A stretch of DNA of 64,000 bases, taken from assembly GCA_944323725.1 (NCBI GenBank), contig CALUTP010000019.1:1-64000 (forward strand). Direction: 5' to 3'. Made by a program: the position numbers and the translations under genes. Each line of letters starts with the position of its first letter. Within the stretch, counting starts at the first letter, position 1. Below are positions 1 through 64,000 of the stretch, piece after piece. Source of the stretch: Candidatus Gastranaerophilales bacterium. Lineage in GTDB: Bacteria; Cyanobacteriota; Vampirovibrionia; Gastranaerophilales; Gastranaerophilaceae. Under the pieces are notes generated by a model. That model was not told where the DNA came from and searched no databases. It worked only from the letters and a program-made list of their open reading frames with translations.

Positions 1-372
1 CCCATTGCGCAAAATTCCCTACTGCTGCCTCCCGTAGGAGTATGGGCCGTGTCTCAGTCCCATTGTGGCTGATCATCCTCTCAAACCAGCTACTGATCGT
101 CGCCTTGGTGGTCCATTACACCGCCAACTAGCTAATCAGATGCAGGCTCATCCTAGAGCACCGGAGTTTTCAAGATAAGCATTTCAGCTTAGCTCATATG
201 GGGTATTAGCAGAAGTTTCCCTCTGTTGTCCCCCTCTCTAGGGCAGATTTCCTACATATTACTCACCCGTCCGCCACTTTCCACTGACCGAAGTCAGCTT
301 CTCGTTCGACTTGCATGTATAAAGCACGCCGCCAGCGTTCGTCCTGAGCCAGGATCAAACTCTCCATTGTCA
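1..372 (-). rRNA. rrs: 16S ribosomal RNA, 5' part only (cut by window edge)
   Basis: The minus strand carries the universal 5' 16S signature (AGAGTTTGATCCTGGCTCAG, complement of 344-363) followed by GACGAACGCTGGCGGCGTGC, and near the window edge CTCCTACGGGAGGCAGCAG (complement of about 21-40). Roughly the first 370 nucleotides of the gene are present; the rest lies to the left of base 1. The mature 5' end is placed by analogy with E. coli, a few bases before AGAGTTTGAT, so it is uncertain by about 5 bases. Confidence 0.97.
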
Positions 373-645
373 GAAAGTTTATGTCCATCGTTAATCTCGC
401 TAAAAGATTAACTGCTCGACTTTATTTTATTGCTAGCTTTCGCTCGCTTTGTCTTGAATCATTTTTAATGAATTAACAAGTATTTGTTTGTTTTCAGCTA
501 TTCTGTTTTCAATGTTCGGCCTCAAGATAACAGCCACCAATCATACGGTAGTTTCTTCAATTTTCGTTTTGCAGAACAAGCTAGATGCTTGGGGCTAAAA
601 AGAAAGAGTCAATCTCTTTCATCAATATCACCTTGAACTGGCGAC
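373..645 (-). other. Transcribed 16S rRNA leader with hairpins
   Basis: This is about 270 nt between the promoter-proximal rrn start point (645) and mature 16S. Read on the minus strand it holds GAAAGAG-ATTGA-CTCTTTC followed by a T run (about 597-621), and GTTAATCT-7 nt-AGATTAAC, a perfect 8-bp stem at 390-412. It also has GCGAGC-GAAA-GCTAGC, a tetraloop hairpin with one mismatch at about 431-448. No ORF here is credible. Leader stems of this kind normally serve rRNA processing and antitermination; the 3' partner strand is outside the window. Confidence 0.6.
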
Positions 646-680
646 ATTTATTATCTTATTACTTAAATTTTAGTTGTCAA
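645..680 (-). promoter_or_regulatory. rrn promoter P1 (closest to 16S)
   Basis: The minus strand reads TTGACA (675-680), a 16-bp spacer, TAAGAT (653-658), 7 bp, then a predicted start at 645. It lies in register with three upstream copies about 100-120 bp apart but lacks their +1 mini-hairpin. Confidence 0.65.
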
Positions 681-744
681 GTTTTTATTTTTAAAATCTT
701 TAAATTTCTTAACTTTTATTTAAGGTCGTTTTGTGCTCATCGCA

Positions 745-780
745 CAAATTTTAGATTATCACCTCAATTTTGTTTGTCAA
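745..780 (-). promoter_or_regulatory. rrn promoter P2
   Basis: The -35 is a perfect TTGACA (775-780). The -10 is weak (TAATCT, 753-758, 16-bp spacer). The predicted start at 745 opens with GTGC-GATGA-GCAC, a small hairpin shared with P3 and P4. The -10 assignment rests on alignment with P3 and P4. Confidence 0.55.
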
Positions 781-848
781 GTCTTTTTTAAATATTTTTT
801 AAATTTCTTACTCAGCTATTTATTTTAAGGTTCACTATGCTTTTCGCA

Positions 849-885
849 CATTTGTAATTGTAAATCGCTCAAAATTTGTTGTCAA
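849..885 (-). promoter_or_regulatory. rrn promoter P3
   Basis: TTGACA (880-885), exactly 17 bp, TACAAT (857-862), 7 bp, predicted +1 at 849. The transcript would begin GTGC-GAAAA-GCAT and then AGTGAACCTTAAA. This is the best sigma-70 match of the tandem set. Confidence 0.8.
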
Positions 886-966
886 GTGGTTTTTTTAAAA
901 CCTGAGAAATTCTTTAAAAATCTTAACTTTGGTCTTTATTTTTTAAGGTTCACTGTGCACTGGGCA

Positions 967-1003
967 CGTCTTTTATTGTATGTAAAAGAAATTTTAAAAT
1001 CAA
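967..1003 (-). promoter_or_regulatory. rrn promoter P4 (most distal)
   Basis: TTGATT (998-1003), 17 bp, TACAAT (975-980), 7 bp, predicted +1 at 967. The start region reads GTGC-CCAGT-GCAC then AGTGAACCTTAAA, the same downstream element as P3. Confidence 0.7.
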
Positions 1004-1174
1004 CCATGCTATTTTATATTTTTTATTATTTTTTTGTAAAACCCTTATATATCAGCAATTTTACCATTTACAAAACTTAATAATCATATTAAGATTGTTC
1101 CTTTTATTATTGATGCTTTTATTTTTAATTTGTTCCTTTTCATTTTCTAATATATATGTATGAAGTTTTAATTT

Positions 1175-1195
1175 TAATAGTAATATATACTATTA
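1175..1195. promoter_or_regulatory. 21-bp palindrome upstream of secreted coiled-coil gene
   Basis: TAATAGTA-ATATA-TACTATTA is a perfect inverted repeat with 8-bp arms, 38 bp before the ATG at 1234. Its position suits an operator. The region between the rrn promoters (ending about 1003) and this site is AT-rich. It also contains a looser inverted repeat, TTTTGTAAA/TTTACAAAA (1032-1040/1067-1075), and a 7-bp hairpin at 1076-1093, with no convincing gene. Confidence 0.4.
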
Positions 1196-1233
1196 TTGAT
1201 TAATTATCGATACTTTAAGAGAGGGGGATTCTC

Positions 1234-1653
1234 ATGAAAAACAATTTTAAAAATTTAATGCTTTCAGTATTTCTTGTCATGGCATGTACTGGCTTAGCTT
1301 TTGCTGATGGCAACGCTTTTACTCCGCTTAACTTTGATGATGTAAGTTACCCTGGTACATCTAAGACGGTTGCAAGCACTACTACTACTCCTGTTGTTAC
1401 TACTAGTTCTAATTCTGGAGGAGAGTTGACTGGTAATAATAAAATGCAAAATGCAATATTACAACTTGATAATGCCCAAGTTGAAGTAAGAAATGAACTA
1501 TTAAATTATAAAGCCAAATATTCTGACGTTGATGCACAATATAAATTAATTAAATCTGAAAGAAGTGCTCTTGCAAAACAGGTTAAGGCTGCTGAAAAAC
1601 GAATTAAACAGATTGATAAGGCTAAGGAAAAAATTAGAAAAAACATGATGTAA
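1234..1653 (+). CDS. Secreted small coiled-coil protein, unknown function
   Basis: A 139-residue protein with a clear Sec signal peptide: MKNNFK, a hydrophobic core, and a probable cleavage near LAFA-DG at residue 25. A Ser/Thr-rich low-complexity stretch (about residues 45-65) follows, then a Lys/Glu-rich helical region to the C-terminus with coiled-coil character. The start is supported by a strong purine-rich ribosome site (GAGAGGGGG) just upstream. It faces away from the rRNA operon and ends at a terminator shared with the lytic transglycosylase gene. I do not recognise the family; an exported, envelope-associated structural protein is an inference. Confidence 0.75.
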   Translation: MKNNFKNLMLSVFLVMACTGLAFADGNAFTPLNFDDVSYPGTSKTVASTTTTPVVTTSSNSGGELTGNNKMQNAILQLDNAQVEVRNELLNYKAKYSDVDAQYKLIKSERSALAKQVKAAEKRIKQIDKAKEKIRKNMM

Positions 1654-1671
1654 CGGCAAATATCAAATTCT

Positions 1672-1706
1672 AAAAAATCCGCTCTACTAGATGCGGATTT
1701 TTTTAT
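1672..1706. terminator. Bidirectional intrinsic terminator
   Basis: AAAAAATCCGC, a 10-nt loop, GCGGATTTTTT. The A and T runs on either side let it serve both the + gene ending at 1653 and the - gene ending at 1719. Confidence 0.85.
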
Positions 1707-1718
1707 GTTTCAAATTAT

Positions 1719-3692
1719 CTACTGATTACCATTATAGATTCGCACATAATTCCAGTAACTTCTGAATACTTTTTTTACATAGTATTTGGTTTCTGGGTAT
1801 GGAATTTGTTCTATGAATTCATCTGTATCATTATAGTATATAGACTTTTTCCAACTATTTACAGATCCTATCCCGCCATTGTAGGCTGCTATTGAAGAAA
1901 CATCCATGCCGGAGAGCATGCTTTTCAAGTATGCATAATAATAATTTCCAAGCATAATATTGTCATTAGGATTAGACAAACTATATTTTTTAATTCCCTT
2001 TTTTACAGCTATTTCGGATGCTGTTGAAGGCATTAGCTGCATTAGACCCAGTGCACCCGACATGCTTTTTGCTGAAGGATTAAAATAACTTTCCTCTCTT
2101 GCTATTGAAAGCATTAGAGGAGGATTATTCCCAACTTTATCCGCATAATTTTTTATATCTTTATAGTAATGAAGAGGATATACAAGACGCCATCTTAAAT
2201 CATACTTATCAGGTTTTACTTTTATCTTTTCCATAGCATCTCTAGCTAGAACTATTGAATGACTATAATCACCTTTTTCATATAATACCCAGCTTTTTAT
2301 AAATCCATCATTACCTGCAAGCTCCTCTAGGATATCGAAATCTCTTAGTTCTAACAATTTATTAACTATTGATGGAGGATTCTTATATGGATATAAAACT
2401 GGTGTTTCTTTTATATAACTTGTAATTATTGGGCCATTAGCATGGTTCATGTGCAAGTATGCTCTATATGCATAATAATTGTCAGGATATTGGGCTATTA
2501 CACTCCTATAAAAACTCATATAATCTTTATAATCATGGGTTTTTTCTGCTAATCTTCCCATCCAGTACATGACCATAGGAGCATATTCAGATTTTTTGAA
2601 TTTATTAAGAAAATCATGCCCTATTTTTTTAGCATTATTTATATCATTATTCCATATTGTTGAAAGAAATATCTGCGACAAGGCATCATCAGCAAAATCA
2701 CTATCTGGAAATGTTAAATATAAATCTTTATAGCATCGAGATTTATATGCAGAAGGAGTATAAGAACACTTTAAATCCCAGATATAATCTTTTCCTTTCG
2801 AATGAGAAATATTATATAAATTTTTTGTCCCCTCATATTTATCTGGTACATGCTTTAAATAAACATCTATCGCTTTATATATATCTTCTTTATCAACATA
2901 TGAGGCATGATCTTTTAACCCCCATTCAGTTATATATTTAATCCTTGCGACATTCCCCATGCCTTCAGAATTTAATACCTCTAATGGCCAAGAATCTGAT
3001 AAATCAACATTTTTTAGCATTTTATCCGCATTGTGATAGTCATTAAAAAGATAATATGATTTTGCCATCAATAAATAATCATCTTTTGAAATTGTTTTAT
3101 CTAAAGTCAACCAGTTGCTTATAACATTCAATGCCAGCCTGCCAGATGGAGCTTTTTTTAAATAATGACGAAAATAATTTTCTACATTATCTTTCTCAGA
3201 CATCGGAAAAATCGCATTCGGAGTCTCGGTATAGCTTTTCATCAAAATCAGCCCAGAATAATACTCCGATGCTATTGCGTAATCTGTGTTAGGATAATGA
3301 GTAATTATTTCATCAAAATACTTTTTCGCTCGTTTCGGATTTTTTTCTAATAAATCTTGAGCTGTTAAATATTTGGCTTTTATGCTAAGAGCATGCTTTG
3401 GATATAACTTAAATAATAAATTATACTGCTTTATTGCAGAATCTGTATCTTCAAGTTTATCTGCACATTCACCTTGATGATAAATTGCTATTGGTTTTAA
3501 TGTAGATAAAAAACTGATTTTTGAAAACAAATAATAAGCATTAGAATAATTTGCTTTCTTCATATCAGAAAGTGCTTCTTTATAAATATCTTTAGTTCTT
3601 GCCGGAGTTTGACAGACAAGAGCACTTATACATACTCCTGCTATTATTAATCCCACCAAGGCTATTGCTACAAAAATCTTCTTCTTATCCAT
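1719..3692 (-). CDS. slt: Soluble lytic murein transglycosylase (Slt-type), membrane-anchored
   Basis: A 657-residue protein with an N-terminal hydrophobic anchor or signal (about residues 7-27). It has a long helical, TPR-like superhelical region and a C-terminal SLT domain from about residue 520. The domain shows REESYFNP (catalytic Glu about 534), GALGLMQLMP and SIAAYNGG, the three hallmark motifs of GH23 lytic transglycosylases, which cleave the MurNAc-GlcNAc bond of peptidoglycan to 1,6-anhydro products. The size matches Slt70. It stands alone on the minus strand. No Shine-Dalgarno precedes the ATG; instead TAGAAT ends exactly 6 bases before it, predicting a leaderless transcript. Confidence 0.9.
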   Translation of the reverse strand: MDKKKIFVAIALVGLIIAGVCISALVCQTPARTKDIYKEALSDMKKANYSNAYYLFSKISFLSTLKPIAIYHQGECADKLEDTDSAIKQYNLLFKLYPKHALSIKAKYLTAQDLLEKNPKRAKKYFDEIITHYPNTDYAIASEYYSGLILMKSYTETPNAIFPMSEKDNVENYFRHYLKKAPSGRLALNVISNWLTLDKTISKDDYLLMAKSYYLFNDYHNADKMLKNVDLSDSWPLEVLNSEGMGNVARIKYITEWGLKDHASYVDKEDIYKAIDVYLKHVPDKYEGTKNLYNISHSKGKDYIWDLKCSYTPSAYKSRCYKDLYLTFPDSDFADDALSQIFLSTIWNNDINNAKKIGHDFLNKFKKSEYAPMVMYWMGRLAEKTHDYKDYMSFYRSVIAQYPDNYYAYRAYLHMNHANGPIITSYIKETPVLYPYKNPPSIVNKLLELRDFDILEELAGNDGFIKSWVLYEKGDYSHSIVLARDAMEKIKVKPDKYDLRWRLVYPLHYYKDIKNYADKVGNNPPLMLSIAREESYFNPSAKSMSGALGLMQLMPSTASEIAVKKGIKKYSLSNPNDNIMLGNYYYAYLKSMLSGMDVSSIAAYNGGIGSVNSWKKSIYYNDTDEFIEQIPYPETKYYVKKVFRSYWNYVRIYNGNQ

Positions 3693-3704
3693 AATTATAT
3701 TCTA
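3693..3704 (-). promoter_or_regulatory. Putative leaderless -10 box of slt
   Basis: On the minus strand TAGAAT-ATAATT-ATG: a 5/6 match to the -10 consensus whose end is 6 bases from the ATG, with no ribosome-binding site. No clear -35 is seen. Confidence 0.45.
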
Positions 3705-3762
3705 TTATAATATCAAATTTATTCCCACGATAAAAATTTTTCAAAAAAAGTTACATTAGCCA

Positions 3763-3771
3763 TGCTATAAT
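3763..3771 (+). promoter_or_regulatory. Extended -10 promoter of the thiE-like gene
   Basis: TGCTATAAT is a perfect extended -10, about 36 bp before the GTG start. The same 9-mer recurs upstream of korD and infA. Confidence 0.65.
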
Positions 3772-3806
3772 TCATTTAACAGAACTAAATATATATTGGA
3801 GACATT

Positions 3807-4460
3807 GTGCAAAATAATTTTAAAAAACAATACAATAAAATCATGCTCGACAACAAAAAAATTTATTTAATAGCCAATCCGGATGATTTCAATAATCAAA
3901 ATAATTTTTTAAATGCAATTGCCTCAGCAATAAAAGGTGGAATTGATATTATCCTTTTAAAATGGGAACTAATTAGTACTAGCGAAATTATCGAGATAGG
4001 TAAAAAAATAAAATTGTTATGTGCTGAATTTAACATAACATTTATTATAAACGAAAGAGCTGATATTGCTTTTATTCTTGAAGCAGACGGTCTACATCTT
4101 AATCAAGATAGTATAGATATTAAGTCTGCTAAAACTATTCTAGGAGATAACTCCATAATAGGGATTTTAGTCAATACCCCTGATCAAGCAATAAAAGCTC
4201 AAAATGAAGGAGCTGATTTCCTAAGCGTACCGATATTTGAGAAATCAAAAAAACAAAATAATAATAACAATAATTTAGAATTTTTAAATTGGATAAGTAA
4301 AAATATAAAAATTCCGTACTTTGCTGTCAGTGGAATAAATCTAAATAACATTGACCTAATTATACAAAATGGCGCAAATAAAATTGGAATAGAAAAAGAA
4401 ATTACAAATACTGAAAATCCTGAGCATGCCACAATTAAGTTTTTGCAAAACTTAAGTTAA
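3807..4460 (+). CDS. ThiE/TenI-like thiamine phosphate synthase family protein
   Basis: A 217-residue protein of the TIM-barrel ThiE/TenI family. Recognisable segments are INERADIAF (usual NDRxDLA, about residue 82), ADGLHLNQD (usual ADGvHlGQ), a GADFLSV strand, and an IPYFAVSGI segment where ThiE has GGI. ThiE joins HMP-PP and thiazole phosphate. Several usual ligands are altered: the QlRxK strand reads ILLKW, G of GGI is S, and an Asn-rich insert sits near residue 150. It may therefore be divergent ThiE or a TenI-type protein. The start is GTG with GGAGA just upstream. No TPP riboswitch and no other thiamine genes are nearby. Confidence 0.7.
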   Translation: MQNNFKKQYNKIMLDNKKIYLIANPDDFNNQNNFLNAIASAIKGGIDIILLKWELISTSEIIEIGKKIKLLCAEFNITFIINERADIAFILEADGLHLNQDSIDIKSAKTILGDNSIIGILVNTPDQAIKAQNEGADFLSVPIFEKSKKQNNNNNNLEFLNWISKNIKIPYFAVSGINLNNIDLIIQNGANKIGIEKEITNTENPEHATIKFLQNLS

Positions 4461-4540
4461 ATTTTTATAATAAATTATACATATACAGTTCTTTTATAAT
4501 ATAATATTTATACATATTAGATTTAATAAGAGGAGTTAAA

Positions 4541-5929
4541 ATGTACGGTATTATTTTAGCCGGTGGTTCAGGAAGCCGACTTTGGCCTTTATCTAGAGAG
4601 TTATATCCAAAACAATTATTAAACTTAAATTCAGACAAAAGTCTTTTGCAGACAACTTTTGAAAGGTTAAAATTTTGCATGCCGTCAGAAAATATTATAA
4701 GCATTACTAATACTAAACATACATCTAATGTTAGAATGCAGCTTAGCGCCCAAGTAGAAAATGCAATTGTTTTAGCAGAACCAGTTTCGAAAAATACAGC
4801 CCCCGCAATTGCTCTTGCGGTAAAATTTATTATGCAAAAATCAAATTCAGATCCAGTAATTTTAGTTGTTCCTTCTGATCATTTAATTGAAGATGTTGAA
4901 AAATTCTCTTCCACTGTCAAAAAAGGTGCCATGCTTGCTGAAGAAGGATATATAGTTACTTTTGGTATTGAACCTACATATCCTGAAACAGGTTATGGAT
5001 ATATTAATACTCTTGAAAAGATTGAAAACGGCTATAAAGTAAAAGAATTTGTTGAAAAACCTGATTTAGAAACAGCACGAAAATATATATCTGCAGGTAC
5101 CTATTTTTGGAACAGCGGGATTTTTATGTTTAAAGCTTCTAGTATGATTGAAGAAATAGAAAAATATGCACCGGATATTGCAAAAATTTCTAGCAATATC
5201 GACTTTAATAAAACGCATGACATTCCATTTATAGAATTTGATAAAATGCCAAATATTTCTATTGATTACGCAATTATGGAAAAATCCGATAAAATTGCAC
5301 TTGTCAAACTTGAAAGTGATTGGAATGATTTAGGTTCTTGGCAATCTATTTATGATGTTAGTCCAAAAGATAAAGATAATAACGTACTTATTGGACATGT
5401 TCTTGATAAGGGTTCTAAAGGGTCATTTGTGTATTCTTCATCAAAGCTCGTTGCAACGATCGGACTTGAAGATACCGTAATTGTAGAAACCGAAGATGCA
5501 ATTTTAGCTTGCAAAAAAAATAGAACTCAAGAAGTTAAACATATTTATGAAACTTTAAAAAAACAAAATGATGATACCCATTTGATTCATAAAACTGTTT
5601 ATAGGCCTTGGGGATTTTATACCGTTATAGCTCAAGGCGATGGATTTCAAACAAAAATAATTCATGTAAACTCAGGACAAAAACTTTCTGTTCAATCACA
5701 CAATCATAGAAGTGAGCACTGGGTTATACTAAATGGCATGGCAAAAGTGATACTTGAAGGGAAAGAACATATTTTATCTCCAGGTCATAGCATTGATATT
5801 CCACTAAAAGCCATTCATTCATTGCAAAATCCATACAAGGATGATTTGGAAATTATTGAAGTCCAAAAAGGAGACCTGCTTCTAGAAGAAGATATCATCC
5901 GCTATGAAGATATTTATGGAAGAGTATAA
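4541..5929 (+). CDS. manC: Mannose-1-phosphate guanylyltransferase / mannose-6-phosphate isomerase
   Basis: A 462-residue bifunctional type II enzyme. The N-terminal nucleotidyltransferase domain has GGSGSRLWPLSR and YPKQLL (GTP + Man-1-P to GDP-mannose) and EKP/NSGIF motifs in the middle. The C-terminal cupin domain has QSHNHRSEHWVILNG, the metal-binding isomerase motif, from about residue 385. The length is normal for ManC/AlgA. GDP-mannose feeds surface polysaccharide or glycoprotein synthesis. The start has a good AGAGGAG site. It is convergent with the DUF3137-like gene, only 6 bp apart. Confidence 0.93.
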   Translation: MYGIILAGGSGSRLWPLSRELYPKQLLNLNSDKSLLQTTFERLKFCMPSENIISITNTKHTSNVRMQLSAQVENAIVLAEPVSKNTAPAIALAVKFIMQKSNSDPVILVVPSDHLIEDVEKFSSTVKKGAMLAEEGYIVTFGIEPTYPETGYGYINTLEKIENGYKVKEFVEKPDLETARKYISAGTYFWNSGIFMFKASSMIEEIEKYAPDIAKISSNIDFNKTHDIPFIEFDKMPNISIDYAIMEKSDKIALVKLESDWNDLGSWQSIYDVSPKDKDNNVLIGHVLDKGSKGSFVYSSSKLVATIGLEDTVIVETEDAILACKKNRTQEVKHIYETLKKQNDDTHLIHKTVYRPWGFYTVIAQGDGFQTKIIHVNSGQKLSVQSHNHRSEHWVILNGMAKVILEGKEHILSPGHSIDIPLKAIHSLQNPYKDDLEIIEVQKGDLLLEEDIIRYEDIYGRV

Positions 5930-5935
5930 GTGTTT

Positions 5936-7072
5936 TTATAATCCTATTTTTTGATTTAATTTCAAGACTTTAATTAATTCTAAAACTGAAAGTATTTCAT
6001 TAAATAATTCCACAAAAGTTTCAGCAGTAGTTTCTTTATTTCTTTCTGCCATAGCAAAAAGATCTTTACCAGCATCTATTGCAATAGTGATTTTTTTATC
6101 TTTAAACGCAGCTCTTATATATTTAGCATTAAAAGCTGTTTTCATATTTTTAAACCGCTCCATAAATGCAGTTGTTAGAACAACTCTTGCTTCTATTTGA
6201 TTATTTGAATATATTTTATACTTCTTAGAAAATTCAATATCTTCTAATTTTACTTCTTCAAACTTTTCATGATTAAATTTTAAACCTCTGCTTGAGACAG
6301 CGTTTTCAAATAAAAATGTATGTCCCTCAAAGTTTTTATTCATATCAAATTCAATAAAAACGCCTCTGAATGGAACATAAGTTATAATTTTATAAACAAT
6401 AAAAAGTAATAAAAAAAGAATTAACACAGGAATCGTCCACAATACTTGGATACAATTTGAAATTACAGATACCATTACAAATATAGCTATAACAAACAAT
6501 AAACTTGCACAACCGCATCCCAAAATGAAAGGCGCCAGCACCAAATAAGAAATTAAATTTTGAAAAGATAATGAAGAATCAAATTCCAAAATTCGAAAAT
6601 TCACATCTTTATACACTCCAGTAATAGAATCATCTATATTCCCAATCAAATAATTATTAATAATATTTAATTGACTTATACTTTTAAAGTATTGAAAATC
6701 TCTACCATTACCACCTTTCGACCATTTAAAATCTCCGAAAATCTTTAAAAAATCATTCATCAAATACTGTTTAGTTTTATTTTCACCAGAAATATCAATA
6801 CAAACAGAAGCGGATTTTACATTTCTATTATGGAAAATTATTAAACCTGTAAATAAAAATGCAAAAACAAAACAACAAATCGCAGGAATTTCAATATTGA
6901 AAAATCCAAAAACCATAATTCCAAAAATAGATAACATTAATAGAAAAAGCAATATTGAATTTACATTTTCATATATTCTTGTATGATTAATTTTATCCAA
7001 ATTATTTTTAACTTTTTTAAAATAAAAATCTTGAAGCTCTTTTTTCATTTGAGCAATACTTTTTTCTTCCAT
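5936..7072 (-). CDS. DUF3137-like membrane protein
   Basis: 378 residues with a charged N-terminal cytoplasmic segment, two adjacent membrane helices (about residues 38-85), then a second hydrophobic pair (about 170-235). The C-terminal soluble part has the layout of DUF3137 proteins: a GVYKDVNFRILEFD strand, a KYKIYSNNQIEARVVLT segment, and TAFMERF. The function of this family is not known. It follows the HExxH gene by 11 bp and is probably cotranscribed with it. Confidence 0.65.
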   Translation of the reverse strand: MEEKSIAQMKKELQDFYFKKVKNNLDKINHTRIYENVNSILLFLLMLSIFGIMVFGFFNIEIPAICCFVFAFLFTGLIIFHNRNVKSASVCIDISGENKTKQYLMNDFLKIFGDFKWSKGGNGRDFQYFKSISQLNIINNYLIGNIDDSITGVYKDVNFRILEFDSSLSFQNLISYLVLAPFILGCGCASLLFVIAIFVMVSVISNCIQVLWTIPVLILFLLLFIVYKIITYVPFRGVFIEFDMNKNFEGHTFLFENAVSSRGLKFNHEKFEEVKLEDIEFSKKYKIYSNNQIEARVVLTTAFMERFKNMKTAFNAKYIRAAFKDKKITIAIDAGKDLFAMAERNKETTAETFVELFNEILSVLELIKVLKLNQKIGL

Positions 7073-7083
7073 AATACCAACTT

Positions 7084-7884
7084 CTAATTAAACCTTTCAA
7101 TTAACTCTTTCAGTTTACCATAATACCCACTATCTAACAAAATTTGAAATTCTTTTGAAACATTTGGAGCAAGAGCGTAAGTCCACTCTTTATCCAAATA
7201 AATCCCCTCGACAAATCTTGCAAACAGCTCAGCCGGCTTTGTATAATATTTTTTCAATTTATTTATTCTTGCGGAAATTCTTTTTTGTTTTCTTTGCAAA
7301 GACCGAAGTCTTATATAAGCTGAAAAAGCCTCCGGCATTTCAGGAAAGTCATGTTCAATATCAGAGATTGAAAGAATTTCAACGGATTTTTTGAAAAACT
7401 TCCTTTCTATAAGCTTTACTCTATCATACTTTAATAAATATCTGGCTTTTGATTTTTTTATGTATTTATCAAATTCTTTAAAATTTTTTGACCTTTGGAA
7501 CTTTGGATAAAAATTTTTAATTATTTTTTCTTGTTTTTTTATTTGGTCACGAACTCTATCTTTATGTTCATATAATTTCACACAAAGAGAATTTTCATCT
7601 ACAAAATTTGTAACCTTTAATAATTCAGTTTCAAAATAGGGCTTATTCTCCTTGAAAAGTTTTTCAAAAGAGCCGCCATTTCGAGGCATATCAGGCTCGA
7701 TGTTATAATGAATATAATGTGCAAATTCATGCAATAGAGTTGGAATAACTCTATGTTGAGGAATATTTTTGGAAATATCAATCCTATTTTTAAGGAAAAA
7801 CCCTTGATGTCCTCGAGCTTTAGTTTTAGTATTGACATCTATGCCAAGATTTCTTAAATATTTTATTAACTCTACAGAATCCAT
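7084..7884 (-). CDS. Putative zinc-dependent peptidase-like protein (HExxH)
   Basis: 266 residues. Near residue 51 is TLLHEFAHYIHY, an HExxH motif inside a hydrophobic helix, as in zincin peptidases and ImmA/IrrE-like proteins. The rest is Lys-rich and helical, with a KPAELFARFVEGIY segment near residue 215 whose Glu could be a third metal ligand (inference). There is no signal peptide, so it is likely cytosolic. It is first in a two-gene unit with the DUF3137-like membrane protein. The ATG has no Shine-Dalgarno; a perfect TATAAT ends 6 bases upstream. Confidence 0.65.
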   Translation of the reverse strand: MDSVELIKYLRNLGIDVNTKTKARGHQGFFLKNRIDISKNIPQHRVIPTLLHEFAHYIHYNIEPDMPRNGGSFEKLFKENKPYFETELLKVTNFVDENSLCVKLYEHKDRVRDQIKKQEKIIKNFYPKFQRSKNFKEFDKYIKKSKARYLLKYDRVKLIERKFFKKSVEILSISDIEHDFPEMPEAFSAYIRLRSLQRKQKRISARINKLKKYYTKPAELFARFVEGIYLDKEWTYALAPNVSKEFQILLDSGYYGKLKELIERFN

Positions 7885-7896
7885 AAATACATTATA
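7885..7896 (-). promoter_or_regulatory. Putative leaderless -10 box of the HExxH gene
   Basis: On the minus strand TATAAT-GTATTT-ATG: consensus -10, 6 bp, start codon, no ribosome-binding site. Confidence 0.55.
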
Positions 7897-7991
7897 TTAT
7901 AAAATATCTTAACATTATCCAAAATAGCACTAGAAAAATTTAAACTTTTTATTTTTAATAATTACTATGTTGTTTTTTGCATGGAGATATT

Positions 7992-8396
7992 ATGACAGTA
8001 GAATATAATATTATAAAAAATTTACCAAATAATAAAGTTATTATAGCAGAATCAAAAACAAACACCTCTAAAAATAATAAGCCTAAATACTATTTACTTA
8101 ATGAAAAATATGCTGATTTATTTATTAAGAATAAAAAACATTCTGATATACTTACCAAAACGCAATTGGTACTTTCAATGATAATTGGAGCATCAATTGC
8201 TATACTTGCTGGCATAAATTCAAAAGCACATAAAACAAGAAATACACTTATAGGCATCGGCGCAGGAGCTTTAGTTTATGCTGGAGGAGAATATTTTGAT
8301 AGATGGTACCAAAAAAATATGAATAAAAGAATTTTAAAATTATTTAATGCAAAAGAAATTCAATTTAACGGGGAAATTCTAAATAAAAATATTTAG
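7992..8396 (+). CDS. Small membrane protein, unknown
   Basis: 134 residues beginning MTVEYNIIKNL. The frame is open to an upstream TTG at 7977, but the ATG at 7992 has GGAG 5 bases ahead and is preferred. One hydrophobic segment (about residues 59-76) is followed by a Gly-rich stretch (GIGAGALVYAGGEYF), suggesting two short membrane helices. Not recognised. It is convergent with the next gene, 11 bp apart, with no clear terminator between them. Confidence 0.6.
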   Translation: MTVEYNIIKNLPNNKVIIAESKTNTSKNNKPKYYLLNEKYADLFIKNKKHSDILTKTQLVLSMIIGASIAILAGINSKAHKTRNTLIGIGAGALVYAGGEYFDRWYQKNMNKRILKLFNAKEIQFNGEILNKNI

Positions 8397-8407
8397 ATTT
8401 TAAAATT

Positions 8408-8770
8408 TTAATCACCATATGGGATTTTTTTACCATCAATCACTGTATAACAAACATTAGGATCTCTAAGATGATCCATCAACATTGAAAAAAACGACCC
8501 ATTTGCTCCTTGAGTACTCATTAATTCTTTAACTTTCATAGCATCATAATGACAAACATAACGTGATTGGTAAGTTATAGTGCAAGTACCATTTTGCATA
8601 CCACTAATTTTAACAGCAGTAGCAGAATCTTTATCAAATTCATAGTGGGGTTTGCACTGTTTTAAATTACTATAAAAACTTGGAGATAATTCAGCAAAAG
8701 CAGAATTGGCATATATTATAGAAAAATTAATAAAACACAACAAAAATAACAATTTCAAAATTTTATACAT
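8408..8770 (-). CDS. Small secreted protein with four cysteines, unknown
   Basis: 120 residues with a signal peptide (hydrophobic core, probable cleavage after NSAFA, about residue 27). The mature part has four Cys (in KQCKPH, NGTCTI, RYVCHY, NVCYTV), consistent with two disulfides in the periplasm or outside the cell. The ribosome site is GAGGATATT. It is downstream of ppdK on the same strand but separated from it by an intrinsic terminator. Function unknown. Confidence 0.65.
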   Translation of the reverse strand: MYKILKLLFLLCFINFSIIYANSAFAELSPSFYSNLKQCKPHYEFDKDSATAVKISGMQNGTCTITYQSRYVCHYDAMKVKELMSTQGANGSFFSMLMDHLRDPNVCYTVIDGKKIPYGD

Positions 8771-8784
8771 AATATCCTCACCAG

Positions 8785-8815
8785 AAAAAAGCAGGGGAAC
8801 TACTTCCCCTACTTT
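8785..8815 (-). terminator. Intrinsic terminator of ppdK
   Basis: The minus strand reads AAAGTAGGGGAA-GTAG-TTCCCCTGCTTTTTT, a 12-bp stem with one G-T pair and a T run, 16 bp after the ppdK stop. Confidence 0.85.
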
Positions 8816-8830
8816 AAATATTTTACAGTA

Positions 8831-11476
8831 TTATTTAGATTCTTCAACAACAGCTTGAGCTGCAGCCAATCTAGCTTGAGGGACTCTGAATGGTGAACAA
8901 GAAACATACTGTAATCCAATTCTATGACAGAATTTTACAGAATCTGGATCACCACCATGCTCGCCGCATATACCGCGTTTCAAATCTGGTCTTACAGGAA
9001 GAGCTTTTTCTAAAGCTATCTGCATTAATTGACCCACACCATTTTGATCTAGACTTTCAAATGGGTTACGAGGAAGAATTTTTTGTTCCACATAACGTTT
9101 TAAGAACTTACCTTCTGCATCATCTCTAGAATAACCAAATGTCATTTGAGTAAGGTCATTAGTACCAAATGAGAAGAATTCAGCATATTCTGCAATTTCA
9201 TTAGCTGTCAATGCCGCACGAGGAATTTCAATCATAGTACCAAATTTATAATCTACTTTTACTCCTTTTTCGTCCATTACTTCTTTGGCAACACGTTCAA
9301 GCAATGTCTGAACAGTTTTTAATTCGTTCACATGACCTACGAGCGGAATCATAACTTCAGGTTTAACATCTAACCCTTCTTTTTTCAAATCACAGGCAGC
9401 TGAGAAAATAGCTCTCACTTGCATTTCATTAATTTCAGGATAAGTCAAACCTAAACGGCATCCTCTTAGCCCCATCATAGGGTTTGATTCAGAAAGACCC
9501 TCTACAAGATTAAGCATTTTTTCATCTTGCTTATAATCTTCACCTTTTGCCTTCTTAGTTGCAACAATAGCAATAAGTTCATCCTTGTTAGGCAAGAATT
9601 CATGTAAAGGCGGATCCAATAATCTTATAGTCATAGGTTTTTCACCTAAGGCCTTAAACATTTCATAAAAATCTTTATATTGCATTGGAAGAAGTTTATC
9701 CAAAGCTTCTTTTCTAGCTTCAGGAGTACCTGCAATAATCATTTTTTGAACCCAAGGTAATCTGTCTGGATCCATGAACATATGTTCAGTACGGCATAAT
9801 CCAACCCCTTCAGCACCAAGTTCTAAAGCTTTAGCTACATCAGCCGGAGTATCCGCATTTGCTCTTACTGTAAGCTTTTTGATTTCATCTACCCAGCTGA
9901 ATAACTGTTGGAAGTTTTCATCCATTTTAGCAACGGAAGTCTTAACAGCACCTTCCATAACTTCACCAGTTCCACCATCAAGAGAAATAATATCATCTTT
10001 GTGGTAAACTTTTCCATTTTTACCGGTTAATGTTTCATTTTTCAAATCTATAACTAAATCTTCAGCACCAGCAACACAAGGTTTACCCATCCCTTTTGCA
10101 ACAACTGCCGCATGAGATGTCATGCCACCTCTAAGAGTCAATACACCCTGAGAAGCAATCATACCATGAATATCATCTGGACAAGTCTCTATACGTACAA
10201 GGATAATTTTTTCCCCATTTGCACCACGCTCTGCAGCTTCTTCAGTATCAAAGACAATTTTACCAACCGCAGCTCCAGGTGATGCTGCAAGACCTGTAGC
10301 AATATGAACTGCCTGTTTTTTTGCGTCAGCTTCAAAACTTGGAAGCAGTAATTGATACAATTGATATGGATCAACTAATTGAACAGCTCTTTCTTTTGAT
10401 ATTATACCCTCTTTTTCCATTTCAACAGCTATTCTTACAGCAGCAGCTGCTGTTCTTTTACCATTACGGGTTTGAAGAATGTATAATTTACCACGTTCAA
10501 TTGTAAATTCCATATCCTGAACATCTTTATAGCCTTTTTCAAGTTTTTTAGCTATATCAACATATTGTTTATATAACTCTGGCATTTCATTTTCCAATTC
10601 AGCAATAGGTTTTGGAGTTCTAATACCAGCTACAACGTCTTCTCCTTGAGCATTTGTCAAATATTCGCCGTAGAATTTATTTTCTCCGGTAGAAGGGTTT
10701 CTAGTGAATGAAACACCTGTAGCGCAGTCGTCACCCATATTACCAAATACCATAGTCTGAACATTAACTGCTGTACCATAGTTATGGTCAATTTTATAAT
10801 GGTTTCTATAAGCAACAGCTCTAGGAATGTTCCAAGAACGGAATACCGCCTCAATTGCTTCTTGAAGTTGAATATATGGATCCTGAGGAAATTCTTTACC
10901 TGTTTCTGCCTTTATTAAAGCTTTATATGGCTCTATTAAAGATTTCCAATCCTCAGCAGTAAGATCTGTATCAGATTTATAACCTTTTTTTTCTTTAATT
11001 TTATCTAAATAATCTTCAAATTTTTGTCTTTCGATATCCCAAGCAACAGATCCGAACATTGTTAGGAAACGACGGTAAGAATCATAACAGAATCTAGGAT
11101 TATTTGTTAACTTAATCATACCTTCAACTGTTTTATCGTTCATACCTAGATTCAAAATAGTTTCCATCATACCAGGCATAGAAAGTCTTGCACCAGAACG
11201 TACTGATACTAATAATGGATTTTCAGCATCTCCAAACTTTTTACCAGTTTGATTCTCTACATCTTTCAATGCAGTTTTAACTTCATCCATTAAACCTTCA
11301 GGCATTTTATTACCATGATTTATGTAATCCATACATGTTTCTGTAGTAATAGTTAATCCCGGAGGTACTGGCAACCCTAAGTTTGTCATTTCTGCCAGAT
11401 TGGCACCTTTGCCCCCGAGAAGATTTCGCATGGAAGCATCTCCTTCTCTAAAGAGCCATACGCGTTTTTCAGTCAT
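8831..11476 (-). CDS. ppdK: Pyruvate, phosphate dikinase
   Basis: 881 residues, full length for PPDK, which interconverts pyruvate + ATP + Pi and PEP + AMP + PPi. The N-terminal ATP-grasp region has LLGGKGANLAEM and SVRSGARLSMPGMMETILNLG. The phosphohistidine motif GGMTSHAAVVAKGMGKPC (His near residue 455) and the C-terminal PEP/pyruvate barrel with CGEHGGDPDSVKF (active Cys near 835) are intact. The start has AGAAGGAG. In an anaerobe this enzyme usually gives PPi-linked glycolysis or PEP synthesis. Confidence 0.97.
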   Translation of the reverse strand: MTEKRVWLFREGDASMRNLLGGKGANLAEMTNLGLPVPPGLTITTETCMDYINHGNKMPEGLMDEVKTALKDVENQTGKKFGDAENPLLVSVRSGARLSMPGMMETILNLGMNDKTVEGMIKLTNNPRFCYDSYRRFLTMFGSVAWDIERQKFEDYLDKIKEKKGYKSDTDLTAEDWKSLIEPYKALIKAETGKEFPQDPYIQLQEAIEAVFRSWNIPRAVAYRNHYKIDHNYGTAVNVQTMVFGNMGDDCATGVSFTRNPSTGENKFYGEYLTNAQGEDVVAGIRTPKPIAELENEMPELYKQYVDIAKKLEKGYKDVQDMEFTIERGKLYILQTRNGKRTAAAAVRIAVEMEKEGIISKERAVQLVDPYQLYQLLLPSFEADAKKQAVHIATGLAASPGAAVGKIVFDTEEAAERGANGEKIILVRIETCPDDIHGMIASQGVLTLRGGMTSHAAVVAKGMGKPCVAGAEDLVIDLKNETLTGKNGKVYHKDDIISLDGGTGEVMEGAVKTSVAKMDENFQQLFSWVDEIKKLTVRANADTPADVAKALELGAEGVGLCRTEHMFMDPDRLPWVQKMIIAGTPEARKEALDKLLPMQYKDFYEMFKALGEKPMTIRLLDPPLHEFLPNKDELIAIVATKKAKGEDYKQDEKMLNLVEGLSESNPMMGLRGCRLGLTYPEINEMQVRAIFSAACDLKKEGLDVKPEVMIPLVGHVNELKTVQTLLERVAKEVMDEKGVKVDYKFGTMIEIPRAALTANEIAEYAEFFSFGTNDLTQMTFGYSRDDAEGKFLKRYVEQKILPRNPFESLDQNGVGQLMQIALEKALPVRPDLKRGICGEHGGDPDSVKFCHRIGLQYVSCSPFRVPQARLAAAQAVVEESK

Positions 11477-11521
11477 AGTTTTCTCCTTCTTATAACACTT
11501 TCACCAAAAACTTATAGGCTC

Positions 11522-11530
11522 ATTGTATCA
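11522..11530 (-). promoter_or_regulatory. Extended -10 promoter of ppdK
   Basis: The minus strand reads TGATACAAT, an extended -10 with 5/6 match, about 45 bp before the ppdK ATG. No good -35. Confidence 0.5.
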
Positions 11531-11588
11531 TAAACATATATTTTTTATAGGGATTACAAATAAATATTAAATTTTATTAGGAGAATTT

Positions 11589-11819
11589 TTATTTTTTGAA
11601 ATAATCACAAATTAGTTTTTCTTTTTTAGGAAATAGAAAACGTACTTTTTCTGCAAATTTATTTCGCTCCATATCAGCTAATTGTTTATTTAGGATTGCC
11701 TTTTCTAAAACGACTTTGTTATATAATTCAGAACAAATATAACTTTTATCAATATGACTTTTTAATTTCGCCAGCTGTTGTTCTTTCTCTTTTATTGCTA
11801 GTATTAGTTCCTTCTTCAC
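11589..11819 (-). CDS. Small charged helical protein, unknown
   Basis: 76 residues, Lys/Glu-rich and predicted helical throughout (LILAIKEKEQQLAKLK, then KAILNKQLADMERNK). It starts at GTG with GAGG about 9 bases upstream. It has no signal or membrane segment. It lies between korC and ppdK on the same strand. It could be a small coiled-coil protein, but the short length and weak ribosome site keep confidence moderate. Confidence 0.45.
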   Translation of the reverse strand: MKKELILAIKEKEQQLAKLKSHIDKSYICSELYNKVVLEKAILNKQLADMERNKFAEKVRFLFPKKEKLICDYFKK

Positions 11820-11944
11820 GACAAAAACCTCATAAAAATCTCAGGATATAGAATTGAATATTGCTAATTCCTTAATCCGTTTTTACATTATCAGAATAAG
11901 CTTAATCTTAAACTTTTAAATCAGCTTTTTAGGTGATTTTGAAT

Positions 11945-12496
11945 TTATACAGGCAATAAATCATACTCATAGCCTATTTTTAATGCTTTTAAGTTTAAAG
12001 GCATCAAATTCTTTCTATGAGGAGGAATTACTGCATCTAAAGCTTCGCTCAAAGAGTCCAACGTAACTAATTTACTAACTTTTGCAAGAATACCAAGAGC
12101 TAAAATATTTGTCATTTTAATATTACCCATATTTTCTGCTAACTTAGTAATAGGAGCAAACAAATAATTTATGTCAGCTCGGGTTCTTATTTCCTTAGCT
12201 AAAGATGAATTTGCAATAAGCCAACCGCCTTTTTTTATTTTAGAAACAAATTTTTCGACAGAAGCCTGATTTAATGCGACTATAAAATCCGCTTCTTTTT
12301 TATTAACAGCACTGACCTCCTCAGAATCATTCATAACAATTTCACAATTAACTGTCCCGCCTCGCATTTCAGCTCCATAACATGGATACCATGTAACATT
12401 TTTACCAGTCATCATAAAAGCATTTGCAAGCACTTCCCCTGCAAGCAACACCCCTTGTCCGCCAAATCCTGCTATAATAAAATTCTTTTCCATCAC
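11945..12496 (-). CDS. korC: 2-oxoacid:ferredoxin oxidoreductase, gamma subunit
   Basis: 183 residues, the usual gamma-subunit size, with GFGGQGVLLAGEVLANAF at the N-terminus and the YPCYGAEMRGGTVNCEIV motif. It is last in a four-gene set delta-alpha-beta-gamma, the order of oorDABC/korDABC. The complex decarboxylates a 2-oxoacid oxidatively to acyl-CoA while reducing ferredoxin. The substrate (2-oxoglutarate or branched-chain oxoacid) cannot be settled from sequence. Confidence 0.9.
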   Translation of the reverse strand: MMEKNFIIAGFGGQGVLLAGEVLANAFMMTGKNVTWYPCYGAEMRGGTVNCEIVMNDSEEVSAVNKKEADFIVALNQASVEKFVSKIKKGGWLIANSSLAKEIRTRADINYLFAPITKLAENMGNIKMTNILALGILAKVSKLVTLDSLSEALDAVIPPHRKNLMPLNLKALKIGYEYDLLPV

Positions 12497-12506
12497 CTTT
12501 ATATCC

Positions 12507-13271
12507 TTAATTCTCTTTATTTGTTGTTATATCTTTGTATATACCCGGTTTAAACACTTCCATCATTTGATTTCGCACTCTTTCATGCGCTTGCTGAGGT
12601 GTCATTTTCCAGTTTGTAGGACACGTAGACAATATTTCTACAAAACTGAACCCTAGACCATGCATTTGAATTTCAAAAGCCTTTTTAATTGCCTGCTTTG
12701 CTTTTTTTATATTTGTGACTGTATCAAGAGAAACTCTTGCACTATAAGCAGTTCCATCACACAAGGCTATATGTTCAGCTATCTTAATTGGATAGCCATA
12801 ATATTCAACATTTCTTCCAGTAGGAGACGTTGTAGTTACTTGCCCTAATAAGGTTGTAGGCCCAAGCTGCCCGCCGGTCATTCCATAGGTTGTATTATTT
12901 ATACAAATAGCAGTTACATTTTCCCCTCTAAGAGCTGTATGAATGCTTTCAGCCATGCCTATTGATGCAAAATCTCCATCACCTTGATATGTTAATACAA
13001 ACTTATCTGGTCTTGCTCTTTTTATACCTGTTGCTTCTGCTAAAGCTCTACCATGGGGCGCTTCCAAAGAATCAACGTCTAAAAAATCGTATAATGTTAC
13101 TGAACACCCTATAGATGCAACTGCAATAGTATTTTCTCTTAGTCCTAACTCATCCAATACTTCTGCAACAATCCTTACTGCAACTCCATGATCACATCCT
13201 GGACAAAATGAGTATTTTGTATCTTTTTTTATAGATTCAGGTATTTTAAATATTTGTGTTAAAGCTGCCAT
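12507..13271 (-). CDS. korB: 2-oxoacid:ferredoxin oxidoreductase, beta subunit (TPP-binding)
   Basis: 254 residues. FCPGCDHGVAVR supplies a conserved CxxC-type motif. GDGDFASIGMAE followed by an NNTTYGMTGGQ segment forms the thiamine-diphosphate/Mg site (about residues 94-135). It is 10 bp upstream of korC and 1 bp downstream of korA, so translation is probably coupled. It carries the catalytic cofactor of the complex. Confidence 0.93.
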   Translation of the reverse strand: MAALTQIFKIPESIKKDTKYSFCPGCDHGVAVRIVAEVLDELGLRENTIAVASIGCSVTLYDFLDVDSLEAPHGRALAEATGIKRARPDKFVLTYQGDGDFASIGMAESIHTALRGENVTAICINNTTYGMTGGQLGPTTLLGQVTTTSPTGRNVEYYGYPIKIAEHIALCDGTAYSARVSLDTVTNIKKAKQAIKKAFEIQMHGLGFSFVEILSTCPTNWKMTPQQAHERVRNQMMEVFKPGIYKDITTNKEN

Positions 13272-13272
13272 A

Positions 13273-14349
13273 TTATCCCTTTATTTGTCTTTTAATTTCA
13301 TTAACTATATCATCGACTTCCGGCGGAGAGCCAACTGGTTTATTATAAAGTTCTACCGGAACTCTACCATTTACAGCTAGTCGGACATCTCTGACCATTT
13401 GTCCCATATTAACCTCTACGACAAGAAATTTCTTTGTATTTCCTGAAAGTTCACTCAATCTTTTAGAAGGGAACGGGAATAATGTAATAGGTCTGAGCAT
13501 ACCTACTTTTAAACCTTGTTTTCTGCATTCTTTCATAGCTGATTTAACATTCCTTGAAGGGCCGCCAAAACTTACAAGTATTATATCTGCATCTTCAGTA
13601 TTAAATTCTTCCCATTCGGTCTCGTTATCTTCTATAGCTTTATATTTTGCGAATAATTTATTCAAGAACTCACATCTATCTTCTGCTAATGGAGCATATG
13701 ACCTGATAACTCTCGAATCACGACCTTTTGCACCAGTTAATGCCCAAGATGAATTATCTATTTCTGGATATGGATATTCGCCAAACTCAACAGGTTCCAT
13801 CATTTGCCCAAGCATACCATCTGCTAGGATAACTGTAGGATTTCTGTATTTCTGAGCCAGATAAAAAGCTTTATAAGTCAAATCCACACATTCCTGAACT
13901 GTTGATGGAGCAAGGACTATTAACTTATAATCACCATTCCCACCGCCAATAGTCGCTTGATTATAATCACCTTGAGATGGGTAGATATTACCAAGCCCAG
14001 GCCCGCCACGCATTACACTGACAAGCACTACCGGTAATTCATCTGTTGTTGCATAAGAAAGTGCTTCCTGCATAAGTGAGATTGCACAAGATGAAGAGGA
14101 TGTCATTGCTTTTACGCCAGTTGAGACTGCTCCAATCACCATATTTATAGCACCCAGTTCACTTTCAGCTGATACATACGCTCTATTCAATTCTTGCATT
14201 TTACCGCTCATGAATTCACCAATTTCACTTTGCGGAGTAATAGGATAACCAAAATAACACTGACATCCTGCAATTACAGCAGCATTTGCTATCGCATAAT
14301 TTCCTTTTGTTAATACTTTCTTATTTGTTTTAACCAAACATTCTGTCAT
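13273..14349 (-). CDS. korA: 2-oxoacid:ferredoxin oxidoreductase, alpha subunit
   Basis: 358 residues with FGYPITPQSEIGEFM near the N-terminus (pyrimidine-binding domain), AESELGAINMVIGA, and a C-terminal swivel domain (DIILVSFGGPSRNVKSA). The length agrees with KorA/VorB. It lies 6 bp after the ferredoxin-like subunit and 1 bp before korB, in one operon. Confidence 0.93.
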   Translation of the reverse strand: MTECLVKTNKKVLTKGNYAIANAAVIAGCQCYFGYPITPQSEIGEFMSGKMQELNRAYVSAESELGAINMVIGAVSTGVKAMTSSSSCAISLMQEALSYATTDELPVVLVSVMRGGPGLGNIYPSQGDYNQATIGGGNGDYKLIVLAPSTVQECVDLTYKAFYLAQKYRNPTVILADGMLGQMMEPVEFGEYPYPEIDNSSWALTGAKGRDSRVIRSYAPLAEDRCEFLNKLFAKYKAIEDNETEWEEFNTEDADIILVSFGGPSRNVKSAMKECRKQGLKVGMLRPITLFPFPSKRLSELSGNTKKFLVVEVNMGQMVRDVRLAVNGRVPVELYNKPVGSPPEVDDIVNEIKRQIKG

Positions 14350-14355
14350 AATTAA

Positions 14356-14568
14356 CTATCCTCTATATACTTCCGTAATTGCTAAATCTGGACAACGAGT
14401 AGCACACATCGCACAACCTATGCATTCATGATTTGGGTCATTAAATTCAACAAGGTGATTGCCTAATTTATTAGTTTTAGAGCTGATTTTTAAAAGATTT
14501 TTAGGACATTCATTTATACACAAATAACAGGCTTTACATTTTGTTTCATCTAGCACTATATGGCTCAT
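14356..14568 (-). CDS. korD: 2-oxoacid:ferredoxin oxidoreductase, delta subunit (2x[4Fe-4S])
   Basis: 70 residues with two CxxCxxCxxxCP clusters (CKACYLCINECP and CIGCAMCATRCP), a typical bacterial dicluster ferredoxin. It passes electrons from the TPP subunit to free ferredoxin. It is first gene of the operon, with an AAGGTG ribosome site and an extended -10 promoter upstream. Confidence 0.92.
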   Translation of the reverse strand: MSHIVLDETKCKACYLCINECPKNLLKISSKTNKLGNHLVEFNDPNHECIGCAMCATRCPDLAITEVYRG

Positions 14569-14611
14569 CTCACACCTTTCTTTCCCATGCCTACCACGCA
14601 GTCTAAAATTT

Positions 14612-14620
14612 ATTATAGCA
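14612..14620 (-). promoter_or_regulatory. Extended -10 promoter of korDABC
   Basis: The minus strand reads TGCTATAAT, identical to the box before the thiE-like gene; about 45 bp to the korD ATG. Confidence 0.65.
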
Positions 14621-14648
14621 CTTCCATAAGAAATAGCCTTTTTTAACT

Positions 14649-14660
14649 TTACAATTGTAA
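14649..14660. promoter_or_regulatory. TTACAATTGTAA palindrome
   Basis: A perfect 12-bp palindrome in the divergent region between korD and the giant coiled-coil gene. It resembles the TTGTAACA-type sites found before the paralogous family genes. Confidence 0.35.
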
Positions 14661-14755
14661 TAATATTCGTTAATATTTTTGCTTAATTTGCTCCGCTTCT
14701 GTTAATATATTATGCAGGGATATGTATATTTATTTTAAAGGAAAGTAGAAAACCA

Positions 14756-17700
14756 ATGGCACAAACTATAGAGGAAATAGCTAAAATTCTAAGTCTTTTA
14801 CAGGAAGAGAATAAGATTAATGCAGTAGATGTTAACAGAATTCTAAAAGATATAGATTCTAAAGTAGATTATCTTAATAATAACAGTGATGAAAATACAT
14901 TACTCATAGATAGCATTAGAGAAGCTTTTGAATCAAAAAATAACTCTGATATTGAAAAGTTTTCTGAATTTACCAATACTCTTGACCAAATAAAAATTTC
15001 ACTTTCCTCAAGCGTATCATCTAATGATTTTGATAGATTTTTAGATACTGTTAATTCATTAGAAGCTAATTTTAAACAAGCTGTCAGTGGACTTAACTAT
15101 GATAAACAAAGCTTTTTCGACAGCATAAAGGACGAAATTGGCAGAATAATCGAAAAATCCATCATTCTTAAAGATTTATTTCCTCAAAAAAATGAAGAAG
15201 AATTAAATGAAATAGCTGAAAGCATTAATGAAAATATTGATAGTATAAAACAAGATATCAATAATAATGTTAATACCGATTTTAATATAATACAAGAAAA
15301 TATTGTTTCTATAATAAATAGAATTGAGAAATTAAAAGAGGAAATCTCTGAAAATACTTCAACTAATATTAACTATATTTCTAATGAAATGAACAGTTCT
15401 GTACAAAAAGCTTCTGTAGAACTTGCTGAATTAAAAAATATTCTTAGTAAAAACTTTGATGATAATTCCCAAATTTTAAGCGCATTAAATGATGCAAACT
15501 ACAAAATTTCATTCATCATAGAACAATCACAAAAAGATTTTAATGAAAATATTATTTCAATAAAAAAATCCTTTGATAGCTTAGACTTTCTATTTGAAAA
15601 TTTAAGAAACGAAATCAAACAAAATTCAGAAGAGAATCTTAATAGAATCATTGAAAGTATAAAGGAGAATTCTATTCAATTAAAGGATTTTAAAGAAAAC
15701 GTCTCTGAACATTTAACTAAATATTTAACTTCAATAAAAGACCTATTTATAGCATTTTCTGAAGATATGAAAAATAATCAAAATGTTTTGGCTTCTGATA
15801 TTTTCGATAAAAAACTGCAAGAACTTGAAATTATATCAAAAGATATCAATAATTTTAACTCAAATATTGAAGTTAAAGAAGAAAATTATAAAACATATAT
15901 TTCTCAAAAAATAAATGAACTTCAACTTTTCATCAACACTATACAAGAAAATATTAAAAATAATGAAAATGAAAAATTTGATGAACTTTATAAATCACTA
16001 GAAGAACATAATGATATAATAAGTAATTTTTCATCAAATACCGATGTGAAATTTGGTGAATCAATTTCTGAATTGACTGAAATCAAAGATTATATTGCAA
16101 ATACTGCAATAAAACTTGATGATGTGCAAAATAATATTACTAGCATTGTAAATACTGAATTTAAAAAAAATGAAGTATTCAATGATACTATTTACAATCA
16201 ATTTAATAATATAAATACCAAATTATACTCATTAAGTGACGAATTAAAACAAGAATTCACAAATTCTAACAATTCTGCAGAAGAATCTAAAGAGGAAATT
16301 AATTCCAATATTAATAGTAATTTTAATAATATGAAAACAATGCTTGAATGTCTACGAGCTAATGTTTCACAAACTGCGGATAATATTAATGTAAAAATTG
16401 ATGAATACAATAATACAAATACAAACATACATAATGAAAATCAGGAAATATTCATAAAACTCAATAATGCTGCTGAAGAAATAATTTCCGAACTTAAGCA
16501 AAATAGGACTGCGGATAATGAAAAATATGTTATTCTTGCTGAAACATTCCGGTCAAATATAGCAAAATTTGAAGATTTATTTTCTGAAAATAATAATAAA
16601 TATTCTCAAGAGGTTGCAGAAAAATTTAATACAATTTATGAACATATTTGTGAAATTAAAGAATATTTTAAAGAAGATAATCAAGAATTTACTATTGATA
16701 TTACAAATAAATTTAATACAAATCTTCTAGATGCAAAAAATGAAATTAATACAACAATTAAACAGGATTTTAATTCTGTTGCACAAAGTATAGGCGCACT
16801 TTTAGGGAAACTTGAATCTGTAAAAAACGATTTAACATCTAATAATGCAACAGGACACAATAACCTTGAACAGTCAATCATTGCAAATTTAAGAACAACT
16901 GAATCTATTCTTACTACAAATTCTGAAAAATATTCTAAGGAAGTGGCAGAACAAATAACAAATATAAATGAAAGTATTAAAAACGTTAAATTAGATTTGG
17001 AAAATTGGTTAAATGAAAATAATACAACTTCAACAACAAAATTAATAGGCATAGAAGAAAAATTAAATGATATATCTGATAACTATAAACAAAATTTAGA
17101 AACTCTTCAAACTAAGCTTGGAGAATACATAATTTCGGTAGACAAAATCTCGGAAGATACAAATTCGAAATTAGATAGTTCCGTCAATGAATTTATAGAT
17201 ATTAGACATGAATTAACTAAAATTTTAGAAGAATTAGAAACTATTAAAGATAATAATTCAGAAGAATTAAATACTACAATCATAGAAATAATAAATAAAT
17301 TAGATATAATTACAGATAGTATTAATCAATCAAAAGATAATATAAAAAATGATGTCAAAGAAGTATTACAAGAAAACGTAGACTTTATAGATCAAAGACT
17401 TAATTCACTTTCATTAAGTCTTAATGAATTAAAATTAAAACAATCAGAAAATTTTGATTTCCAAACTAATAATATTGCAGAAAAAATTAATAGTATAAAA
17501 CAAGAAATAGAACTTATAAATACAGATATCACAACTGCAATAAGCATAAAATCAGAAGAATTACTAAAAGAATTTGAGCCATTACAGCGAGCTTTAGATA
17601 AATTCCTTGAATTTGATTTTAATGAAATTGTGAAAGAAATTAAAAATCAAATTGAACTTTCATATTTAGATCTTTTGTCAGAATTAAAAGACAATTTGAT

Positions 17701-20116
17701 AGAAAATCACGATAACTATATAAGAATAGAAAATACATATAAAGAAATTGTAACAAAGTGTAGTTCATTTGAAGATTACATAAACAATTTTACAAAAGAT
17801 AATTTGGAACTTATAAATTCTAATATAACTAATATTGATTTAACTGTTCGAGCTAATCTTGAACAGACAAATTACCTAGTAGAAGAATGGCATAAGAACA
17901 TAGATTCTTTAAATGAAAAACTTTCAAAAAATCAGGAATTTTACAAAAATTCTCTAAGCGCACTACTTGAAAATATTCAAAACAATCTAGATGATAAATT
18001 GAAAGCTGGAGCAACCGAACTAAAAGAATATCTAAACATTATATTAGAAAATCAAGATACAAAATCTGCCATAGCAAATCTAGGAGGTAATATAAGTGAA
18101 AAAATTGAAAAATATTACTCCAATATAAATAATACAAACGAAAACATCCAAAATACTTTAACAGAGATTGCTGAAAAAATAAATCTTTCCTCTAATAAAG
18201 ATGCTGAAGATTTAGCATATGCTATTAAAAACCAAGCTCAAATTGTTACAGATTCATTAAAAACTCTTCATCAAAAGATTGATATTATCGCAATGGATGA
18301 TAATTTTGAAATTTATGATGAGATTTTGGATGGAATTAAAAACCTAAATAACAAAGTTGATATTATTGCTATAGACAATAACACTGAAGAGATTCAAGAA
18401 CTTAGTGACGAAATTAGAAGCGTTAATTCTATAATAAAAAATTTACATGAAAAAGTTGATATTATTGCTACAGCAGATAATTCTGAAGGAATCAATGAAG
18501 TCCAAGAAAATATATCCACAATTAACTCTGCAATAAAAAACCTGCATGAAAAAATTGACATTATTGCTATGGCAGACAATTCTGAAGGAATTAATGAAGT
18601 CCAAGAAAATATATCTACAATTAGCTCTGCAATAAAAAATTTATATGAAAAAGTTGATATTATTGCTGCAGCAGATAATTCTGAAAAAATCAATGAACTT
18701 CATCAAGACATATCCGCAATAAATTCAACTATTAAATCACTGCATGAAAAAATTGATATTCTTGCTATGGAGGATAACTCCGAATTACAAAATGAGTTGG
18801 ATGAAATTTATGAATTCCTTAAATCACAAAAAAGATTTATTGAAGAAATTAACGAAAAAATCCAACTAAATATAATTAAAGAAAAATTTGATGAAGTTGT
18901 TTCTAATATAGAAAAAAATAATACAGAAACCAATAAAATTGCAGAAACACTAAAGATATTACACGAAAAAGTTGATAGCCTTGCTCTGGCAGATAATTCT
19001 GAAATTAAAACTGAAATAAAAAATATAAAAGACCTCATTTATGAACAAAGAAAATTATTTGATACTAATGAGGAGAGTGAAAAAACAAAAGAAATTGAAA
19101 ATTATTTAGACCAATTAATTTTAGAAATAAATAAAATTGAAAAAGGTATTTCAGAAATTGATTTTAATAAAAACGCACAAGATATAAAAGATTCTGTCAT
19201 GACGGCAATTTTATCAGTTACAGATCAAATATCATTTGTCGAAGAAACAGAAGAAATAAAAGATTTTGTAGAAGAAAAAACAGATGCAATTAATAAGACA
19301 CTTTTAGATGTAAAAAAACAGTTAAATAATATAACAAATACAAGTGATGATATGGATTTTTATTCATATACACTTCAAGATGTCGAGTCAGATATAGCTA
19401 AACTTCGATTAATATTAAACGATATGTCAAACTCAAATTCAACAACTGAATTTGGAGTTATCTCTGCTAATATTAATCGCATAGTAAAATCAATTGAAGA
19501 ACTTAGAGCTTCCATAAATCATAAGGAAAACTTTGAAGTAACTCCCGACTTTGAAAAGCTTAATGAAGATATCTTAAGTATAAGTGCTAGGACAAATAAG
19601 TTACTACTTAACTCTGATGAGTCTAGCAGAATAATCTGCAACAGTCTTGATGAATTTAATCGTAGAACAAGCAATCTTGAAAATCGAATTAATGTACTAG
19701 ATAATACTAATATTGAAAAACATTTATCTATAATTGATGAAAAAGTTGAAGAAACTATGAATTCAAACAATGTACTCAGAAATGTTATGATGTACCTTGG
19801 CGAATGGATGGATGGTACTTCAGAGACAATATCTAGTATATATGAAAAAACATCAAGAATTTCTTCAATGCAAGATGTCCTTGATGAATTAAAAGAAATA
19901 ATACCTGAAAAAGAAATCTTAATTAAGACAATTGAAACCAAATTTGAAGAACAACAAAATAGAATAGACAGACTTGAAAAAAAATTAGACAAGGCAATTT
20001 CTATTATTGAAGAACAGGATGAAAATGTAATACATAATAAAATAGACAAACTTGAAAATCAATTGTCTAAATTAAGCTCAAATATAGAAAAGCTGGCGTC
20101 ATATGTTGATGAATAA
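14756..20116 (+). CDS. Giant coiled-coil protein (1786 residues), unknown
   Basis: One uninterrupted reading frame, extremely rich in Asn, Glu, Lys, Ile and Ser, with heptad-like spacing of hydrophobic residues throughout. There is no signal peptide, no membrane helix and no recognisable catalytic domain. Residues about 1168-1343 form tandem 33-residue repeats built on LHEKIDIIAMADNSEGINE. The C-terminal 80 residues are again coiled coil (QQNRIDRLEKKLDKA). The stop overlaps the start of the GlcD-like gene, so the two are probably cotranscribed. The ribosome site AAAGGAAAG is about 11 bases upstream. A cytoplasmic filament or scaffold is the simplest guess, but no function can be assigned. Confidence 0.85.
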   Translation: MAQTIEEIAKILSLLQEENKINAVDVNRILKDIDSKVDYLNNNSDENTLLIDSIREAFESKNNSDIEKFSEFTNTLDQIKISLSSSVSSNDFDRFLDTVNSLEANFKQAVSGLNYDKQSFFDSIKDEIGRIIEKSIILKDLFPQKNEEELNEIAESINENIDSIKQDINNNVNTDFNIIQENIVSIINRIEKLKEEISENTSTNINYISNEMNSSVQKASVELAELKNILSKNFDDNSQILSALNDANYKISFIIEQSQKDFNENIISIKKSFDSLDFLFENLRNEIKQNSEENLNRIIESIKENSIQLKDFKENVSEHLTKYLTSIKDLFIAFSEDMKNNQNVLASDIFDKKLQELEIISKDINNFNSNIEVKEENYKTYISQKINELQLFINTIQENIKNNENEKFDELYKSLEEHNDIISNFSSNTDVKFGESISELTEIKDYIANTAIKLDDVQNNITSIVNTEFKKNEVFNDTIYNQFNNINTKLYSLSDELKQEFTNSNNSAEESKEEINSNINSNFNNMKTMLECLRANVSQTADNINVKIDEYNNTNTNIHNENQEIFIKLNNAAEEIISELKQNRTADNEKYVILAETFRSNIAKFEDLFSENNNKYSQEVAEKFNTIYEHICEIKEYFKEDNQEFTIDITNKFNTNLLDAKNEINTTIKQDFNSVAQSIGALLGKLESVKNDLTSNNATGHNNLEQSIIANLRTTESILTTNSEKYSKEVAEQITNINESIKNVKLDLENWLNENNTTSTTKLIGIEEKLNDISDNYKQNLETLQTKLGEYIISVDKISEDTNSKLDSSVNEFIDIRHELTKILEELETIKDNNSEELNTTIIEIINKLDIITDSINQSKDNIKNDVKEVLQENVDFIDQRLNSLSLSLNELKLKQSENFDFQTNNIAEKINSIKQEIELINTDITTAISIKSEELLKEFEPLQRALDKFLEFDFNEIVKEIKNQIELSYLDLLSELKDNLIENHDNYIRIENTYKEIVTKCSSFEDYINNFTKDNLELINSNITNIDLTVRANLEQTNYLVEEWHKNIDSLNEKLSKNQEFYKNSLSALLENIQNNLDDKLKAGATELKEYLNIILENQDTKSAIANLGGNISEKIEKYYSNINNTNENIQNTLTEIAEKINLSSNKDAEDLAYAIKNQAQIVTDSLKTLHQKIDIIAMDDNFEIYDEILDGIKNLNNKVDIIAIDNNTEEIQELSDEIRSVNSIIKNLHEKVDIIATADNSEGINEVQENISTINSAIKNLHEKIDIIAMADNSEGINEVQENISTISSAIKNLYEKVDIIAAADNSEKINELHQDISAINSTIKSLHEKIDILAMEDNSELQNELDEIYEFLKSQKRFIEEINEKIQLNIIKEKFDEVVSNIEKNNTETNKIAETLKILHEKVDSLALADNSEIKTEIKNIKDLIYEQRKLFDTNEESEKTKEIENYLDQLILEINKIEKGISEIDFNKNAQDIKDSVMTAILSVTDQISFVEETEEIKDFVEEKTDAINKTLLDVKKQLNNITNTSDDMDFYSYTLQDVESDIAKLRLILNDMSNSNSTTEFGVISANINRIVKSIEELRASINHKENFEVTPDFEKLNEDILSISARTNKLLLNSDESSRIICNSLDEFNRRTSNLENRINVLDNTNIEKHLSIIDEKVEETMNSNNVLRNVMMYLGEWMDGTSETISSIYEKTSRISSMQDVLDELKEIIPEKEILIKTIETKFEEQQNRIDRLEKKLDKAISIIEEQDENVIHNKIDKLENQLSKLSSNIEKLASYVDE
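18259..18785 (+). repeat. Tandem 99-bp (33-residue) coding repeats
   Basis: Five or so consecutive units of LHEKxDIIAxADNSEGINEx-type sequence. Units starting at 18482 and 18581 are nearly identical and exactly 99 bp apart; outer copies are more diverged, and a degenerate copy recurs near 18960. Confidence 0.85.
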
Positions 20117-21494
20117 AAATAAAAACCTAATAAAAGATTTACAAACTAGCCTGACCACTTCAAATGTCCTTACTACATTAGAAGAACGCTATGCCTATGC
20201 ACAAGATGCTTCAAATATAAAAAAAATTAATAATCTACCAGACGCTGTAGTTTTTGTAGAAAATAAAGAACAAGTGCAAAGAGTAGTAAAAATAGCTTCA
20301 AAATATAAAGTTCCAATAATATGCAGAGGTGCAGGCACAAATGTAGTTGGTGCTTGCACAGTAGAACATGGCGGAATAATATTAAATTTTTCTAAAATGA
20401 ATAAAATTCTTGAATTAAATCGAGAAAATATGACTACAAGAGTTCAGCCAGGAGTAATAGTAGGAAAACTTCAAAAAAAAGTTGAAGAAATAGGTCTTTT
20501 TTACCCGCCAGATCCATCAAATCTTGCAGTGTCTACAATTGGAGGTAGTATTGCGCAATCTTCAGGAGGTGCAAAAACATTTAAATATGGTTCAACAAAA
20601 GACTATATAATTGATTTAGAAATAATAACTGCTAAAGGGGAAATATTAAGAACAGGCTCAAATACAATTAAAAATGCAACAGGATATAATCTTTCAAACC
20701 TTTTTGTAGGTTCTGAAGGAACTTTAGGTATTGTAACTGAAGCGACTTTAAAATTAATTCCAAAACCTGAAAGCAGAATGGTGCTGATGTGCTACTTTGA
20801 AAAAATAGAAAATTCAATTTCTGCTGTAAATAAAATTATTGAAGCAAATATATATCCAGCTACTCTTGATTTTATGGATAATAATGCAATAAGAACTGTT
20901 GAAAAATTTTATCCTGCTGGGTTACTATGTGATAAAGAAGCAGCACTAGTAATCGAAATTGACGGATTTAAAAATACAATGGAACAGCAAAAAGAAACTA
21001 TTATATCAATATTGAAAAAATGTAGCGCATCTGAAATACAATATTCAAAAAATGAGGAAGAATACAATAGAATTTGGACAGCAAGACGTTCATCAATGGG
21101 CGCATGCGCAAAGTTAAAGCCTAATGTAACAACTGATGATGTCATTGTGCCAAGACAGAATCTTGCTCTACTTGTAAAAGGAATAAGAAAGATTTGTGAT
21201 AAATATAAACTTACTGTCTGTATGGTAGGTCATGTAGGAGATGGAAGCATTCATCCTCAAATCCCTATCGACTATAAAAACGAGAATGAATATAAACGCT
21301 TTAAGCTGGCTAAATCAGAAATATACGACCTTACAGCAAAACTGGATGGAATAATTTCAGGTGAACATGGCATTGGTTCCCTTAAACGTGAATATATCCA
21401 TAAAGTTATAAATAATACAGCAATTGAATATATGAGAACTATTAAAAAAATATTTGATCCAGAAAATATTTTAAACCCGTATAAAATATTTTAA
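20103..21494 (+). CDS. glcD: FAD-linked oxidase, GlcD / D-lactate dehydrogenase type
   Basis: 463 residues. The N-terminal FAD-binding PCMH domain has ICRGAGTNVVGACT, PPDPSNLAVSTIGG, and NATGYNLSNLFVGSEGTLGI. The C-terminal oxidase domain has MVGHVGDGSIHP and SGEHGIGSLKREY, the conserved His motifs of glycolate oxidase GlcD and D-lactate dehydrogenases, which oxidise a 2-hydroxyacid to a 2-oxoacid. ATGs at 20103 and 20109 are both possible; both lie inside the end of the coiled-coil gene. No GlcE or GlcF partner is adjacent, so an electron acceptor is not evident here. Confidence 0.9.
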   Translation: MLMNKNKNLIKDLQTSLTTSNVLTTLEERYAYAQDASNIKKINNLPDAVVFVENKEQVQRVVKIASKYKVPIICRGAGTNVVGACTVEHGGIILNFSKMNKILELNRENMTTRVQPGVIVGKLQKKVEEIGLFYPPDPSNLAVSTIGGSIAQSSGGAKTFKYGSTKDYIIDLEIITAKGEILRTGSNTIKNATGYNLSNLFVGSEGTLGIVTEATLKLIPKPESRMVLMCYFEKIENSISAVNKIIEANIYPATLDFMDNNAIRTVEKFYPAGLLCDKEAALVIEIDGFKNTMEQQKETIISILKKCSASEIQYSKNEEEYNRIWTARRSSMGACAKLKPNVTTDDVIVPRQNLALLVKGIRKICDKYKLTVCMVGHVGDGSIHPQIPIDYKNENEYKRFKLAKSEIYDLTAKLDGIISGEHGIGSLKREYIHKVINNTAIEYMRTIKKIFDPENILNPYKIF

Positions 21495-21841
21495 TAAACT
21501 AGTATAACTTTATTTTGTAATTATTTTATAATATTTTGATTAATTTATATTAAGTTATTAGACAAAATACTTTTACAAAAAGAGTAAAATTAGAAAGTAA
21601 AAAAGAATTTTAGCACAAGCTTTTTATATCTTGAAATCGTGTAAAATCAAAAGTTTTAGTAGCAACACGGATATTAACTTTTGTAAAATTTACTAATAAT
21701 GTAGTACTATCAATCGAGGAAATATTTTATAAAAGTGGTATAATATAAGTGGAGAGAGATAATATAAAAAAAATATATTTAAAATAGCCAATAATCATAT
21801 TTTGTATATATAACAGCAAAATAGAAAGGCATATAAAGAAA
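21495..21841 (+). other. AT-rich intergenic region
   Basis: 347 bp with no credible ORF, tRNA or strong hairpin. The only element I support is the extended -10 promoter at 21736-21744. Confidence 0.6.
21736..21744 (+). promoter_or_regulatory. Extended -10 promoter of the Ycf45-like gene
   Basis: TGGTATAAT, perfect extended -10; the mRNA would have a leader of about 90 nt before the ATG at 21842. Confidence 0.6.
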
Positions 21842-23473
21842 ATGAGTAACCTACAATTTCAAAATGATCTGGACAAATTAACTGAAATTTTACCAGAAAA
21901 GGTAAAAAAATACATAAGTTATGACCAGATGGAGGATGTTATCGAGATTGTACTTGATATAGGGAGAACTCCTGAAATAAGGCATTCGGGGGGCCGGATA
22001 GAGTATTTAGGTTGCGAAACTGTTACATCTGACGATATAGAATATATAACGAGCAGGATACAAGAATTTACATCAGATAATCGTTCAGGGATCCCCGGAA
22101 CACTCCACAGAATTAGTGCAATAAGAAACCGTCAAGGTAAAGTGATAGGTCTTACTTGTAGAATTGGTCGAGTTGTTACGGGGACAATTGCTTGTATAAA
22201 AGATATTTGTATGATGAATAAGAGTATTTTATTCTTAGGACGTCCTGGTGTTGGTAAAACTACAAAATTAAGAGAAATATCAAGACTTGTAGCTGATGAG
22301 CTTGGGAAAAGAGTTGTAGTAGTAGATACATCAAATGAAATTGCAGGAGATGGAGACACCCCTCATCCAGCAATTGGTCATGCAAGGAGAATGCAGGTAA
22401 CACAACCTGAATTTCAAAAAGACATAATGATAGAAGCAGTAGAGAATCATACACCTGAAGTTATTGTCGTAGATGAAATTGGAACAGAAGCAGAAGCACA
22501 AGCAGCAAGAACTATTGCTGAAAGAGGCGTCATGCTTATTGCAACAGCTCATGGGAATAGCCTTGAGAGTTTAATTAAAAACCCAACATTATCAGATTTA
22601 GTAGGAGGTATTCAATCAGTAACATTAGGTGATGACGAAGCAAGACGCAGAGCTTCACAAAAAACAGTTTTAGAAAGAGAAAAACAACCTACATTTGATA
22701 TCGTAATAGAAATAATAGATAGAAATACTCTTGCAGTATATAAAGATACAGCAGAAGCTGTAGATTATATCCTAAGGGGCTGGCCAATCCGGCCTGAAAT
22801 AAGAAAAGTAGATAAAGATTATTCTACTCAACAAGAAAAAGAAGCTCCAAAAACGGAAATCAAAATAGAACCAACAATTAGTGAACAAATTAATAGACTC
22901 GAACAAAAAATTCAGCCTTCCGACAGTTTGAAATACACTTTTTCACGACAAAAATACGTTGATGAAGTAAAAGATTTTAAAAAAATATATCTTTACGCAG
23001 TATCAAGAACAATTGTAGAAAAAGTTATTGAAAGGCTAGATTTAAAAGCAGAAATTACAAGGAATTTAGATGATGCAGACATAGTTATAGCACATAAAAA
23101 CTTTGCAAAAGGTGGTGCTAAAATACTTTCTACTGCGAATGATTACAGATTACAAGTATTTTATATTAAAACTAATTCAATGGCGCAAATACAAAAAGTT
23201 CTAAAAGATGCTTTACAAATTACAGAAACATCAGAAACTTTACAAGGATATTATGATGATGCAGAAAGAGCACTCGATGAAGCAAAAGCTGCTATAAATA
23301 AAATTCTTGCAGGAGCAGAGCATATAGAATTACGTCCACAAAATCAACAAATAAGAAAATTACAACATGAGCTTGTAGAACAGCATAACTTAACAAGTAA
23401 AAGTGTTGGAGAGGGCGAACAACGACATTTAAAAATTGTTGGGGGTAAAGATTTCGAACAGAAAATCGGATAA
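21842..23473 (+). CDS. Ycf45-like AAA+ ATPase with C-terminal R3H domain
   Basis: 543 residues. The ATPase domain has Walker A GRPGVGKTT (about residue 133), Walker B VIVVDEIG (about 207), and an AERGVMLIATAHGNSL sensor region. This is the SpoIIIAA/Ycf45 group, distantly related to PilT/VirB11-type secretion ATPases. The C-terminus carries an R3H-like motif (RKLQHELVEQHNL, then RHLKI), expected to bind single-stranded nucleic acid. Ycf45 proteins are typical of cyanobacteria and plastids, which supports the taxonomic inference. The cellular role is not established. An own promoter and a terminator make it monocistronic. Confidence 0.85.
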   Translation: MSNLQFQNDLDKLTEILPEKVKKYISYDQMEDVIEIVLDIGRTPEIRHSGGRIEYLGCETVTSDDIEYITSRIQEFTSDNRSGIPGTLHRISAIRNRQGKVIGLTCRIGRVVTGTIACIKDICMMNKSILFLGRPGVGKTTKLREISRLVADELGKRVVVVDTSNEIAGDGDTPHPAIGHARRMQVTQPEFQKDIMIEAVENHTPEVIVVDEIGTEAEAQAARTIAERGVMLIATAHGNSLESLIKNPTLSDLVGGIQSVTLGDDEARRRASQKTVLEREKQPTFDIVIEIIDRNTLAVYKDTAEAVDYILRGWPIRPEIRKVDKDYSTQQEKEAPKTEIKIEPTISEQINRLEQKIQPSDSLKYTFSRQKYVDEVKDFKKIYLYAVSRTIVEKVIERLDLKAEITRNLDDADIVIAHKNFAKGGAKILSTANDYRLQVFYIKTNSMAQIQKVLKDALQITETSETLQGYYDDAERALDEAKAAINKILAGAEHIELRPQNQQIRKLQHELVEQHNLTSKSVGEGEQRHLKIVGGKDFEQKIG

Positions 23474-23495
23474 AAAGTATATATTGTTGTCAAGT

Positions 23496-23524
23496 GTCGG
23501 TAAATATACCGACCTTTTATTTTT
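23496..23524 (+). terminator. Intrinsic terminator
   Basis: GTCGGTA-AATA-TACCGAC then CTTTTATTTTT, 22 bp after the Ycf45-like stop. Confidence 0.85.
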
Positions 23525-23534
23525 GAAAACATAA

Positions 23535-23551
23535 TGTAAACAATTGTTACA
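23535..23551. promoter_or_regulatory. Palindromic TGTAA-N7-TTACA site
   Basis: TGTAAACAATTGTTACA, about 100 bp before the family member at 23652. Similar TTGTAACA or TTGTTACA sites precede the other paralogs. Confidence 0.45.
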
Positions 23552-23651
23552 TAACAAGAATATTTTTTAAAGTTTCAAAACTCAAAAGCCGTAATACTAC
23601 ATGAAAGATTAGGAAAAGTCACTAAATTTGAAAGGATTTTGAGTTAAAAAA

Positions 23652-25262
23652 ATGGGTTTATCAGCATCACAAGCTAGATTATTAACCATTACAGCCAGAA
23701 AATCTGACTGTGAATACGAATCAATGCGTCTTTCACACCAGAAACTGGCATTATCTCGTGACATGAATAATGTTTCAGAGGAATATCAAAATGCGATAAA
23801 CCAGACAAAATTGGTATATGACTTCTATGGTAATGGCTCCCAGGAACAGCAACTGAGTTATAATTTACTCATGTCTCCATCTGCCCTAAATGATTATATA
23901 CCATCTCCAATCACAGATACTTCAGGAAGAATAGTACTAAATGGAGGTCTAGCACGTGCTGCAAAAGCTGCAGGAATCCCTCAAGAAGGTTTAGATGGAC
24001 TTCCATCTTCAGATCAAAGAAACTTATTTATACAAGGTATGGCTGAAAACGGAGTAATAAGTCAAAAACTTGCAGACCAATTAGTCTTAACAAAATATAA
24101 CCAAATGGCAGGTGTAGGTTCTGCAGATCTTGTTAATGTCAATACCGCAGAATGCTCATATTCTCAATTCGTAAATATGCTGAGCGGAGTAACATTTGAT
24201 TTCTCTGATCTTGTTGCTAATGCTGGAGGTTCAGATTTACAGCTTGCAATAGATGGAACAAGAATTGATGATAGCGATGGCAGAGTAACGGGAAATCTTA
24301 CTCTTGCTGATATATTTAATGGTAATGTTAGTATTAGAGGTTCAGCTTGGGATAACGAGGATTTAAGAGGTAAAGATGGCTTATATGACTGGTCTGTAGT
24401 TGATAAAGTTGCAACATGCAGTTTCTGGCCTGAAATGATGAATGCTATTGATTCACTACTAGATACTGGAGATCCATATACGCAAGCTGCTCTTGAATAT
24501 GCAAAAAGTAAAGTAAATGAATCAATAGAATGTTTATCAACCCCAGAAAGTTCAGATTGGTCAAATGCAGCTTTCCACAATACTCATAAAAAGAAAAGCT
24601 CAGGAAAAATTAACGGATGGATTGATGAAAAAACAGATAAATACATAGGTTTTGTATCAGAACAAAACTCTGGTGATGATTATAATGACGGATATGGTTT
24701 AAATTTAACCAATATGTGTAAAGCTTATTTGACATACTTTGCACAATATATGGAAGGTATTTCTAATTCTCATTATGAAGTTACTAAAGAACTTGGAACA
24801 AGCAGTTTAGTTGATGATAACCTATTCACATTTACGTATGTAACTGGAATAGATACTTCAGGAGACAATTTACTTATAGCTGGTTTCTATGATGCTTTAT
24901 TCAACCAAATCTGCACAAAGGGCTGGACAGAAAATGAAAAAGTCGATGATCCTGAGTACTTACAAGAAATGCTTCAAAATGGTGCAATGTATGTATCCAC
25001 AATGACTGATGACGGATTCTACTATCAAGGAAACTATGCTACAAATACATATATTAAAGAAGTTACAGATGAAGAAGGTATTGCTCAAGCAGAAGCAAAA
25101 TACAACAGAGAAAAAGAAAAATTAACATATAAAGAAAATGTACTAGATATGAAAATGAAAAATCTAGATACGGAAATATCAGCACTGACAACAGAATACG
25201 ATACAGTTAAATCGGTCATTCAAAAAAACATTGAAAAATCGTTTAAACGATATAATGCATAA
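23652..25262 (+). CDS. SQAR/LDTE-family protein 1 (conserved ends, variable middle)
   Basis: 536 residues. The N-terminus MGLSASQARLLTITARKSD and the C-terminal block NLDTEISALTTEYD...IQKNIEKSFKRY match the family members at 31327 and 52462, while the middle (about residues 65-480) is unrelated. Both ends are predicted amphipathic helices, an arrangement reminiscent of flagellin or rod-type D0 domains, though no motif proves homology. There is no Sec signal. The ribosome site GAAAGGATT is shared with the 52462 gene. The gene is flanked by a TGTAA palindrome and a terminator. Function unknown. Confidence 0.8.
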   Translation: MGLSASQARLLTITARKSDCEYESMRLSHQKLALSRDMNNVSEEYQNAINQTKLVYDFYGNGSQEQQLSYNLLMSPSALNDYIPSPITDTSGRIVLNGGLARAAKAAGIPQEGLDGLPSSDQRNLFIQGMAENGVISQKLADQLVLTKYNQMAGVGSADLVNVNTAECSYSQFVNMLSGVTFDFSDLVANAGGSDLQLAIDGTRIDDSDGRVTGNLTLADIFNGNVSIRGSAWDNEDLRGKDGLYDWSVVDKVATCSFWPEMMNAIDSLLDTGDPYTQAALEYAKSKVNESIECLSTPESSDWSNAAFHNTHKKKSSGKINGWIDEKTDKYIGFVSEQNSGDDYNDGYGLNLTNMCKAYLTYFAQYMEGISNSHYEVTKELGTSSLVDDNLFTFTYVTGIDTSGDNLLIAGFYDALFNQICTKGWTENEKVDDPEYLQEMLQNGAMYVSTMTDDGFYYQGNYATNTYIKEVTDEEGIAQAEAKYNREKEKLTYKENVLDMKMKNLDTEISALTTEYDTVKSVIQKNIEKSFKRYNA

Positions 25263-25287
25263 AAAAGCTCCCCATAAGGGAGCTTTT
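25263..25287. terminator. Bidirectional intrinsic terminator
   Basis: AAAAGCTCCC-CATAA-GGGAGCTTTT immediately after the stop at 25262; it also serves the minus-strand acyltransferase ending at 25291. Confidence 0.85.
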
Positions 25288-25290
25288 AAA

Positions 25291-26106
25291 TTATACATCC
25301 GCAACTGGAGGAATATCAATCCTTTTCAACCGCTGTTCTATTCGCCTATACCATTTTAAATGTTGCTTAAATAGAATTTTATAATCTGAAATTGTACCGG
25401 AAGAAATTTCTTTGAATTGTTTATCACTAGTTTCTTCCATACTTTTTTCGAATATATGAGTAAGAGTTTTACGATCAATGTTACTATCGGTCAATTCTAG
25501 CTTTTTACCAAAATTAGCAACTACTTCAGGCCTATTATCTCTAAAGAAACAATAATCTAGCGCTACTGGGACAAGATTAACTTTGCCATATCTTTTAACT
25601 GCATTTTGAGCAATATAAGCAAGACCAGTCTGGAATTCAAATGGTCTAAAATGAGGAGGACGAATAATTCCCTGAGGGAAAATACACAAGATATTTTTTA
25701 AATCTCCAACAACATCTACTGAATATTTAAGTGCCTTCATAGCAGTCTGCGGAGATTTTTTACAAACAGAAAAACCACCGCCTCTTCTAAGTAAAGGGAA
25801 ACGATTTAACTCCTCTATCATTAACCGAATTTCTTTATGAAAAATTCTATGAGTAATATTATACATGACAATACCATCCCACCAATTACAATGCGGAGCA
25901 TAAAGAATTGTAGGAACTCCATCTTCCATGACATTTTCTGCGCCTTTATATCTAAAAGCGTAAAATCTATTTTGAAGCATATTAAAGAAAAACAGACTTG
26001 CTACAGTAAGCCAAAATCGGTTAGTCTTTGCTGGTTTAAATTTCTCCTCTTTATTCCTCAACTTTGTTGGCGGGATGTCAGAATATAATTGTTCCTCTAC
26101 ACTCAT
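25291..26106 (-). CDS. PlsC-like 1-acylglycerol-phosphate acyltransferase family protein
   Basis: About 271 residues. APHCNWWDGIVMY contains the HxxxxD catalytic motif and ILCIFPQGIIRPP corresponds to the FPEGxR substrate motif (here Gln replaces Glu). This family acylates lysophosphatidate or related lipids at the membrane; one hydrophobic helix precedes the motif. The frame is open to a GTG at 26124. I prefer the ATG at 26106 because TACAAT ends exactly 6 bases before it, a layout seen at several other starts here. Confidence 0.82.
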   Translation of the reverse strand: MSVEEQLYSDIPPTKLRNKEEKFKPAKTNRFWLTVASLFFFNMLQNRFYAFRYKGAENVMEDGVPTILYAPHCNWWDGIVMYNITHRIFHKEIRLMIEELNRFPLLRRGGGFSVCKKSPQTAMKALKYSVDVVGDLKNILCIFPQGIIRPPHFRPFEFQTGLAYIAQNAVKRYGKVNLVPVALDYCFFRDNRPEVVANFGKKLELTDSNIDRKTLTHIFEKSMEETSDKQFKEISSGTISDYKILFKQHLKWYRRIEQRLKRIDIPPVADV

Positions 26107-26118
26107 AAAATTATTGTA
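26107..26118 (-). promoter_or_regulatory. Putative leaderless -10 box of the acyltransferase gene
   Basis: On the minus strand TACAAT-AATTTT-ATG, with no ribosome site. Confidence 0.45.
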
Positions 26119-26201
26119 CTCCACATAAGCTAAATAGTGAATAAAGTAGTTAATAATTTTAAGAAATCTTAACTTCTTACAACATATTAGTTAACATGAG
26201 T

Positions 26202-26230
26202 TTGACATCACCTTGTAGTTATTCTAAGAT
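26202..26230 (+). promoter_or_regulatory. Sigma-70 promoter of the riboswitch-led operon
   Basis: TTGACA (26202-26207), 17 bp, TAAGAT (26225-26230). Transcription would start near 26237, just before the structured leader. Confidence 0.75.
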
Positions 26231-26235
26231 TTTAA

Positions 26236-26379
26236 AAGAGGAAATTGATGTGAAAATCATCAGCTGTGCCGCAACCGTTATAGCCGGAACACTCAGAAAA
26301 ACTTACTTGCTGCGAGCATCGGCAATAAGATATATTTTCTAAGTTGTCCTCTGAATTTTTAGAATAGCAGAGGATTTTT
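26236..26379 (+). promoter_or_regulatory. Cobalamin-riboswitch-like leader with terminator / RBS sequestor
   Basis: The leader starts at the promoter. It holds GAGGAAATTGATGTGAAAATC (P3-like stem TGATG/CATCA), then the core-like string GTGCCGCAACCGT and AGCCGGAACAC, resembling the conserved elements of cobalamin riboswitches. A 10-bp hairpin follows (CTTAC-TTGCTG...CGGCAA-TAAG). Last is TCCTCTG (26347-26353) paired with CAGAGGA (26368-26374) and TTTTT, which is a terminator and also buries the AGAGGA ribosome site. The usual P4-P6 extension is very short or absent, so the assignment is tentative. Confidence 0.6.
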
Positions 26380-26380
26380 A

Positions 26381-27082
26381 ATGTCATTCGGAGCCGTACA
26401 AACTAATAATGCAAGAATAGGAACATGTCCACATGGACTTCCTATTGGAGCATGCCCGATTTGTAATGGTATGGGCGGAGGTGGAGGTATAAAAAAAGCC
26501 GATTTCTCTGCAAAACCTGGAGAAATGAGCTGGAATGAGTGTGCTGCTATAGGTGCATTTTTAAAAGCTCAACAAAATGCAAAACTGCAAAGACAACAAG
26601 ATATTCAAAACTTTGCACAACAAGCAATTGCTTTTCAAAATGCAATGACAAATGCATCTCAAAGACTTGCGTCATTAGCTCAGTTTTTTACAGCAAACAC
26701 CCCCGCAATTATAGCTAAACCAGTTAACTTTATTTTAAATACTATAGTTGGCGGAACTATAAATATAATTAAAAATATACCTTCTACTATCTCAAATGCA
26801 ATACACGCTTTAAATCAAAAGTTTACAGATATATCAGATAAGCTTACTGCTATTATTGGAGAACTCAAGACCGCAATCAATAAAAAAATATCAGAAACTT
26901 TTTCTGAACTAAAAAAGAAAGTGAAATCATTATTTTCGATATTCAATCCACTAAATACCGATGATGAAGAAAAGAAAATTGATGAAACTAAAAAAACTTT
27001 TCAATTGAAGACCTTTATTCATGATTTATACAATAAACTTACAAACGAAAACAAAAAGGATATAGAAAAAGATGAATGTTAA
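26381..27082 (+). CDS. Unknown protein with N-terminal CPHGLPIGACPICNG motif
   Basis: 233 residues. The N-terminus has TCPHGLPIGACPICNGMGGG, a CxH...CxxC cluster that could bind a metal, followed by a Gly run. The rest is Gln/Ala-rich helix and an amphipathic or weakly hydrophobic region (about residues 110-140), ending in a Lys-rich tail. It is the first gene behind the cobalamin-riboswitch-like leader, with its ribosome site inside the terminator stem. Its end overlaps the next start by 11 bp. The family is not recognised; metal binding is an inference. Confidence 0.75.
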   Translation: MSFGAVQTNNARIGTCPHGLPIGACPICNGMGGGGGIKKADFSAKPGEMSWNECAAIGAFLKAQQNAKLQRQQDIQNFAQQAIAFQNAMTNASQRLASLAQFFTANTPAIIAKPVNFILNTIVGGTINIIKNIPSTISNAIHALNQKFTDISDKLTAIIGELKTAINKKISETFSELKKKVKSLFSIFNPLNTDDEEKKIDETKKTFQLKTFIHDLYNKLTNENKKDIEKDEC

Positions 27083-28550
27083 TCAATTCCACGATGGAGA
27101 GACTTTACGTCAACAGCGTAATTTAACAACCCAGCAAAAAAAAGCCAATGCATACACCAAAGAAGGGGTTGTAGTTAACAGTTTTATAAAAGAAGGGCAA
27201 AATAGCAACATAAATTTAGATGAAACTTACGATACTCTTGTAATTTCTGAAAATGTAAAAATGCCTGCAAAATTAGATGAAAATATTAATTCTAAAGAAA
27301 AAAGCCTTATACCAATAAGTGCAATTGCAGTAGGAGTAATGACAGGAGTAACTTTGCTTACAGCTTTTATACGTAAAAATGCAAAAATAAACAGAGAAGC
27401 TGCAGTTAAAAAGCTTGAAACACTCCCATCAACTACCCGTAATGTCGCAATTAACGAAGAAACCCACCAAGCAATTTATAGAATGATTAAAAATCCAACT
27501 CCAAAGACTCTACTTGCTGGTAGCGGAGTACTTGTATTAAGCGCTATGGCATTTATGGGGAAAACATTCTTTGACGGATATAAAGACGTCTGGGTGAAGA
27601 AAAAAGAAGCAGATATCCAAAAAAATTTACAAGAAAAATTAATTGATGTCGAAACTCAATCATTTAGCGGGAAAATTCAAATAATAAGAAGTATGCTCTC
27701 TGAAAAAGCAAAAGAACTCGGTAAATATGTTTCTACTGAAATAAAGCCTCAAAAAGGTTCCAAAACTTTTGGTGGTATCTCTTTTGGAGAAACTAATACA
27801 AAAAGTAAAAGTAAAAATAGTAATATGAAATATTTTCTTCTAGGTGCTGGCACTATTGCATCTATTATCGGACTTGGATATTTGTCTATGAAAAACCTTA
27901 ATGCAGGGAAAAAACACATTGATAAATATCTCACAGATAAAAAAGCAACAATCAAAAAAATTATCACAACCTCAAAAGATGAAACAAAAGCAAATGATAA
28001 AATAACGTTAAAAGTACTTTTCCATGATGTGGATGCTTCAAAAGAATTTATAGAAAATTCACTAAAAGATTTAAATTGGAAACCTGAAGAAATTAATGAA
28101 TTTACCCAAGAAGTACTTAAAGCAACAGCAAAAGTAAATGAAGCTATGGGGGGAGATGGATCTGATAAAACGACTTTCTATTCACACGTTAATGATTATA
28201 GAGCTCATTTATTTAATTATCTTCTTAATACAGAAAATAAACAATTTAAACAATTATTCTTTGGCATAACAGGTCTTACTGCTTTTAGCTATGGAGGTAA
28301 ACTAGCTGGAGATGCTATAAAAGAAGTCCAAGTTAAGAAAATTAATGCTGAAACTGAATTAAATTTACAAAAACGCCTTGTATCTACTGAACTTAGAAAT
28401 TTTAAATCAAAAAAGGATTCAGCAATACAACCATTAATCGAAGAATTCTATCGTCAAGCCAATCAAGGAAAACCGAAAGAAGAATTAAAAGTTATGGCAG
28501 ATAATATATTGTTAGAAATTAAAAACGGACCACCGTTTGTGTATTCATAA
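27072..28550 (+). CDS. Multi-pass membrane protein, unknown
   Basis: 492 residues with four separated hydrophobic segments (about residues 78-97, 147-167, 253-273, 393-413) linked by Lys/Glu-rich helical regions. It has no signal peptide and no recognised domain. It starts inside the end of the previous gene (translational coupling) and is followed 16 bp later by the 155-residue protein, so the three are an operon under the same leader. The alternation of membrane segments and charged helices suggests a scaffold rather than an enzyme (inference). Confidence 0.75.
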   Translation: MNVNQFHDGETLRQQRNLTTQQKKANAYTKEGVVVNSFIKEGQNSNINLDETYDTLVISENVKMPAKLDENINSKEKSLIPISAIAVGVMTGVTLLTAFIRKNAKINREAAVKKLETLPSTTRNVAINEETHQAIYRMIKNPTPKTLLAGSGVLVLSAMAFMGKTFFDGYKDVWVKKKEADIQKNLQEKLIDVETQSFSGKIQIIRSMLSEKAKELGKYVSTEIKPQKGSKTFGGISFGETNTKSKSKNSNMKYFLLGAGTIASIIGLGYLSMKNLNAGKKHIDKYLTDKKATIKKIITTSKDETKANDKITLKVLFHDVDASKEFIENSLKDLNWKPEEINEFTQEVLKATAKVNEAMGGDGSDKTTFYSHVNDYRAHLFNYLLNTENKQFKQLFFGITGLTAFSYGGKLAGDAIKEVQVKKINAETELNLQKRLVSTELRNFKSKKDSAIQPLIEEFYRQANQGKPKEELKVMADNILLEIKNGPPFVYS

Positions 28551-28566
28551 CCTAAGGAGGTCATAA

Positions 28567-29034
28567 TTGGGTATTCAACAAATTAACAGCTTTAACTATT
28601 CTTATATCAAGCCCTGTACTGTAATACAACCTACAGCACAGCAAAATTACTGTAAATTTAATCAGGCTAAAGTTGATTATTTTGTTAAACAAAAAGAATT
28701 AGGACTACCTTATTTAAAAGATGTTCTTAAAAATTCGAATAATGAAGATCAGATAACTGAATCACTTTATATACTTGATAGAATGCTTGATAACGGTACA
28801 AAAGGGATTGATAAAATGTATCCTGAACTTTCTCGTTTTAATAAAACAAAATCCGCAAATATACAGACTTTTCTTGCTGGAATATATAGAAAAATTCAAG
28901 TTCCAGATGCTTTTGGGCCGCTTTTAAGTATGCTGATTCAAAACTCTATTAATCCGCCACAATCCGTATTTGATCCAAACGAAGAAATAGGGGGCGCAAT
29001 TCTCTCTTATCTTTCTGAGAGATTTAGAACTTAA
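28567..29034 (+). CDS. Unknown 155-residue helical protein (TTG start)
   Basis: It begins at TTG with a perfect AAGGAGG 6 bases upstream, which decides the start. It contains repeated helical segments (YLKDVLKNSNNEDQITESLY, then FLAGIYRKIQVPDAFGPLL) of the kind seen in HEAT-like adaptors. It has no membrane or signal segment. It is third gene of the riboswitch-led unit. Not recognised. Confidence 0.7.
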   Translation: MGIQQINSFNYSYIKPCTVIQPTAQQNYCKFNQAKVDYFVKQKELGLPYLKDVLKNSNNEDQITESLYILDRMLDNGTKGIDKMYPELSRFNKTKSANIQTFLAGIYRKIQVPDAFGPLLSMLIQNSINPPQSVFDPNEEIGGAILSYLSERFRT

Positions 29035-29051
29035 TTTTATTTGTAAAATTT

Positions 29052-29060
29052 ATGTAACAT
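29052..29060. promoter_or_regulatory. ATGTAACAT palindrome
   Basis: ATGT-A-ACAT, 62 bp before the EF-hand/metallopeptidase gene; same core as the sites before the SQAR/LDTE genes. Confidence 0.35.
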
Positions 29061-29122
29061 GACTATTTTTTTACTAAAGTTTTGTATTTAAAAATCCGAT
29101 AGCTGATATGGAGGCATTTTGA

Positions 29123-30871
29123 ATGCAAATAGAAAGTTCAAGATTGTTACAATATACAATTAAAAAAGAGGTACAAACTACCTCTTCAGCTTGTTTATCA
29201 GCCTCTGTTGATGACATTGAGATTACTAGTACAATCAATGTATCTGATTATGAACTTGCTATTGATGCCGCGAATGCAGGTCTGGAAAATATTAACATTG
29301 TAAGTAAAATTAATTATATACCCACTGATACTGTCGAAATTAATGGAAAGACTTCTGATATAACTAATGTAAGCTCAGTACTTTCTAACGAAAGCATCAG
29401 TAATACTGTAGACTTAGTGATTAATCCGCCTGAAAATACTACAAAACCAACTACTATGAGTTTTTCTTCGACTTATAAAGATTTATCACAATCTACAATA
29501 AATAGAATCAAACAAATTATTTATGACTTACACCACAAAACAAGTGGGGGGACTGAAGGCGGAGATGGTACTGGAGGAACCGGAGGCACTGGAGGGACTG
29601 AAGGTGGTGATGGTACTGGAGGCACCGGAGGTACTGGAGGAACTGAAGGTGGAGATGGTTCTGATGGCCCAGAACTAGAGGAGCCAGATCCTAATAAGAA
29701 ATCATTTATTAATGAATTTAATGATACTACATCTATGTTTGAATATTTAAATTCACTAGATTCGAGTATTACAGCTGAATCTGGAATAACTAGAGCACAA
29801 CTTATTGCTTTAACACAAAACGATAGCTGGGAAGATAGTAACTATGATTTCTTTGGATCACTAAATAGAATTTTCGATGTTTTGGATGAAGACGATAATT
29901 CTACACTTTCCTTTGAAGAAATTAAAGAATTTATTGGTGATGAAATCGGTAATAGCATAGTTACATACAAAAATAAAGTAAATACTTATGCTGCTGAAAT
30001 CCAAAATAAATATGTCCATATGAGTGATCAAGAAAAATTAGAATTTGTACTTAAAAAAACCGAAGAGTACCTAAAAGCAGCAGGATTAACCATGCAGTTA
30101 AATGCACTGAATAAATTAAAAAGTCAAACTGACTTACATAATAGTATTAAAGTTGGAAATATTGCAATGGCTAACTTAAATAATGATCCAAATGCTGAAT
30201 TCTTTACATTAGGTTCATACACTTTTAAAGCAGGTCAATTTCAATATGAAGTAGACGGGTATCCTCAAGATGTAACTATTTGGGCTAATGATAAAGATAC
30301 AGCTGATGATGATCTAGGTATCACTTTGGATATCTCATTACTATCAAAAAATTGGTATGAACTGGTTGATGTAATGGTACATGAACTTACACACGCTACT
30401 GCATCACAATTTTATACTGCATCAAGCGACCCTAATGAAGCTGCATCTCTAAACTTAGATAATGTTAAAACTCTTTATGATATGGGCTTTATAGATTTAA
30501 CAGAATATAACTATTATAATGATAACTGGGTAAGTATTGTAACAAATGGTCAACAAGATGACATAAACCGATTATTTTACCTTGCTAGCTGTGCTTGGGG
30601 TGAATATATGGCATACCAAACAGATGCTGACTATGTAGACAGTATAGCAGGTGATGAATATGATGCTGGAAGACTAACTACAGCTGTAGATGGTTCTAAT
30701 GAAAAACAAACTATTATAGATCATATTGACGCAGCCTATAATACCGAAGGTTGGGAACAAAAATTTGATTCAGAAGGGAATCCAATGTACGATGAACATG
30801 GAGACCCAATACTTGAATATGTTATTCATAATGAAGCTGTACCTGATTGGAAATGGTGGACTTATGCTTAA
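29123..30871 (+). CDS. Unknown protein with Gly-rich linker, EF-hand and HExxH motif
   Basis: 582 residues. In order: a Ser/Thr/Val-rich N-terminal region without a Sec signal; a Gly/Thr/Asp-rich linker (about 142-185) with two and a half 15-residue TEGGDGTGG-type repeats; one canonical EF-hand loop, DEDDNSTLSFEE (about residue 255), expected to bind calcium; and a zincin-like VMVHELTHATASQ (about residue 421). The C-terminal region is Trp/Asp-rich. It looks like a calcium-dependent extracellular metallopeptidase exported by a non-Sec route; export and activity are inferred. Confidence 0.75.
   Translation: MQIESSRLLQYTIKKEVQTTSSACLSASVDDIEITSTINVSDYELAIDAANAGLENINIVSKINYIPTDTVEINGKTSDITNVSSVLSNESISNTVDLVINPPENTTKPTTMSFSSTYKDLSQSTINRIKQIIYDLHHKTSGGTEGGDGTGGTGGTGGTEGGDGTGGTGGTGGTEGGDGSDGPELEEPDPNKKSFINEFNDTTSMFEYLNSLDSSITAESGITRAQLIALTQNDSWEDSNYDFFGSLNRIFDVLDEDDNSTLSFEEIKEFIGDEIGNSIVTYKNKVNTYAAEIQNKYVHMSDQEKLEFVLKKTEEYLKAAGLTMQLNALNKLKSQTDLHNSIKVGNIAMANLNNDPNAEFFTLGSYTFKAGQFQYEVDGYPQDVTIWANDKDTADDDLGITLDISLLSKNWYELVDVMVHELTHATASQFYTASSDPNEAASLNLDNVKTLYDMGFIDLTEYNYYNDNWVSIVTNGQQDDINRLFYLASCAWGEYMAYQTDADYVDSIAGDEYDAGRLTTAVDGSNEKQTIIDHIDAAYNTEGWEQKFDSEGNPMYDEHGDPILEYVIHNEAVPDWKWWTYA
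29548..29663 (+). repeat. 45-bp Gly-rich coding repeats
   Basis: About two and a half copies of a 45-bp unit encoding TEGGDGTGGTGGTGG. It forms a flexible linker and is a likely slippage site. Confidence 0.8.
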
Positions 30872-30921
30872 TTTGCATCATTATTTAAGATAGTCTATAA
30901 TTTGTGTGAGGTGAAAGTATT

Positions 30922-31218
30922 ATGGAAATTATTAAAATAGATAATCTTTTCAATATTTGTGATGAAATTCAATTTGAAATTAAAGATGGGATCCTTACTT
31001 ATGTTAATTTTTCACTAAATGGGGAAAATAAATTCAAGGACTTAAAAGAAAAAATAACAGAACTAAGTCTTACAGATTTGAAACAAATAGCATTCGACAA
31101 AAATCTAGATGAAAATTCACGCAAAATATTTCAAAAACTCCTAGAAAATATAGAAAGATGCAAAATAAAACAACAAATAAAACAACAAATTAATTTAATA
31201 AAAAGAAAAACTAATTAA
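30922..31218 (+). CDS. Small unknown protein
   Basis: 98 residues, Lys/Glu/Ile-rich, with a mixed N-terminal part and a long C-terminal helix ending KQQIKQQINLIKRK. The ribosome site GAGGTGAAAG is good. It sits between the EF-hand/HExxH gene and family member 2 on the same strand. There is no signal or membrane segment and no recognised domain; it might serve a neighbour as a chaperone or adaptor, but nothing shows it. Confidence 0.6.
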   Translation: MEIIKIDNLFNICDEIQFEIKDGILTYVNFSLNGENKFKDLKEKITELSLTDLKQIAFDKNLDENSRKIFQKLLENIERCKIKQQIKQQINLIKRKTN

Positions 31219-31228
31219 CAATATTAAA

Positions 31229-31243
31229 GTTTTGTAACAAAAC
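31229..31243. promoter_or_regulatory. GTTTTGTAACAAAAC palindrome
   Basis: A 15-bp perfect inverted repeat around a central A, about 85 bp before the family gene at 31327; it overlaps no gene. Confidence 0.5.
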
Positions 31244-31326
31244 AGCAATAAAATTAAAGATTAGCACCCTAGTTGTCGATATAACATGCATAAAAACTAT
31301 TTATCAGAAAGGAAAATCAGACAACC

Positions 31327-32751
31327 ATGGGAATGGCAGCTTCACAAGCTAGATTTTTAGGTCTTACTGCTCGCAAAAATAATGTCGAGTTTGAAGGCCA
31401 GCAAATCAATCAACAGCGTACTGCGCTGTCAAATGAATCTGCCAATTATTATAATGATTTATTGGGCATGTCAGTTCCTGTTCCGCCTTCAATTGATAAT
31501 TACACAAAAACTACATATACATTTGAAGATGGAGTTTTAATGAATCAAATTACTGCATTAATAGCTCAAAACGATGGCACATACACAATAAGTTACCTTT
31601 CTAAATGGCAGGATGATTTTACCCCAGTAGCAGCAGCATCAAGTGTCATTAACCAGACACCTGAGGGCTTTTTTGTCGGCGCCACTCAATTAAGAACACT
31701 TGGTGAAATGCCAACTGGTGAAACTATTCAAAATACAATCACTATTGATGGTAATTCTTATAATGTTCAAAATGATGAAGGTGGTTATTATATAGAAAGA
31801 CCTAAAATGGTTCTTGGTACAGAACTTTGCACTGCTGAAGAAATTGCAAACTTTGAATATTATCTTTTTGAAGATGGATATACTGAAGCACAACAAGTAT
31901 TCAAAGATACAGATGGATCATTCTATACCGGAGATGAAACAAATAAAACACCTCTTACTGGGAAAACAGAAGATGATTTAGTAATTTGTATATGGGATGG
32001 GTCTAAAGATGACCCTGATGCAGCAGTTACACTTGTTACAAAAAATGCTGATGGAGAATATGAAAAAGAAGCTTACGTAGAAGAGAATGTTAAAGAATAT
32101 TTAACTCAAACTCAATTAAACAGCATTACAAAATATCCAGAAATGGTTGGATTAACAACTGAGCAAATTCAAAAACTAATTGAAGAAGAACAGGCCTATT
32201 TAACATTATTGAATAACAAATACAATAATGGGGATCAAACTGGTGAATGGTATGTTAGATATGTAAAAGATTCTGAAACAGGAAATAGTGTACCATATTT
32301 CTATAAAAAGAATGATGTAGAAAATGCTGATTATATTGACGGAGCATCCAGAAGCAATATCAACTGTTACACAATAGGAAGTGATACAAAAATAGAAGAA
32401 TTTAAAGCTATTGATGGATGTCAACTAGAACAAGATACCTCTGGAAGATATATCTCATTAACTATACCTAATGATGGAAATCCAGTAACCTACGCTCTTA
32501 CAACTACAACATTGACTGATCAAGATGCTTATAATGATGCAATGAATCAGTATGAATATGAAAAATATACATATGATCAATCAATTCAAGATATAAACTC
32601 TAAAATTGAAATAGTACAGGCTCAAGATAAAAATCTTGAATTAAGATTAAAACAACTCGATACTGAACAGGATGCAATTTCTACAGAAATGGATTCCGTA
32701 TCCAAAGTAATTGAGAAAAACGTTGAATCATCTTTTAAAACATTCGGTTAA
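31327..32751 (+). CDS. SQAR/LDTE-family protein 2
   Basis: 474 residues. It starts MGMAASQARFLGLTARKNN and ends QLDTEQDAISTEMD...VIEKNVESSFKTFG, matching the other family members, with a distinct middle rich in Asp, Tyr and Thr (about residues 50-410). There is no Sec signal and no Cys-rich region. The ribosome site is AGAAAGGAAAA. It has its own upstream palindrome and terminator, so it looks monocistronic. The family is not named by me; see the findings. Confidence 0.8.
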   Translation: MGMAASQARFLGLTARKNNVEFEGQQINQQRTALSNESANYYNDLLGMSVPVPPSIDNYTKTTYTFEDGVLMNQITALIAQNDGTYTISYLSKWQDDFTPVAAASSVINQTPEGFFVGATQLRTLGEMPTGETIQNTITIDGNSYNVQNDEGGYYIERPKMVLGTELCTAEEIANFEYYLFEDGYTEAQQVFKDTDGSFYTGDETNKTPLTGKTEDDLVICIWDGSKDDPDAAVTLVTKNADGEYEKEAYVEENVKEYLTQTQLNSITKYPEMVGLTTEQIQKLIEEEQAYLTLLNNKYNNGDQTGEWYVRYVKDSETGNSVPYFYKKNDVENADYIDGASRSNINCYTIGSDTKIEEFKAIDGCQLEQDTSGRYISLTIPNDGNPVTYALTTTTLTDQDAYNDAMNQYEYEKYTYDQSIQDINSKIEIVQAQDKNLELRLKQLDTEQDAISTEMDSVSKVIEKNVESSFKTFG

Positions 32752-32810
32752 AAGATGGTAAACAAACAAAAATTTCCTTTCCCTTTTTCCTTTTTCCTAT
32801 TAATTTTCCA

Positions 32811-32840
32811 ACGACTAACTATTATAGTAAGTCGTTTTTC
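32811..32840 (+). terminator. Intrinsic terminator of family gene 2
   Basis: ACGACT-A-ACTAT / ATAGT-A-AGTCGT stem (one mismatch) followed by TTTTTC. It is preceded by a pyrimidine-rich 3' UTR. Confidence 0.8.
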
Positions 32841-32844
32841 TTTA

Positions 32845-32859
32845 TGTTAATATGAAAAT
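32845..32859 (+). promoter_or_regulatory. Putative leaderless extended -10 of the polyprenyl synthase gene
   Basis: TGTTAATAT-GAAAAT-ATG: extended -10 ending 6 bp before the ATG, no ribosome site. Confidence 0.5.
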
Positions 32860-33732
32860 ATGAGCTTTGATGAAATATCATATAAAAAAATTGCATCTGA
32901 GGTTGAAGATGAACTGCAAAAACTTAATACCGAATTGGCAAATTCCATATCTGGAAAAACATTGTTACATAATAGTATTAATGAATTCCTTCTTACACCA
33001 TCAAAAAGGATTCGCCCATTATTAAGTTTTTTATATCTTAAAGCTAGAAATATACAAATTACAGATAAGCATATAAAACTTCAGACAATTGTAGAACTAA
33101 TCCATAATGCTTCATTAATTCATGATGATGTTATTGACAATGGGAAAATAAGAAGAAATCATAATACTATTAATAATACTTTTGACAATCGACTGGCTGT
33201 AATTTCTGGTGATTATATTTTATCAATTACTATTCAAAAATTAACAGAATTAAATTCTATTGAACTGATAAAAATATTCTCTGAAACTATAGATATGATG
33301 TGTTCTGGAGAAATAGAACAGCATTTTTCAAGATTTAAAATTCCAAATATTGAACAATACATCGAAAAATCTTATAAAAAAACAGGTGCTCTTTTTGAAT
33401 CGGCAGTAAAATCTGCACTTATTTTAGAAAATTTACCAGTTCAAAATGCTGAATTTGCAAAGCTTTTCGGTATTGCATTCCAAATAAGAGATGACTTAAT
33501 CAATACAACAGGAAAAGACTTATCAAAAAACAACAATGACATATCTGAAGGAATATATAATGCCCCTGTAATATTTTCAGGAGATATCACACATCCAGAA
33601 GCAGGGATTGAAAAAACTAAATCTTTGTTAAATAATTATATACAAAAGACTAAACAAGAACTTTCTATCCTAGAGAATAACCGTTATAAATCAGCAATAA
33701 TAAAACTTTTGGACTTAATAAATAATGAATAG
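32860..33732 (+). CDS. Polyprenyl diphosphate synthase (IspB/IspA family)
   Basis: 290 residues of all-helical prenyltransferase fold. The first Asp motif is in SLIHDDVIDNGKIRRN (DDxxD present), upstream is KRIRPLLSF (diphosphate-binding), and the second motif reads RDDLIN, where the last Asp of DDxxD is Asn. The enzyme condenses IPP with allylic diphosphates; chain length (farnesyl, geranylgeranyl or longer) cannot be fixed by eye. It overlaps lepB by 8 bp, so the two are cotranscribed. Confidence 0.88.
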   Translation: MSFDEISYKKIASEVEDELQKLNTELANSISGKTLLHNSINEFLLTPSKRIRPLLSFLYLKARNIQITDKHIKLQTIVELIHNASLIHDDVIDNGKIRRNHNTINNTFDNRLAVISGDYILSITIQKLTELNSIELIKIFSETIDMMCSGEIEQHFSRFKIPNIEQYIEKSYKKTGALFESAVKSALILENLPVQNAEFAKLFGIAFQIRDDLINTTGKDLSKNNNDISEGIYNAPVIFSGDITHPEAGIEKTKSLLNNYIQKTKQELSILENNRYKSAIIKLLDLINNE

Positions 33733-34390
33733 AGAAGAACTTAAAAGTAAATTAATAAAATTTTACGAAAAACACAGACCAGCTATTAAAGAAACAGTAG
33801 AAACTGTAGTATTTGTAATAGTTATGGTAATAATTATCAGATTTTTTGTAGGTGAAATTCGCTGGATACCATCAGGATCGATGAGACCTACACTAATAGA
33901 AGGCGACAGAATATTTGTCGAGAGATTTTCAAGATTTTATACCACACCTAAAAGAGGGGATATAATGGTATTTTATCCACCATTTGAACAACTTAAGAAC
34001 ACCCCTTGGAAATTATTTGCTCGACTGACAGGGTTTTTCTGCAAAGACATCGCATATATAAAAAGAGTTGTAGGGATGCCTGGCGATAAGTATGAAATAA
34101 AACCTGATGATACTGGAAAATATACTGTCTATATTAATGATAAACCACTAGATGAACCATATATAAGAAGCCCATATGATTATCCACCATGCACACAAGC
34201 TATGTTTTGCGGCCCTGCGGTTATTCCACCAAAACATTACCTTATGCTGGGAGATAATAGGGGAAATTCTCAAGATGGACGGTATTGGGGATTATTATCA
34301 GAAGATAGATTTATAGGTAAAGCTGTATTTCTCTTCTGGCCATTTACAAGAGTTAAAACACTTACATACAAAAAAAGCCTCTCTGAATAA
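33725..34390 (+). CDS. lepB: Signal peptidase I
   Basis: 221 residues with one N-terminal membrane helix (about residues 22-40). The catalytic Ser is in WIPSGSMRPTL, the general-base Lys in YIKRVVGMPGD, and box E is LGDNRGNSQDGRYWG. It cleaves Sec and Tat signal peptides on the outer face of the membrane. Translation is coupled to the upstream polyprenyl synthase gene. The stop codon sits in the loop of a terminator. Confidence 0.95.
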   Translation: MNREELKSKLIKFYEKHRPAIKETVETVVFVIVMVIIIRFFVGEIRWIPSGSMRPTLIEGDRIFVERFSRFYTTPKRGDIMVFYPPFEQLKNTPWKLFARLTGFFCKDIAYIKRVVGMPGDKYEIKPDDTGKYTVYINDKPLDEPYIRSPYDYPPCTQAMFCGPAVIPPKHYLMLGDNRGNSQDGRYWGLLSEDRFIGKAVFLFWPFTRVKTLTYKKSLSE

Positions 34391-34402
34391 AGAGGCTTTT
34401 TT
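34371..34402. terminator. Bidirectional intrinsic terminator
   Basis: AAAAAAGCCTCT-8 nt-AGAGGCTTTTTT, shared by lepB and the minus-strand gene ending at 34403. Confidence 0.9.
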
Positions 34403-34780
34403 CTATGACATTAAATGGTAATATTTCATATAATTTGCCATAATTTCAGAACTCGTAGCATTGGCTACATTAGCCTTAATCGTCTGCTCACTATCCGTCT
34501 CAGAAGTTTCTTTTACCTGCTGAGTTTCTTGTTTTCTTTGCTGAGCTATTTGCTCTATCTGAACATCCTTTATAAACTCTTCAACAGCAGTCTGAATTTC
34601 TTTCAACTTAGCTTTATCACCGGAATAAGAGCCGGTTGATTCAACACCCGCTTCACTCAAATCTTTCATAATCTGAGCCCACTCATTATAGTTTGGAATT
34701 GAAGCCCCTTGTGCTTGCGCTGCTGCTTGAGCTTTTTTTAATTCTTCTTCAGACTCAATACCATCCACTCTGTAAGCCAT
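34403..34780 (-). CDS. Ala/Gln-rich helical protein, unknown
   Basis: 125 residues starting MAYRVDGIESEEELKKAQ, predicted helical, with a Gln/Glu/Thr-rich low-complexity part (about residues 80-105). There is no signal or membrane segment. The ribosome site AAGGAGAG is strong, with a TTGTAAC string just upstream of it. It stands alone between lepB and the ribosomal operon. Not recognised. Confidence 0.65.
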   Translation of the reverse strand: MAYRVDGIESEEELKKAQAAAQAQGASIPNYNEWAQIMKDLSEAGVESTGSYSGDKAKLKEIQTAVEEFIKDVQIEQIAQQRKQETQQVKETSETDSEQTIKANVANATSSEIMANYMKYYHLMS

Positions 34781-35017
34781 AATTACTCTCCTTATTGTAA
34801 CTAAATATATAAAGTATTTTAATTAAGGCTTTTTTCAGGTAATATAAATATTGTAAAAAATATTAACAATTAAATCTATTAATAAAATTTGCTCTAAGAA
34901 TAATTTTGGATAGCAGTATATAGCAAAAAATAATAAGAAGTGAATTGGAAATTACAGAGGATTATCCTTGTTAGTTTGTTTAATTAAAAATAAAATAATT
35001 AAAATTATTAAGAAAAA

Positions 35018-35046
35018 TTTACAAAAAGACTAAAACTTGCTATAAT
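35018..35046 (+). promoter_or_regulatory. Promoter of the infA-rpsI ribosomal operon
   Basis: TTTACA (35018-35023), 17 bp, TATAAT (35041-35046), with TGC before the -10 giving the extended form. This is the only strong element in 34781-35150; that stretch has no credible gene. The mRNA would carry a leader of about 240 nt. Confidence 0.8.
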
Positions 35047-35179
35047 TAAAGTTTTTAAACATGCTTATCTTTATTGATAGTGTGCTGTTATTACAAAAAC
35101 AATCACTATTTATTTTAAAATAAAATACATGGAAATACAATCAAAGTGCTTGCATTCAAATATTTTGCAAGTAATATAG

Positions 35180-35280
35180 TAGAGTACCCTCTAAAAGGGT
35201 GTACTATGCACATGTAAAAATCGGGGCGCAGCTCGTTAATAACTCAGCTTTGTCGAACCGATATATGACAAGCCGAAAAT
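35180..35280 (+). promoter_or_regulatory. Structured leader RNA upstream of infA
   Basis: A hairpin around ACCCT-CTAAA-AGGGT comes first. Then a GC-rich island begins ATCGG (35220-35224). ATCGG can pair with CCGAT (35258-35262), which lies in the loop of TTGTC/GACAA (35250-35254/35267-35271), giving a pseudoknot. TCGG can instead pair with CCGA (35273-35276), close to the GAGG ribosome site. This suggests translational autoregulation of the operon. Confidence 0.45.
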
Positions 35281-35289
35281 GAGGAACTT

Positions 35290-35505
35290 ATGTCAAAAGA
35301 CGTTATCGAAATAGAAGGCACGATAATCGAATCAATGCCAAATGCAATGTTCAGAGTAAAACTTGAAAATGACCACGAAATTCTGGCACATATCTCTGGA
35401 AAAATAAGAAAAAATTTCATCAGGATCCTGCCAGGAGATAGAGTTAAAGTTGAAATGACACCTTATGATTTAACTAGAGGAAGAATTACCTTCAGACTAA
35501 AATAA
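35290..35505 (+). CDS. infA: Translation initiation factor IF-1
   Basis: 71 residues, the usual length, an OB-fold protein ([20 protein letters not shown], then [17 protein letters not shown]). It binds the 30S A site during initiation. It is first gene of the ribosomal operon. The GAGG ribosome site follows the structured leader. Confidence 0.97.
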
Positions 35506-35568
35506 ACAATTAAATGAAGGTATAATAAAAGAAATCTCACGAAACAAATAATATAAAGGAAAAAGAAA

Positions 35569-35682
35569 ATGAAAGTAAGATCATCAGTAAAACCAATTTG
35601 CGATAAATGCAAATGTATTAAAAGAAAAGGCAGAATAGCAGTAATCTGTGAAAACCCTAAACATAAACAAAGACAGGGCTAA
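35569..35682 (+). CDS. rpmJ: 50S ribosomal protein L36
   Basis: 37 residues: [17 protein letters not shown] at the start and NPKHKQRQG at the end. The zinc ligands C11, C14, C27 and H32 are all present (zinc-binding form). The ribosome site is AAGGAAAAAG. It lies between infA and rpsM, its normal place. Confidence 0.96.
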
Positions 35683-35700
35683 TTCTGTTTATTAAAAAGT

Positions 35701-35750
35701 GGGAGCTGCGCACTATTTCAGCAGCTGGAGAGGAAGTATTTATCCCTCTT
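35701..35750 (+). promoter_or_regulatory. Two-hairpin RNA element upstream of rpsM
   Basis: AGCTGC-11 nt-GCAGCT (35704-35709/35721-35726) is followed at once by GAGAGG-11 nt-CCTCTT. It is a GC-rich island in an AT-rich intergenic gap of 110 bp. The site corresponds to where S4 represses the alpha operon in E. coli, but the structure is not the E. coli one. Confidence 0.45.
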
Positions 35751-35792
35751 ACATAAAAAAATCTAACAACAAGAAAAGGAGAAAATTAAACA

Positions 35793-36158
35793 ATGGCAAG
35801 ACTAGCAGGGGTAGATTTACCTCGTAACAAAAGAATGGAAATCGCATTGACCTATATTTATGGTATAGGACCTACAAGAAGTAAGAAAATTCTTGCAGCT
35901 ACTGGTATTTCACCAGACCTAAGAACAGATGATTTAACAGAAGATGATATTAAAAATTTACGTAATGAATTAGCTAATTATCACATTGAAGGTGATTTAA
36001 GACGTGAAGTAACAATGCACATCAAACGTCTTCAAGAAATCGGTTCATACAGAGGTATGCGTCATAAACGTAAACTTCCATGTCGTGGACAAAGAACAAA
36101 AACCAATGCAAGAACTCGTCGCGGCAAAAAGAACGGTGCAGTAGCTAAGAAAAAATAA
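35793..36158 (+). CDS. rpsM: 30S ribosomal protein S13
   Basis: 121 residues, full length: [20 protein letters not shown] at the start, the H2TH-like middle, and the basic tail [16 protein letters not shown]. It contacts 16S helices in the 30S head and the P-site tRNA. The ribosome site is AAAAGGAGAAAA. Confidence 0.97.
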
Positions 36159-36237
36159 TAACTAATTTGCATAATGTAATAAAGAAAGCAAATTTAAACA
36201 ACTTAAATAAAAAGTAAAAAAGATAAAGGATAAGAAA

Positions 36238-36624
36238 ATGGCAAGACCACAAAAAACAAAGAAAAAAGAAAAGAAAAATGTATTGCAAGGAGTTGTACAT
36301 ATTCAATCAACTTTCAACAATACAATTGTAACTTCAACAGATACACAGGGTAATGCTATTGCTTGGGCAACAGCAGGTGCAAGCGGATTTAAAGGAGCTA
36401 GAAAAGGGACTCCTTTTGCAGCTCAATCTGCAGCGGAATTGGTAGCTAAAAAATCAATTGACCAAGGTATGAAAAAAGTTGAAGTTCATATTAAAGGACC
36501 AGGCTCAGGAAGAGAAACTGCAATCAGAGCAATTCAAGCAGCAGGTTTGGAAATTACATTAATTAAAGATGTTACTCCAATCCCTCATAATGGATGCCGT
36601 CCACCTAAAAAACGCAGAGTATAG
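36238..36624 (+). CDS. rpsK: 30S ribosomal protein S11
   Basis: 128 residues with [20 protein letters not shown] and the conserved C-terminus [15 protein letters not shown]. It is a 30S platform protein. It is followed by a hairpin overlapping the stop (TATAGTA/TACTATA, 36620-36638) and the rpsD leader element. Confidence 0.97.
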
Positions 36625-36653
36625 TATATGGTACTATAAGAAATGAAACATTA

Positions 36654-36699
36654 GCGGGGGCTTGCTGAAAGCCAATAAAGCAAACCATAGATGCCCCGC
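36654..36699 (+). promoter_or_regulatory. GC-rich structured element upstream of rpsD
   Basis: The outer stem GCGGGG (36654-36659) pairs with CCCCGC (36694-36699). The inner hairpin is GGCTT-GCTGA-AAGCC (36659-36673), and TTGCT can alternatively pair with AGCAA (36678-36682). It lies 25 bp before the S4 start. S4 is a known autorepressor in other bacteria, so an S4-binding leader is plausible. Confidence 0.5.
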
Positions 36700-36724
36700 A
36701 TAACAAAAAAGGAGAAATTATAAA

Positions 36725-37327
36725 ATGGCTAGATATACAGGACCAACTAATAAATTATTCAGAAATAAAAAAGTAAAAGATTTGTCTAATAGAAAATTGA
36801 CATCATCAATGAGACAAACAGCTTCAGGACAACATGGTGCTGTGAGAAAGAAACTTTCTGAATATGCAATTCACTTGGCAGAAAAACAAAAAATTAGATT
36901 CACATATATCGTAAGTGAAAAACAATTCGCAAAATATTATAATGAAGCTGCTAGAAGAAAAGGCGTTACTGGTACAATTCTTTTACAATTATTAGAATCA
37001 AGACTTGATAATGTTCTTTATAGAGCAGGTTTAGGTATTACACGTAAACAAACAAGACAAATCGTAAATCATGGTCACGTTCTTGTAAACGATAAAAAGG
37101 TAGATATTCCATCTTATCTGGTAAAACCAGGAGATGTAATCACTATCAAATCTAAGAGTGCGGCATTCTTAAAATCAGTTATGGAACTAATTGATATGGC
37201 TTGCGCACCTGCTTGGATGACAATCGATAAGGAAGCATTGAAAATAACTTTCGATAGAATTCCTGAAAGAGAAGAATTAGATCCTGAAATAAAAGAACAA
37301 CTCGTAATTGAATATTACTCAAAATAG
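36725..37327 (+). CDS. rpsD: 30S ribosomal protein S4
   Basis: 200 residues. The S4 RNA-binding domain is clear (LESRLDNVLYRAGLGITRKQ, then VNHGHVLVNDKKVDIPSY). The first 20 residues lack the Cys cluster of zinc-binding S4. It is a primary 16S binder. Its place between rpsK and rpoA is as in E. coli and unlike B. subtilis. It has an AAGGAGAAA ribosome site. Confidence 0.97.
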   Translation: MARYTGPTNKLFRNKKVKDLSNRKLTSSMRQTASGQHGAVRKKLSEYAIHLAEKQKIRFTYIVSEKQFAKYYNEAARRKGVTGTILLQLLESRLDNVLYRAGLGITRKQTRQIVNHGHVLVNDKKVDIPSYLVKPGDVITIKSKSAAFLKSVMELIDMACAPAWMTIDKEALKITFDRIPEREELDPEIKEQLVIEYYSK

Positions 37328-37389
37328 TAATTAAACAGGGATAAAACCTTAATTAATTACCGGCAAGTAAGAAAATATGGAGAAAAAAC

Positions 37390-38358
37390 ATGGAATTAAA
37401 AATTAAATGCGTTAATACAACAACAAGTTCTGACGGTTCACAGTACGGTAAATTTGTAATTGAACCTTTAGCAAAAGGTTTTGGTACAACTATCGGAAAC
37501 TCTTTAAGACGTGTATTATTATCAAGTCTTGAAGGTACTGCTGTAACTTCAGCTAGAATAGAAGGTATTACTCACGAATACACAGCAATTCCTGGCGTGT
37601 TGGAAGACGTTATTGACGTAATGTTGAATTTAAAAGGATTAGTAGTAAAAACTGATTCTAAAGAAGCTCAGCATTTAAGAATTGACGTTGATAAACCTGG
37701 AGCTGTACTTGCAAGTGATATTCAACTTCCAGCAGGGGTAAAAGTAGTTAACCCTGACTGGTTAATTTGTACTGTAGCTGATGGTGGAAGCTTCCATGCT
37801 GATATCATCGTCGAAACAGGAAAAGGTTACGTTGCTCACGATGTACCTAGAGATTCTAAAGGAATTTCAATTGATGTATTACCTATTGATGCAACATTTA
37901 TGCCAATAAAAAGAGTAAGTTATAATGTTGAAAATACACGTGTAGGTGATTCAATTGACTTTGATAAACTAACATTGGAAATTTGGTCTAATGGCTCAAT
38001 TGAAGTAACAACTGCATTAAGCCAAGCTTCAAATTTACTTATTGACCACTTTATGCAAATTGCAGCAATCACAGGTCAACCTGTAGTAGCTCCAGTTGCA
38101 TCAATGGAAGAAGAAATTGAAGATGATTCAAATGTTCCAAGTATGACTATTGAAGAACTTGAACTTTCTGTTAGAGCATATAATTGCTTAAAACGTGCAA
38201 GTATAAATTCAATGTCTGAATTGTTGAAAAAATCAGAACATGATTTATTGAATATTAAAAACTTCGGTAAAAAATCTTCTGATGAAGTAATAGAAAGATT
38301 ACACCATTTCGGATTAGATTTAGCCCCAAACCCTGAAATAGAAGAAGAAATAGGCTAG
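37390..38358 (+). CDS. rpoA: DNA-directed RNA polymerase alpha subunit
   Basis: 322 residues. The N-terminal dimerisation domain has FGTTIGNSLRRVLLSSLEG, and the C-terminal domain has the helix-hairpin-helix SELLKKSEHDLLNIKNFGKKS. The length is normal. It is part of the ribosomal operon. The ribosome site is weak (ATGGAG), about 6 bases upstream. Confidence 0.97.
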   Translation: MELKIKCVNTTTSSDGSQYGKFVIEPLAKGFGTTIGNSLRRVLLSSLEGTAVTSARIEGITHEYTAIPGVLEDVIDVMLNLKGLVVKTDSKEAQHLRIDVDKPGAVLASDIQLPAGVKVVNPDWLICTVADGGSFHADIIVETGKGYVAHDVPRDSKGISIDVLPIDATFMPIKRVSYNVENTRVGDSIDFDKLTLEIWSNGSIEVTTALSQASNLLIDHFMQIAAITGQPVVAPVASMEEEIEDDSNVPSMTIEELELSVRAYNCLKRASINSMSELLKKSEHDLLNIKNFGKKSSDEVIERLHHFGLDLAPNPEIEEEIG

Positions 38359-38381
38359 TTTAATCCTAATAGTGAGTCAGA

Positions 38382-38408
38382 TTTGGCTTTATACAAAACA
38401 AAGCCAAA
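38382..38408 (+). other. Perfect 9-bp hairpin between rpoA and rplQ
   Basis: TTTGGCTTT-9 nt-AAAGCCAAA, with no T run, so it is not a typical terminator. It may be a processing or stability element. Confidence 0.5.
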
Positions 38409-38469
38409 AAGAACGAACTATAAAACCAATAAAAAACTAATTAATAACTAAAATATAAGGAAAAGCAAA

Positions 38470-38898
38470 ATGAGACACCAAACTAAAAAACATACGCTAA
38501 GTAAAGCAAAAGATCAACGTGATGCACTTTTGCGTTCTTTAGCTACTGAACTTTTTGTGCACGGTGAAATTAAAACAACTATGGCTCGTGCAAAAGCATT
38601 AAGACCATACGCTGAAGAAATTATCACACTTGCAAAAAAAGGTGACCTTCACGCAATCCGTCAAGCTGCAAGACATATTTATAATAAAGAAACAGGCAGC
38701 TATATGGATTTAGCTACAGGTGAAGTATTTGAAGCACCGGTTGCTGATAAAAAATTAGCACCACAGACAGTTTTAAGAAAATTGTTTGTCATCATCGGTA
38801 AAAAATATTCTGACCGTAAAGGTGGTTATACTAGAATATTTAGATTACCTCCAAGACGTGGTGATGCTTCAGAAATGGCTTTAATCCAATTGGTATAG
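38470..38898 (+). CDS. rplQ: 50S ribosomal protein L17
   Basis: 142 residues. The N-terminal MRHQTKKHTLSK and DQRDALLRSLATELF are the L17 signature, and the C-terminal GGYTRIFRLPPRRGDASEMA is intact. It is slightly longer than the E. coli core because of an internal insert (about residues 75-95). It is followed 5 bp later by truA. Confidence 0.96.
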   Translation: MRHQTKKHTLSKAKDQRDALLRSLATELFVHGEIKTTMARAKALRPYAEEIITLAKKGDLHAIRQAARHIYNKETGSYMDLATGEVFEAPVADKKLAPQTVLRKLFVIIGKKYSDRKGGYTRIFRLPPRRGDASEMALIQLV

Positions 38899-38903
38899 GC
38901 CAT

Positions 38904-39671
38904 ATGCGTTATGCCTTTAAGGTACAGTATATCGGGAAAAATTATGCAGGAAGCCAAATACAATTTAAAGATGGCAATGAAATAGATATCCCGACAATAC
39001 AAGGAGAACTGGAAAAGGCACTCAGCACATTGATAGGCGGGAATTCCGCAAATAATAAAAGACCGGTAAAAACAGTCTTTTCCGGAAGAACTGACAGAGG
39101 TGTCAATTCATTAGGACAGGTTGTTCATTTCGATACAGATAAATGTATTGTTGCTTCAAAGTTTGTCTATTCATTGAATGAAATCCTTCCTAATGATATA
39201 TCTGTCACTGATATGCAAGAAGTTGACCCGAAATTTCATGCTCAAAAATCAGCTAAAAAACGTCACTATCAATTTGAATTTATAAACAGAAAATGCAAAA
39301 ATGCATTTGATGGTGACTTAATGCGAATTAAATATGAAATAAATATTCAACGAATGCAGGAAGCTTTAAATTATTTGAAAGGTGAACATGATTTTTCAAG
39401 TTTTAAAAGTTCCGGAACGCTAAACCCAAGCAAAGTCTGTTTTATCGAGAATGCCGAATGCAGGAGAGTCGGCGACCACATATTTATCGATATTACAGGA
39501 AATAGATTTCTTTATAATATGGTAAGGACAATAGTGGGAACCTTATTAGAAATAGAAGGACATAACCTGCCATCAAGTCATATGAAAAATGTTCTTGATG
39601 CAAAAGACCGGACAAAAGCTGGTCAAACTGTTAGTCCATATGGATTGACATTAATAGAAGTACAATATTAA
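38904..39671 (+). CDS. truA: tRNA pseudouridine synthase A
   Basis: 255 residues. The catalytic Asp is in FSGRTDRGVNSLGQ, with HFDT following and FLYNMVRTIVGTLLE near the C-terminus. The enzyme forms pseudouridine at positions 38-40 of tRNA anticodon arms. It lies directly after rplQ and before rplM, the order seen in cyanobacteria and similar to Firmicutes. Confidence 0.95.
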   Translation: MRYAFKVQYIGKNYAGSQIQFKDGNEIDIPTIQGELEKALSTLIGGNSANNKRPVKTVFSGRTDRGVNSLGQVVHFDTDKCIVASKFVYSLNEILPNDISVTDMQEVDPKFHAQKSAKKRHYQFEFINRKCKNAFDGDLMRIKYEINIQRMQEALNYLKGEHDFSSFKSSGTLNPSKVCFIENAECRRVGDHIFIDITGNRFLYNMVRTIVGTLLEIEGHNLPSSHMKNVLDAKDRTKAGQTVSPYGLTLIEVQY

Positions 39672-39699
39672 TAAAAATAAAAGTAAACGGAGATAAAGC

Positions 39700-40137
39700 A
39701 TGAAAACATATTCAGCAAAACCTCTAGAAGTAGAAAGAAAATGGTATCTAATTGATGCTGAGGATGAAATTCTTGGCAGATTAGCCGTTAGAATTGCGAA
39801 TATTTTAAGAGGTAAAAATAAACCTGAATACACTCCTAATGTTGATACAGGCGATTTTGTAATTGTTATCAACGCAGATAAAGTTCGTGTAACAGGTAAT
39901 AAAGAAACTGATAAAATTTACTACCACCATACAGGATATCCAGGTGGTTTAAAATCAGCAAGTTTCAAAGAATTAATGGAAAAAGATGGTACACTTGCAT
40001 TAGAAAAAGCTGTTAAAGGTATGTTGCAACATAATACATTAGGAGCACAGCAATTAACAAAATTAAAAATCTATGCAGGAAGCGAACATCCGCACGCTGC
40101 ACAAAAACCAATCGTGTTGGAAAAGGAGGCTAAATAA
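39700..40137 (+). CDS. rplM: 50S ribosomal protein L13
   Basis: 145 residues: [20 protein letters not shown], then [19 protein letters not shown] and YHHTGYPGG. The normal length. The stop overlaps the rpsI start by one base (TAATG), a standard coupled pair. Confidence 0.97.
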
Positions 40138-40532
40138 TGGCAGATAAAGAAATTATGGCAACAGGCCGTAGAAAAACCTCTATCGCAGTTGTAAAATTAG
40201 TTAAAGGTAAAGGCAGAATCTTTGTTAATGGTAAAACTTTAAGAAATTACATCGGAAACAGACCTGCTATTGAAATGTTAGTATATAGACCATTAGTATT
40301 GACAGATAACCAAGAAAAATATGATGTAAGAGTTAAAGCTGTTGGTGGCGGTGTTGTTGCTCAATGCGGAGCAATCAGACATGGTATTTCAAGAGCTCTT
40401 GTTAAATCTAACGAAGAATACAGAAATGTATTAAGACTTGAAGGTCTATTAACACGTGACCCACGTGTTAAAGAACGTAAAAAATACGGTAGAAAAAGAG
40501 CAAGAAAACGCTTCCAATTCTCAAAACGTTAA
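40137..40532 (+). CDS. rpsI: 30S ribosomal protein S9
   Basis: 131 residues: ATGRRKTSIAVVKLVKGKG at the start, and the C-terminal RKKYGRKRARKRFQFSKR tail that reaches the P-site tRNA. It is last gene of the ribosomal operon, followed by a strong terminator. Confidence 0.97.
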   Translation: MADKEIMATGRRKTSIAVVKLVKGKGRIFVNGKTLRNYIGNRPAIEMLVYRPLVLTDNQEKYDVRVKAVGGGVVAQCGAIRHGISRALVKSNEEYRNVLRLEGLLTRDPRVKERKKYGRKRARKRFQFSKR

Positions 40533-40555
40533 TATTATACAAAACAAAAAATTCC

Positions 40556-40584
40556 AAAAGCCGGACAATGTCCGGCTTTTATTA
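40556..40584 (+). terminator. Intrinsic terminator of the ribosomal operon
   Basis: AAAAGCCGGAC-AAT-GTCCGGCTTTT, an 11-bp stem with a T run. Confidence 0.92.
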
Positions 40585-40598
40585 TTATATATTAACAA

Positions 40599-40605
40599 TT
40601 GTAAC
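40599..40605. promoter_or_regulatory. TTGTAAC site upstream of the miniature family gene
   Basis: AACAATTGTAACGAA, about 85 bp before the start at 40687. It shares the TTGTAAC core seen before the other family genes. Confidence 0.3.
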
Positions 40606-40686
40606 GAAAAATCCAATTTGTGAAATCAAACATTTTTAAAATACTTTATATCTATAAGAGAGAATAATAAATGAAGGAGAGCAAAA

Positions 40687-41019
40687 ATGACTTTTTTAGC
40701 AGTAGATTCACAAAAAAGCCTGTTCACTTTACAAAAGAATCAATTAGAATTTGAAAGAACTCTGGTAATGAACCAAGCAAACTGGATTACCAAAGAAATG
40801 GGTTATCTATCCCAACAATATGACCAAGAAGAAACAGAGGCATCTTTAGAAGATGATCCATACTACATTCAATTACAACAGCAGGAAGAATATCTAACGA
40901 CAAGACAGGACGCTTTAGATACGCAAATTAACCTTCTAGACAACGAAATAAGTAGTATGAAGCAGATTGTTACTAATAATATTAAGAGCAGCTGTGGCCT
41001 TAACTTAATCGGTGGTTAA
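40687..41019 (+). CDS. Miniature SQAR/LDTE-family-like protein
   Basis: 110 residues, nearly all helix. The C-terminal part DALDTQINLLDNEISSMKQI followed by VTNNIKSS aligns with the LDTExxAL...VIxKNxExSF block of the large family members. The N-terminus (MTFLAVDSQKSLFTLQKNQ) has the same S-Q spacing as ASQARLLxxTAR. The variable middle is almost absent (about residues 45-65). The ribosome site AAGGAGAG is strong. It could be a minimal subunit of whatever the family builds; that is inference. Confidence 0.65.
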   Translation: MTFLAVDSQKSLFTLQKNQLEFERTLVMNQANWITKEMGYLSQQYDQEETEASLEDDPYYIQLQQQEEYLTTRQDALDTQINLLDNEISSMKQIVTNNIKSSCGLNLIGG

Positions 41020-41047
41020 TAAAAACTAAGCAAAAACAAAGATTGAT

Positions 41048-41108
41048 AAAATAAAAGAAGTTTGTGGTGAAGTGATAACAATTTAAATACCCGAACTTCT
41101 TTTATTTT
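41048..41108. terminator. 15-bp inverted repeat overlapping the folD 3' end
   Basis: AAAATAAAAGAAGTT (41048-41062) and AACTTCTTTTATTTT (41094-41108), with a 31-nt spacer. One arm is folD coding sequence. It could terminate both convergent genes, but the loop is unusually long. Confidence 0.45.
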
Positions 41109-41937
41109 GTATCATAAACAATTCAAACGTATTAATCATTAAAGAAGCAATCGTCATTGGCCCAACCCCACCTGGAACAGGTGATATATATGAAGCAATT
41201 CTTGATACAGTGTCAAATTCAACATCTCCTCTGGTCTTACCAGAATTATCTTTAAAAATTCCCACATCGACTACAACACAATTCGGCTTTAACATATTAT
41301 CTTCTATTAATTTTTCACCAACTGCAGAAATTAACACATCTGCAGTTTTCGTTATATCTGCAAGATTTTTTGTGTGACTATGACAAATAGTAACTGTAGC
41401 ATTACGATTAAGCATCATCTGTGCTGCGGGTTTACCTACAATATTTGAACGTCCTACAATTACTACATGTTTGCCATCTAATTCAATATTATATTTATCC
41501 AATAACAATAGCATTCCTTTAGGAGTGCAAGGATAAACATATGGAGTTTGTCCAGAAAAAAGTTTACCTAAATTTTCAGGAGTAAACCCATCTACATCCT
41601 TTATAGGAGAAATTGCACTGATAATATTCTGACAGTTTATATGAGCCGGTAGTGGCAATTGAACAAGTATTGCATTTATATTGACATCATTATTTAATTC
41701 TTTAATCTTTTCTAAAAGTTCATTTTCGGTGACAGATTTTGGGTAATTAATCATAACTGATTTTATACCAAGCTTTTCTGCAGTTTTCTTTTTATTATTC
41801 ACATAAATTTTACTTGCAGGATTTTCTCCAACTAAAATAACGCATAAAGATGGTTTTTTATCCAACATATCTATTTTTAATTTTAATTCAGCGAGGATTT
41901 CATCTCTTAGTTTTTTCCCATCAAGAATTTCAACCAT
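41083..41937 (-). CDS. folD: Methylene-THF dehydrogenase / methenyl-THF cyclohydrolase
   Basis: 284 residues. VGENPASKIYVNNKKKTAEK contains the catalytic Tyr and Lys region, KDVDGFTPENLGKL and VVIVGRSNIVGKPAAQM the NADP-binding motif, and VPGGVGPMTIA the C-terminal signature. It interconverts 5,10-methylene-, methenyl- and 10-formyl-tetrahydrofolate in the cytosol. It ends a minus-strand cluster rplI/MetE-like/CooC-like/folD, with 18 bp to the ATPase gene and a GGTGGTGAG ribosome site. Confidence 0.96.
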   Translation of the reverse strand: MVEILDGKKLRDEILAELKLKIDMLDKKPSLCVILVGENPASKIYVNNKKKTAEKLGIKSVMINYPKSVTENELLEKIKELNNDVNINAILVQLPLPAHINCQNIISAISPIKDVDGFTPENLGKLFSGQTPYVYPCTPKGMLLLLDKYNIELDGKHVVIVGRSNIVGKPAAQMMLNRNATVTICHSHTKNLADITKTADVLISAVGEKLIEDNMLKPNCVVVDVGIFKDNSGKTRGDVEFDTVSRIASYISPVPGGVGPMTIASLMINTFELFMIQNKRSSGI

Positions 41938-41955
41938 AATTTACTTCTCACCACC

Positions 41956-42714
41956 TTAAACTTTCTCTTGAGGCAGATTTAGTCTAAAATAAAACTGCTT
42001 TATTGCATCTTTTACCATAATTGATTCACGTTTGATTGAATTTTCTTTTTGCGTAAGAGATTTATCAAAAGGAATTACACCTAAAACATCAAGTTCGTAT
42101 TTTTTTAATAGTTCATACACCGAAGTTATATCACTATTATCAACTTTATTAATTACAACACCAAGCTGATTGCCAGCTGAATATTTAGAGCTAAATTCCT
42201 CAATACGTTTAGCAAGATGGGCAGATTCTTCAGTAGGATTAGCTACAATAATTGTAGTATCTATTTCTGTATCTACAAGTTGATTAAGATATTTTAAATC
42301 AAATTCACAATCAAAAATTACAATATCATAACGATCAATTAATTTAAGCACAGCATCATTGATTTGACCTGTAATAGGACATCTGCAATCTTTTGAACCT
42401 ACAAACCAAGAGACTATTATATCAACATTATCATTTATTGGTACCAGAATATCTTCCATTGCCCATTCAATAAATTCTTGTTTTGACATATTATCAGGAA
42501 TACCAGTTTTATACTCGTGTTTTCCACTTCTTATACCATAAATCGTATTCCTTATATCAAGTCCAAAACTATGTCCTAATTCATTTGCTAAATCATTATC
42601 AAAAAGTAAAATCGACTTTTCTGGGAACAACTCTTGAAAAATATTCAAAAAAGCTTTTACTATTGTAGTCTTACCACTTCCACTTTTACCAGTTATTGCT
42701 AATTTACAGGTCAA
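41956..42714 (-). CDS. CooC/MinD-like P-loop ATPase
   Basis: 252 residues. The N-terminal GKSGSGKTTIVKAF is a deviant-type Walker A, followed by LFDNDLANELGHSFGLD, the region equivalent to the DADPNxNL segment of CooC. CRCPITGQIN could provide a metal or corrinoid-related Cys pair. CooC-type ATPases load nickel into CO dehydrogenase or reactivate corrinoid proteins. It overlaps the MetE-like gene by 4 bp and precedes folD, so a role in cobalamin- or folate-linked methyl transfer is inferred. MinD/ParA of other function is the alternative. Confidence 0.75.
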   Translation of the reverse strand: MTCKLAITGKSGSGKTTIVKAFLNIFQELFPEKSILLFDNDLANELGHSFGLDIRNTIYGIRSGKHEYKTGIPDNMSKQEFIEWAMEDILVPINDNVDIIVSWFVGSKDCRCPITGQINDAVLKLIDRYDIVIFDCEFDLKYLNQLVDTEIDTTIIVANPTEESAHLAKRIEEFSSKYSAGNQLGVVINKVDNSDITSVYELLKKYELDVLGVIPFDKSLTQKENSIKRESIMVKDAIKQFYFRLNLPQEKV

Positions 42715-43793
42715 ACTTTATACCTCTCTTTTAAATTATCAGACAAAGTCCTTGTTAAATTCATAGCTCTTTCAGCTAAAGCTACAGGTAATGAGCCTGC
42801 ACCGCAGGACGGTGTAATAATTGAATTATCTATAATAAGTTTCTCATCAATTCCTTTTTCAGTCAAATACTTTACAGCAGAAATAAATTTTTGTTCAAGT
42901 AGTCTTTCATCAGTATGTTCAAGAGCATCTTTATCAAGGGTAGGGACAATCCCCCAAGCAATTTTACCGCCTGATTTAAGGAATTTATCTACTTCATCTC
43001 TATAAACACTTAAATTCTGAGCAAAACTGTACGCATCAAGATTAATAATATTTATTCCGCTTTTTATAGGAACAGACCAATCACATTTACCACAGCAATG
43101 AATAGCACTTAAAGCTCCTGCACTTTGAATCATCTCTGAAATTACCTTAAACATTTCAATGACTTCTTCTTGGGAAATAGTCACATATGCAGAGGTCCCT
43201 AACTGGGAAATTGATGGCTCATCAATAAAAATTACAGGTATGGTATTTGGACTTGCAAGTTTTATTTGTTTAATCTGCCATAAAGCCTTCAATGCGAGAT
43301 TTTTAATAATAATTTCTTTCAATGTTTCATCATAAATTGCACACTTGCCATCTTTATCTACTAATGTTGTTGAAAGTGTAAAAGGACCTACTATTTGACC
43401 TTTTGCGAACTCTGTTTTTTTATCACGTACAATTTTAAGAAATTCAGGGATTGAGGATGAATAAGCTATGGAAATAGCATAATTATCAATCAATGGAGAC
43501 TCATTATTTGAAATAATTTCCTCATAATCCAGAAAAAAACGTTCTAAATCTTCAAAGAATTCCTCATATTCAGTATTAAGAAATACCTTGCCAGTTTCTT
43601 TATCAATAAAAAATGAAGGCATGCCTTCCAAAAATTGGACAATCATGTCTTCATTTTTACTAATCTTAGTGAGTTGAGGCCAAAATGGGATATTAAAATA
43701 TTTTTTGACCACATTCATAGCTTCTTGTAAATTGTTATGAGGCAGGGAACCTATCGCTAAACAATCAAGTTTAAGTTTTGATATATTTCCCAT
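42711..43793 (-). CDS. Core-MetE-like / UROD-superfamily methyltransferase
   Basis: 360 residues, a single TIM-barrel like the C-terminal half of cobalamin-independent methionine synthase. Zinc-ligand candidates are AIHCCGKCDW (His and Cys, about residues 231-235) and TPSCGAGSLP (Cys, about 329); VIFIDEPSIS lies at the expected Glu/Asp strand. The N-terminal MetE domain is missing, as in core-MetE proteins, which can use methylcobalamin or a corrinoid protein as methyl donor. It lies 20 bp after rplI and overlaps a CooC-like ATPase. Substrate is not proven; a UROD-like corrinoid methyltransferase is also possible. Confidence 0.75.
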   Translation of the reverse strand: MGNISKLKLDCLAIGSLPHNNLQEAMNVVKKYFNIPFWPQLTKISKNEDMIVQFLEGMPSFFIDKETGKVFLNTEYEEFFEDLERFFLDYEEIISNNESPLIDNYAISIAYSSSIPEFLKIVRDKKTEFAKGQIVGPFTLSTTLVDKDGKCAIYDETLKEIIIKNLALKALWQIKQIKLASPNTIPVIFIDEPSISQLGTSAYVTISQEEVIEMFKVISEMIQSAGALSAIHCCGKCDWSVPIKSGINIINLDAYSFAQNLSVYRDEVDKFLKSGGKIAWGIVPTLDKDALEHTDERLLEQKFISAVKYLTEKGIDEKLIIDNSIITPSCGAGSLPVALAERAMNLTRTLSDNLKERYKV

Positions 43794-43812
43794 TAACCCT
43801 CCGAATTACAAA

Positions 43813-44307
43813 CTATGCTTCTTCTGAAACTTCTTCTTCTACAGCTTCTTTTAAAATTTCAGATGCGGTAACTGTAACTTTTAATTCAGTTTTAACTTTT
43901 GAAGTTAATTTGATAAGCATAGTATATTCACCAACTCTGTTGATAGGAGCATTTAAAGAAACATTTTTTCTATCAACTTCAATACCTGATTGAGCGTGTA
44001 ATTCTTCAGTTAATTTCTTAGTAGTAATAGTACCAAACAATTTACCTGATTCACCAGCTTTAGCACTCAATTTTAATTCAGCAAATTTTTCAATTTTTTC
44101 AGCAATTTCAAGAGCTTCTTTGTGAAGTTTTTCTTGTTTAGCTTTAATTCTTGCTAAGTTTTGTTCACGATTTTTTACAGCACCTTCTGTAGCAATTTCT
44201 GCGAAATTTTGTGGTAAAAGAAAGTTTCTAGCATAACCATCTTTTACATTAACCATATCGCCAGCTTCGCCTAGGTTTTGAACATCTTTTTTTAATATAA
44301 CTTGCAT
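43813..44307 (-). CDS. rplI: 50S ribosomal protein L9
   Basis: 164 residues: MQVILKKDVQNLGEAGDMVN and DGYARNFLLPQNFAEIAT are diagnostic. There is a long central helix, a C-terminal domain, and an extra acidic tail (VEEEVSEEA). It leads a cluster whose later members are one-carbon enzymes, an unusual pairing. The ribosome site is AAGGAG. Confidence 0.96.
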   Translation of the reverse strand: MQVILKKDVQNLGEAGDMVNVKDGYARNFLLPQNFAEIATEGAVKNREQNLARIKAKQEKLHKEALEIAEKIEKFAELKLSAKAGESGKLFGTITTKKLTEELHAQSGIEVDRKNVSLNAPINRVGEYTMLIKLTSKVKTELKVTVTASEILKEAVEEEVSEEA

Positions 44308-44344
44308 AATAATCTCCTTTAGTATTTATATTTCTGCATGTAAG

Positions 44345-44398
44345 CAAATGTTACAACAAAAAAAGCTCTTTGTCGAGGGGGTTTTAACAAATGTTACA
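44345..44398. repeat. Direct repeat CAAATGTTACA upstream of rplI
   Basis: Two identical 11-bp copies (44345-44355, 44388-44398), 43 bp apart, in the rplI leader or promoter region. Confidence 0.45.
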
Positions 44399-44474
44399 GA
44401 AGGACTACCGTTTCAGCAATTACATTATAGTCAATTAATAAATTATTCAATCGTAATAATTATTTTAACATATA

Positions 44475-45119
44475 CTATTTGATTGCTGGAAATAAATATT
44501 TTACTCCATCATCACTGCGCCAGCGTACATACCCAGTTTTAGGAATTTTATCTAAGTCCATTACACTTAATAGCATCCAATTACCCCTTATGACGTTTAA
44601 ATTTATTTTTACAGGTGTATTTATTTCAGCAATTATTTTTGACGAGTCCTCTGTAGAACCACGCATTTCTCTAGCAGCGTCAGGAGCACCAGTTAATATA
44701 TATAATCCGTATTTTCTCCCATACATGCTATAAAAATTATACCAGGTAGAAAATTTTAAAGGATCATCCTTTTTCATCCATCCTCTTTCACCTGTTTCAT
44801 TATTATATAAAAGCTCTACCCAATCTTCAGTTTCATCAGTAACTGCCATTAGAGCAAGCCCTTTTGATTTTATCAGAATAACAAACACTTCTGAAAATTT
44901 CAAATCAGAAGGTTCTATTTTGCTGTCATCCCATTTTACTACTTTGATAATCGGAGAATTTTCATCAGGTGCCGCTCGCAATACTACAGGATTACTAACC
45001 TGATAAACTCCAATTGTGTTTGTATTTGATAAACTCACCATTGATGGCATCACATCTACAGCATTTACTTGCAATGTAAGGGTTAAAAATAACAATATTG
45101 AAATTATTATTTTTTTCAT
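44475..45119 (-). CDS. Secreted SH3b-like protein
   Basis: 214 residues with a signal peptide (KKIIISILLFLTLTLQVNA, cleavage about residue 20). An SH3b-like segment follows (VVLRAAPDENSPIIKVVKW), with a second beta-rich part with GYVRWRSDDG near the end. SH3b domains outside the membrane often bind peptidoglycan; that role is inferred. It follows pheT by 4 bp and is probably cotranscribed. Its ribosome site AGGGAG overlaps the pheT end. Confidence 0.7.
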   Translation of the reverse strand: MKKIIISILLFLTLTLQVNAVDVMPSMVSLSNTNTIGVYQVSNPVVLRAAPDENSPIIKVVKWDDSKIEPSDLKFSEVFVILIKSKGLALMAVTDETEDWVELLYNNETGERGWMKKDDPLKFSTWYNFYSMYGRKYGLYILTGAPDAAREMRGSTEDSSKIIAEINTPVKINLNVIRGNWMLLSVMDLDKIPKTGYVRWRSDDGVKYLFPAIK

Positions 45120-45123
45120 AAAA

Positions 45124-47604
45124 TTACTCCCTAAAAGTTATATCAGCATAGGTTTTTTGAAGTTTTTCGCGTACAGACTGCATTTGACGTTCTATTACTT
45201 CATCTGTCAAAGTCGCTTTTTCATCTTGCATATAAATTCTAAAAGCTAAACTCTTATAGCCCTTCTCTATATTTTCACCTTGATAAACGTCAAAGACTTC
45301 ACAGCCTTTGAATATATTTTGCTGAACTCCGCCTTTTATTACACGTTGAATATCATCGTATGTAACATCCTGATTAATTACAAATGCCAAATCCCTTTTA
45401 ACTTCAGGGAACTGAGGCAAATGTTTAAATCGAGGAATTGAGTCTTTTATTATTGAAATAATAGCATCTAAATCAATTTTGAATATAAAAGCTTCTTGGT
45501 TTAATTTCATTTTATCTTTCAAAATAGGATGAATCTGACCTATGTAACCTATTGTAGTCATATTTTTCCCTAGAATATTTATTGCTGCACTTCTATATGG
45601 ATGAAGTATTGCATGAGTTTTTGCAAGTGGAGATTTATCAAGTGAAATAAGCTTTACTCGTTTTTCTATACCCAATTCATTAAACAGACTTTCTACAATA
45701 CCTTTTACAGTGTAAAAATCAGGAGATGTTTTTACCTGCCATTTTGAATTTTGAACTTCACCGGATAAAATACCTGCAAGAACTTTTGTTTCTACAACAC
45801 CAGTATTTTTTTCATCAGGAGTTCCTTCAAAATTGTAAGTTTTACCTATTTCATATGCCCAGAATGTCTTTTGACCATTATCATAATTAAATTTTAAACA
45901 ATTTAAAAGATTTGCAGAAAGAGTTTCTCTGAGCATTGTACTTTCTTCACTTACTGGATTTAATACTTTTACAGCTTTCGCATCATCATAAGATATCATA
46001 AATCTATCTAGCAAAGATTTCCCAATTAATGATGATGTAACAATTTCATTTAGACCTGAAGAAAGCATAAGTTCATGGACTTTTTTAACGACTTTTTCTT
46101 CCAGAGTAATCACAGGAGTTTGTATTTTATCAGGTAATGTCGGAGCTACCTTGTCATAACCGTTAATTCTTGCAATTTCTTCTATCAAATCTATTTCTCT
46201 TGTCACATCATAAGCTCTAAATGATGGGACTAAAAATTTCGCAGCAGCAATATTTCCGCCTAATTTTTCAAAACCTAAATTTTCAAGAATTGAATCACAT
46301 TTTTCCGGTGCAATTTCACATCCAAGAATTCTTTTAATTTGGGCATAACGAAGAGTAATTTCTATTGGTTCTAACTTATTATTACCATCTTCTACAATAC
46401 CCTCAACTTTTGCATCTGCAAGTTCTACCATAAGCTGCATTGCTCTCATAAGTGCCGGTTTTACAGCTTCAATATCAATTCCTCTTTCAAATCTAGCACA
46501 GGCTTCACTTCTATAGCCAACACTTCTTGAAGATTTTCTATTACTTTCAGGCGTAAAATAAGCAGCCTCAAGTGCAATTGAGGTAGTATTATCATCAATT
46601 TCAGAATTTTCACCGCCAAATACTCCGCCTAAGCATACCCCCTTATCTTTTGTTGCAATAAGCACGCTGTCATGAGTAAGCGGGCGTTCAACACCATCAA
46701 GAGTTACAATGCTTTCACCCTCCTTTGCTCTTCTTACACAAAGGTAACCGTCTAATTTATCAAGGTCAAATGCATGCAATGGAGTACCATATTCAAGCAA
46801 TACATAATTTGTAATATCAACAACATTATTAATTGCTCTAATTCCTGACGCTAAGAGTCTTTTTTGCATCCAATCCGGTGATGGCTTAATTTTAATATCC
46901 TTTAAAATACCTACTGAATAATATTTACAAACATCGTTATCAATAATTTCTACTTTAAATTTATCTGTAGAAAAGTCTCTTGTTGCCTGAAGCGGGGAAA
47001 ACTTTAATGGAGTATTAAATAAAGAACTCAATTCTCTTGCAACACCTATTACTGACATTTGATCACCTCTGTTTGCAGTAGGAGCAACATCAAGAATTGT
47101 ATCTTTTTCAAAGCCTAAAACATCTTCAACATCAGCTCCAATCTCAACATCAGGGAAAATTCTATTCAAAATAAGGATACCATCCTCTTCCTGATAGTTT
47201 CTTTCAGCAACACCCAGTTCATCAGCAGAGCATAACATTCCTTGAGATTCAACTCCTCTTATAACAGCTGGAGTAAGAGTAAACATTTCCCCTGTTTTTC
47301 TGTCAAGGACTTGACTACCTACAGAGGCATACGGAACTATTTGTCCCTCTTTTATGTTTTGAGCTCCGCATACAACAGTTTTTACACCTGAACCAGTATT
47401 AACTGTAACTAAATGTAAATGGTCTGAATTAGGATGGTTATCAATCTTTTCGATTTTTACTGTCTTAATATTCGTAAATCGAGGTCTAACTTCTTCTATA
47501 GCTTCAACTTCTAATCCGCTCATTGTAAGTTCGTGAGCTATTTGTTTTTCATCTACATTTGATAAATCTACGAATTCGTTTAACCAATTGATTGATACTT
47601 GCAT
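45124..47604 (-). CDS. pheT: Phenylalanine-tRNA ligase beta subunit
   Basis: 826 residues, full length. The N-terminal tRNA-binding OB domain is VTVNTGSGVKTVVCGAQNI, the B3/B4 editing region DVAPTANRGDQMSVIGVARE, and the C-terminal ferredoxin-like anticodon domain FPEVKRDLAFVINQDVTY. It pairs with PheS to charge tRNA-Phe; pheS is not in the window. The start has GAGGGAATT. Confidence 0.95.
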   Translation of the reverse strand: MQVSINWLNEFVDLSNVDEKQIAHELTMSGLEVEAIEEVRPRFTNIKTVKIEKIDNHPNSDHLHLVTVNTGSGVKTVVCGAQNIKEGQIVPYASVGSQVLDRKTGEMFTLTPAVIRGVESQGMLCSADELGVAERNYQEEDGILILNRIFPDVEIGADVEDVLGFEKDTILDVAPTANRGDQMSVIGVARELSSLFNTPLKFSPLQATRDFSTDKFKVEIIDNDVCKYYSVGILKDIKIKPSPDWMQKRLLASGIRAINNVVDITNYVLLEYGTPLHAFDLDKLDGYLCVRRAKEGESIVTLDGVERPLTHDSVLIATKDKGVCLGGVFGGENSEIDDNTTSIALEAAYFTPESNRKSSRSVGYRSEACARFERGIDIEAVKPALMRAMQLMVELADAKVEGIVEDGNNKLEPIEITLRYAQIKRILGCEIAPEKCDSILENLGFEKLGGNIAAAKFLVPSFRAYDVTREIDLIEEIARINGYDKVAPTLPDKIQTPVITLEEKVVKKVHELMLSSGLNEIVTSSLIGKSLLDRFMISYDDAKAVKVLNPVSEESTMLRETLSANLLNCLKFNYDNGQKTFWAYEIGKTYNFEGTPDEKNTGVVETKVLAGILSGEVQNSKWQVKTSPDFYTVKGIVESLFNELGIEKRVKLISLDKSPLAKTHAILHPYRSAAINILGKNMTTIGYIGQIHPILKDKMKLNQEAFIFKIDLDAIISIIKDSIPRFKHLPQFPEVKRDLAFVINQDVTYDDIQRVIKGGVQQNIFKGCEVFDVYQGENIEKGYKSLAFRIYMQDEKATLTDEVIERQMQSVREKLQKTYADITFRE

Positions 47605-47720
47605 TTCTATAATTCCCTCTTAATATTTATTATACTCTTGTTTTTATCTTATAACAAAAGATTTTTATTGTAAAATCACATTATTTTATCCACACCGGCT
47701 ATAAACAAAGTGATTTTTTA

Positions 47721-47735
47721 TGGTAAACTTAACTT
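47721..47735 (+). promoter_or_regulatory. Putative leaderless extended -10 of the ABC transporter operon
   Basis: TGGTAAACT-TAACTT-ATG, no ribosome site before the ATG. Confidence 0.45.
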
Positions 47736-49577
47736 ATGAAAAAAGCGGGTTATGTTATCTTTAGTTTAATCATAATTGCCTTCTTATTGAAGTCCTGTGT
47801 AAACATTGACATGCCTGAAGTGCAGCACCACCAAGAAGAACAGCAAAAAACAGAAAAAATCCTTAACTATCCTGATGACGCAAAAACAGTTACAATTAAT
47901 GGGGTAGATTATCTCCAGTCACAAGCTCCTATTGGAAAATTCGGCGGAACTCTAGTTGCATCTACAATAGGTGAAGGACCTAAAACCTTTAACCCGTTTA
48001 ACTCAAAAGATAATATATCTTCTCTTATGTCTGAAATTATGTATGATGGTCTGCTTTCAACACACCCCGTCACAGGGCAGCCAATCCCAAAATTAGCTAA
48101 AGATTTTACCGTAAATGGGAATGACTACATAATTCATCTTAGAAAAGGTATAAAATGGTCTGATGGAAAACCGATTACTGCTGATGATGTAGTCTTTACC
48201 TGGCAAAATATTATCTTTGACGGATATGGAAATACTTCAATCCGAGATTCAATAGTCGTTGATGGTAAACTTCCGACTGTCAGGAAAATTGACAACTATA
48301 CTGTTGAATTTAAGACTCCTAAACCATTTGCACCTTTTATAAGAATGCTATCAAGCCCCATTGCTCCAAAACATATTTTCATGCCAGCAGTACAAAAAGG
48401 GGAAAGTTATTTTGAAACATTCTTATCAACAAATACAAACCCTAAAAACTTTGTAACCTCAGGAGCTTTCAGATTAAAAGAATACGTACCCGCACAAAGA
48501 GTAGTATTTGAACGCAATCCTAATTATTACATTATCAATACAAGAGATGAAAAACTCCCATATCTAGATAAATTGGTATATTTAATTGTTGGGGACGTCA
48601 ACAATGAAGTGTTAAAATTTGAAGGAGGGGAACTTGATACAATAGGATTACAAGGCGCAAATGTAGCAAGATTTAAAGAACAGGAAAAGCATTCTGATTT
48701 TACTATATATAATCTAGGCCCTGACACTGGAACGATGTTTCTTAGCATAAACTTAAACAACCGTAAAAATACTGATGGAAAATATAATGTGGATCTTAAA
48801 AAACAAAGATGGTTTCAAGATAAAAATTTTCGTCAGGCAATTGATTACGCAATTGATAGAAAAAATATGGTTTTGAATATCGCAAACGGATTAGGAGAAC
48901 CTTTATATACCGCAGAAAGCTTAAATTCAATCTTTTTAAATAAAAATCTAAAGCCTTATGATAAAGATATAAACAAATCAAAAGAACTCTTAGAAAAATC
49001 AGGCTATACTTGGGATAAAAAAGGGCATTTAATTGATAAATACGGAAATCACGTAGAATTTGACCTGTACACTAATGCAGGAAACACTGAACGTGAAGCT
49101 ATCGGGGTTATGGTAAAACAAGATTTGGAAGATTTAGGAATGAAAGTAAATTTCAAACCAATCGAGTTTAATTCACTAGTCAATAAGCTTGTAAATACAC
49201 TAGACTGGGATATGGTGATAATGGGACTGACAGGTTCACCACTAGAACCAAACGGGGGGAAAAATGTTTGGATGTCTAATGGAACACTACATATGTTTAA
49301 CCAGCGTCCAGCTAATTATACAAAAGATGATAGATATTTATGGGAAAAAGAAATTGATAATCTTTTTATAAAAGGAGCACTTGCTACGGATTTTGAATCC
49401 AGAAAAAATTTCTATGACGAATACCAAACTATCGCTTATGAGGAAAAACCTTTTATATACATATATTCACCTATAAGAATCTCAGCTATTAGAAATAAAT
49501 TTAAAAATATTTTCCCAACTTCACTAGGTGGAATAACCCATAACATTGAAGAAATTTATATTGAGGATGAAAAATAA
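47736..49577 (+). CDS. Peptide ABC transporter substrate-binding lipoprotein
   Basis: 613 residues, SBP family 5. The hydrophobic N-terminus ends in LLKSC (Cys about 21), a likely lipobox. The family core is GPKTFNPFNSKDNISSLMSE, then LRKGIKWSDGKPITADDVVF and FRQAIDYAIDRKNMV. It delivers peptides or similar ligands to the permeases encoded next (1-bp overlap). No ATPase gene follows in this operon. Confidence 0.9.
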   Translation: MKKAGYVIFSLIIIAFLLKSCVNIDMPEVQHHQEEQQKTEKILNYPDDAKTVTINGVDYLQSQAPIGKFGGTLVASTIGEGPKTFNPFNSKDNISSLMSEIMYDGLLSTHPVTGQPIPKLAKDFTVNGNDYIIHLRKGIKWSDGKPITADDVVFTWQNIIFDGYGNTSIRDSIVVDGKLPTVRKIDNYTVEFKTPKPFAPFIRMLSSPIAPKHIFMPAVQKGESYFETFLSTNTNPKNFVTSGAFRLKEYVPAQRVVFERNPNYYIINTRDEKLPYLDKLVYLIVGDVNNEVLKFEGGELDTIGLQGANVARFKEQEKHSDFTIYNLGPDTGTMFLSINLNNRKNTDGKYNVDLKKQRWFQDKNFRQAIDYAIDRKNMVLNIANGLGEPLYTAESLNSIFLNKNLKPYDKDINKSKELLEKSGYTWDKKGHLIDKYGNHVEFDLYTNAGNTEREAIGVMVKQDLEDLGMKVNFKPIEFNSLVNKLVNTLDWDMVIMGLTGSPLEPNGGKNVWMSNGTLHMFNQRPANYTKDDRYLWEKEIDNLFIKGALATDFESRKNFYDEYQTIAYEEKPFIYIYSPIRISAIRNKFKNIFPTSLGGITHNIEEIYIEDEK

Positions 49578-50548
49578 TGCAAATCTTTATATATATCTTA
49601 AAACGAATACTACAATCAATACCATTATTAATTATGGTATCAATCATTAGTTTTTTTATAATAAGATTAAGTCCTGTAGATCCACTTGCAGAACTAAGAT
49701 TAAACCCGTCTGTTTCACAGGAAACTCTGGAAAAAGAATCTCAGCGTCTAGGGCTGGATAAACCTATAATTGTCCAGTATGCAAAATGGGCTAAATCATT
49801 TCTAAAAGGAGATATAGGGATAACGTCTAACGGAGAAAAAGTTAGCACAAAATTAAAAGAACGTATTCCTAATACATTACTTTTAACATCAATAGTAATT
49901 TTATTAACCTGGATAATCGGAATACCACTTGGAGTTCTGGCGGCTTTAAAATGGAAGTCCCCTTTAGATAGAATTCTTACTGTACTTACAAGTATTGGTA
50001 TGGCTATCCCATCGTTTTTCTTTGCTGTACTACTTTTGATTTTTGCTGTCAAAACCGGATGGTTCCCTATTGGAGGATTAACAAGTTCTAATTTTCTTGA
50101 GTTAGATTTCTTACATCAAGTATGGGATATTACCCATCATTTAATTTTACCTGTTATAGTACTCTTTACAATATCGCTTGCTGGATTACAACGACAAATG
50201 AGAGCTAACTTACTTGATGTACTGGATAGTGATTATGTCAAATTTGCAAGAGCCAAAGGATTAAGTGAATTTGATGTAGTATATAAACATGCACTAAGAA
50301 ATGCAATTAACCCTATGATTACACTTTTAGGCTTTGAATTTGCAGGGTTACTAAGCGGTGCAGCTCTGACAGAATATGTATTTCAATATCCAGGATTAGG
50401 AAGATTAATCCTTGAAGCAGTCTTACGCTCTGATATTAATCTTGTAATGGCATCTTTAATGATGGGAGCAATTATGCTTATATTAGGAAATTTAATTGCA
50501 GATATTTTACTTATTATTACAGATCCAAGAATTCGGGTGAGAGCATGA
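49577..50548 (+). CDS. Peptide ABC transporter permease (DppB/OppB type)
   Basis: 323 residues with six membrane helices. The N-terminal VDPLAELRLNPSVSQE loop is typical, as is the EAA loop region VKFARAKGLSEFDVVYKHALR. It overlaps both neighbours (1 and 4 bp), so the three are one transcript. It forms the channel with the OppC-type partner. Confidence 0.93.
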   Translation: MQIFIYILKRILQSIPLLIMVSIISFFIIRLSPVDPLAELRLNPSVSQETLEKESQRLGLDKPIIVQYAKWAKSFLKGDIGITSNGEKVSTKLKERIPNTLLLTSIVILLTWIIGIPLGVLAALKWKSPLDRILTVLTSIGMAIPSFFFAVLLLIFAVKTGWFPIGGLTSSNFLELDFLHQVWDITHHLILPVIVLFTISLAGLQRQMRANLLDVLDSDYVKFARAKGLSEFDVVYKHALRNAINPMITLLGFEFAGLLSGAALTEYVFQYPGLGRLILEAVLRSDINLVMASLMMGAIMLILGNLIADILLIITDPRIRVRA

Positions 50549-51612
50549 TAAAAGAAGTTTTTAGACAATTGATGAAAGATAAATTTGCTAAACTAGCTCT
50601 TTTTATACTAGGGTTTATATATCTAGCATTGTTTTTTGCAGATTTTCTTGCACCATATACAAAAGACTTTTCTGACAGAACAATGGCATATGTACCGCCA
50701 TCAAAAATTTTCATAATTGATGAAAACAGAAAATTTTCATTACCCTATACATATAATTACATAAGAGAATTTGACGATGAGAATCTAAGAATTACTTATA
50801 AATTTGATAGAAGTCAAAAACACTATATAAAGTTTTTTGCAAAAGGTCAACCTTATAAATTCTTAGGGATAATTCCAATGGAAAGACATTTAATTACGAC
50901 CGATAAAAGTGGAAGACTATTTCTTCTAGGTACTGATATAAATGGCAGGGATGTATTTTCAAGACTACTTTTTGGTGGAAGAATTTCTATGACAATAGGA
51001 TTTCTTGCATTATTTGTCTTATTTCCTATCGGACTTTTATATGGCGGGATTGCAGGATATTTTGGAGGGATTGTTGATACGTTGATGATGAGATTTGCAG
51101 AAGCTGTAATGTCAATTCCAAGCTTTTATTTGCTAATTATCCTAGCTTCTATTCTTCCATCAGGAATGACCAGTATCCAAAGATTTATGCTTATAGTCAT
51201 AATATTGGCCCTAATCGGCTGGGCAGGTTTTGCAAGAGTAGTAAGAGGAATGGTGCTATCAATAAAAAATCAAGAATTTATTCAAGCTGCAAAATCTATT
51301 GGAGCATCCAGACTAAGAATTATAATAAAACACATTCTACCTCAAACTGCAAGTTTTGTTATTGTTGCAATGACTTTATCAGTACCATCATACATTTTAT
51401 CAGAATCCGGATTGAGTTTTCTCGGGCTTGGAATTCAACAGCCTGATGCCAGCTGGGGTAATATGCTTAAAGAAGCTCAAGAATACACTAATATAATATA
51501 TAGACCTTGGCTTCTTACTCCGGGTTTTTTAATTTTTGTTGCAGTACTGTCCTTTAACTTAATTGGTGATACAATAAGAGATGTGTTAGATCCCAAAAGC
51601 AAAGTGAGATAA
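50545..51612 (+). CDS. Peptide ABC transporter permease (DppC/OppC type)
   Basis: 355 residues. LGTDINGRDVFSRLLFGGR is the hallmark, with EAA loop FIQAAKSIGASRLRIIIKHI. A long periplasmic stretch (about residues 40-125) follows the first helix, longer than in E. coli OppC. It starts in an ATGA overlap with the upstream permease. ATP-binding subunits must be encoded elsewhere. Confidence 0.93.
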   Translation: MIKEVFRQLMKDKFAKLALFILGFIYLALFFADFLAPYTKDFSDRTMAYVPPSKIFIIDENRKFSLPYTYNYIREFDDENLRITYKFDRSQKHYIKFFAKGQPYKFLGIIPMERHLITTDKSGRLFLLGTDINGRDVFSRLLFGGRISMTIGFLALFVLFPIGLLYGGIAGYFGGIVDTLMMRFAEAVMSIPSFYLLIILASILPSGMTSIQRFMLIVIILALIGWAGFARVVRGMVLSIKNQEFIQAAKSIGASRLRIIIKHILPQTASFVIVAMTLSVPSYILSESGLSFLGLGIQQPDASWGNMLKEAQEYTNIIYRPWLLTPGFLIFVAVLSFNLIGDTIRDVLDPKSKVR

Positions 51613-51618
51613 AAGATA

Positions 51619-52356
51619 ATGCTGGAAAATATACTAAATAGTACAGGATTTATAATATTCGAAAGAGTATTAATGGCAATTATTTTAGGATTTTCAATCG
51701 GACTTGAAAGAGAAATGACAAATAAATATGCGGGCTTAAGAACCAATATATTAGTATGTGTAGGAGCCTGTGTATTTACAATATTATCAATATATGGATT
51801 TCCAACATTTGCAGATGGAGATAATGTTCTAGTAGATCATGCTACAGGTATTAGAGATACATCAAGGGTTGCGGCACAAGTAGTTACCGGTATTGGTTTT
51901 ATTGGTGGTGGAACTGTATTACGACATGGTGCTACTGTATTTGGAATTACAACAGCTGCTACGTTATGGATTGCTGCAAGCATTGGTATGGCTTGTGGAA
52001 CAGGAATGTTTGGACTCGCTGTCATAGCGACTATATTTTCTATCATAGTTCTCGTTTCAATAAGATTATTTGAAAAAAATATCCTAGTTTCCAGCACCAA
52101 AAATTTAAAAAGATTTAAATTGGAACTCAGATGTCAAAAAAATTTGTCAAATAAAATTTATGATTTTCTTGTAGAAAAATACCCCAGACTAAGAGAAATT
52201 TCAAAAAAACAAAACAAACAGGATGATGAAATTGTAAAAATTTCAGTAGTTATTGATACAAACATAAAAAAACCAATACAAAATATATATAAAACACTTC
52301 AAAAAGTTGAAGGAATTGAGTCAATATCCGTTCAAGAATTTAACGAATTATTGTAA
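51619..52356 (+). CDS. mgtC: MgtC/SapB family membrane protein
   Basis: 245 residues. GFSIGLEREMTNKYAGLRTN and AAQVVTGIGFIGGGTVLR are the MgtC signatures; about five membrane helices and a C-terminal ACT-like cytosolic domain follow. MgtC proteins are linked to Mg limitation and virulence in other bacteria. It is 6 bp after the permease gene. Its stop codon lies inside the TATTGTAACAATA palindrome. Confidence 0.88.
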   Translation: MLENILNSTGFIIFERVLMAIILGFSIGLEREMTNKYAGLRTNILVCVGACVFTILSIYGFPTFADGDNVLVDHATGIRDTSRVAAQVVTGIGFIGGGTVLRHGATVFGITTAATLWIAASIGMACGTGMFGLAVIATIFSIIVLVSIRLFEKNILVSSTKNLKRFKLELRCQKNLSNKIYDFLVEKYPRLREISKKQNKQDDEIVKISVVIDTNIKKPIQNIYKTLQKVEGIESISVQEFNELL

Positions 52357-52361
52357 CAATA
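52349..52361. promoter_or_regulatory. TATTGTAACAATA palindrome
   Basis: A 13-bp perfect inverted repeat around a central A, overlapping the mgtC stop and about 100 bp before the family gene at 52462. Confidence 0.5.
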
Positions 52362-52388
52362 TTTTAATAAATCAAAAAAAACTCTAAA

Positions 52389-52451
52389 GAATCCTTTCAA
52401 TATAACCGTAATAAAAAGTGTAAGTATAATACGGAAATAATGAAAGGATTC
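52389..52451 (+). promoter_or_regulatory. 11-bp inverted repeat spanning the promoter and RBS of family gene 3
   Basis: GAATCCTTTCA (52389-52399) and TGAAAGGATTC (52441-52451); the right arm contains the GAAAGGATT ribosome site. A TATAAT lies between them at 52425-52430. Confidence 0.5.
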
Positions 52452-52461
52452 AAGTACAGCT

Positions 52462-53583
52462 ATGGGAATGGCGGCTTCACAAGCTAGATTATTAAGTATC
52501 ACCGCAAGGCTGACCGATAATGAAAATTCTGGTCAAGATATTTCATATTCTAAAATCCGTCTTGCCGATCAGACTGAACAGGTAAATACAGACTACCTCA
52601 ACGCTCTGAAGGCTACTAAATTAACTGTACTTACCGGATTTAATGGGGCAGAAGAAGTCTATACCGATATATCTTACAATCTTATGACAGGATTTAATAC
52701 AGTTGCTTGCGGACAGCAGTATGTTGTCACTGATAAAAAAGGACGAGTATTGGTTACTCAAAAACAAAAAGAGGCTTATGAAGCAAGCAACGGTTATTTG
52801 AATGGATTTTTGGCAGCTTATGGTTATTCTCAAGCTGATATTGATATAACTCAAGGTAGTGATGCCAGTGAAGAAGACAAAGCAATTGTAGAACAAAAAA
52901 TTCATGATGCTTGGGATAAATATCTTACCTCTGTTGGATTGCATTATGGAGATGCTGAACACGGATTAGATTTTGGTTTCACATCTTTTTCAAATAATGC
53001 CTTTGACGGTTATCCGACTTATACAGACTTAGCAACAGGCGAAACTAAAGCTTTAAACTATGAAGGTACTACTCAGGAGCAACGAGAATTGTATGATTAT
53101 GCCGTAGCACTGACTGAGGCTTACTATGGTACGTCTAATTCTGCAAATAAACTAGATACAGCTGCTAAAGCTGAAAACCAAACTTTTATTGCATATCTTA
53201 CTAATATCTTTAATAAAATGCAATCTTCAGGATACTATGTAGAAAAAGATGAAACTAAAACTTTGAAAGATAACGCTTGGTTTGAGGATCAACTGCGTTC
53301 TGGAGATCTGCAACTAGAATACTATTCTGCAACTGATAAAAAATTCGTCTCTACATCAATTGATTCAGATTCTTCAATTCAAGAAGTTGAAGATGAAAGA
53401 GAAATTGCAATCGTAGAACGAGAGTATCAAATGAAACTAGAAGAAATTGAACAACAAGATACTAAATACGATATGGAACTGAAAAAATTAGATACTGAAC
53501 ACAATGCTCTGCAAACTGAATATGATTCAGTTAAAAACGTAATAGACAAAAACGTCGAAAAATCCTTCCAAGTATTCTCATAA
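52462..53583 (+). CDS. SQAR/LDTE-family protein 3
   Basis: 373 residues. The N-terminus MGMAASQARLLSITARLTD is almost identical to those at 23652 and 31327, and the C-terminal KKLDTEHNALQTEYD...NVIDKNVEKSFQVF gives the clearest form of the family tail. The middle (about residues 60-310) is unrelated to the other members. It has no signal peptide. It has the GAAAGGATT ribosome site and is monocistronic: own promoter, palindromes upstream and a terminator. Function unknown; possible filament or secreted subunit. Confidence 0.8.
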   Translation: MGMAASQARLLSITARLTDNENSGQDISYSKIRLADQTEQVNTDYLNALKATKLTVLTGFNGAEEVYTDISYNLMTGFNTVACGQQYVVTDKKGRVLVTQKQKEAYEASNGYLNGFLAAYGYSQADIDITQGSDASEEDKAIVEQKIHDAWDKYLTSVGLHYGDAEHGLDFGFTSFSNNAFDGYPTYTDLATGETKALNYEGTTQEQRELYDYAVALTEAYYGTSNSANKLDTAAKAENQTFIAYLTNIFNKMQSSGYYVEKDETKTLKDNAWFEDQLRSGDLQLEYYSATDKKFVSTSIDSDSSIQEVEDEREIAIVEREYQMKLEEIEQQDTKYDMELKKLDTEHNALQTEYDSVKNVIDKNVEKSFQVFS

Positions 53584-53660
53584 TTGAAAGGATTTACAAA
53601 AAAGATTTTTTATTGATTCCTTTTCCTTTATTTCCTTATTAATTTTCAAAATTTCCCCTA

Positions 53661-53686
53661 CCACTTTTCCTAAAAAGTGGTTTTTC
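53661..53686 (+). terminator. Intrinsic terminator of family gene 3
   Basis: CCACTTTT-CCTA-AAAAGTGG then TTTTTC. It is preceded by a pyrimidine-rich 3' UTR like that of family gene 2. Confidence 0.85.
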
Positions 53687-53726
53687 TTTTGTATATTAAA
53701 TTATAATTGCCGGTTTATAAGTTCTA

Positions 53727-54077
53727 TTATTTATCATTTTGGGCTAAGTGTATTATATTTTCTGCACAAACCAGTATCTCATCATAAATCAGAAGCTTAT
53801 TTTCACTTACACTCATAATTTTATTAATTAATTTTGCTCGGGTTTCAGAAATGTCATTTCCGGAATTTATTATACCAAAATCTTCAAGCTTTAGGTTAAG
53901 CAATGATGTCAGAATTAGAAAGTGTTCAAGCTTTGGAAGATATTTGCCATTTTCAATCCTGCTCAAATGCTTTTCTGTAAAACCGGCTTTCTCGGCAACT
54001 TCATATTGCTTTAGTCCTGCTTTTTTACGGGCATTTTTTATTACTAAGCCTATGTTCTGTTTATCAATGAGAAACAT
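53727..54077 (-). CDS. XRE-family HTH transcriptional regulator
   Basis: 116 residues with an N-terminal Cro/C1-type HTH (KNARKKAGLKQYEVAEKAGF, then HLSRIENGKYLPKLEHFLIL). The C-terminal part is helical and short. The ribosome site AAAGGAAAAT is good. It faces the acyltransferase gene across a 13-bp inverted repeat, which is a likely operator for this protein (inference). Phage or plasmid regulators share this fold, but no other mobile genes are next to it. Confidence 0.85.
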   Translation of the reverse strand: MFLIDKQNIGLVIKNARKKAGLKQYEVAEKAGFTEKHLSRIENGKYLPKLEHFLILTSLLNLKLEDFGIINSGNDISETRAKLINKIMSVSENKLLIYDEILVCAENIIHLAQNDK

Positions 54078-54108
54078 ATATTTTCCTTTTTATATAAGGG
54101 TAACGTAG

Positions 54109-54160
54109 AAAGCACTTTTTAAGAATACCCGAACAGTCACTTTATACTAAAAAGTGCTTT
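54109..54160. promoter_or_regulatory. 13-bp inverted repeat (probable operator)
   Basis: AAAGCACTTTTTA (54109-54121) and TAAAAAGTGCTTT (54148-54160), spaced by 26 bp. It lies between divergent XRE and acyltransferase genes; the right arm covers the acyltransferase start. Confidence 0.6.
54143..54153 (+). promoter_or_regulatory. Putative leaderless -10 of the acyltransferase gene
   Basis: TATACT-AAAAA-GTG: the -10 ends 5 bp before the start codon and overlaps the right arm of the inverted repeat. Confidence 0.4.
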
Positions 54161-54726
54161 ACAAGATACTTATTGTTATATATAATACATTCAGAACTAT
54201 GATTAAAATTTTATCCTGTTTAATTCCAATAAAATTTTTAAGAGAAAATTTCCGGCTGATATGCAATAGTATTCAGATAATATTTACAGCAAAGTCAATA
54301 GGAAAGAATTTTTACTGCGGAAAATTTTCAACCGTGAATAAAAACACGATTATAAAAAATAATGTTAGACTTAACGGGCTTCATATCAGCGGTAACGGCA
54401 AGGTAATACTCGGCAATTATTTTATTGCCGGGTTTGAAAGTTTAATTATATCAGATACACATAATTATAAAGGAACCGATTTACCATATGACAGAACATC
54501 AATTACAAAAGAAACTCTGATAGAAGATTTCGTGTGGATAGGTGCTAGAACAATAATTCTTGCAGGAAGCAAAATTGGCGAAGGGGCAATTATTCAGGCA
54601 GGTGCTGTTGTTCATGGAGAAATTCCGCCGCTGGCAATTGCGGGAGGAAATCCGGCTAAAGTCTTTAGATACCGCGATAAAGAACACTTCTTAAAAATAA
54701 AGCTAAATAAAAAAGACCTCTATTAA
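54154..54726 (+). CDS. Hexapeptide-repeat O-acetyl/acyltransferase (WbbJ-like)
   Basis: 190 residues. The left-handed beta-helix repeats run from about residue 60 to 165 (NTIIKN, VILGNY, DFVWIGARTIILAGSKIGEG, AIIQAGAVVHGEIPP), ending in IAGGNPAKVFRYR, the usual acyltransferase tail. The His in SDTHNYKG is the probable catalytic residue. Such enzymes acetylate sugars of surface polysaccharides. The GTG start is favoured because TATACT lies 5 bp upstream; an ATG at 54199 is the alternative. Confidence 0.85.
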   Translation: MLYKILIVIYNTFRTMIKILSCLIPIKFLRENFRLICNSIQIIFTAKSIGKNFYCGKFSTVNKNTIIKNNVRLNGLHISGNGKVILGNYFIAGFESLIISDTHNYKGTDLPYDRTSITKETLIEDFVWIGARTIILAGSKIGEGAIIQAGAVVHGEIPPLAIAGGNPAKVFRYRDKEHFLKIKLNKKDLY

Positions 54727-54737
54727 AGAGGTCTTTT
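54711..54737. terminator. Bidirectional intrinsic terminator
   Basis: AAAAGACCTCT-ATTAA-AGAGGTCTTTT, shared by the acyltransferase gene and fusA. Confidence 0.9.
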
Positions 54738-54757
54738 CTAAAATAATTCAATTAGAA

Positions 54758-56848
54758 TTATTCTTTACTAGCACCAGCTTTTTCGATAATTTCTTTTTCG
54801 ATATTACCTGGAACTTGTTCATAGCATTTGAATTCCATAGAGAATGTTCCACGTCCTTGAGTATTTGATCTCAAATCGGTTGCATACCCAAACATATTTG
54901 CAAGAGGAACAATAGCTCTTACAATTACATTACCAGTATTTCCAAGAGGTTCTTGCCCTTCAATACGTCCACGTCTTCTTGAAATATCACCAATAATTGT
55001 ACCTGTAAATTCATCAGGAATTTCAATTTCAACTTTCATCATTGGTTCAAGGATACAAGGCTGAGCTTTGCGACAACCTTCCTTAATTGCCATAGAACCA
55101 GCAATTTTAAATGCCATTTCTGAAGAGTCAACTTCGTGGTATGAACCATCGTATAATTCAACTTTTACGTCAATCATAGGGAATCCTGCTAGGATACCGC
55201 CTTCAAGAGCTTCTTCCATACCTTTTCTCGCCGGTTCAATGTACTCTCTAGGGATAGCACCACCAACGATTTTATTTTCAAATACAAATCCTGCATTTTC
55301 TTCAGCTGGAGAAATTCTAACTTTTACATGACCATATTGACCTTTACCACCTGATTGACGGATAAATTTAGAGTCTTGATCAGAATTACCTCTGATAGTT
55401 TCACGGTAAGCAACTTGTGGTTTACCAATGTTAGCTTCAACTTTGAATTCTCTTAACATACGGTCAACGATAATATCAAGGTGAAGTTCTCCCATACCAG
55501 AAATAATTGTCTGACCAGTTTCTGTATCTGATTTAACTCTGAATGATGGATCTTCTTCAGCAAGTTTTTGTAATGCAATACCCATTTTATCTTGGTCTGC
55601 TTTTGTTTTTGGTTCAATAGCAACTGAAATTACAGGTTCTGGGAATGTCATTTTTTCCAAAATAATTGGAGCTTTTTCATCACATAAAGTATCACCTGTA
55701 GTTGTATCTTTCAAACCAACTGCTGCACAAATATCACCAGCATATACTTCTTGTTCTTCTAAACGTTGATCAGCATACATACGAACTAAACGTGCGATAC
55801 GTTCTTTTTTACCGTTTGTAGCATTCAAAACGTAAGAACCTGATGTGATTACACCTGAATAAACTCTTAAGAAAGTTAAACGACCAACATAGGGATCAGT
55901 CATAACTTTAAATGCAAGAGCTGAGAATGGTTCAGAGTCAGATGAATGTCTTTCTGTTTTTGAACCGTCTTCTAATTCACCTTCAATAGCTTTTACATCA
56001 ACAGGAGATGGCATATATTCAACAACTGCATTCAATAATAATTGAACACCTTTGTTTTTAAATGCAGTACCGCAAGTTACAGGTACAATTTTATTATCAC
56101 AAACTGCTTTTCTTAAAACAGCTTTTAATTCATCAACTGTAATTGTTGAAGGATCTTCAAAGAATTTTTCCATCAATGCATCATCTTCACTTGCAATAGC
56201 TTCAACCATAGCATCTCTATATTCTTGAGCTTTTGCCAGCATATCAGCAGGGATATCTTCTTCTTTAATATCAGTACCTAAATCATTTGTATAAATTTCA
56301 GCTCTCATTGTCATAAGATCAATTAAGCCTGTAAATTTATCTTCAGAACCGATAGGTAATTGGATAGGTACAGCATTTGCACCTAATCTGTTTTTAATCT
56401 GGTCAACAACTCTATAGAAATCAGCACCTGTTCTATCCATTTTGTTAACGAATACCATACGAGGTACTTCATATCTATTAGCCTGTCTCCATACAGTTTC
56501 TGATTGTGATTGAACACCACCTACAGCACAGAATACTGCTACAACACCATCTAATACACGAAGAGAACGTTCTACCTCAATAGTAAAATCAACGTGTCCT
56601 GGTGTATCAATAATGTTAATTTGATGTCCTTTCCATTCTGCAGTTACTGCAGCAGATTGAATTGTAATACCACGTTCTTTTTCTTGTTCCATAAAGTCAG
56701 TTACTGCTGCACCATCGTGAGTCTCACCGATTTTGTGAGTTTTACCAGTGTAAAACAAAATACGTTCAGTTGTAGTGGTTTTACCAGCATCGATATGAGC
56801 GGCAATACCAATATTTCTGATTTTTTCCAATGGAGTTTTTCTTGCCAT
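54758..56848 (-). CDS. fusA: Elongation factor G
   Basis: 696 residues, full length. The GTPase motifs are [24 protein letters not shown] and NKMDR; domain IV has [13 protein letters not shown] and the C-terminal region [12 protein letters not shown]. It drives ribosomal translocation. It is alone here, not next to rpsL-rpsG-tuf as in many bacteria. The ribosome site is AAAAGGAAA. Confidence 0.97.
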
Positions 56849-57007
56849 TTCATTTTCCTTTTTTATATATTGTGTACTTCTGCTATTTACTATTTAGCTT
56901 CAATAAAATTATCTCATAAACATGTTATTTTTCAACCAAACACGTTACAAAGTATGTAGATAGAATTGATTTAAATTTATAAAATAAAAATTTGGATGAA
57001 TAATTAA

Positions 57008-57025
57008 AAAAACCTTAAGGTTTTT
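57008..57025. other. 18-bp perfect palindrome upstream of groES
   Basis: AAAACCTTAAGGTTTT with flanking A/T, a perfect inverted repeat without loop, just before the groES promoter. It could be an operator or a terminator-like relic. Confidence 0.4.
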
Positions 57026-57031
57026 AATAAT

Positions 57032-57058
57032 TTGAAAATTCCGTTATATAAATATAAT
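57032..57058 (+). promoter_or_regulatory. Promoter of groESL
   Basis: TTGAAA, a 15-bp spacer, TATAAT. The spacer is short. No CIRCE element is present. Confidence 0.45.
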
Positions 57059-57089
57059 GAACAGGTTAGTTTAAGAAGGAGAATTAAAT

Positions 57090-57374
57090 ATGTTAAAACC
57101 ATTAGGAGACAGAATTGTAGTTAAAGTTATTGAAGATACCGAACAGACATCAGGGGGAATTTTTATTCCTGACAGTGCAAAAGAAAAACCTCAAAAAGGT
57201 GAAGTGGTTGCAGTGGGACTTGGCAAAATGAACGATAAGGGCGAAAGAGAACCTATAGATGTCGAAGTTGGTCAAACTGTTCTTTATGCTAAGTATGCAG
57301 GTACTGATGTAAAACAGGGTGATGACACTTATAAAATTCTTTCAATTAAAGATGCTTTAGCAATTGTTGAATAA
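57090..57374 (+). CDS. groES: Co-chaperonin GroES
   Basis: 94 residues. LKPLGDRIVVKVIEDTEQTS is followed by a GGIFIPDSA mobile loop and a C-terminal YKILSIKDALAIVE. It caps the GroEL ring. The ribosome site is AGAAGGAG. groEL follows 49 bp later. Confidence 0.97.
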   Translation: MLKPLGDRIVVKVIEDTEQTSGGIFIPDSAKEKPQKGEVVAVGLGKMNDKGEREPIDVEVGQTVLYAKYAGTDVKQGDDTYKILSIKDALAIVE

Positions 57375-57384
57375 AAGATTATAA

Positions 57385-59070
<1,686 letters not shown>

Positions 59071-59090
59071 AATAAATATCACCTAAAATA

Positions 59091-59129
59091 AAAAAAGTAT
59101 CAGTTAAATAATTTAACTGATACTTTTTT
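59091..59129. terminator. Bidirectional intrinsic terminator
   Basis: AAAAAAGTATCAGTTAAA paired with TTTAACTGATACTTTTTT, a near-perfect 18-bp stem between groEL and the minus-strand gene ending at 59131. Confidence 0.9.
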
Positions 59130-59130
59130 A

Positions 59131-60102
59131 TTACTCTGATTTATTAATCAAATTCCCTTCGTTATCAACACTTAAACCATAACGATCAATATTTTCAAGA
59201 TGATATTTGATAAAACTTTTTTCTGCATCTGATAGTTCTACTCCATTCTTTTGTTTTTGTAAAAGATCATTATAAATAGCATTATTTATTGAAACAGACT
59301 GAGATGCCATAGTCATTCGTGACTGTAAAAAACTCATATCATGGGATTGAATCCCTCTAAAAGTATAGCGTTTATTATCTTTATTATAATGAATTTCATT
59401 ACCTTTATTACCATTTAATCTAAAAAACTCTTTAGCTTCACCTCCGCCACTTACACTCATATTTGTAGCCAGAGAAAAACCTTCACCATTACTGCCTGGT
59501 GTAATCCTATATTTACCAATCACACCGTCTCTAGAAATTATATTCATTGGAACTTGTTGCGGTTTTTTCTGATTTACTGCTTCAGGCTGAGTATTATTAA
59601 CAACTTCAGTAGTAGGTTTGGTATCTTCTACTTTTTCAGGCGTTCGGGTAGCTTCTGATTGCTCTGGGTTATATACTGGAGGTGTTTTAGGTTTATCAAC
59701 TAATGGAGATTTTATACCTTCATGAAGTGTTAATACTTCCCAGTTATTAGGATCAGCTAATGCTTTTGCATAATTTTCATTTATTTCATCTCTTCTCGAT
59801 TTTGGAGGATTTTTAATTGTTTCATCTGAAGGCGTATGAGAATTTACAGTTTGTTCAAATTTACCCATTACTCGTTGACGAAAATCTTCATATTTACGTT
59901 CTGCTTTATTACGAAAACTTTCATAATTACTGTTTGCTTCATTTCTGAAATCATTAAATTCTTGTTCTGCTTTTCTTTTATGTTCTTTATAATCATCAAA
60001 TGCACTTGTTCTTACTTCTGTGGATTTTTTTTCATCTGTTTTTTTAGATCCATTTCCACCGTTATTATCTCCTAAAGGACCTATGTTTGAAATTTCTACC
60101 AT
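59131..60102 (-). CDS. Hendecad-repeat protein, unknown
   Basis: 323 residues. Residues about 43-86 carry consecutive 11-residue repeats of the form AxxxYxxFRxK (AEQEFNDFRNE, ANSNYESFRNK, AERKYEDFRQR), typical of a right-handed hendecad coiled coil. A Pro/Thr-rich linker follows, then a C-terminal region with beta-strand and helix character. It has no signal or membrane segment. The ribosome site TAGGAGAG is good. Its promoter overlaps the end of cysK and contains a TTGTAACAA core. Function unknown. Confidence 0.7.
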   Translation of the reverse strand: MVEISNIGPLGDNNGGNGSKKTDEKKSTEVRTSAFDDYKEHKRKAEQEFNDFRNEANSNYESFRNKAERKYEDFRQRVMGKFEQTVNSHTPSDETIKNPPKSRRDEINENYAKALADPNNWEVLTLHEGIKSPLVDKPKTPPVYNPEQSEATRTPEKVEDTKPTTEVVNNTQPEAVNQKKPQQVPMNIISRDGVIGKYRITPGSNGEGFSLATNMSVSGGGEAKEFFRLNGNKGNEIHYNKDNKRYTFRGIQSHDMSFLQSRMTMASQSVSINNAIYNDLLQKQKNGVELSDAEKSFIKYHLENIDRYGLSVDNEGNLINKSE

Positions 60103-60165
60103 AAATTCAGCTCTCCTAAATTACTTCACTATAAAAATAAAAAATATTTAGAAGAGCTAATTTCA

Positions 60166-60194
60166 ATTATAAAAAATTTTGTAACAATTGTTAA
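60166..60194 (-). promoter_or_regulatory. Promoter of the hendecad-repeat gene with TTGTTACAA in the spacer
   Basis: On the minus strand TTAACA (60189-60194), 17 bp, TATAAT (60166-60171). The TTGTTACAA palindrome (60179-60187) sits inside the spacer, where a bound repressor would block RNA polymerase. Confidence 0.6.
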
Positions 60195-61111
60195 TACTGA
60201 AAAAGTTCGCTGGAAAGATATCTTTCTCCACTATCTGGTAGGATAACTACTATCAACTTATCTTTATTTTCAGAGCGTCTGGATAATTCCATAGCTGCAA
60301 ACATAGCGGCTCCAGACGAAATACCTGATAATATTCCTTCATGAACAGCAAGTTCCCTTGCTGTATTTATAGCATCAAAATCACTTACAGGAATTATTTC
60401 ATCTATTATATCTTTATCAAAATTTGCGGGTACAAAATTTGCACCAATACCCTGTATTTTATGTGCTCCTGCATTTTTACCGGCTAAAACTTGAGAAGAC
60501 GCAGGTTCTACTGCAACTGCTTTTATTTTAGGGTTTTTAGTTTTTAACCCTTTAGCAATTCCTGAAATTGTACCTCCAGTACCAACACCAGCTACAATTA
60601 TATCCACTTTACCATCAGTATCTTCCCAAATTTCTTCTGAGGTAGTTAGTATATGACTTTGTGGATTAGAAGGATTTGCAAATTGCTGTGGAATAAAGGA
60701 GTTATTAATTTCTTTATGAAGTTCTTGAGCCTTATCAACAGCACCTTGCATACCTTTAGAACCATCTGTTAGAACTAATTCCGCACCATAAGCTTTTAAA
60801 AGCAGCCGTCTTTCTAGACTCATGGTCTCTGGCATTGTTAAAATCATTCTGTATCCCTTAATTGCACAGACCATAGCAAGACCAATACCTGTATTCCCGC
60901 TTGTTGGTTCTATTATTACTGTTTCTTTATTTATTAGTCCTGACTTTTCTGCATCTTCTATCATAGTCAATGCTGGTCTATCCTTTATAGAACCTGCTGG
61001 ATTCTTTGATTCAAGTTTTGCAACAATCATAGCTTCTCCTGAATTTAATTTGTTAATTTTTACCAGCGGAGTTTTACCAATTAATTCTAATAAATTTTCT
61101 GCAATTTTCAT
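60191..61111 (-). CDS. cysK: Cysteine synthase A (O-acetylserine sulfhydrylase)
   Basis: 306 residues, PLP-dependent. The PLP Lys is in [12 protein letters not shown], with [15 protein letters not shown] and [14 protein letters not shown] (phosphate loop). It forms Cys from O-acetylserine and sulfide. The ribosome site is AGGAGAG. Upstream on the same strand lies hydE, 61 bp away. Confidence 0.96.
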
Positions 61112-61172
61112 AACTCTCTCCTATTTTTAGGAATACATATTTTATACCTTACATATTTATTAAAATATACTA

Positions 61173-62183
61173 CTAAATTAATTTATTTCTAAAACCTTTT
61201 TCATTTGAAACAAACCTTCCTATCTTATTGAGCACTGTCAAAAGTTCATTATAATCAACCTTTGCTTTATCTGGATATATTTCATATTTTGATTTGTATT
61301 CATCAAAAGTAACATTTGGCATGACAACATTAGCACCAGATTGCAAAGCTATAAGTCTTCCATTTGGATTAAGTGTCTCCATAGCTGTAGTTGCTGGAAT
61401 ATTTATATCAGGTAACAACAGTCTTGTCAAAGCCATAACTTTTAATGCTAAATTAAAATCACCAGAATTAACATTTTTAAGCGGAGTATTTTCATGAGGA
61501 ATAAGAGGACCAATTCCTATCATATCAGCATCCAATTCTTTAAAAAATAAGATATCATCCGCTAAAGATTCAATCGACTGATTAGGTAAGCCTACAAGAC
61601 ATCCAGAACCAGTTTCATATCCTAAGTTTTTCAAATCATACAAACATCGTTTTCTATTTTCTATACTTGCTTTAGGGTGCATTTTTTTATATAACTCAAT
61701 ATCAGTAGTTTCAATTCTTAGCAAAAACCTATCAGCCCCAGCCTCCTTTAGGATTTTATACTCTTCTGCTGGTCTTTCTCCAATACTTAAAGTGACAGCA
61801 ACGTCATTTTCTTTTATTTTTTTGATGATTTGTGAAAGATAATCAGCAGAATAATATATATCCTCACCAGATTGGAGAACTATTGTTTTATAGCCAAAAT
61901 CTACTGCGATTTTTGAAAGTGAAAGAATTTGATCTTTACTAAGTCTATATCGTTCAACTAGCCTGTTATCACATCTTATTCCGCAATATAGACAACTGCA
62001 GCGACAATAATTTGAAAATTCAATTAATGCCCTTAAATGAACTTCATCTCCTACATATTTTTTTCTAACTTCATCAGCAGCAGAAAATAGTTCAATATCA
62101 ATATCTTTATTAGAAAGTAATCCTATAATTTCATTTTTTGTAAGATTATGCTTTAATTTAGCTTTTTGGATAAGTTCATTCAT
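61173..62183 (-). CDS. hydE: [FeFe]-hydrogenase H-cluster maturase HydE (radical SAM)
   Basis: About 336 residues from the preferred ATG. CRCSCLYCGIRCDNRLVERYR contains the radical-SAM CxxxCxxC followed by the GIR...RYRLS segment typical of HydE; VLQSGEDIYY and GSCLVGLPNQS follow. It makes part of the H-cluster, so [FeFe]-hydrogenase is expected in the genome (BioB/PylB-type relatives are the alternative). The frame is open to 62201, but TATAAT ends exactly 6 bases before the ATG at 62183, right after the ileS terminator, so that start is preferred. Confidence 0.85.
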   Translation of the reverse strand: MNELIQKAKLKHNLTKNEIIGLLSNKDIDIELFSAADEVRKKYVGDEVHLRALIEFSNYCRCSCLYCGIRCDNRLVERYRLSKDQILSLSKIAVDFGYKTIVLQSGEDIYYSADYLSQIIKKIKENDVAVTLSIGERPAEEYKILKEAGADRFLLRIETTDIELYKKMHPKASIENRKRCLYDLKNLGYETGSGCLVGLPNQSIESLADDILFFKELDADMIGIGPLIPHENTPLKNVNSGDFNLALKVMALTRLLLPDINIPATTAMETLNPNGRLIALQSGANVVMPNVTFDEYKSKYEIYPDKAKVDYNELLTVLNKIGRFVSNEKGFRNKLI

Positions 62184-62195
62184 ATTTGAATTATA
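62184..62195 (-). promoter_or_regulatory. Putative leaderless -10 box of hydE
   Basis: On the minus strand TATAAT-TCAAAT-ATG, with no ribosome site. Confidence 0.55.
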
Positions 62196-62199
62196 CATC

Positions 62200-62230
62200 A
62201 AAAAGGGAGCCTTTATCTGCTCCCTTTTTT
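62200..62230 (-). terminator. Intrinsic terminator of ileS
   Basis: The minus strand reads AAAAAAGGGAGC-8 nt-GCTCCCTTTTT. It lies 5 bp after the ileS stop and just before the hydE promoter. Confidence 0.88.
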
Positions 62231-62234
62231 AATA

Positions 62235-64000
62235 TTAATTAATTGCTTCCTCACAATCTTTGCAAATACCATCTGGATTTAGTTTTCGATATTTCCAGCA
62301 TCTAGCGCATTTTTCACCCTCTGCCTTTGTTACCCAAACTGTATAGTCATCTTCCACATATTCATTCAAAACATCAGATGGTCTTTCATCAGTTACATAT
62401 GCCTGTGAGGTAATAAAGATATTTGAAAGCTCTGATTCATTAGCTTTTAATACTGCATTATCTTTTACACTCACATATACTGAAACTTCTAAGGAACTTC
62501 CTACCTTCTTATCAGCTCTTAACGGCTCTATAGCTCTTGTAACGACTTCTCTTGCTTTAAGTATTTTTGAAAATTCTTCCTCTAAAGAACTATCATTCCA
62601 CTCAGGCTTAGCTTTTGGCCAATCTGAAAGTAAAATACTAACAAGTCCACCTTTTTGACATTCTGGAACACTCATCCAAATATCTTCTGCTTGATGCGGC
62701 ATTACAGGAACTAATATTCTCACTAATGTCTGCATTATTTCATACAATACTGTCTGACAAGCTCTGCGAGAAAGTGATTTTTTACCAGCTGTATATAATC
62801 TGTCTTTTACGATATCCAGATAAAATGAACTTAAATCAACAGCTGCAAAATTTTGGAGTTGTTGAAAATATTTATAAAATTCATAATTATCAAATGCTTC
62901 CGTTACAGAATTGATAAGCTGATTTAACTTATATAACGCAAATTTATCAAGTTCAGTTAAGTCTTCATATTTCACATAATCTTTTTCAGGATCAAAATCA
63001 AATAAGTTACCTAATAAGAATCTTGAAGTATTTCTTGTCTTTTTGAATATTTCCGCTAATTGTTTAATTATATTATTTCCAATTTTGGTATCATTTCTGT
63101 AATCAACAGAAGCAGCCCATAATCTTAAAATATCTGCACCGTATGTATTAATGATTTCATCTGGTCTTATGTAATTTCCAAGAGATTTTGACATTTTTCT
63201 GCCATCTTCTCCAAATACAAAGCCATGAGTTAATACCGATTTATAAGGAGCCTTTCCATAAGTCGCCATTGCCGTTAATAATGAAGATTGGAACCAGCCT
63301 CTGTGCTGATCAGAGCCTTCAAGGTACATTTCAACTGGAATATTTCCTAATACATCTGAACGTTTTTCTACGACAGCACGCCAAGAAATTCCTGAATCAA
63401 ACCATACATCCATGATATCATTTTCTTTTTTGAAATGAGATTTTCCACACTTAGGACATTTAAATCCATTAGGCAATAACTCAGCTGCACTATGCTTAAC
63501 CCAAGCATCAGAACTTTCTTTTTCAAAAATTTCAGCAACATTTTCAATAGTTTCATCAGTTACGATAACTTCACCGCAATCCTCACAATAGAATACAGGA
63601 ATAGGCACACCCCAAGCTCTTTGACGGGAAATACACCAATCTGTACGACCTTCCACCATATTTGAAATTCTAGCTTCTCCGCTTGATGGAATCCATTTTA
63701 CATCTTTTATTGCTTTAAGAGTTTCATTTCTGAATTTATCGACTTTTACAAACCATTGAGGAGTTGCTCTGTAGATTACAGGATTTTTACATCTCCAGCA
63801 GTGAGGGTAACTATGACTAATATCCTGTTGAGAAATTAAAGCTCCACAATTTTGTAATTTTTCAATAACTATTGAATTACCTTTATAATAAGGAACACCT
63901 TCCAAATCTTTATCTTTTACAGCCGCAGTCCAAACGCCTCTGCTATCGAGAGGTGAAAATACCTCAATGCCATATCTACAACCAACTTCATAATCCTCAA
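62235..64000 (-). CDS. ileS: Isoleucine-tRNA ligase, C-terminal part (cut by window edge)
   Basis: About 588 residues are present; the frame runs open to base 64000, so the N-terminus (with HIGH) lies outside. DSRGVW near the edge, GSDQHRGWFQ, the catalytic GRKMSKSLGN, and a C-terminal zinc finger (CARCWKYRK...CKDC) identify IleRS. It charges tRNA-Ile with Ile and proofreads Val. Confidence 0.96.
   Translation of the reverse strand, partial: EDYEVGCRYGIEVFSPLDSRGVWTAAVKDKDLEGVPYYKGNSIVIEKLQNCGALISQQDISHSYPHCWRCKNPVIYRATPQWFVKVDKFRNETLKAIKDVKWIPSSGEARISNMVEGRTDWCISRQRAWGVPIPVFYCEDCGEVIVTDETIENVAEIFEKESSDAWVKHSAAELLPNGFKCPKCGKSHFKKENDIMDVWFDSGISWRAVVEKRSDVLGNIPVEMYLEGSDQHRGWFQSSLLTAMATYGKAPYKSVLTHGFVFGEDGRKMSKSLGNYIRPDEIINTYGADILRLWAASVDYRNDTKIGNNIIKQLAEIFKKTRNTSRFLLGNLFDFDPEKDYVKYEDLTELDKFALYKLNQLINSVTEAFDNYEFYKYFQQLQNFAAVDLSSFYLDIVKDRLYTAGKKSLSRRACQTVLYEIMQTLVRILVPVMPHQAEDIWMSVPECQKGGLVSILLSDWPKAKPEWNDSSLEEEFSKILKAREVVTRAIEPLRADKKVGSSLEVSVYVSVKDNAVLKANESELSNIFITSQAYVTDERPSDVLNEYVEDDYTVWVTKAEGEKCARCWKYRKLNPDGICKDCEEAIN

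Follow-up and report, generated by a model that had tools for sequence, protein, structure and literature searches.

Organisation of the locus

The window analysed here, meaning the whole 64-kb stretch of DNA, carries three consecutive genes on the plus strand, termed A, B and C, which are preceded by a promoter and a structured leader. Gene A (nt 26381–27082) specifies a protein of 233 aa with the motif CPHGxPxGxCPIC, in which residues C16, H18, C25 and C28, as well as C54 further along, are invariant. Gene B (nt 27072–28550) is predicted, from its sequence and structural model, to encode a membrane protein of 492 aa with long helices, and gene C (nt 28567–29034, TTG start) a HEAT/ARM-like helical protein of 155 aa. 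Among 20 other loci, gene B follows gene A in 19 and gene C is present in 16, and the genes beyond vary between genera.

None of the three proteins shows a convincing match in Pfam, NCBIfam (A and B only), PHROGs, PADLOC or PDB. The Pfam and NCBIfam searches (the latter again with A and B) detected neither the known B12 transporter components BtuB, BtuC and BtuD nor any enzyme-like domain. According to a preliminary description of this DNA, the controlled genes are not known B12 genes. Matches of gene A to PHROG tail, SesA, PADLOC and designed-bundle entries were dismissed as coiled-coil noise. The same description gave the product of gene B four membrane segments; simple hydropathy finds three clear hydrophobic segments and at most one further, weak one near residues 395–412. 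The structural model of this protein, which consists of long helices, is poor and of low confidence (pLDDT 62, pTM 0.36), and its Foldseek matches are not meaningful. For gene C the model shows a confident HEAT/ARM-like helical fold; the fold matches were not taken as kinship, as their Z values lie within the range that such folds can give without it.

Several neighbouring genes, all on the plus strand, deserve mention. After the operon (nt 29123–30871) is a gene for a protein of 582 aa with a weak EF-hand match and a HELTH (HExxH) motif, perhaps a metalloprotease, which among the loci compared adjoins the operon only in its own genus. The operon is flanked by two related proteins with an MGxxASQAR start (nt 23652–25262 and 31327–32751), and such proteins recur nearby in several relatives (cluster c3). 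Further upstream (nt 14756–20116), a protein of 1786 aa looks like almost pure coiled coil and has near-identical internal repeats (IKNLHEKIDIIAMADNS...).

Promoter and leader elements

The leader elements also lie on the plus strand. A sigma-70-type promoter (TTGACA-17-TAAGAT, nt 26202–26230) matches 10 of 12 consensus bases, and the RNA is predicted to start near nt 26236, directly 5' of the sequence GAGGAAA (nt 26238–26244). This is followed by a P3-like stem, TGATG/CATCA (nt 26246–26250/26258–26262), and the aptamer core sequences GTGCCGCAACCGT and AGCCGGAACAC are both present. The preliminary description had drawn attention to the promoter, to GAGGAAA, to the stem and to the two core-like sequences, and all of them could be located.

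The AdoCbl-II (class II cobalamin) aptamer, as matched by Rfam and supported by covariation, extends over nt 26221–26299, with a functional core at about nt 26237–26294. Given an RNA start near nt 26236, the P1 half of the Rfam model would not be transcribed and probably lies outside the RNA, which fits the poor P1 pairing that the covariance-model match displays in the window. The L5 bases GUGC of a kissing loop are found at nt 26266–26269, and the P13 hairpin at nt 26302–26329, with the covarying L13 bases GCAU at nt 26316–26319. This P13/L13 part falls inside the interval of the preliminary description and was not named there. Next comes a regulatory hairpin (nt 26347–26374) in which TCCTCTG (nt 26347–26353) pairs with CAGAGGA (nt 26368–26374), so that the Shine-Dalgarno sequence AGAGGA (nt 26369–26374) is buried; as had been described, a T-run (nt 26375–26379) follows, reading TTTTTA up to the ATG of gene A at nt 26381.

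Assignment to a known riboswitch class

When the window was searched against all of Rfam, the sole riboswitch found was AdoCbl-II (RF01689), the full model of which matched nt 26221–26299 of the plus strand with 50.8 bits (curated cut-off 36.5 bits; E 2.1e-9, computed over the whole 64-kb window). The match was reproduced on an 801-base subsequence, and in the whole 1.91-Mb genome this leader gave the only RF01689 hit above the cut-off. RF01689 was one of the families proposed beforehand for a covariance-model search, and its match is significant, while the classical cobalamin family, RF00174, remained below threshold (15.6 bits against a cut-off of 31.5). The latter family, to which the leader of btuB in E. 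coli belongs, is in the same Rfam clan and shares the logic of a kissing loop combined with a ribosome site (PMC10653944); it differs in a long accessory domain that is absent from the present leader. The sensor had been remarked upon as much shorter than classical examples. Short it is, but shortness is a property of the AdoCbl-II class and not an oddity of this member.

Covariation was assessed in 26 relatives. The 11 aptamer pairs are standard in 96% of cases and show 42 double-sided changes, as against 10.1 in shuffles (none of 500 shuffles was as high). The aptamer helices have a covariation score of 0.428, compared with 0.128 when shuffled, and sliding of the pairing partners abolishes the signal. 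Judged from its sequence, the leader is a genuine, compact riboswitch of a known class, an ordinary member and not a new aptamer. It has in common with RF01689 the full-length match above the cut-off, the core, the L5–L13 kissing loop and the hairpin over the ribosome site, and departs from it in the poor P1, which is probably not transcribed, and in controlling genes that are not known as B12 genes.

Kissing loop and expression platform

In known corrinoid riboswitches, L5 and L13 form a kissing loop, by which P13 is stabilised and formation of a hairpin covering the ribosome site is favoured (PMC10653944). All three parts occur in the window, namely L5 (GUGC), P13 with L13 (GCAU), and the hairpin containing the ribosome site. 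Pairing of L5 with L13 over three bases was seen in 103 of 152 leaders, against a mean of 40 and a maximum of 56 when the L5 sequences were permuted, in a test anchored on CG[ACT]; this anchor was chosen post hoc, after an unanchored test (exact complement anywhere downstream) had failed, with 36 against 32.7 expected. Compensating L5/L13 types include CUGC/GCAG, CAGC/GCUG, GUGG/CCAC, GGUC/GACU and GGUU/AACU. As the sequences are related and not independent, this covariation is read as strong support for the predicted kissing loop and not as a p-value.

With the aptamer and P13 imposed, folding leaves the ribosome site 94% paired. The site is still mostly paired when they are not imposed, and simple folding shows no open ligand-free state. 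Because the site is mostly paired either way, the sign of regulation (OFF with ligand), which we infer together with the exact ON structure, rests on the literature and on the regulon, not on folding. Two candidates for an ON structure were considered. A helix between the post-aptamer segment and the segment preceding UCCUCU is favoured over permuted pairs (mean -9.4 vs -6.6 kcal/mol), but in the predicted folds it lengthens P13 and is not clearly an anti-sequestor. Pairing of AGAGGA in the aptamer with UCCUCU would be possible, yet the OFF state is the more stable by 1.6 to 2.5 kcal/mol.

In the proposed mechanism, the class II cobalamin riboswitch would repress translation of A-B-C at high cobamide supply. 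On binding of the ligand the aptamer would close, L5 (GUGC) would kiss L13 (GCAU) and stabilise P13, and the anti-Shine-Dalgarno sequence UCCUCUG would then pair with CAGAGGA and hide the ribosome site; the U-run may additionally permit termination. In the ligand-free state, the ribosome site would be open often enough for A, B and C to be synthesised.

Distribution across the order

The genome of the window is one of the order Gastranaerophilales, gut bacteria related to cyanobacteria; close relatives among named records are Candidatus Gastranaerophilales, including Candidatus Scatousia. RF01689 matched in 262 of 286 genomes of the order (E 1e-3), and gene A is present in 259 of the 286, almost always as a single copy. 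Riboswitch and gene A are jointly missing from at least 14 genomes, against an expectation of about two (kinship ignored). The aptamer lies directly 5' of gene A in all 80 further loci taken from the named genome collection (77 recognised by pattern and three by inspection, two of the latter having a long insertion within the aptamer), and the association extends to families f3, f5, f6 and f7 of the order. Leaders 5' of gene A in two close relatives (L233, L234) carry ~50–60 bases inserted within the aptamer between CCGT and GCCGGA and are otherwise retained. When 386 genomes from across the phylum were searched, every gene A match, among the matches listed, fell within Gastranaerophilales. 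Nothing on riboswitches of this order turned up in the papers searched.

Regulon and ligand

Elsewhere in the order, RF01689 riboswitches precede genes for NrdD (anaerobic ribonucleotide reductase, of two kinds) and MetE (B12-independent methionine synthase), which are the commonest other targets of the class, and also a TonB receptor (BtuB), after which come a BtuC-like permease and an ATPase (BtuD). The permease and ATPase were read from sequence, and the permease was confirmed as FecCD in three genomes (G007, G009, G013). At a further locus (L137, G137:C1, nt 300–1676) the same class stands 5' of a B12-binding radical SAM protein (TIGR04190-like). Repression by B12 typically acts on import and on B12-independent isozymes, and since the same riboswitch class lies 5' of such targets in this order, A-B-C is placed in the B12 regulon, of which it is the most widely kept member here. 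The BtuB-BtuC-BtuD import operons of relatives likewise stand under the RF01689 class, with predicted regulation by B12; they differ in that A, B and C have no detected sequence or fold relation to them, and neither a BtuB-type receptor nor BtuC was found in the genome of the window. NrdD and MetE share the riboswitch class within the order, whereas the family searches described above assigned none of A, B and C to an enzyme family.

The preliminary description had left the choice between an unrecognised system governed by B12 supply and a variant aptamer for another ligand. The RF01689 match, the kissing-loop platform and the classical B12 genes under the same class in relatives argue for the former, and control of A-B-C by B12 is well supported and, as a prediction from sequence, highly probable. 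Were the leader a riboswitch-like RNA for a different ligand, B12 would not be the signal of the operon, and it may be said for this that B12 sensing is here predicted from sequence, that pairing within the P1 half of the model is poor in the window, and that the aptamer of one genome (G060) combines a long insertion with a weak score. Such a ligand seems very improbable, however, given a score well above the curated cut-off, the conserved core, the covarying kissing loop, and the position of the same RNA class 5' of btuB-C-D, metE and nrdD within the order.

B12 genes and possible function of the operon

B12 exchange shapes gut communities, and riboswitches reveal the set of genes that a cell handles as B12 genes. 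The genome of the window encodes a B12-dependent ribonucleotide reductase, NrdJ, whose gene lies 5.7 kb outside the window; a search covering the TonB plug, the FecCD permease and the corrin-ring gene product CbiC found none of them in this genome (rated 99% complete). Among 33 genomes, NrdJ was found in 13 of the 17 that carry gene A and in 3 of the 16 that do not (p 0.0016, kinship ignored). The three exceptions with NrdJ and no gene A are G009, which has a TonB receptor and BtuC, G004, which has CbiC, and G101, which has none of the tested routes. Conversely, gene A occurs without NrdJ in G042, G083, G088 and G113, and btuB-C-D and A-B-C are found together in G007, G013, G033, G172 and G146.

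The best reading is that A-B-C may be a repressible operon for cobamide acquisition, a function we infer with about equal chances of being right or wrong. It would represent a B12-starvation module specific to Gastranaerophilales, which would capture or take up cobamides made by other gut microbes and so serve NrdJ where BtuB, BtuC and corrin synthesis were not found. Acquisition is favoured because the genome of the window has NrdJ but neither TonB plug, FecCD nor CbiC was found in it, and because NrdJ co-occurs with gene A, two of the three exceptions owning an alternative B12 route. Against it stand the coexistence of btuB-C-D with A-B-C in some genomes, the four gene A genomes without NrdJ, the exception G101, and the apparent lack of resemblance of A, B and C to any transporter. 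The fuller proposal, an undescribed cobamide acquisition system of three orphan families on which most of the order depends, keeping NrdJ without BtuB, BtuC or corrin synthesis, is plausible and falls somewhat short of an even chance.

Most of the remaining probability belongs to a B12-sparing or surface role. The operon could be a sparing or starvation-response module that, in the manner of NrdD and MetE, dispenses with a process requiring B12, or one that remodels the envelope; the prominence of nrdD and metE among the other targets of the class, the presence of A-B-C alongside btuB-C-D in several genomes and the absence of a transporter-like fold all point that way. This is a substantial minority possibility, weakened by the finding that most genomes without gene A have no NrdJ either, whereas sparing would be most useful where B12 is absent, and by the absence of an enzyme-like domain from all three proteins. 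The co-occurrence with NrdJ would also suit an intracellular handling of B12 that cobamide scarcity would induce (storing it, chaperoning it, or passing it on to NrdJ or another enzyme), and the conserved Cys/His motif of A could bind metal or cobamide. This seems rather unlikely, as four of the tested gene A genomes are without NrdJ, the hydrophobic segments of B suggest a membrane location, and repression by the ligand suits import better than storage. What the locus offers in each case is a testable prediction, that three orphan families kept by almost the whole order serve in obtaining B12 or in doing without it; the interest lies in this undescribed, order-wide operon under predicted B12 control, the RNA alone being ordinary.

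Other occurrences of the class

Three further loci of the order were recorded. A riboswitch of the same class precedes a reading frame of 94 aa at L175 (G198:C7, nt 319–600), a further orphan candidate for B12 control. At L134 (G022:C221, nt 4720–6342, minus strand) the riboswitch is followed by a protein in which ~30 residues resemble the N-terminus of MetE and the remainder resembles the radical SAM protein TIGR03960, as though a deletion had left only the start of metE. On G004:C76, the class is matched twice in a back-to-back arrangement, at nt 1882–1977 (minus strand) and nt 2318–2413 (plus strand).
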